Part shown: positions 1-23,279 of the stretch, piece by piece
How the letters are laid out: each line of letters starts with the position of its first letter
Position numbering within the stretch: position 1 is the stretch's first letter
Source of the DNA: a virus
DNA: 23,279 nucleotides
Virus record (IMG/VR): IMGVR_UViG_3300006919_000471
Location: 1-23,279 of that record
Strand: one strand, 5' to 3'
The notes under the pieces: generated by a model
The model's database searches: none
The model's input: only the letters and a program-made list of their open reading frames with translations
What the model was told of the DNA's origin: nothing
Position numbers and translations under genes: made by a program

Positions 1-175
1 CATTGTTGTTAATTGTAATAGGCCCTTTTAAAAAATAGTTTTTAGTTGATGCCATTGTTAAAGTTACATTACTTGTAATAGTATTATAGTTTTTATAAGC
101 ATCACCTTCTGTACCTACATTACCACCTAGTACCAAGTTTGTTGCTGCTAAAGATCCTAACCTTGTTAATGCCAT
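1..175 (-). CDS. Partial small virion-type protein, N-terminal 58 residues
   Basis: This open frame starts with ATG at 175-173 and runs off the left edge of the window. It begins MALTRLGSLAATNLVLGG and continues with a Thr/Asn-rich stretch ending FLKGPITINNN. The stop codon of the upstream gene and this ATG share one base (TAATG), the arrangement used throughout the operon, which supports the start. The composition (Gly, Thr, Asn, Ser) resembles the beta-rich fibre and appendage proteins just upstream. I infer a fibre-associated or adhesin-like virion component. I do not recognise a named family, and the C-terminal part that could decide it is outside the window. Confidence 0.72.
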   Translation of the reverse strand, partial: MALTRLGSLAATNLVLGGNVGTEGDAYKNYNTITSNVTLTMASTKNYFLKGPITINNN

Positions 176-495
176 TATACTGTTACCAATAATTCACCAT
201 CGGCATTTACCGAAAATGATAATCCTTTCTTACTAAAAAAACTTTCATCAAATAGATCTGTTTGAGATCCATCATTTGTAGCTACATCAATATTATCTGT
301 GCCATTAGTAGTAGTCATAATTAGATCTTCTTTTTGAGATCCTGTTCCATTAGTTTTTTTAAAACCATACAGATCTGCATTACCTAAACCAGCTTGAGCT
401 GCTGCTGATAGATCTGATATTTCTACTACACCAGCATCAATACTATCAGAGCTAGTTATAACTCCTGTAAATGTTGAATTACCTATGTATCCCAT
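175..495 (-). CDS. Small fibre-associated hypothetical protein (106 aa)
   Basis: A 106-residue protein beginning MGYIGNSTFTGVI. It is rich in Ser, Thr, Asp and Gly, has no cysteine, membrane helix or signal peptide, and ends in a short beta-like segment (KKGLSFSVNADGELLVTV). An AGGAGG ribosome-binding site lies 5 bases before the ATG. It follows the tail fibre and the 110-aa protein, and its stop overlaps the next start as TAATG. From position and composition I infer a minor virion protein tied to the tail fibre or its receptor-binding tip. No catalytic motif is visible. A chaperone for the fibre is an alternative. Confidence 0.7.
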   Translation of the reverse strand: MGYIGNSTFTGVITSSDSIDAGVVEISDLSAAAQAGLGNADLYGFKKTNGTGSQKEDLIMTTTNGTDNIDVATNDGSQTDLFDESFFSKKGLSFSVNADGELLVTV

Positions 496-503
496 GTATC
501 CTC

Positions 504-836
504 CTATGTACTAATACTGTCAATAAAACTAACTACAGTTTTAAGTGAACTTGCTGTATCACTTTTTGCTTTTAACTTATCACCAGATTTTAAAATTATT
601 TTACTACCACCATCAATAAGCTCCAAACTAGATCCTCCAGGGATCGGACAATTAACAATTAATTCAGTTGTATTAGAACTATTCTCTATTGCAGCAGTTA
701 CATTGATAGATGTACCGGTTACATTAACTAATCTAATTCCAACTACAGTATCAAAAGTATTAGCTTGAGCTAAAATATCTGTATAGCTAGTACCTATAGC
801 TGTATGTGTTAATTGGTTTCTAAAATTTTGTGCCAT
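504..836 (-). CDS. Small beta-rich virion protein (110 aa)
   Basis: A 110-residue protein starting MAQNFRNQLTHTAIG. Alternating hydrophobic and Ser/Thr residues (VVGIRLVNVTGTSINVTAAIE, then a C-terminal half with KIILKSGDKLKAKS) predict an all-beta fold like phage head or tail decoration and fibre-connecting proteins. AAAGGAG lies about 7 bases before the ATG. It sits directly behind the tail-fibre gene. I infer a structural appendage protein by location and composition. No family is recognised with confidence. Confidence 0.7.
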   Translation of the reverse strand: MAQNFRNQLTHTAIGTSYTDILAQANTFDTVVGIRLVNVTGTSINVTAAIENSSNTTELIVNCPIPGGSSLELIDGGSKIILKSGDKLKAKSDTASSLKTVVSFIDSIST

Positions 837-849
837 GTTTTACTCCTTT

Positions 850-1953
850 CTATAATGCTACACTCATTGCAATACTAAATCCAGCCTGGGCAAATGAAGA
901 TGTATCTACAGCTGCATCTTTAAATTGTCCTCCAGAAAAAATACGCAATTTGTTACTGTTACTATTAAAATAAATATCACCTTCAGTTAGGGCATCGCCA
1001 TCTAAATCTGTGCTAGGTTCGTTTGCTTGTACTCCCAGGTACTGATCTTGAAAATTATCTAGACTTGCCTCTGCTGCTGCTTTAGCTGTTTCGGCTGCTG
1101 TCTTTGCTGCCTCTGCTGCATTCTTATAAGTAAGGGCATTGCTTTCAGAAGTAGATGCATTTGATGCTGATGTAGCTGCCTCACCGGCTTTTGTCGTTGC
1201 TATTGCTGCCTGGGCAGTTGCAGTTTGACTTGCAGAAGTTGCAGTTGCAGCATCTACTAATAGATCCCATTTACCACTATCACTATTTGTAGTTAAGGGT
1301 TGAGATCCAGAAGATGAATGGTCTGTGTTAGCTATAAAAATATTTCCGGTACTTGTGTCTTTTACAATATCTCTTTGGAAATAACTTGTACTAGCTGCCC
1401 AATTACCTTTGAAAGATCCAATCTCTGATGTCATTACTAATGCATCACCAGAATTATTAACTGATAATAATTTATTAGCTGCTAACTCTGGAAAGAATAC
1501 AGGGCCATTGGTTCCTGTTCCTGTTACTGTTCTAGCAGTAGAAGGTTTTAGTTGAATAGATCTATCTGTAATTTCTTTTAATTGTTGTTGTCTAATAACT
1601 ACATTATCAAAATCAGTTTCAAGAGCTGCTGGTGTAATAACCTGGCCTGTACTGTAAACTCCTGTTCTAGATAATGGTTGATCACCAATAATAGTAATAC
1701 GATCATTTTGTGCTGGAGTATAATTAGTACCTCCAGATCCAGAATTATCTATAAAAGTTATAGATCCTGTTCCATCTGTATTAAGAGTAGCAGAGTATTG
1801 AGTAGATAAAGTAAGCTCTGTATCATTTTGAAATACCAATAATTCAGATGTAGCATTAACCTGGAAGTTAAAAGTATAAGGCCCAGCTCTATTACTAGAT
1901 CCTACAATAGATTGTACTCTTCTTGCTGTGTCGTTTACATTAAATGTTGCCAT
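850..1953 (-). CDS. Tail fibre protein with T7 gp17-like N-terminal domain
   Basis: A 367-residue protein. Residues 1 to about 150 (MATFNVNDTARRVQSIVG..., PYTFNFQVNATSELLVFQN, DRITIIGDQPLSRTGVYS, then PAALETDFDNVVIRQQQLKE) match the hallmark layout of the T7 tail-fibre N-terminal domain, which anchors the fibre to the tail. Residues about 235-300 are an Ala/Thr/Ser-rich low-complexity heptad segment likely to form a trimeric coiled coil. The last 65 residues (QYLGVQANEPSTDLDGDALTEGDIYFNS, KLRIFSGGQFKDAA) form a short tip domain common in marine phage fibres. T7 gp17 is 553 residues, so this fibre is short and host recognition may be shared with the small genes downstream. It is the last large gene of the T7-ordered virion block. 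Confidence 0.9.
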   Translation of the reverse strand: MATFNVNDTARRVQSIVGSSNRAGPYTFNFQVNATSELLVFQNDTELTLSTQYSATLNTDGTGSITFIDNSGSGGTNYTPAQNDRITIIGDQPLSRTGVYSTGQVITPAALETDFDNVVIRQQQLKEITDRSIQLKPSTARTVTGTGTNGPVFFPELAANKLLSVNNSGDALVMTSEIGSFKGNWAASTSYFQRDIVKDTSTGNIFIANTDHSSSGSQPLTTNSDSGKWDLLVDAATATSASQTATAQAAIATTKAGEAATSASNASTSESNALTYKNAAEAAKTAAETAKAAAEASLDNFQDQYLGVQANEPSTDLDGDALTEGDIYFNSNSNKLRIFSGGQFKDAAVDTSSFAQAGFSIAMSVAL

Positions 1954-1973
1954 ATATTATTCCTAATATTCTG

Positions 1974-1997
1974 TTGTTCTTTTGTATAGTAGAACAA
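1974..1997 (-). promoter_or_regulatory. AT-rich hairpin between internal protein and tail fibre genes
   Basis: A perfect 7-base inverted repeat (TTGTTCT at 1974-1980, AGAACAA at 1991-1997) with a 10-base loop fills much of the 54-base gap between the 989-aa gene and the tail fibre. No uridine tract follows it on the minus strand, so it is not a classical terminator. It may stabilise or separate the fibre message. Chance formation in AT-rich DNA cannot be excluded. Confidence 0.3.
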
Positions 1998-2007
1998 AAA
2001 AACACCA

Positions 2008-4977
2008 TTATCTTTTACCCTTTCTATTTACTCTTTCTTTTAGCAATTCTACTTTGTCATTAAAGGTAGGATTGTTGTTTAAAAAGTTTTCTTCTGCTAA
2101 TGATCTTCTATTTGAAACAATATTTTTTAATGCTTTTAATTTATCACCAGGCTGCATATCATTCCAATCTTGATCATTATCAATCATATCTAACATTTCA
2201 TCTAACATAGTACCATCACCATCAATATCAGAATTCATGTACATAATAATAGATTTGTATTCTTCTGATGTAAGAGGGATGCCACTAATAAAAGCTCTTG
2301 GCATTGGAATGCCTAAACCTAATTTAACTAACCAATCATCAACTCTATTGTATTTTTCTTTTTGTGTTCTAATTGGACTAAATACATTCATCTCTGGGCC
2401 TACCATTACATCACCCCATAGATTAACTCTTTCTTCTAATTCTGGATTAAAGAATGGTGATTGATGCATTGCTTTATTATATTCTTTATAGAATGCTCTA
2501 ATAGGAGCTGGTATATCACCATCAAAATTTTCTCTCCACCATGATGCCTGGTCAGTTGTAATCATTGTATCATAGATTGTTGGATCTGAATGTTTAGTTA
2601 AGTAGTTACCAAAAGTACCTAAAGGATTTATACCAATACCAACTGTTGCCTCTGTTAATTTTTTTAATAGTGTTGTTAATGATCTTGTTGCCATATCATC
2701 TGCATCACCATACCCAGGTTGAAACAATGCACCAAGTTGAGTAACACCTTGTGCAAATGGTTGCTGCATAATGTATGGAAAGACAGATGCTATTCCAGCT
2801 TTAAATAAAGCCTCCATATTATTAGCAAAATTAGGATCTTCATATTGTCCTGGTCTTGATGCCATGTAAGCAAAGTCAGCAGAGATAGCTAATAAAGATG
2901 ATACAGGATCAAATCTAGCATAAGAAGTACATTGATATAAACCATCATCTTGCATATTACATATTGAATAAGGTAATAAACCTTTTCTTTGAAATGCCTC
3001 TCTCTCACCTTTTCTTGTCGGCATCATTCCTGTAATCATTGTTCCTTGATCTGTAACATTAGCTCCATAAGCCATACTTCCAAATTGATACATTAACATT
3101 GCACCGGTAGATAGTTTAGCAATAGCAAGTTGTTTGGCTTTGGTTCCATTTTTACCAGATAAATTTTTTCTTACATCATTAGATAACCAAGCCAAAGCTG
3201 GGTTTCTTTTGTTACTTTCAAAAAAGATATTCATAATTGTTTTGTAAAAAGGTACAAACATTTTCATTTCTGGTACATTTAAAATGCCTTGTAATTTAGA
3301 AAATATACCTGGAGGTAAATCTTTTTGGAATGTTCCTTCTAACATACTTTCTTGTACCTCTTTAACAGTTGCAGTATCTGGATCTGCTAAAGTTTTTTTA
3401 TAAACTAATTCAGCTCCAGCTTTATCATCTGGAAAATCATTTAAAAATTTATTCATTTTACTTGTTGCAATTCTTTCAAGCTCCATTTGAAAAATAAAAC
3501 CTTTCATCATTTCATCTTCTGCAACTAACAATCTGCCAGGCACTCTGACCATTGTACCCATTACTTCAAAAAATGAACCAAGAGCTGTGTCTTTATATTT
3601 ACCAGCTAACTCTTTTGATATTGCTTTATCTTTTCTTAAATCCATTTTCGTTGTAATACTTTCACCAGATTTTAAAGAGGCCCATGCATTACCTACAGCA
3701 AGTTTAGATCCATATCTCATAGATTTAATCATGGCCCAAACTTCATTAAACATCACACCATCAGCTGATGACATTCCAGGAACTTTATTAATACCAGCTG
3801 CAACTCCATACTCTACAACTCTCAAAGTATTAAAAGTAATATTACCAGCAATGTTTACTGTGTGTGTAATAGGTGACATTAATCTTGTGTTAATCCAAAG
3901 CTCTGCCCAGGCATCTCTAAATTTAGTTACAATACCATCTTTAGCAAATTTAGATTTTTGATGTGGTTTTAATTCTAAATAGGCTTGAGCAATTTTAGCA
4001 GCAGCTGTTGTATCTTTAGGATCAACATTCATCTGTTTTAAAATATCACCTAACTCATCAATACCCTCAACTTTAGGTGTATCCATTTTAGATACAATAC
4101 CAAGTGTTCTACCACTTTCAGATATTGCAGCAGCTGTTTTAGAAAATAAAGATCCATACAATGCAAATGTTCTGTAAAACAATTCTACATCTGCTGCTGT
4201 TGCTTTATCTGACATTACTATTTTAGCAAGTCTATCTACCTCTGCTCTTGCAACTGTTACTTCCATAATAGCTCTATAAGCAAATTCTGTTTTGAAAGGT
4301 GTACCTTCTGGATTTTTAAGGATCTGCATATACACATCATTTCTTCCATACTTGGCTGCTGCTGCTGCTATTTCTTCCATAGTCATCTTACCTCGTTTAG
4401 CAGTATTAATACTATCTTTAAAAACAGTAGCTACAAAGTCTTGAAAGGTAGCAACATTTTTAAATAAATTAGGATGATCAGCATTTCTTAATGTAGTTTG
4501 TAAAGCACCTTCTTTAATTTTTAATTTACCCATGCTTAAATTATTCATGGTATCTTCAATAATTTTTAACTCTGCATCATTGAATTGTTTAAAGATTATA
4601 TTTCCTGTTCCTTCTTCTATTACAAACATTTTATTATCTGGAACTTTGGTAGATAAAATCTCTGCTTGTTTTTCTTGGGCCTCTTTTATTGTATCACCAT
4701 GAGTTTTATCTTTATAAGTAGGTTGATCTTTTGGTTTAGGTATTTTTTTAGGAAACAAAGATGCAAGTAAAACTTCTTCTTGTTCATCTTCTTTTTTTTC
4801 TGCTATGTTAGTTTTTTCTAATACTTCATTCTCAAGAATGACATCAGCATTATTACTTGTGTTAATAATTTCTTTTTCTACAGGAAGAATAGTTTCAGCT
4901 AACTTATCTAACTTTTTATTTAAAAAAGAATTATCTTGGTTTTCTATAGTGTCTATGGAAATATCTGGTTTTGACAT
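2008..4977 (-). CDS. Large internal virion (ejection) protein, T7 gp16-position
   Basis: A 989-residue protein and the largest gene in the window. The first ~130 residues are charged and probably disordered. The middle is helical with Ala-rich stretches (AKYGRNDVYMQILKNPEGTP, then VARAEVDRLAKIVMSD). Hydrophobic segments near residues 370-410 (LMSPITHTVNIAGNITFNTL) and 640-670 (STGAMLMYQFGSMAYG) could insert into membranes. The later run (GMMPTRKGEREAFQRKGLLP, SYARFDPVSSLLAISADFAY) is typical of internal core proteins of marine podoviruses. It lies immediately before the tail fibre, as gp16 does in T7 (1318 residues there). The inferred role is a component of the internal core that leaves the head and builds the DNA channel through the cell envelope. 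I see no clear transglycosylase motif such as the one at the N-terminus of T7 gp16. It is coupled to the upstream gene by TAATG. Confidence 0.78.
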   Translation of the reverse strand: MSKPDISIDTIENQDNSFLNKKLDKLAETILPVEKEIINTSNNADVILENEVLEKTNIAEKKEDEQEEVLLASLFPKKIPKPKDQPTYKDKTHGDTIKEAQEKQAEILSTKVPDNKMFVIEEGTGNIIFKQFNDAELKIIEDTMNNLSMGKLKIKEGALQTTLRNADHPNLFKNVATFQDFVATVFKDSINTAKRGKMTMEEIAAAAAKYGRNDVYMQILKNPEGTPFKTEFAYRAIMEVTVARAEVDRLAKIVMSDKATAADVELFYRTFALYGSLFSKTAAAISESGRTLGIVSKMDTPKVEGIDELGDILKQMNVDPKDTTAAAKIAQAYLELKPHQKSKFAKDGIVTKFRDAWAELWINTRLMSPITHTVNIAGNITFNTLRVVEYGVAAGINKVPGMSSADGVMFNEVWAMIKSMRYGSKLAVGNAWASLKSGESITTKMDLRKDKAISKELAGKYKDTALGSFFEVMGTMVRVPGRLLVAEDEMMKGFIFQMELERIATSKMNKFLNDFPDDKAGAELVYKKTLADPDTATVKEVQESMLEGTFQKDLPPGIFSKLQGILNVPEMKMFVPFYKTIMNIFFESNKRNPALAWLSNDVRKNLSGKNGTKAKQLAIAKLSTGAMLMYQFGSMAYGANVTDQGTMITGMMPTRKGEREAFQRKGLLPYSICNMQDDGLYQCTSYARFDPVSSLLAISADFAYMASRPGQYEDPNFANNMEALFKAGIASVFPYIMQQPFAQGVTQLGALFQPGYGDADDMATRSLTTLLKKLTEATVGIGINPLGTFGNYLTKHSDPTIYDTMITTDQASWWRENFDGDIPAPIRAFYKEYNKAMHQSPFFNPELEERVNLWGDVMVGPEMNVFSPIRTQKEKYNRVDDWLVKLGLGIPMPRAFISGIPLTSEEYKSIIMYMNSDIDGDGTMLDEMLDMIDNDQDWNDMQPGDKLKALKNIVSNRRSLAEENFLNNNPTFNDKVELLKERVNRKGKR

Positions 4978-7064
4978 TATTTAACTCCTTTATTAAATTC
5001 GTCAATTTCATCAGCATCAATTCCATAAAGATCTCCTGTATCTAGATCTAGATCTTCGTTGACGATATATCTTTTCTTATTTTTGTTTTTTTTGCTCTCA
5101 ACATTACCAACATCGCTTTGTGAAAGGCCTCCTTCGATGTCATCGGCTTTTCTTTCGATGATTGTTGTTGCTGCGTCTGCGTAACTTTTTGGTTCACTTT
5201 TAACTCCTAGTTTTGTATATAATCCTTGTTCAAAGTACCATAGAACAGCCTGTGTGTCACGAGCATTTAATTTAACACCTATACTGTTTTCTAATTGTAT
5301 TCGTATTTCATTAATATAATTATCCATAATTGTTCGTTCTGCAAGGTTTCTTGGTTGATCAGCACTTGCTTTAACACCATCTTTTTTAATAGTATAAACA
5401 TTACCAGACTTTCTATTAAATCCTCTAGTAAACCAAATATCCGGAACAGCCTCATCAGAAGTACCCATTAAGCTCTGCATAAATTTACTTACTTTAGGGC
5501 CAAACATATCAGCTCCATAGATCTCTTTATCTAAAGCACCAGCTATTGGTTTCATACCATAAGATTTTCTTAAATCATTTAATACTCTTCTTGTAGTTGG
5601 AGTATGTAAGAATTCTAAAAATGCATCTAATCCATTTGCATCAACATATTTTTGTACAAATTCTATTTGTCCTTTTAAGTGAGATCTTTGTGTCCATCCT
5701 TTTTCTTCACCTATTTCAGCTCTACCTAATTTAACCATTACATCTTCTGAATTACGAAGGCTATTAGGATTAGTTGTAGGAAACTTTCCTGTATCTAAAT
5801 AAATATCTGCAATCTGTGCAGCTACTTTAAAATCCATTCCAACATTTTGTCCTGGCGAGGCAATAGCTGTAAAGAATACTACCATGTCTTTTATTTGATC
5901 ATTACCTTTAAATTTAGGATTAATGTCATCTAATTTTTCCATAGCTATTTTAATATCTTTGTCATACCATCCGGCCCCTGTAACTTTTTGATCTAGTTGG
6001 TAAGTTACTTCTTTAACACCTTGGTCTACCATTAATTTAAAATCATCTGGATTTTTAATATCTAGTTTAGGAGCTTGATCAAAATGATTAATTATATCTT
6101 CAACTTTAACTTTGTTATTTTTTCCTGTACCAATAATAACCGGTTCAATACTATCCATAATCATAACAGTATCAAATTTTTCTGGCCCTTCTAATTCTGA
6201 TTTGTAAGAAAAAGTACCTTCTTCTATTTCTTTTGCTAAAGGCCCTTCTGGGTTCATAGCAGATCCACCAGATAAATTTATACTATTGTTTAATTCCTCA
6301 ACTACTTCCGGCTGTTTCTTTAATCCTTTAAATAATTTTCCTAATAACATTACACCTTCACCTAATGGGCCTAATGCACTATCACCAATAATAGCTTTCA
6401 TCTTTTCTTTAAAAACAGTATCAGCATTGTATTCTGTTTCTGGTGTAGCAATGTAATTAAATATTTCTTTACTTAAACTGTCAGCTTGTTCAGTATCAAT
6501 ACCAAACATTTCTGACATAAAGCTAACAAAGTTTGGATCCATAGGAACTTGAGCTGTACCTACAGTTGCTGCCTCTGCTGATAATGCTCTTGTTATAAAT
6601 GGCATAACACCTTTTGCTTTTATTAATGTACCAAATAATTTGTAGTAACCTAGACCTGGAGTTAAGAATTGAGATATACCTTCTGCAAATCCTCCAGCTA
6701 ATGTTTCTGTTTCACCTATTCTTGGATAAACTTCTTTAGCAAAGAAATCACCAAACTTTTGTACAGATCCTTCACTAGCAAGATCTAATTTTTCTAATGT
6801 TGCTAATCCTAAACCACCAACACTTTCTACAAGTTTAGTTGTACCTCTAGCTATGCCGGTTCCAATTTCATTGTTGTATTTTAAAACTGTGCTACCAATA
6901 TCTTTATATGTTTGTAATGTATTAGTTGTGTAATCTTTAGCAGATTGTAAAAATCCTTTTTTCTTATTTTCAAATAACTCATAACCATTTTCAGTTAGCT
7001 TGTAATCGTTATCACTATTTTTAAAATCTAGGTAGTTTAAATATTTTTCTTCTAATGATGACAT
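4977..7064 (-). CDS. Internal virion protein (695 aa)
   Basis: A 695-residue protein starting MSSLEEKYLNYLDFKNSDND. It has a Gly/Ala-rich, amphipathic N-terminal third (residues about 45-170, for example GTGIARGTTKLVESVGGLGL) that could interact with membrane or pack in the core. A charged central region and a helical C-terminal part follow (RDTQAVLWYFEQGLYTKLGV near residue 610). The last 50 residues are acidic. It is flanked by other internal-protein genes and joined to both by TAATG overlaps. Position suggests a member of the internal core that is ejected with the genome. I recognise no enzyme motif. Function is inferred only from context. Confidence 0.68.
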   Translation of the reverse strand: MSSLEEKYLNYLDFKNSDNDYKLTENGYELFENKKKGFLQSAKDYTTNTLQTYKDIGSTVLKYNNEIGTGIARGTTKLVESVGGLGLATLEKLDLASEGSVQKFGDFFAKEVYPRIGETETLAGGFAEGISQFLTPGLGYYKLFGTLIKAKGVMPFITRALSAEAATVGTAQVPMDPNFVSFMSEMFGIDTEQADSLSKEIFNYIATPETEYNADTVFKEKMKAIIGDSALGPLGEGVMLLGKLFKGLKKQPEVVEELNNSINLSGGSAMNPEGPLAKEIEEGTFSYKSELEGPEKFDTVMIMDSIEPVIIGTGKNNKVKVEDIINHFDQAPKLDIKNPDDFKLMVDQGVKEVTYQLDQKVTGAGWYDKDIKIAMEKLDDINPKFKGNDQIKDMVVFFTAIASPGQNVGMDFKVAAQIADIYLDTGKFPTTNPNSLRNSEDVMVKLGRAEIGEEKGWTQRSHLKGQIEFVQKYVDANGLDAFLEFLHTPTTRRVLNDLRKSYGMKPIAGALDKEIYGADMFGPKVSKFMQSLMGTSDEAVPDIWFTRGFNRKSGNVYTIKKDGVKASADQPRNLAERTIMDNYINEIRIQLENSIGVKLNARDTQAVLWYFEQGLYTKLGVKSEPKSYADAATTIIERKADDIEGGLSQSDVGNVESKKNKNKKRYIVNEDLDLDTGDLYGIDADEIDEFNKGVK

Positions 7065-9040
7065 TATTGTTCAAGCTCCCCTAATGCTGTTTTATAAGAT
7101 TGTAATTGTTCTATAAATTTTTCTATAAATTCATTTGATATAGGTTTTCCATTAACTATTGGTCTAGAAAATTTATCATCAAAGTAACCAATAAAACCTT
7201 CTTCTAAAACCATACCATCTTTCATTTCTTTTAACTCTTCCATTTCAACAATTAATCGTTGTACACCATCTGTTGTTTCTAAAAATTCAGATCTGTAGTT
7301 TGCATGATTATAAGGTTGATCATCTTCTGTAGTATAGAAATTTTGCAAATAAGGTTTCCATAATCTAGATGAAAATTGAAACTCACCAGAAGTAATAGTT
7401 TTTTTCATTTCTTTAATATCATCTTCTTTAAGTTTGTTAGTTTCTACACCTTGAGTTAATTCTAATGCTTTGTTTTGAATATCAGTAGCTGTAGCATCTG
7501 GGTTAGCTCTCATAAAAGCAAGTAACTCATTTGATTTTTGTCTATATAAATTAGCAGCTGCTTTATCTTTTTTAGATGCATTTAATATAGTAGCCTCTGA
7601 ATAACCAAAGGCATTACGCATAATCTTTTCACCTTCAGTAAATTTTTTAGATTTAGATACTTCTAGATCTGCATCTAGTTTTAATTTTTGTTCTTTAGTT
7701 ATATATCTAAAATCATAAGCCTCTTGTATTTTTTCATGAGTAAGATCTTTTGTAATTGTTAAATCATCTTGTAGATCTATAAAGCCTAGGCCATCATCTG
7801 TATGATCTTTTGTAAAATCACCACCATTATCATCATCATCTAATTTTTCTGATAGCTCTATAAATAAATCATCATCTAAATCTTTTGCCTCTTTAACAAT
7901 TTGTTTTGCCTCTTCATAATTACCATCAGCTCTAGCTGTATAGTATTTAAGTTTTAGATTATCTACTTCATCTTTTTTATCTAATGTAAGTGTAGTATCA
8001 TCATCTTCTTTAGCTTTAATAATACTTTGTTTCCATTCTTTAACTTTTGTTCTAAATTCTTTTTGTTTATCTTCTGGTAAACTTTCATATATTTTTTTTA
8101 AATTTTTATATCCTCCAAAGTTTCCATTCTGAACTTGTTTGTAAATTTGATTAGCATGATTAGTACCAGCCTTATAGTTAAATGGAGTATCAACATATTC
8201 ACTAAATAAAAAGTTTGCTTTTTCTCTATTTACTCTAGCATCCCAATCTTTAGACCATTGTAATAATTTTTCTGGACTAATGTTGTTTACTATAAGCTCT
8301 TGTTCTTTTTCTTGCTTACGCAATTTTAAAATATCATCTAAAGATAATTTTATTGGTTCACCATTTTCGCCAAGTAGAGGTTGACCATCTGGCCCATTAA
8401 TACTTTGTTCAGCTCCACCTTTTACAATATCTGGTATTTGTTCTATAGTTTGATTACTGTAACTTAATACAGTAGCATCTTTCATATTCTTATAATCTTT
8501 TAATAATTTATCTGAATAAGATGTAAGATATGTATTAGCTGTTGTTGCAAGTTTAGCATTAGCTACAATACTTGCCTCACCATCTACTTCTAAAACAGCA
8601 TCTGTATATCCATTAACAATAGCATTTAATTCATTGGTGTATGTGTCAAGATCCATATCATTTGCATATGCTTTAGTTTTAAGATCTGCAAAATCATTTT
8701 GTGCTTTCATTGTAATTTGAGAAGTAAGTAAATTTAATTGTGTAGCTCTGATAGCAGATCCATAAGTAGTATTAGGATTACCTTTAACCATTTTATTTTT
8801 TTGATCTGGATTAGCATCTAGGAATTGATCTGTTGAAATAGGATTTTCTGCTGCATATTTAATACCAGCTCTTTCCATATCCTTATCTAATTTTTTTAAT
8901 GCAAAATTATTAATACGATCTAGTTTTTGATTTAAACTATCCATACCACTAGCCATGACCTGGTACTGTGGAAATGCAACATTAACTACAGCTCCACCTC
9001 TAACTAAACCACCTTGATATGTTTTTCTTTCTCTTGCCAT
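7064..9040 (-). CDS. Internal virion protein, T7 gp15-position (658 aa)
   Basis: A 658-residue, highly charged, mainly alpha-helical protein (many Lys/Asp/Glu runs, for example DDDTTLTLDKKDEVDNLKLK). The N-terminus has the pattern VAFPQYQVMASGMDSLNQKL followed by a helical repeat region, as in gp15-type internal proteins of podoviruses. T7 gp15 is 747 residues and lies between gp14 and gp16, and this gene occupies the equivalent place. There is no signal peptide and no convincing membrane segment, which fits a tubular core or periplasmic tunnel protein. TAATG junctions at both ends support its start and co-translation. Confidence 0.72.
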   Translation of the reverse strand: MARERKTYQGGLVRGGAVVNVAFPQYQVMASGMDSLNQKLDRINNFALKKLDKDMERAGIKYAAENPISTDQFLDANPDQKNKMVKGNPNTTYGSAIRATQLNLLTSQITMKAQNDFADLKTKAYANDMDLDTYTNELNAIVNGYTDAVLEVDGEASIVANAKLATTANTYLTSYSDKLLKDYKNMKDATVLSYSNQTIEQIPDIVKGGAEQSINGPDGQPLLGENGEPIKLSLDDILKLRKQEKEQELIVNNISPEKLLQWSKDWDARVNREKANFLFSEYVDTPFNYKAGTNHANQIYKQVQNGNFGGYKNLKKIYESLPEDKQKEFRTKVKEWKQSIIKAKEDDDTTLTLDKKDEVDNLKLKYYTARADGNYEEAKQIVKEAKDLDDDLFIELSEKLDDDDNGGDFTKDHTDDGLGFIDLQDDLTITKDLTHEKIQEAYDFRYITKEQKLKLDADLEVSKSKKFTEGEKIMRNAFGYSEATILNASKKDKAAANLYRQKSNELLAFMRANPDATATDIQNKALELTQGVETNKLKEDDIKEMKKTITSGEFQFSSRLWKPYLQNFYTTEDDQPYNHANYRSEFLETTDGVQRLIVEMEELKEMKDGMVLEEGFIGYFDDKFSRPIVNGKPISNEFIEKFIEQLQSYKTALGELEQ

Positions 9041-9531
9041 TATGTTGGTTTCTTTCCATCAGTTGGTGGTTTTTTATCAAAAACTCCTGTTGTAGACATA
9101 GTAGCCATATCAGTACCAAGTCCAAAGATAGCATTTAAGTAACCCATTTTTTTAGCTTGTTTACCAGCTATCTTATAATTATTAAATTCTATAATTCCTA
9201 AATTTTGTGTAAGCTCCTGGTTGATTGCTGCAAGAGAAAAATCTTCTGCTCCTTCTCTTAATGAAACTATTTGTGAAGTTAAAATAGATCCTTCGTTTGT
9301 TAAGGCCCCACCAGCTGCACCTCTTGCAACAATAGTACCTAATGCTTTATTAGTTTCTTTTAATGCCTCAACACCTTGTTCTTTAAATTCAATTCTTCTT
9401 TCTTTAAATTGTAATGCAGATATATCTGCTTTAGCATCTAGACTAGCTTTAGTAGCAGCTGCTGAATACAAAGTAGCATAGGCTTTACCTATACTTGATA
9501 TTACTCCAATGATTGCCCAAGGGTTTGCCAT
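9040..9531 (-). CDS. Internal virion protein, T7 gp14-like
   Basis: A 163-residue protein starting MANPWAIIGVISSIGKAYATL. A hydrophobic Ala-rich N-terminus is followed by a helical Lys/Glu segment, then RGAAGGALTNEGSILTSQIV and SLAAINQELTQNLG, then another hydrophobic stretch (GYLNAIFGLGTDMATMSTTG). This helix-turn layout with a central Gly-Ala loop is the usual one for gp14-type internal proteins, which form a pore in the outer membrane in T7 (196 residues there). It sits between the tail nozzle gene and the larger internal proteins, exactly as in T7. It is joined on both sides by TAATG. Confidence 0.8.
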   Translation of the reverse strand: MANPWAIIGVISSIGKAYATLYSAAATKASLDAKADISALQFKERRIEFKEQGVEALKETNKALGTIVARGAAGGALTNEGSILTSQIVSLREGAEDFSLAAINQELTQNLGIIEFNNYKIAGKQAKKMGYLNAIFGLGTDMATMSTTGVFDKKPPTDGKKPT

Positions 9532-11825
9532 TATTGTCCTACACTCACTTTATACTCCACACCTAATAAAGTAAAGAAAAGGGGAGCTGATTGACTAAAT
9601 GTTAGTTGACCTTCTCGATCATAACCTAACATTGGTTTTCTTCTTTTCTTTCCTGTAAAAAAAGTTGCTGCTGTAAATGGAAACTCTTTAGCATCTAAAG
9701 TTAAATTTTGTGAAAGGTATAATAATGCTGATGCCTCTACTATTCTTTTCTTTTGTCCTACTGTATTACCACTTGGTAATTTTAATTCTACCGGCATTGT
9801 TTTAACAGTTGGTGTATAATTTAATCCTACTTCAATATAACTTGTTGGTAATGTACTAACTACTATAGCTCCAGAGGCAACTGTAGCATCTGCTGCCATA
9901 GCATCATCAATTATCACTTTAACTGTTTTACCTTCTAAATGAGTTAATCCTGTTATAGATGCACCACTAGGAGTGTTGGCTACACCTCCCATGGCTGCAT
10001 GAGATGAACATTGATAATGTAAAGTAGGAGCTGCACTAGCTACTACGATTTGTGTGTAGGCCCCAGAAGATCCAGGTGTTCCACTTGTAGTTACTCCTGT
10101 TGTGTAAGATGTAGTTTTGTTTGCATCTAAATAAAATCTTAATGGATGGCCAGAGTTAGAATTATCTGATTGATCAAATTTGTAAGTATGACCTTCATAC
10201 AAATTAAGTGTTGCTTGTTGTACTCCATCTATAAAATATTTATTTGATCCAGAAACACTTTGTACAGTAACAGCTTTAGTTATTGTAGATGAGTTTGGTA
10301 ATGTACCAGCAGAGCTAGTTAATAATTTATTGCTGTCAGTAGTATTATCATCATTAAAAGTTTCAATATAATAAACTGTATTAGAGTTTACTGTTCTTTT
10401 AATTACAAAATAAATTGTATCTACATCTACAGAAACTTTTACAAATTCACCATCGGTAGATGATAAAGAAGGAGCTATAACATTTTGGCCTCTCAAGATT
10501 GAATAAGTTGCAAGAGATCCATCATTATTAACAATTAATAACAAATCACCATCATCAGTAGATGTTGCTTTTCTTAATGCTAGATCTGTTGGAGTAACAA
10601 GTAAATGAGAAGATAATAAAGAAATATTATTTGATATGTAAGATAACTCTACATCACTAAATAAAAATTCTCTTAATGATTTACCAGATCTTTGTATAAA
10701 CATTGTACCACTTTCAGCTCCTACAGGCTTGATACCTTCTTTAGATCCTCTTTTAGTTGCACCTTGTATTACAACATTGCCTGGTGTGATTGGATCAAGA
10801 TCTGATTGTGGTAAAAAGAATTCACCACCTTTAGTAAAGATTTGTAAATCTCTACCAGAGAATAATCCTGTAACAGCATTAACCTGGCCTGTGTTTAATG
10901 TAACTTCTATAGCATCATCATCCAAACTTTCACCTGGATTAAAATCAAAAAATCTTCCTACTCTAGATGCAAAGATTGTATTGGGCCTAGATTTAGATCC
11001 ACCAAAATATAATCTTCCTTCATGAAATGTTACTGTTCTAGGATAACCATAAGTAGCACTCCAGGCATCTACATAATCTACTTCAAGTAACCAAGATCCA
11101 CTTGCAATAGCTGAAGTATTAAAAAATGGTATTTCAACAATAGCCTCTACAACAGTACCAGAAACAAATCTTGTTATTCTAGCTCTACCAATTCCATCTG
11201 TTGCCTCAACATAATCATCAACATTACTAGATGCAAAAACAGAAGATCCAGCAGTTAATGTTATATTACCATCTACAGCTGAAGGAGTTAATGTTGCTGA
11301 AGGATTTGATGTAGATAAACTAAATGCATACTTTGGTGTGTACTCAAAACTAATATCTGCAATAGTCCAGGTAGTATGACTAGCTCCTCTTTTAATTTGT
11401 TTAGGGGCTATGTCCTCCTGGACAACAATTAATGTATCGGCTGATTGTGCATAATCAATAGTTGATAAATTAGAAGATCCAATAGTAGTAACAAGATAAT
11501 CATTACCGGTTCCATTAATATTTGTTTGTAAAACTTTATCTTTGTAAATGTACATTCTGTTATGTACAAATAACAACATATAACTTTGTGTAGTTGAAAA
11601 TTCAAAAGGAACTAATCTACATCCATTTTGTGGATTAGCAGCAGAAGGTATTGTTGAAATGTATTGTAGTCCTGGTCTACGAGTAATACCACCTTGTGGC
11701 TGAATAACTACATTACGAGCTTGTTCTAAAGAATTATAATATTGATCAATATCTATTCTAGATTTTAATAAAGGATCTATTTCCCCTGTAGTAAAATTTG
11801 TTTGTATAGATACAGCTCTGCTCAT
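9531..11825 (-). CDS. Tail tubular protein B (tail nozzle, gp12-like) with inserted cupredoxin-like domain
   Basis: A 764-residue protein, close to T7 gp12 (794). The N-terminus (TNFTTGEIDPLLKSRIDIDQ, then NVVIQPQGGITRRPGLQYI) is the signature start of podovirus tail nozzle proteins. It is followed by beta-propeller-like stretches with TVTFHEGRLYFGGSKSRPNT (residues about 265-284), and the C-terminus contains PMLGYDREGQLTFSQ. Residues about 523-615 look like an insertion: KYFIDGVQQATLNLYEGHTY, GHPLRF, YTTGV and HYQCSSHAAMGG. This resembles the cupredoxin-like modules common in marine phage fibres, with potential ligands His560, Cys606, His609 and Met612. The role is to form the tail nozzle through which DNA leaves, together with the gp11-like adaptor encoded just upstream. 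Confidence 0.88.
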   Translation of the reverse strand: MSRAVSIQTNFTTGEIDPLLKSRIDIDQYYNSLEQARNVVIQPQGGITRRPGLQYISTIPSAANPQNGCRLVPFEFSTTQSYMLLFVHNRMYIYKDKVLQTNINGTGNDYLVTTIGSSNLSTIDYAQSADTLIVVQEDIAPKQIKRGASHTTWTIADISFEYTPKYAFSLSTSNPSATLTPSAVDGNITLTAGSSVFASSNVDDYVEATDGIGRARITRFVSGTVVEAIVEIPFFNTSAIASGSWLLEVDYVDAWSATYGYPRTVTFHEGRLYFGGSKSRPNTIFASRVGRFFDFNPGESLDDDAIEVTLNTGQVNAVTGLFSGRDLQIFTKGGEFFLPQSDLDPITPGNVVIQGATKRGSKEGIKPVGAESGTMFIQRSGKSLREFLFSDVELSYISNNISLLSSHLLVTPTDLALRKATSTDDGDLLLIVNNDGSLATYSILRGQNVIAPSLSSTDGEFVKVSVDVDTIYFVIKRTVNSNTVYYIETFNDDNTTDSNKLLTSSAGTLPNSSTITKAVTVQSVSGSNKYFIDGVQQATLNLYEGHTYKFDQSDNSNSGHPLRFYLDANKTTSYTTGVTTSGTPGSSGAYTQIVVASAAPTLHYQCSSHAAMGGVANTPSGASITGLTHLEGKTVKVIIDDAMAADATVASGAIVVSTLPTSYIEVGLNYTPTVKTMPVELKLPSGNTVGQKKRIVEASALLYLSQNLTLDAKEFPFTAATFFTGKKRRKPMLGYDREGQLTFSQSAPLFFTLLGVEYKVSVGQ

Positions 11826-12457
11826 TATCTAACATCTGTTAATGGAAATTCATGGATAGCATAGCTAGGTTTCCCTCTGCCATCAGCATTACTTGCTGAT
11901 CTAAAATATCCACCTCTGCCATTTTCAGATGGTGTACCTAATGCTACAACTTTCCAATAATCTGCTTTTGTTATTTGATCAGTTACCGGTTCAGCTAAAT
12001 GCCAGGCCATCATATAAACAAGTAGTTGTACAAAGTATGAAGGCATCAAACCTTCTGTAATTGCACTTGTAATATAATCAATAAAAATTGTTTCTTCGTT
12101 TGTATAAATAGCTGGGCCAGAAGAAGTGTATTGTAATTCGTAACTTGTTATTGGTACAGCTAAATTTGCTTTTGAATTGTAAACTTGAAATGCTTGACCA
12201 GCTACAGCTGTTGAAGGCAAATCAAATCTATTATCCCACTCACCTATTGGTGATGTTCCAGATTTAGTTAATTGTAATTTTGTTAGAGCAAAACTCCAAG
12301 GGTACATTGATAGAGTTTGTCTTTTAACAGTTTCGTAAATATTATTACATACAGCAGCAGCATCATTAGATGTATCACTAAATGAACTTATTGTATCAGC
12401 TCCCAGCAAATTTAATGCCTGGTTGCAGATTGTTATATTTGTATCACCACTTGCCAT
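11825..12457 (-). CDS. Tail tubular protein A (head-tail adaptor, gp11-like)
   Basis: A 210-residue protein (T7 gp11 has 196). Family features are visible: NQALNLLGADTISSFSDTSN near the start, a helix leading to TVKRQTLSMYPWSFALTKLQ, then FDLPSTAVAGQAFQVYN, and a C-terminal helix SYFVQLLVYMMAWHLAEPVT. This protein forms the 12-subunit ring between portal and tail nozzle. It is encoded directly before the nozzle gene and overlaps it as TAATG. A strong hairpin lies just upstream, in the gap after the small decoration-like gene, so this may be where expression drops from capsid to tail levels. Confidence 0.9.
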   Translation of the reverse strand: MASGDTNITICNQALNLLGADTISSFSDTSNDAAAVCNNIYETVKRQTLSMYPWSFALTKLQLTKSGTSPIGEWDNRFDLPSTAVAGQAFQVYNSKANLAVPITSYELQYTSSGPAIYTNEETIFIDYITSAITEGLMPSYFVQLLVYMMAWHLAEPVTDQITKADYWKVVALGTPSENGRGGYFRSASNADGRGKPSYAIHEFPLTDVR

Positions 12458-12473
12458 ATAAAAATTCCTAATT

Positions 12474-12503
12474 GTAGAAGAGGCCCATAAGGGCCTCCTC
12501 TAT
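12474..12503 (-). terminator. Strong GC hairpin after the capsid/decoration genes
   Basis: GAGGCCC at 12480-12486 and GGGCCTC at 12491-12497 form a perfect 7-base stem with a 4-base loop (ATAA). After one A.C mismatch the helix continues for about five further pairs, out to 12474 and 12503. It starts a few bases after the stop of the 93-aa gene. On the minus strand the following bases are CTTCTACAATTAGG, not a clean uridine run, so it may be a partial terminator, an RNA 3' end protector or a processing site that favours capsid over tail mRNA. Confidence 0.6.
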
Positions 12504-12511
12504 TCTAATTA

Positions 12512-12793
12512 TTAGTCTGCGTCAGCAACTGATAGAGCTGTTCCATCAGATACATCAACTACACCACTCGCATTCGATAACACAGTTACCAAACTTGAAG
12601 TAGGTACAGAACTATCCCAGATATGAATAAGATCACCAACTTTTAAAACATCGGATGCACTATTGAAATATCCAGATGTATTAATGTCAGCTATCGCATC
12701 ATTACCAGGAGCTGTGTAACTCCACATTTGAGGAGCTTGACCAGCTTTACTTTGTCCACCTATCGGTTGTAGGTTTGTTTTATCATAAGCCAT
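12512..12793 (-). CDS. Small head decoration-like protein
   Basis: A 93-residue protein starting MAYDKTNLQPIGGQSKAGQA, followed by APQMWSYTAPGNDAIADINT and GYFNSASDVLKVGDLIHIWD. This type of short beta-rich protein is found next to the capsid gene in many podoviruses and is usually annotated as hypothetical or head decoration. It has a very strong ribosome-binding site (AGAGGAGG, about 9 bases before the ATG), comparable to that of the capsid gene, which predicts high expression. It lies 18 bases after the capsid stop and before the hairpin. The decoration role is inferred from size, position and expected abundance. Confidence 0.78.
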   Translation of the reverse strand: MAYDKTNLQPIGGQSKAGQAPQMWSYTAPGNDAIADINTSGYFNSASDVLKVGDLIHIWDSSVPTSSLVTVLSNASGVVDVSDGTALSVADAD

Positions 12794-12811
12794 AATTAAT
12801 ATCCTCCTCTA

Positions 12812-13663
12812 TTAGCTTTCGTCACAAGTTATTTTAACGATACCTTCATCGTCAATAGATACTGCACCAGCACTAAACATTGAATTAACTAGGAACGAAG
12901 TTTTCTCCGGAACATAGTTGATCTCTGTTTTTTGTGCCATGTTTTCAGCCATACCTATTGCTGATCTGTGGAACGCAAAAATACTTCTGTCGTTTGATGT
13001 TAATGGTAGACCACCTTCATCTCTGTCGCCAAGAACAATAAATTTCATTCCCATGAAAGTATTGATCTCACCAGAAACAAGAGCTTTGATAGATGCAAAG
13101 TCACCACTTACTGCTCTCTCATCACCTAGAAGTCCAGCTAAATTGTTAGCATGAACAGCTATGCAACGATCATCAAATGGAACATTTTTTGCGTCAAGAG
13201 CTTTTTTCGCAGCTATTAACTTTCCAACATTCAAGTTTGATGCAGCAGCAGAACCAGATGTAACAACAGTTTTTGCAACTGTTGATGCACCAGATGCACC
13301 ATTAAGAGCATCTATGACTAATTGGTCTATTCTTCTACCTATTGCTTTTGATACTACTTGAACAAGCTCTGATCTTTCATCAAAATTAACTTTTGCTTGA
13401 TGAAAAATATCGCTGTATTCAGCAGCATTGTAATCTGACATAGTTGCAGTTACCTGGCTGTATGTTACATTTAAAGGAGTAACATCAGTTTGAGGTATTC
13501 TTGCAGTAGCAGATCCCTTACCAAGTTTATTAAACTTGTAAGTTTGCCCTTGTACTCCAGATCTTAATCTAACAGCCTGTCGCAATACACTTTCTGATTG
13601 GTAAGCCTGTTTAACTTCAGCATCAAATAGAGTAACAAAAGCATTTGTTATTGATTGTGCCAT
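12812..13663 (-). CDS. Major capsid protein
   Basis: A 283-residue protein with the order expected of HK97-fold podovirus capsids: an N-terminal helical arm (MAQSITNAFVTLFDAEVKQA), a beta segment with YKFNKLGKGSATARIPQTDV, a long spine-helix region (SELVQVVSKAIGRRIDQLVI), and an A-domain with FDDRCIAVHANNLAGLL, FMGMKFIVLGDRDEGGLPL and FAFHRSAIGMAE. It is shorter than T7 gp10A (345). Codon use is less extreme in A+T than its neighbours, as expected of a very highly expressed gene. An AGGAG site lies about 7 bases before the ATG. The gene follows the scaffold with a 182-base leader that appears to fold. Confidence 0.9.
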   Translation of the reverse strand: MAQSITNAFVTLFDAEVKQAYQSESVLRQAVRLRSGVQGQTYKFNKLGKGSATARIPQTDVTPLNVTYSQVTATMSDYNAAEYSDIFHQAKVNFDERSELVQVVSKAIGRRIDQLVIDALNGASGASTVAKTVVTSGSAAASNLNVGKLIAAKKALDAKNVPFDDRCIAVHANNLAGLLGDERAVSGDFASIKALVSGEINTFMGMKFIVLGDRDEGGLPLTSNDRSIFAFHRSAIGMAENMAQKTEINYVPEKTSFLVNSMFSAGAVSIDDEGIVKITCDES

Positions 13664-13710
13664 ATTCTTTCTCCTATATTACACATTATTGTTACTATTA
13701 TTTTTCAGTT

Positions 13711-13800
13711 GTCGGAATACTTGTCCGGCTGATCTTATGGTGTTGTTGCCCACCAGCCAGAAGGCGAAATGAAATTCGTTATCTTCACTCGCAAAGATAA
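13711..13800 (-). ncRNA. Structured leader RNA upstream of the capsid gene
   Basis: The gap between scaffold and capsid genes holds two nested or adjacent foldings. Stem one pairs 13725-13731 with 13754-13760 (CTGGCTG with CAGCCGG in the minus-strand RNA, one G.U pair) and encloses a smaller GGTG/CACC stem (13739-13742 with 13751-13754, sharing one base with the outer stem). Stem two pairs TTATCTT (13779-13785) with AAGATAA (13794-13800), extended by a U.G pair on the minus strand only. In both stems the imperfect pairs are G.U in the minus-strand RNA but C.A in plus, pointing to minus-strand RNA. The core is richer in G+C than the flanking DNA. It may be a 5' leader, a processing site or an unrecognised RNA motif of the capsid message. 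I recognise no named RNA family. Confidence 0.5.
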
Positions 13801-13845
13801 GCGATTTTATAATAAAAGTAAATAGTTTAAAAAATTATTTATTCA
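13801..13845 (-). promoter_or_regulatory. Possible promoter before the capsid gene
   Basis: Just after the scaffold stop, the minus strand is very A+T-rich and contains TATTATAAAAT, similar to a bacterial -10 element, ahead of the structured leader. No good -35 box at the standard distance is visible. An internal promoter for the most abundant virion protein would make sense here, but the evidence is composition and position only. Confidence 0.25.
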
Positions 13846-14637
13846 TTAAATTTCACCGGTTGATGTAGCAGTACCAGGGAAAGCTCTTGCAAACTGTTCT
13901 TCAACTTTTCTTCTAAATGCTGGATCTGATTTGTATTTAGGATCATTTACTAGGCTATAAAGCTCATCTTTAGATGGTTGACCTTCAATATCAACAGGAG
14001 CTGTAGGTATAGTTTGTTCACCATAATACTTACGAACTTTATTTAAAGCATTAATACCATTGCCTGTAGCTGCAAAGATTTTAAATTCTTCAAAGTCACT
14101 ATCTGACCAAATGCCTTTAGCAACTAAACCCTGGCCCCAAGTAGTAATACCTTTAATAATTTGATCTGCATTAGGCCCTAATATTTTTTTCTCTTCTTCA
14201 ATATTGATACTATCTTCTTCTGCTTGAGCTGTAGATAATTCTTTAAATTTATTTACAAGATTATCAAACGCAGATTGAGTAGGCTTATTTTCTTTTGCCC
14301 AATCTTTAAAATAAGATGCTAATTCATCATCCTCATCTATATCTTCTAAAGCTGACATATCATATTCTTTAGGAGCTTTGTGTTTACCCATAGAAAATTG
14401 TTTTTGTAATTCAGCATATGATTTACTTAAATCTTCTGTTTTAACTCCTTCTTTTTCATCCCAAAATTTATCTTCTATATAATCTGGTTTTTCTAATTTA
14501 GTTTCTTTTTCTTCTTGTGGAGCTACATTTACTTCATCATCTTGTTTATGAGGTATTGTAGTTTCTTCCGGTGATGGTTCTACCGGTTCTGCTGTAGGAG
14601 TATTGCTTAATAAACCTTCTTGATTTTCTTCACTCAT
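13846..14637 (-). CDS. Capsid assembly (scaffolding) protein, gp9-like
   Basis: A 263-residue, strongly acidic protein (T7 gp9 has 307). The first ~60 residues are rich in Glu/Pro/Thr and likely disordered. Then come DYIEDKFWDEKEGVKTEDLS and KSYAELQKQFSMGKHKAP, a segment typical of podovirus scaffolds, and helical regions with many Asp/Glu. The C-terminus (DPAFRRKVEEQFARAFPG) is basic and helical, as needed for binding the capsid protein. It is coupled to the upstream small gene by an ATGA overlap and precedes the capsid gene, the canonical place. Confidence 0.88.
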   Translation of the reverse strand: MSEENQEGLLSNTPTAEPVEPSPEETTIPHKQDDEVNVAPQEEKETKLEKPDYIEDKFWDEKEGVKTEDLSKSYAELQKQFSMGKHKAPKEYDMSALEDIDEDDELASYFKDWAKENKPTQSAFDNLVNKFKELSTAQAEEDSINIEEEKKILGPNADQIIKGITTWGQGLVAKGIWSDSDFEEFKIFAATGNGINALNKVRKYYGEQTIPTAPVDIEGQPSKDELYSLVNDPKYKSDPAFRRKVEEQFARAFPGTATSTGEI

Positions 14638-14900
14638 GATTGTTTTGCCCTTTCTATTCTCATTAATATATCTCGGATTACAGAATTCTGTCCTTCTCTA
14701 GCAAAGCCAAAAGAAGTTTCAGATCCTGGTATCCAGGTTGGTTGATCTAAAGTTTTTTGTTTTAAATGTTCTAAAACCTTTTTACCTTCATCGGTATCAA
14801 AGGTTCTTGCATAAGCCTTATCTAATTCTAATTGATCATCTTTACGATGAACATCTAGAGTATTTAATCCTTCCCATCCTGGAGTATTAATATCTGCCAT
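14634..14900 (-). CDS. Bbp19-like small phage protein
   Basis: An 88-residue protein. The segment DKAYARTFDTDEGKKVLEHL, the Pro/Gly-containing turn, and FAREGQNSVIRDILMRIERA fit the pattern of the Bbp19 family of small proteins found beside portal or scaffold genes in many phages. Their precise role is not established. The gene lies between portal and scaffold, with a TAATG overlap upstream and an ATGA overlap downstream, so it is almost certainly co-expressed with head assembly proteins. Family assignment is from memory of the pattern. Confidence 0.75.
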   Translation of the reverse strand: MADINTPGWEGLNTLDVHRKDDQLELDKAYARTFDTDEGKKVLEHLKQKTLDQPTWIPGSETSFGFAREGQNSVIRDILMRIERAKQS

Positions 14901-16507
14901 TAAGATCTAGCCTCTGCCTCTAAAGCCATCGCTGGTTCTTCTGAAGGAGGAGCTTGATCTTGAGGTTGCTCATTCCCAGGTGTTTGTTGCTGCATCATCA
15001 TCTGTTGTTGCATAGCCATAGCTTGTTGTTGGATCTGTTGCTTTTCTTCTTCATTGTTTCTTAAACTAGCTGGTATGCCAAGTTTATCACCAACGAATGC
15101 AGCAATAGCATCCGGTTTTATTTCAGCCACCCCACCAGGGCCTAACGAGTTTGCAATTTGAAAGAACTGCATAACCTCATTCACTTCTTCTAAATTTTGA
15201 GCTTTAGCAAGAGGTGATATTGGTACAACTTTAACTTCTAATCCATCTATTTTTAGAGGAAGTTGTATCAAACCTTTTTCATCCATAATGAATAATGTTC
15301 TACGAATAATTGGAACCATTGTTTCTGTAATTAATCTTCCGAATGCAGCTCCCATATTTTGAGCTAACTCTTTCATTCTTTCTACAATCTCTGTTGCAGA
15401 TCTAGCTGACATATTATCCGGAGGTAAAGTATCATCTAATAATGTTTTTTTAATATTCATTCTTAAATCATTAATAACAATTTGAGATACATTAAAATCA
15501 CCAGCTCTAGGCAAAGGAGCTAACGATGCACCTTGTGGCCCACCATTACGAGCTACAGGAATAATTGCACCAGGAGTAATTCTAATATTGTTTGGATTTA
15601 AAACTCCATCATCAGCTGCTGTATAAATTCCAGAGATTGCTAATGACGCATTCTTTAATAATAATTCTAAAGTTTTGTTTAATGTTTTAATATCTGGAAT
15701 TGCTGTAGTTAGGGGGCCTCTTCCCATTACCTCACCTGGCACTTTCATATATCTACTTACTATCCATGGTGATTGTTTCATTCTTCTGTAAACCAATTCT
15801 GATTGAGATTTCTCATGGATAACATGATAACAATAATCTTTTTTATCTGGATCTACTACAACAGCCTCACACAATTCTATTTTTTCTTGTGGTTTATCAT
15901 TTATCATTTGTTGTAGTCTTGGATTTATTTGTGCATCTGGAAATTGTCTAGCAATAGTATCAGCTCTAACTCTTAATTTTCTATATACATTGTCTACTGT
16001 ACCATTAGGCCCTTCTTCAATAGCAATTAAATATTGGGGAACAGGAGTAAATGTTACAGGGTTTAGATCATCGCCAGGCTGAATTAACATTGCAGCTGTA
16101 CCAACTGATAGATCTAATAAAAACTCACCAATAGCTAAATCAAAATTACTTTGTCTTAATACAGAAAATAATTTATCTAAATATAAATCAAGAGCTTGTT
16201 GCGTTTCACCTTTTCTTTCATCTGGTATATCATTGCCAGGTTCTAATCTGCACCATTTTTTATATGGAGGAAATAAACCAGATTGAATTCTATTAGCAAA
16301 TCTTTGAACAGAATGAATTGCTGTACTATCAAACACTCTAGACATTTTACTTTGTCCAGGAACATTACCTTCATAATAACCATCATATAAATTTCTTTGA
16401 GGTAAAGCATACTGATAACACTCTTCATAAATAGATCGCCAATTTTCTTTTGCAGCAAATGCTTTTTTATGTCTTGATAAAATTTCTTCTGGTTTTAAAT
16501 ACATCAT
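14900..16507 (-). CDS. Portal (head-tail connector) protein, gp8-like
   Basis: A 535-residue protein, almost the size of T7 gp8 (536). Diagnostic stretches: SRHKKAFAAKENWRSIYEEC, YALPQRNLYDGY, RVFDSTAIHSVQRFANRIQS, GLFPPYKKWCRLEPG, SPWIVSRYMKVPGEVMGRGP, and LLDDTLPPDNMSARSATEIV (residues about 355-376), the conserved portal region. The C-terminal 50 residues are Gln/Met-rich (repeated QQQ and MMMQQQ), which is low-complexity. The portal forms the dodecameric gate for packaging and ejection. An alternative start is the second Met codon, three bases later. The ATG overlaps the upstream stop as ATGA. Confidence 0.93.
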   Translation of the reverse strand: MMYLKPEEILSRHKKAFAAKENWRSIYEECYQYALPQRNLYDGYYEGNVPGQSKMSRVFDSTAIHSVQRFANRIQSGLFPPYKKWCRLEPGNDIPDERKGETQQALDLYLDKLFSVLRQSNFDLAIGEFLLDLSVGTAAMLIQPGDDLNPVTFTPVPQYLIAIEEGPNGTVDNVYRKLRVRADTIARQFPDAQINPRLQQMINDKPQEKIELCEAVVVDPDKKDYCYHVIHEKSQSELVYRRMKQSPWIVSRYMKVPGEVMGRGPLTTAIPDIKTLNKTLELLLKNASLAISGIYTAADDGVLNPNNIRITPGAIIPVARNGGPQGASLAPLPRAGDFNVSQIVINDLRMNIKKTLLDDTLPPDNMSARSATEIVERMKELAQNMGAAFGRLITETMVPIIRRTLFIMDEKGLIQLPLKIDGLEVKVVPISPLAKAQNLEEVNEVMQFFQIANSLGPGGVAEIKPDAIAAFVGDKLGIPASLRNNEEEKQQIQQQAMAMQQQMMMQQQTPGNEQPQDQAPPSEEPAMALEAEARS

Positions 16508-16779
16508 GCTGATGCCTTATTGTTAGCAGCAAAACTAGCAGCTGCTTGTTTATTTGCAAATCCCCATTTTTTTAAAGCAAGTTTTAATCTAGTAGGTTTA
16601 CCATTTTTTTCTAATGGCCCTTTCATTCCAGCAAACCTGGCTGCAAACGAGATCCTTCTAGGGTTCTTACCTTTTGATACAGGAGCTTTTAAATTTGATC
16701 CTTCTGTTTTTTTAAAAAAAGCTCTGCCTCTTTCATTTAAACCACCACTAGGATTTTTATGTTCTTTTGAATAACCCAT
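16504..16779 (-). CDS. DUF6321-like basic protein next to portal
   Basis: A 91-residue, Lys/Arg-rich protein starting MGYSKEHKNPSGGLNERGRA. The motifs PSGGLNERGRAFFKKTEGSN, RRISFAARFAGMKGP and KPTRLKLALKKWGF match the domain I know as DUF6321 (GGL..GR..., S.L...R..., .G.PTR..LA...WG), a small phage protein of unknown function often near terminase or portal genes. No cysteine, no membrane helix. Coupled to the portal by ATGA and to the preceding tiny gene by TAATG. A role in head maturation or packaging is plausible but not shown. Confidence 0.75.
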   Translation of the reverse strand: MGYSKEHKNPSGGLNERGRAFFKKTEGSNLKAPVSKGKNPRRISFAARFAGMKGPLEKNGKPTRLKLALKKWGFANKQAAASFAANNKASA

Positions 16780-16889
16780 TAAAATATTATTGCTCCTAAA
16801 ATAAAAACAACAACATAACTTCCAATTATTTTTTTATTATTTAATCCTTCTTTAATCCAATGCTTTGGTGTTCTTCCATAAATCATCAT
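16779..16889 (-). CDS. 36-aa membrane peptide
   Basis: A tiny gene with ATG at 16889 and TAA at 16781-16779, whose last base is also the first base of the next ATG. The product begins MMIYGRTPKHWIKEGLNNKK and then has one hydrophobic helix (IIGSYVVVFILGAIIF, about 16 residues) reaching the C-terminus. It would sit in the inner membrane with its basic N-terminus inside. Size and location fit a tail-anchored phage peptide. It is short for a holin, and no endolysin is visible nearby, so a lysis role is only one possibility. An alternative start is the second Met. Confidence 0.62.
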   Translation of the reverse strand: MMIYGRTPKHWIKEGLNNKKIIGSYVVVFILGAIIF

Positions 16890-16890
16890 A

Positions 16891-17004
16891 TTAATATACC
16901 AATCCTTTCTTTCTATTTTTTCTACTCATTTTTTTCTTTGCTTGTTTAGCTGCTTTCTTTCCAGCTTTTGTATAAGGATATTTCTTACCAGCTACACTAG
17001 GCAT
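16891..17004 (-). CDS. 37-aa basic peptide with KYPYT motif
   Basis: The tiny product starts MPSVAGKKYPYTKAGKKAAK and ends KKMSRKNRKKGLVY. It is extremely basic and Ala-rich in the middle. The opening GKKYPYT.AGKKAAK pattern recurs in short peptides encoded in many podovirus genomes, as I recall them. Its ATG overlaps the preceding stop (TAATG at 17004). The last residues repeat the C-terminus of the upstream 60-aa protein, from a nearly identical DNA repeat. Possible nucleic-acid or capsid-interior binding, inferred from charge. Confidence 0.68.
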   Translation of the reverse strand: MPSVAGKKYPYTKAGKKAAKQAKKKMSRKNRKKGLVY

Positions 17005-17033
17005 TATACTAATCCTTTTTTTCTATTTTTTCT
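16901..17033. repeat. Pair of 23-base near-identical direct repeats in adjacent small genes
   Basis: Bases 16901-16923 and 17011-17033 are identical except at the ninth position (C or T). Both copies lie at the 3' ends of the 37-aa and 60-aa genes and are read in the same codon frame, giving the shared tail RKNRKKGLV. The spacing is 110 bases. This looks like a small in-frame duplication, or a site of recombination, within the cassette of tiny basic genes. Confidence 0.8.
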
Positions 17034-17186
17034 CGGAAAACCAGCTTTCATATTTGCATAAGCCTCATCACTTATTGTTGATTTAGATTTAGATTTTGAT
17101 GTGCCAGATTTTTTTTTTTGGTTAATGTTATAGTAAAGACCTTTTTTTGCCATTTTACCAGATTTAGTTTTATGATAGCCTGGCAT
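17004..17186 (-). CDS. 60-aa basic peptide (MPGYH start)
   Basis: The product begins MPGYHKTKSGKMAKKG, then has a Lys/Ser-rich linker (KKKSGTSKSKSKS) and ends FPRKNRKKGLV. An upstream in-frame ATG at 17219 would add 11 residues, but I chose 17186 because its ATG overlaps the stop of the four-cysteine gene (TAATG), has GAGAGGAAG just upstream, and gives the MPGYH start that recurs in small phage proteins. Strong positive charge suggests contact with DNA or the capsid interior. Function unknown. Confidence 0.72.
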   Translation of the reverse strand: MPGYHKTKSGKMAKKGLYYNINQKKKSGTSKSKSKSTISDEAYANMKAGFPRKNRKKGLV

Positions 17187-17302
17187 TATTCTTCCTCTCT
17201 TTTTTGTTCTGCTTGACATTTACAATTTTCTTTGCAGCTGCAAGTTTTTTTTAACTTAATAAATCTAGGATTACGATTGTACTCTGGTATCTCTCTATCC
17301 AT
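17186..17302 (-). CDS. 38-aa four-cysteine peptide
   Basis: A tiny gene with ATG at 17302 and TAA at 17188-17186. The product begins MDREIPEYNRNPRFIKLKKT, then CSCKENCKC and a charged tail (QAEQKREEE). The four cysteines are spaced C-x-C-x3-C-x-C, an arrangement that could bind a metal ion or form disulphides. A TAGGAG site sits about 8 bases before the ATG. The gene begins one base after the preceding stop and overlaps the following start as TAATG, which makes it very probably real. I know no family for it. Confidence 0.66.
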   Translation of the reverse strand: MDREIPEYNRNPRFIKLKKTCSCKENCKCQAEQKREEE

Positions 17303-17303
17303 A

Positions 17304-17576
17304 TTAAGCTCCTAAAGTTTTCTTTCCTGTATCTCTAGGGTTCCTTACCATGTTTGTATCACCTAGATTAGAGTTAGAAGTAATCAATGAAGATCCTCTA
17401 TTTGATTTTCTTTTTCTACTTACTTTTCTTCTAACTAATTTTTTACCTTCTGGTTCAGTTGTTTTTTTTACTTCTGTTCTTCTTTCTTCAATAGCAGAAG
17501 TTGGTGACGATGTACTGCTACTTCTAAAAGGTTTAGTTATAGCTTTCTTAATTATTCTTGCTGGTGATCCTCCCAT
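17304..17576 (-). CDS. Small basic protein, paralogue of upstream neighbour (90 aa)
   Basis: A 90-residue protein starting MGGSPARIIKKAITKPF, with a Ser/Thr-rich low-complexity part, a basic centre (KKLVRRKVSRKRKSNRGSS) and the ending LGDTNMVRNPRDTGKKTLGA. The MGGS start, Arg/Lys-rich middle and C-terminal L..TN...RNP.DT pattern also occur in the preceding gene, so the two look paralogous. Such short proteins with MGGS/MGS starts accompany portal genes in many podoviruses. The role is unknown, and virion location is only a guess. TAATG overlap with the preceding gene. Confidence 0.68.
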   Translation of the reverse strand: MGGSPARIIKKAITKPFRSSSTSSPTSAIEERRTEVKKTTEPEGKKLVRRKVSRKRKSNRGSSLITSNSNLGDTNMVRNPRDTGKKTLGA

Positions 17577-17845
17577 TATGTGTACCTCTTATTTGTATCC
17601 ATAGGATTACGAGTTAATGATTTGACCGGTGTCATGTTATTCGTAACTCCTAATGCTGGATTGTTTCTGTCATCTGCAAATAACAATTTAGCATTTGTTC
17701 TACGAGATCTAGATCTTGCAGCTATTTTTCTTTTTTCTCTAGCCTCATTAGCATCAGCCCTTGCCTCTCTTTCATCCAACAACTTATTAGATGTTTCCAC
17801 TTGTTTAGGTGGTTCATATTTTGGCATTTTGAATAATGATCCCAT
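17576..17845 (-). CDS. Small basic coiled-coil-like protein (89 aa)
   Basis: I place the start at ATG 17845, giving MGSLFKMPKYEPPKQVETSN. An in-frame ATG at 17896 would add 17 atypical residues and overlap the GNAT-like gene, so it is less likely. The middle is a charged helix (LLDEREARADANEAREKRKI) followed by AARSRSRRTNAKLLFADDRN and the ending SLTRNPMDTNKRYT. The RNPxDT pattern and the preceding L.VTN match the next gene. A GAGG stretch lies about 13 bases upstream, rather far, so initiation may depend on coupling to the GNAT-like gene that ends five bases before. Function unknown. Confidence 0.66.
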   Translation of the reverse strand: MGSLFKMPKYEPPKQVETSNKLLDEREARADANEAREKRKIAARSRSRRTNAKLLFADDRNNPALGVTNNMTPVKSLTRNPMDTNKRYT

Positions 17846-17849
17846 AGTT

Positions 17850-18338
17850 TTAAAAGTACCTCGCAAACATATTATAGTCGGAACCATCAACACCATAGTG
17901 TTTTAAAATTCCTTCATTTACAAAATATATGCTTTTTATCCATTTGAGAGCAGAAACATTTAAAGAACTGACAGTTACTTGTAATCTTTTTAATTTTAAA
18001 TCAGCAGCTGCTAACTTCATAAACTGTAAAGCACCTTTATGAAATTTTATTTTATGTTCTGAAATTTTTTTTTTATCAGGTATCAGCCATAATTCTGCAA
18101 CTCCTGGCCAATAAGGAACTACACCAAAGCAAAGCATAGGCTTACCATCATCAATAACACAGTAACCATAACCTTGTTCCGATGCATGATCCATATACTC
18201 CAGGTAATTAGGTTGAGATAAATTTAGTTTATCAAATTCATTTAGATCCATAATTTTTAATAGATAAGATCTAAAAGGAACTACACTAATCTTTGTTCCT
18301 TGGATCTTGAAGATCTGTTCTAGTTTCTGTAGGTTCAT
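17850..18338 (-). CDS. GNAT-like acetyltransferase-fold protein
   Basis: A 162-residue frame. Visible features fit a GNAT fold: ISVVPFRSYLLKIMDLNEFD (first strand and helix), YGYCVIDDGKPMLCFGVVPY and WPGVAELWLIPDKKKI (central strands), and a C-terminal half with LQFMKLAAADLKLKRLQVTV and NVSALKWIKSIYFVNEGI, the usual helix-strand-helix ending. The acetyl-CoA loop (Q/RxxGxG/A) is not clear, so activity is uncertain. Proteins like this occur in podovirus virion gene clusters (gp13-like). The start overlaps the previous gene by 53 bases. A later ATG at 18251 would avoid this but would remove the first strand. Confidence 0.66.
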   Translation of the reverse strand: MNLQKLEQIFKIQGTKISVVPFRSYLLKIMDLNEFDKLNLSQPNYLEYMDHASEQGYGYCVIDDGKPMLCFGVVPYWPGVAELWLIPDKKKISEHKIKFHKGALQFMKLAAADLKLKRLQVTVSSLNVSALKWIKSIYFVNEGILKHYGVDGSDYNMFARYF

Positions 18339-18480
18339 TTATTTCTTCTGCTGTTGCTCTGGTTCCTGGTTGATGTAATACAATGCCTTTCCATTTATCA
18401 TCTTCAACTTCTACAATCTTCTCTTCTAAAAGTCTAACATCACCCTTTTCCCAAACTTTAATTAAATATTTTTTTATCAT
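18286..18480 (-). CDS. 64-aa acidic hypothetical protein
   Basis: A 64-residue protein starting MIKKYLIKVWEKGDVRLLEE. The first half looks like a small beta sheet (YLIKVWEKG, KIVEVEDDKWKGIVLHQPGT). The second half is Thr/Glu/Asp-rich and likely disordered. Its ATG overlaps the large terminase stop as ATGA, so it is translationally coupled to packaging. Its 3' end overlaps the GNAT-like gene. No family recognised. Confidence 0.62.
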   Translation of the reverse strand: MIKKYLIKVWEKGDVRLLEEKIVEVEDDKWKGIVLHQPGTRATAEEINEPTETRTDLQDPRNKD

Positions 18481-19994
18481 GCAAATATATCAAAATCTGC
18501 ACTAGCTACTGATGCTGTAAAGTTTTTATTACCACCTCTTGTTAATCTTTTATGTTCACCACCACCTAATAATAAATACATAAAAGCATCACCGACATGG
18601 GAATGCTCATTCTTATTTGGTTGATCTTTATATCTCTCACCACCAGAGATCTGAACTCTTTTAAAATGATAGCCACCAGATAATGCTTTTCTTAATCGCT
18701 TACATCTTTTATCAACTAACAATCCAGGCTTACCTTGGATTAACCTATTCATTGGAGCTGCACCAGCCTCTCTACGAACTCTAAAATCATTCGTAGCTGT
18801 GGGCCTAGCAACTAATCCTATTGTTCTTAAATGATCAAATGCTGTAACTTCAAAGATCTCATCTCTCTTCTGTCCAGCTGGATCACCCCAAACTAATACA
18901 TCATACTTTGGAAATCTTGTTTCTAATTCACCTTTCAACATATAACCAAATCTTTCCAGGCCCATATCAAATGTTACAAGCTCATGGAGTATTCGCCATT
19001 GTCCATTAGGTAACTTCTGACCAAAGATAGCAGCTGGAGTTAAACCAAAGTCAACACCTACCTGGATAGGGTATTGAATATCTGGTTCCAGGAATTCTTC
19101 TGTCATTAATGTGTCATCGTATTCGGACATAACAGGCTTACCCTCTTGCACATAAGTGTACTTTCCTTGGGCATAACATCTAATCCAATCAATATTTTTG
19201 CCGAGTAAAGTCTGTTCGTAATATCCGGCTGTTAAATTTTTTTGATTTTCTGCTGTAGGGTTTTGCATCCACCATTTGTTTGCAGAATAAACAAAGCCAT
19301 TAGCCTCTGGATTTTCTGGTAGCTCATTTTGGATAACTTCTTCAACAGCTCCTGGCTGCTTAAAAAATTTCCAAGCAAACTTGCCTTTCATCTTTTCTTT
19401 TTCTGCAAGTCTGTACCACCAATGATCATCATCCATTGGGTTAGTATCCATAATAATAAATCTATTAGTAGATCCACCATCAGCTTTAGTAGGGTATCTT
19501 CCAACTCTGTGTGTTAATCCATCTATAACAGCTTTAGGCAGCTCTCTAGCCTCATTAACCCAAGCTCCTGTCAATTCCATTGATAATAACTTTCTAACAT
19601 CTTTAGGTTGATCAAGGGCCAGGAAGATAACTTCACAATCAATACCTGGAGCATTATCTCTTGCCGGTAATTTTATATGATGTGTTAATGGAGGTGACCA
19701 TCTGAATGCACCCCAAATGTTCTCTGGAAATAACTCTTGCCATGTTTTAATAGTAGTTGTCCTCAACTCCGGATAAGAATTACGCACTACTACAAACCTA
19801 GAATACTTGATCCCATCACGAGGACTTTGTACTTGATTAACAGCTTTGATCATAATCTCTGCTGCACAAGCATAAGACTTACCAGAACCCACCGGCCCCA
19901 TTAATCCTCTTACAAAACTTTTATCATTTAAAAATTTCCAAACTGTAGGTGATGTACTAAAGTCTAGATTTAGATTTGCTATTGCATTACTCAT
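18477..19994 (-). CDS. terL: Terminase large subunit
   Basis: A 505-residue packaging motor ATPase and nuclease. Walker A is GPVGSGKS at residues 33-40. A Walker B-type strand with the catalytic acid reads GAWVNEAREL at 143-152, with Glu148 the likely catalytic base. The coupling motif DTNP is at 183-186. The RNase H-like nuclease domain shows VGVDFG (Asp315), VWGDPAG (Asp371) and HVGDAFMY (Asp469), the expected three acidic residues. All key residues are present, so both activities are probably intact. It translocates genome into the prohead through the portal and cuts it. The ATG lies inside the end of the preceding small gene, suggesting coupling. Confidence 0.95.
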   Translation of the reverse strand: MSNAIANLNLDFSTSPTVWKFLNDKSFVRGLMGPVGSGKSYACAAEIMIKAVNQVQSPRDGIKYSRFVVVRNSYPELRTTTIKTWQELFPENIWGAFRWSPPLTHHIKLPARDNAPGIDCEVIFLALDQPKDVRKLLSMELTGAWVNEARELPKAVIDGLTHRVGRYPTKADGGSTNRFIIMDTNPMDDDHWWYRLAEKEKMKGKFAWKFFKQPGAVEEVIQNELPENPEANGFVYSANKWWMQNPTAENQKNLTAGYYEQTLLGKNIDWIRCYAQGKYTYVQEGKPVMSEYDDTLMTEEFLEPDIQYPIQVGVDFGLTPAAIFGQKLPNGQWRILHELVTFDMGLERFGYMLKGELETRFPKYDVLVWGDPAGQKRDEIFEVTAFDHLRTIGLVARPTATNDFRVRREAGAAPMNRLIQGKPGLLVDKRCKRLRKALSGGYHFKRVQISGGERYKDQPNKNEHSHVGDAFMYLLLGGGEHKRLTRGGNKNFTASVASADFDIFA

Positions 19995-20178
19995 CTGTGA
20001 TTGCCTTTACTATTGATTGAATTCTACTATCATCTTCTTGTTTTCTTCTAAAAACTATATCTCTATAATCTTTAATATTCTTGCTACACTTTCTTGCACA
20101 CTCACGATCACTCAACTTGTTCTTCAACATCGCCACCTGGATCTTCTCTATTTCCTTGTGGTTCATTAACCTCAACAT
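19987..20178 (-). CDS. Short protein between terminase genes
   Basis: An open frame of 63 residues starting MLRLMNHKEIEKIQVAMLKN, with a helical, charged remainder (DRECARKCSKNIKDYRDIVF, then RIQSIVKAITDE). Three Met starts are possible: 20178 with GGAGG seven bases before it, 20166, and 20130 (47 aa), which would reduce the overlap with the small terminase gene to 23 bases. The stop overlaps the large terminase start by eight bases, supporting a real gene. Two cysteines separated by four residues (ECARKC) are not enough for a metal site. Function unknown. It may help the small terminase. Confidence 0.5.
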   Translation of the reverse strand: MLRLMNHKEIEKIQVAMLKNKLSDRECARKCSKNIKDYRDIVFRRKQEDDSRIQSIVKAITDE

Positions 20179-20611
20179 TTTCTGCCTCCACTATTTTAGG
20201 TTCTTCCGGCCCACTCATGTTTATCTGTACAACACTTGGTCTATCTACATCTTGCTCTTGCTCTAATAAACCAGATGCTTTAGCTAACACTCTTAATACT
20301 CCAACTTTATCATGCAGCTCTACTTCTAACTGTGGCCCCATCTTTGTCGGTGTTACTTTAATTTTTTTTATAGCTTTGATTGCTGACTTTGAAATATTTT
20401 TAGGATCCTTAATAGTAACATTACCCTCATCATCCCAATCCATTATCTCATCAATATTTGCAGTAGCTATATCAATTAATTCTTGAGCAACATTATCTTT
20501 GTTATGCTCAATGACTTCGGATTTTCTAATCCTCCTCTGAACCACTCGGACACCACCGAACCGATCCAGAGGGGGTTTTATAATCCTCTTTTTAGTAGGG
20601 GATTGTGTCAT
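20108..20611 (-). CDS. terS: Probable terminase small subunit
   Basis: A 167-residue protein. The core resembles the middle and C-terminal part of many small terminases: QELIDIATANIDEIMDWDDE, GNVTIKDPKNISKSAIKAIK, KIKVTPTKMGPQLEVELHDK, VGVLRVLAKASGLLEQ. The helix-turn-helix usually found in front of this region is short or missing. Instead there is a basic N-terminus (KKRIIKPPLDRFGGVRVVQR) that might bind DNA. The last 45 residues are acidic and Pro/Glu-rich. Location before the large terminase supports recognition of the phage genome end for packaging. It overlaps the previous gene by 20 bases. Confidence 0.75.
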   Translation of the reverse strand: MTQSPTKKRIIKPPLDRFGGVRVVQRRIRKSEVIEHNKDNVAQELIDIATANIDEIMDWDDEGNVTIKDPKNISKSAIKAIKKIKVTPTKMGPQLEVELHDKVGVLRVLAKASGLLEQEQDVDRPSVVQINMSGPEEPKIVEAENVEVNEPQGNREDPGGDVEEQVE

Positions 20612-20897
20612 CCATTTCTTCCTTATCAGCTTGTTCGGCTGCTAAATTAACAGGAGGTTCCTCATCCTTATTTTCGAATGTACTAAAGAATAAAATAGGA
20701 TCACCTTTTTTATATTCTTTTGTTTCATCCTTCTTGTAGATCTTTGTATCTACTCTTCCTGGAACCGGAATGTACTTTCCTGTATCCTTATTGTAATCAG
20801 CACCAGGCCAAGTTTCGATGATAACTTCTAATCCTTCTGGAATAGATGCACCTTTGTAAAACTTAAATCCTCTGTTGCTGGATATTGGTTTAGACAT
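20592..20897 (-). CDS. 101-aa hypothetical protein upstream of the terminase genes
   Basis: I choose the ATG at 20897 (MSKPISSNRGFKFYKGA) because GTGAGGA lies about nine bases upstream. An ATG 12 bases earlier has no such site. Residues 10-70 look beta-rich with Lys/Asp/Tyr (GLEVIIETWPGADYNKDTGK, VPGRVDTKIYKKDET). The C-terminal 25 residues are acidic. It is the first gene after the 194-base gap, and its 3' end overlaps the small terminase start by 20 bases, so it probably opens the late operon. No family recognised. Confidence 0.66.
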   Translation of the reverse strand: MSKPISSNRGFKFYKGASIPEGLEVIIETWPGADYNKDTGKYIPVPGRVDTKIYKKDETKEYKKGDPILFFSTFENKDEEPPVNLAAEQADKEEMDDTIPY

Positions 20898-20950
20898 ATA
20901 TTTCCTCACTTGTTTGTTTCATGTTTTATTTGTAAAAAAATTGTGTGATA

Positions 20951-20990
20951 CCCCCCTATAGATATACGCACCCAGGGGGCCAAGGGGTGT
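20951..20990. other. G/C-run island in the pre-terminase gap
   Basis: Within the 194-base gap between the replication genes and the pre-terminase gene there is a run of six C (20951-20956), five G (20975-20979) and four G (20984-20987), with TATAGATATA between. The C-run and first G-run can pair as a five-base stem. This is unlike the A+T-rich surroundings. Such an island beside terminase genes could be a packaging (cos or pac) site, a replication origin element or a regulatory RNA fold. Nothing here decides among them. Confidence 0.45.
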
Positions 20991-20994
20991 CCAA

Positions 20995-21031
20995 CTTTTT
21001 ATAAAATAAAAAGCCAGGTTTTCTGCCCCTG
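20995..21031 (-). terminator. Possible weak terminator after the replication genes
   Basis: On the minus strand CAGG (21031-21028) and CCTG (21018-21015) form a short stem with a nine-base loop, followed within two bases by CTTTTTATTTTAT. The T-tract itself is one arm of a perfect eight-base inverted repeat (20995-21002 with 21006-21013). The arrangement fits a weak intrinsic terminator for the genes reading in from the right. Stem strength is low. Confidence 0.35.
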
Positions 21032-21091
21032 TATTTCTCAATCTTCTTACAATACAAAACATATACGAACCTTTACGATTTGTAAAATCTA

Positions 21092-21943
21092 TTATTTCCA
21101 GGGCATCTTTTTCTTATTGGCTAGTTTCTTAATCATCTTCTGTATATCTAATGGGTTATTATCCTTCTGATCCTTAAAGAATATAGGCTTAAAGAAATAG
21201 ATAGTACCAGGACAATCATACCTATTATCCTTCCTCCATTGTATTGTGGTTCTAATCTTGGCAATGGCTGTATCTGGATGCAATCCTTGATTTAACCAGC
21301 TCTTCACTAATTCTTCTTGCTTAAAATCGTAAACTTTATGTTGTCCAAATATTTCTCTACAGAATTTAACATAACTATTCATAATTACTCTACTGCTATT
21401 AAGAATAGATATATTGTTAGATGGAGTGTTATGTAGTCGCTCTGAAGGAATATCTACATATTCAGTAGAGGGAATATCTACCTTGTTAGTATCTTTCTTA
21501 TTATTCACTCTAGGGGAATATTTACTATTACTGTTTTTATTCATAAGGGGGCCTTTCGGAACATCTACCTTCTCTTCATAAGATCTATCATTTACTGTAG
21601 CTATAGCTTTAGCATCCTCTTCCTTAACACTAGGATCAAACACCATAAAGTATTTATTACCTTTTAGTCCAGGATGTTTCTTTGCATATCGCAAGTAACC
21701 CCATTGGATTAGTTTCTGTATGTGCTTGGACACAGTTGATTGTGTGATGTGTAAGTTTCTAGCAATAGTGATTTGGTTGGGCCAACACACACCGGTTCTT
21801 GATGTGTAGTTACCAAGACAAGCAAGGATCATAAATGTTCTAGGATAAGTCTTGAACCTAGGATCTATAACAGCTCGTTGTGGCAGCACACAGAATGCTC
21901 CAGGTGTCTTGCCCTTACCATAATCAGCTTTGTTCTTTGGCAT
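21092..21943 (-). CDS. Helix-turn-helix replication-type protein (HTH_36-like)
   Basis: I place the start at ATG 21943 (MPKNKADYGKGKTPGAF), giving 283 residues. The longer open frame to 22090 overlaps the DnaA-like gene heavily. Residues about 28-85 form a winged helix (RTFMILACLGNYTSRTGVCW, PNQITIARNLHITQSTVSKH, IQKLIQWGYL), the pattern of the HTH_36 domain in phage replication and plasmid initiator proteins. A Lys/Asn/Ser-rich linker follows, then a C-terminal helical domain (YVKFCREIFGQHKVYDFKQE, HPDTAIAKIRTTIQWRKDN). A role as replication initiator or helicase loader is inferred from domain order and from the adjacent DnaA-like gene. A transcription regulator is the main alternative. The start overlaps the upstream gene by 20 bases. 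Confidence 0.74.
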   Translation of the reverse strand: MPKNKADYGKGKTPGAFCVLPQRAVIDPRFKTYPRTFMILACLGNYTSRTGVCWPNQITIARNLHITQSTVSKHIQKLIQWGYLRYAKKHPGLKGNKYFMVFDPSVKEEDAKAIATVNDRSYEEKVDVPKGPLMNKNSNSKYSPRVNNKKDTNKVDIPSTEYVDIPSERLHNTPSNNISILNSSRVIMNSYVKFCREIFGQHKVYDFKQEELVKSWLNQGLHPDTAIAKIRTTIQWRKDNRYDCPGTIYFFKPIFFKDQKDNNPLDIQKMIKKLANKKKMPWK

Positions 21944-22412
21944 CAAGTAATTGCTTTCTGATCTTATTAAAATCTGACCATAAACGAATACCATTATCTT
22001 TTTTAAGTGACCAATGACCGGTTCTTTGGGCCTTACACTTTTGATGATAGCACACAGTTGTATGATCTCGCTGTCCACACTTTCTACCAATGAATGTTAC
22101 ACCATAGCCTGTCAGCTCCAAGCATAAGTTTATAAATAAACTCCTGGCACTTACAAGATAAGCTACTCTGTTTTGAGATAGAATGTCATGAGGATTTAGA
22201 TCTGTATATTTGCATACAGCTATGAGTACATCCTTCAAGAATATTCTATCTTTAGCTGGTTTGACTTTGTTGCCTTTGTATTCTTTTAACAAAGCTAATT
22301 CATCCTGGAGTTTTGTTATTTCATTTTCCAGGATTGTTATTCTTACTTCTGTTTTATCCGGTGCGATTGGTTTGGGTGGTCGTATAACATTATTTGGAAT
22401 GGGAGTTACCAT
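21924..22412 (-). CDS. Stand-alone DnaA domain IV protein
   Basis: A 162-residue protein. Residues 22-46 form a probable coiled coil (EVRITILENEITKLQDELAL). Residues 57-125 match the DNA-binding domain IV of DnaA: FLKDVLIAVCKYTDLNPHDI, then NRVAYLVSARSLFINLCLEL (RxxxYLVxAR type), then IGRKCGQRDHTTVCYHQK, containing the signature RDHTTV at 115-120. There is no AAA+ ATPase domain. In bacteria this domain binds DnaA boxes at the origin, so the phage protein could recruit the origin machinery, compete with host DnaA, or mark the phage origin. AGAGGATAAAG precedes the ATG. It overlaps the DUF3310 gene by 23 bases. Confidence 0.85.
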   Translation of the reverse strand: MVTPIPNNVIRPPKPIAPDKTEVRITILENEITKLQDELALLKEYKGNKVKPAKDRIFLKDVLIAVCKYTDLNPHDILSQNRVAYLVSARSLFINLCLELTGYGVTFIGRKCGQRDHTTVCYHQKCKAQRTGHWSLKKDNGIRLWSDFNKIRKQLLDAKEQS

Positions 22413-22773
22413 CTTTATCCTCTTTCTTTTTTAGTTTAACAACTTTAGCTCCAGGGTTAAGCAGCTCCTGTAGATCTTCCTCTGTTAGATCTTCAATATC
22501 AATTTCTGTTGGATCTTTTCGCTTTGCTTTTTTTCTTTTGTTGATCATGTCAGTAAGCTCTTTGAGTAATCTCTCGCAGTACCAATGGGCCTTACCAATG
22601 TCATCTCTAGTACCTTCAAGAGTTTGTACTTTCTTACCAGCTCTAAAATTGTATTTAGCTATATTAAACTTACAGGCCCCAATGATCTCTGCCTCTGATA
22701 GTTGTGAGAATGTAGCATCGCAAGTTTCTATGGTATTGTTTTTGTAATGATCCGGATTTATTTTATCGTTCAC
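22390..22773 (-). CDS. DUF3310 family protein
   Basis: A 127-residue protein with a GTG start at 22773 (AGAGG about five bases upstream). The motif INPDHYKNNTIETCDATFSQ, then AKYNFRAGKK and DDIGKAHWYCERLLKEL, is the signature of DUF3310, a short phage domain usually near replication and nucleotide genes (the T7 nucleotide kinase gp1.7 carries a related region). The C-terminal 50 residues are a charged Lys/Glu extension. It overlaps the preceding ribbon-helix-helix gene by 11 bases and the DnaA-like gene by 23, so they form one unit. Exact activity unknown. Confidence 0.85.
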   Translation of the reverse strand: MNDKINPDHYKNNTIETCDATFSQLSEAEIIGACKFNIAKYNFRAGKKVQTLEGTRDDIGKAHWYCERLLKELTDMINKRKKAKRKDPTEIDIEDLTEEDLQELLNPGAKVVKLKKKEDKDGNSHSK

Positions 22774-22942
22774 TCTTACCTCTTTTCTTAATTTGATATT
22801 GTGGTTTTGAATTTAAGACTAATTCTGTAGCATCAGTTATTAATTTAGCCATTGATACCCTATTCTTTTTAGCCTCTTTTTTGAGTTTATCCTTCAATTT
22901 AGTCGAAATCTTCAGATAAATGGGGGTTAATTGTGGTTGCAT
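22763..22942 (-). CDS. Ribbon-helix-helix DNA-binding protein (59 aa)
   Basis: A 59-residue protein read from ATG 22942 to TAA 22765-22763. It starts MQPQLTPIYLKISTKLKDKL, continues KKEAKKNRVSMAKLITDATE and ends with a basic tail (IKKRGKSER). A beta strand (QLTPIYLKIS), a helix (LKDKLKKEAKKN), a turn at RVSM and a second helix (AKLITDATELVLN) are the Arc/CopG/MetJ fold, a dimeric regulator. GGA lies about nine bases before the ATG. It is the first gene of the leftward operon and faces a divergent gene across a palindromic gap, the usual layout for an autoregulated repressor. Confidence 0.8.
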   Translation of the reverse strand: MQPQLTPIYLKISTKLKDKLKKEAKKNRVSMAKLITDATELVLNSKPQYQIKKRGKSER

Positions 22943-23041
22943 TGATTATTCCTTTTTTTAATTAATACCCTTGAAGAAATATATTTAATATATATATTAA
23001 TATACATGAACAATATAAGACCATTTAACAAGGGAGGAAAC
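22943..23041. promoter_or_regulatory. Divergent promoter region with palindromic operator candidate
   Basis: The 99-base gap separates the leftward ribbon-helix-helix gene from a rightward gene. A perfect 16-base palindrome TTAATATATATATTAA lies at 22985-23000, close to the midpoint between the two starts. A rightward promoter could be TTGAAG (22971-22976) and TATATT (22993-22998), spacing 16. A leftward one could be TTGTTC (23013-23008 on the minus strand) and TATTAA (22990-22985), spacing 17. Both -10 boxes overlap the palindrome, so binding there would control both directions. In such A+T-rich DNA, matches may arise by chance. Confidence 0.55.
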
Positions 23042-23279
23042 ATGGTTAAAGAAACACTTAAATATGAAAACACAGCTAACATCGGTGACACAATAAGAGG
23101 TTATGACTTTGCAAGATTAGGTTACAACGACAGTTACATCGAAGGATTAGTAGTTAATAAAGGTCAATGTGATGACAAGTATTATGCTTGTTACAAAATT
23201 AAATTAACTAAAAGATTAGTTGGTGGTGAAGATAGAACACAAAGCACTATCGATGCTGGAGCTGATATTTGGTATGTGC
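23042..23279 (+). CDS. Partial plus-strand hypothetical protein, N-terminal 79 residues
   Basis: The gene starts at ATG 23042, five bases after GGGAGG, and runs off the right edge. The product begins MVKETLKYENTANIGDTIRG and continues YDFARLGYNDSYIEGLVVNK, then CDDKYYACYKIKLTKRL. The beta-rich IGDTIRxYDF...SYIEGxV pattern occurs in short proteins of unknown function in marine phages, as I recall. An in-frame ATG at 23006 would add 12 residues but lacks a ribosome-binding site. It is the only plus-strand gene in the window and probably begins an early rightward operon. Confidence 0.8.
   Translation, partial: MVKETLKYENTANIGDTIRGYDFARLGYNDSYIEGLVVNKGQCDDKYYACYKIKLTKRLVGGEDRTQSTIDAGADIWYV

Follow-up and report, generated by a model that had tools for sequence, protein, structure and literature searches.

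The leader of the major capsid gene in a marine podophage fragment carries a compact element of three stems, P1, P3 and P4, at 13706-13786 on the minus strand which, judged by the base exchanges among its relatives, is an RNA structure conserved by selection. The window analysed here is the whole virus record of 23,279 bases. P1 and P4 contain the same asymmetric internal loop in mirrored orientation, and this twin loop recurs in the capsid leaders of otherwise dissimilar phages. From its predicted position and from the analogy to T7 gene 10, the most likely function of the element is that of a 5′-end cap stabilising the capsid mRNA, a tentative reading to which we give a probability of roughly 0.45.

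Three conserved stems in the capsid leader

The nearest isolate to the window is the OM43 phage MEP301, with a capsid identity of 63%. The genes and RNA features around the capsid unit are collected in Table 1. A first-pass annotation of the DNA had pointed to a long, 182-nt leader with a G+C-rich core and a conserved-looking fold, possibly belonging to an undescribed RNA family. The length is exact, since the leader occupies 13664-13845 between the stop codon of the scaffold-type gene at 13846 and the capsid start at 13663. Its core has a GC content of 0.45 (13702-13797) and is both kept and covarying among relatives. The boundaries first proposed, 13711-13800, have to be moved to those of the conserved structure. 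Two more long intergenic gaps, at 16780-17003 and 20910-21091, occur in this compact genome.

Table 1. Features of the capsid region and neighbouring genes
Feature	Position	Strand	Basis
Large terminase gene	18477-19994	minus	family match
Portal gene	14900-16507	minus	family match
Head-assembly/protease-like (scaffold-type) gene	13846-14637	minus	family match; stop at 13846
Putative sigma70-type promoter: -35 TTTACT (13822-13817), 17 nt, -10 TATCTT (13799-13794)	13794-13822	minus	homology
Predicted 5′ untranslated region of capsid mRNA, start ~13786	13664-13786	minus	promoter spacing
Stem P1: GAAG [AUAA] CGAA..UUCG [C] CUUC	13760-13786	minus	exchanges in relatives
Hairpin P3: UGGUG..CACCA	13738-13755	minus	4 of 5 pairs changed on both sides in relatives
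Stem P4: CAG [C] CGGA..UCCG [ACAA] CUG	13706-13731	minus	inner helix covaries (GC/UA/AU)
Shine-Dalgarno AGGAG of capsid gene, outside the folded element	13671-13675	minus	sequence
Major capsid protein gene	12812-13663	minus	phrog_3437 major head protein, E 2.6e-61
Small gene, 93 aa, between capsid gene and 3′ hairpin	12512-12793	minus	phrog_18004, E 1e-21
3′ hairpin GAGGAGGCCC UUAU GGGCCUCUUC, ahead of tail tubular protein A gene	12477-12500	minus	sequence
Tail protein gene (tail tubular protein A in MEP301)	11825-12457	minus	family match and MEP301 gene order

The annotation was right in taking the leader for a real RNA, and wrong in its grounds, namely particular stems with imperfect pairs that are G.U on the minus strand only. 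The conserved helices of the window are Watson-Crick throughout, and the plus strand folds equally well (-27.4 versus -25.4 kcal/mol), so that an asymmetry of G.U pairs cannot tell which strand acts. One of the stems then predicted (UUAUCUUU..GAAGAUAA, ~13774-13804) uses the -10 hexamer as its 5′ arm; it therefore straddles the predicted start site and is not part of the conserved RNA. Folding energy was rejected as proof of an RNA element, being weak and strand-symmetric: the core has a z of -1.85, with 11 of 200 shuffles equally good, and the whole leader a z of -2.35.

The case for selection is made by the relatives, which were gathered via capsid homologues and DNA patterns and yielded no fewer than 33 different leader cores. 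In a MAFFT alignment of 27 sequences, 95.5% of the cells in P1, P3 and P4 were paired, and eight pairs (37 cells) were changed on both sides, which at most 1 of 500 shuffles equalled. Sliding the partners by one to three columns reduced pairing to 28-45%, and to 27-45% over the analysis as a whole. RNAalifold called only P1 and inner P4 on this alignment; P3 and outer P4 were found by inspection and counted afterwards. When 33 sequences were fitted to the model, an alignment hence biased towards the structure, 98.6% of cells were paired and nine pairs were changed on both sides. The covariance check proposed at the outset thus bore out an RNA element, with both-sided changes in 9 of 19 pairs and in 0 of 500 shuffles. 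Exchanges in P1 comprise A-U/C-G, C-G/U-A/G-C and G-C/A-U, and the outer P4 helix CAG/CUG is invariant in the window class, its counterpart in a second class of leaders (class B, below) covarying. Tested over all column pairs against a tree simulation, the top two were structural pairs, 36-52 in P3 and 68-82 in P4, each with an E of about 0.1. Because the alignment is small, single pairs reach no better value than this and their covariation is suggestive rather than conclusive; the case therefore rests on the structure as a whole and on the other leader classes.

The window holds one copy of the element (13702-13797, E 5e-18), and no further copies were found elsewhere in it. All 13 contigs that were searched whole had one strong copy each, one of them with two additional weak matches (E 0.035), and every strong match checked for gene content lay 5′ of the same capsid gene. 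Two alternative helices between P1 and P4 were discarded: GGCU/AGCC has uncompensated breaks in 6-7 of 29 sequences, and UGGC/GUCA is without two-sided changes. The lowest-energy fold of the window core is an extended form with GGCU/AGCC (-18.0 kcal/mol versus -14.1 kcal/mol for the conserved structure), and on these modelled energies switching between the two is conceivable. Downstream of the stems, at 13664-13705, a TGTGTTAA-like stretch just 5′ of the Shine-Dalgarno sequence is kept in most of the window class and is not accounted for by the fold. Two sub-clades (L022 and L035) have additional sequence between P4 and the ribosome site, which in L035 includes an additional hairpin, CATCTCC..GGGGATG.

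Predicted promoter and 3′ hairpin of the capsid unit

A sigma70-type promoter is predicted directly upstream of P1. The top promoter match ended 5-7 nt 5′ of P1 in 11 of 15 class A representatives (shuffles: mean 1.3, maximum 5) and in 29 of 37 class B leaders (mean 3.3, maximum 9). In the window itself a simple promoter score slightly favours another site, TAAAAT, 17 nt before P1, and the assignment there therefore rests on homology. With the usual spacing, the capsid transcript is predicted to start at the first base pair of P1. The conserved predicted promoter would thus place the element at the very start of the capsid message, to which the first-pass annotation had assigned it. On the predicted start site, the stem lies within a few nucleotides of the start, the arrangement looked for in a 5′-terminal mRNA stabiliser.

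The -10 hexamer and the first transcript bases of the window class (13774-13804) form an inverted repeat (mean arm 5.0 versus 3.7 in shuffles), which may be an operator or may simply follow from TATCTT and AAGATA. Class B has no inverted repeat over the -10 hexamer. In many class B phages (among L195-L274, e.g. L260) the capsid promoter is preceded by a terminator-like hairpin and its T run, and the class B capsid unit may be insulated at both ends.

All 39 relatives tested have a strong hairpin between the second gene of the unit and the tail gene, close to the latter, with energies from -16 to -29.5 kcal/mol. As most of the U-tracts are short, this hairpin may terminate transcription leakily or protect the 3′ side. 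The leader of the window gave no terminator, and the ribosome-binding region of the relatives, with a mean unpaired probability of about 0.45-0.49, is not strongly sequestered. Nothing therefore points to an on/off switch. A search for single-subunit (T7-type) RNA polymerase with PF00940, which recovered the T7 polymerase at 1e-110, gave no match in 15 records of this podophage group, most of them whole genomes.

A twin internal loop in dissimilar leaders

In the window class, the sequence AYAA faces a C in an asymmetric (4x1) internal loop in both P1 and P4. The long strand is 5′ in P1, the first copy, and 3′ in P4, the mirrored second copy. Capsid relatives from the MEP301 group (80 loci) have a different, larger leader at the same place, termed class B, which also contains P1 and P4. 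Its 53 distinct sequences show many paired exchanges in the two stems. A lone C again lies opposite a four-base loop in both, the loop reading C..A with few exceptions and the facing base being C with none; P1 and P4 were bounded here by structure-based parsing, so that percentages and the facing C are biased towards the structure, but the range of pair types found in the helices does not depend on it.

Mirrored twin loops were also found in the capsid leaders of the Vibrio phages CKB-S2, VP2, K300 and 1.182.O. Two copies of the loop, the mirroring being inconstant, are present in Yersinia phage YeP5, Alteromonas phage ZP6, Pelagibacter phage Baldr and environmental genomes. Run over 21 leaders, a descriptor kept fixed gave 20 hits; nine leaders were hit twice, and six of the pairs were mirrored. 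Some of the phages are mutually related, and the counts are therefore partly non-independent. Dinucleotide shuffles of these leaders gave means of 0.73, 0.017 and 0.01 and never attained the observed values, and in background sequence two hits occurred in 2 of 1060 chunks. As the loop pattern had been picked after viewing the 21 leaders, it was retested on eight previously unseen ones, which yielded six hits and two mirrored pairs, compared with 0.6 and 0.017 for shuffles (0/2000). The motif was absent from HTVC010P, Greip, Skadi-4, HTVC034P and HTVC203P, pelagiphages with related capsids.

The strongest point for the motif is a link that the descriptor leaves unspecified, between the first base of the loop and the base facing it. 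The combinations were A.C in 15 cases, G.U in 10, G.C in one and A.U in none (Fisher P = 2e-6). The link persists at one vote per phage (9e-4) and is missing from background hits. The window class shows the same exchange, with GCAA facing U in two relatives (L035 and L045). Since an A.C wobble is shaped like a G.U wobble, the exchange looks like the trace of a conserved three-dimensional motif.

Some database matches need separate mention. A BLAST match of the CKB-S2 leader to a Stenotrophomonas phage lies inside a coding gene and was set aside as chance. Two capsid relatives within bacterial assemblies (L358 and L359), from Hyphomicrobiales and Polaribacter MAGs, are probably contigs of phages that were binned together with the bacteria, and the leader of L359 has the mirrored twin motif. 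Three further loci (L275, 6376-6600 on the minus strand, L302 and L307) encode a different, T7/cyanophage-like capsid protein of 373 aa behind a long structured leader containing CAG[C]CCGG..CCGG[AUAA]CUG. They were left uncounted because a pattern search of this size expects chance hits, and theirs may be one. In the same leader a 12-nt stretch, AGATTGCTCCTC, is wholly complementary to the Shine-Dalgarno region of the capsid gene, and such sequestering of the ribosome site resembles a regulatory switch.

Possible roles of the element and relation to known systems

The predicted placement of the element argues for protection and promotion of the capsid message. Host RNA polymerase would initiate at the promoter, with the first transcribed base already inside P1, and the dedicated capsid transcript would fold into P1, P3 and P4. 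The matching internal loops of P1 and P4, each a wobble pair beside a three-base bulge, would probably dock or build a joint compact unit. Without a single-stranded 5′ end the transcript would avoid 5′-end-dependent decay, the fold being held apart from the A/U-rich ribosome site downstream, and the strong hairpin after the next gene would end the message or protect its 3′ side. The outcome would be an abundant, long-lived capsid message, as T7 gets from its gene 10 leader and Tphi. Such a shielded message would let a phage without its own RNA polymerase produce enough shell protein. In this scheme we infer the start site, the tertiary contact and the effect on stability.

The order of promoter, leader, capsid gene, hairpin and tail gene is the layout found around T7 gene 10, where the annotated phi10 is followed by a 63-nt leader opening with a hairpin, gene 10, the annotated Tphi and gene 11. 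Both systems have a major capsid leader with a stem at +1 (predicted here), an A/U-rich ribosome site after the stem, and a hairpin between the capsid unit and the tail tubular A gene. Other genes to which the T7 gene 10 stem-loop was added gained 1.5-3-fold in mRNA abundance and expression (PMC6146998). T7, however, relies on a polymerase of its own and has a single plain 8-bp hairpin, whereas the window element has a host-type promoter, three stems and the conserved twin internal loop. The descriptor found no twin motif in the T7 gene 10 leader.

Several observations weigh against a stabiliser. The leaders fold with unremarkable energies (mean z -0.87 and -0.25), a simple hairpin suffices to protect a 5′ end, the start site is a predicted one and the pelagiphages with related capsids appear to do without the motif. 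The strict conservation of the loop sequences calls for more, a binding partner or a tertiary contact, and the mirrored copies suggest that the loops either dock with each other or hold a dimeric protein. The main rival reading, which we consider unlikely, takes the twin motif as the binding site of a protein, dimeric or repeated, through which capsid translation or the fate of the mRNA is controlled; this would be either a host RNA-binding protein or an autoregulating phage head protein. A doubled and mirrored loop with near-invariant bases would suit such a site, as would the exchange of A.C for G.U, which preserves geometry while the stems vary freely. No partner is known, however, hosts and capsids vary widely, and the window element stops ~30 nt before the Shine-Dalgarno sequence, which it leaves uncovered. 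Stabilisation of the mRNA and binding of a protein are mutually compatible. A broader proposal, somewhat unlikely in our view, is that of a new and widespread class of phage RNAs defined by the twin mirrored loop, wobble plus three-base bulge. In many podophage lineages this loop would label the capsid message and bring in a shared host factor, raising the late output of capsid protein. Candidates for this factor are a ribonuclease shield, a dimeric RNA-binding protein or RNA polymerase.

Quite improbable is a nascent-RNA antiterminator which, like HK022 put, would load onto host RNA polymerase and let late transcription pass terminators. The element begins at about +1 of a sigma70-type promoter (predicted start), has internal-loop stems within about 80 nt and belongs to phages without their own RNA polymerase; HK022 putL likewise lies just 3′ of its promoter and has two stems (PMC9378689). 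The put RNAs are structured, measure ~70-80 nt and have two stems that bear loops (PMC9378689); they open a phage transcript made by host polymerase, a position that the window element would share on its predicted start, but they serve the early genes of a temperate phage, pair differently and involve an RNA triplex. The twin motif is missing from putL and putR: in putL the descriptor gave a single weak hit, at odds with the pairing in the cryo-EM structure (PMC9378689), and in putR none. Moreover, a terminator-like hairpin stands only two genes on in all relatives tested, and a strong antiterminator would defeat it. The predicted position would fit, but neither the structure nor this hairpin does, and membership in the put family was rejected.

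That the leader is excised, or works in trans as a small RNA (in assembly or packaging, for instance), we hold to be very improbable. It is compact, conserved and present as a single strong copy per genome, but always in cis, 5′ of the capsid gene, and no terminator or processing site was seen. A riboswitch with two similar aptamers would account for one motif in two copies with strongly conserved loops; it has hardly any likelihood, given an unusual target in the capsid gene and the lack of a visible expression platform, the leader of the window being without terminator and the ribosome site of the relatives not strongly sequestered. Finally, a DNA constraint on the promoter region without RNA function, suggested by the inverted repeat overlapping the -10 region in several relatives, is scarcely credible, as P3 and P4 change in a compensatory way 30-80 nt into the predicted transcript and the twin motif recurs among otherwise dissimilar leaders.

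Structured leaders of phage genes are a known kind of RNA; the present one and the twin motif within it both seem new. The manA and wcaG RNAs of Rfam are likewise structured 5′-UTR RNAs of marine phages (PMC2864571), but they occur in T4-like cyanophages before metabolic genes, and the window element has no Rfam match. In Rfam 15 the window gave nothing at the gathering threshold, the best weak match having an E of 0.14, in agreement with the earlier suggestion of an undescribed family. Class B, three further relatives (L022, L049 and L061) and the distant isolates gave either nothing or weak sRNA matches upstream of the element. Paper searches, mostly outside the subscription literature, returned no description of this RNA, and an earlier one is possible.

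The hosts of the phages that carry this Rfam-absent RNA include Vibrio, Yersinia, Alteromonas, OM43 and Pelagibacter. Since some carriers are cultured (VP2, CKB-S2, ZP6 and MEP301), its function is testable. The element may also be of use as an expression leader for host-polymerase transcripts. Above all, a conserved leader with a testable motif provides a handle on how podophages in which no RNA polymerase of their own was found synthesise capsid protein in excess.
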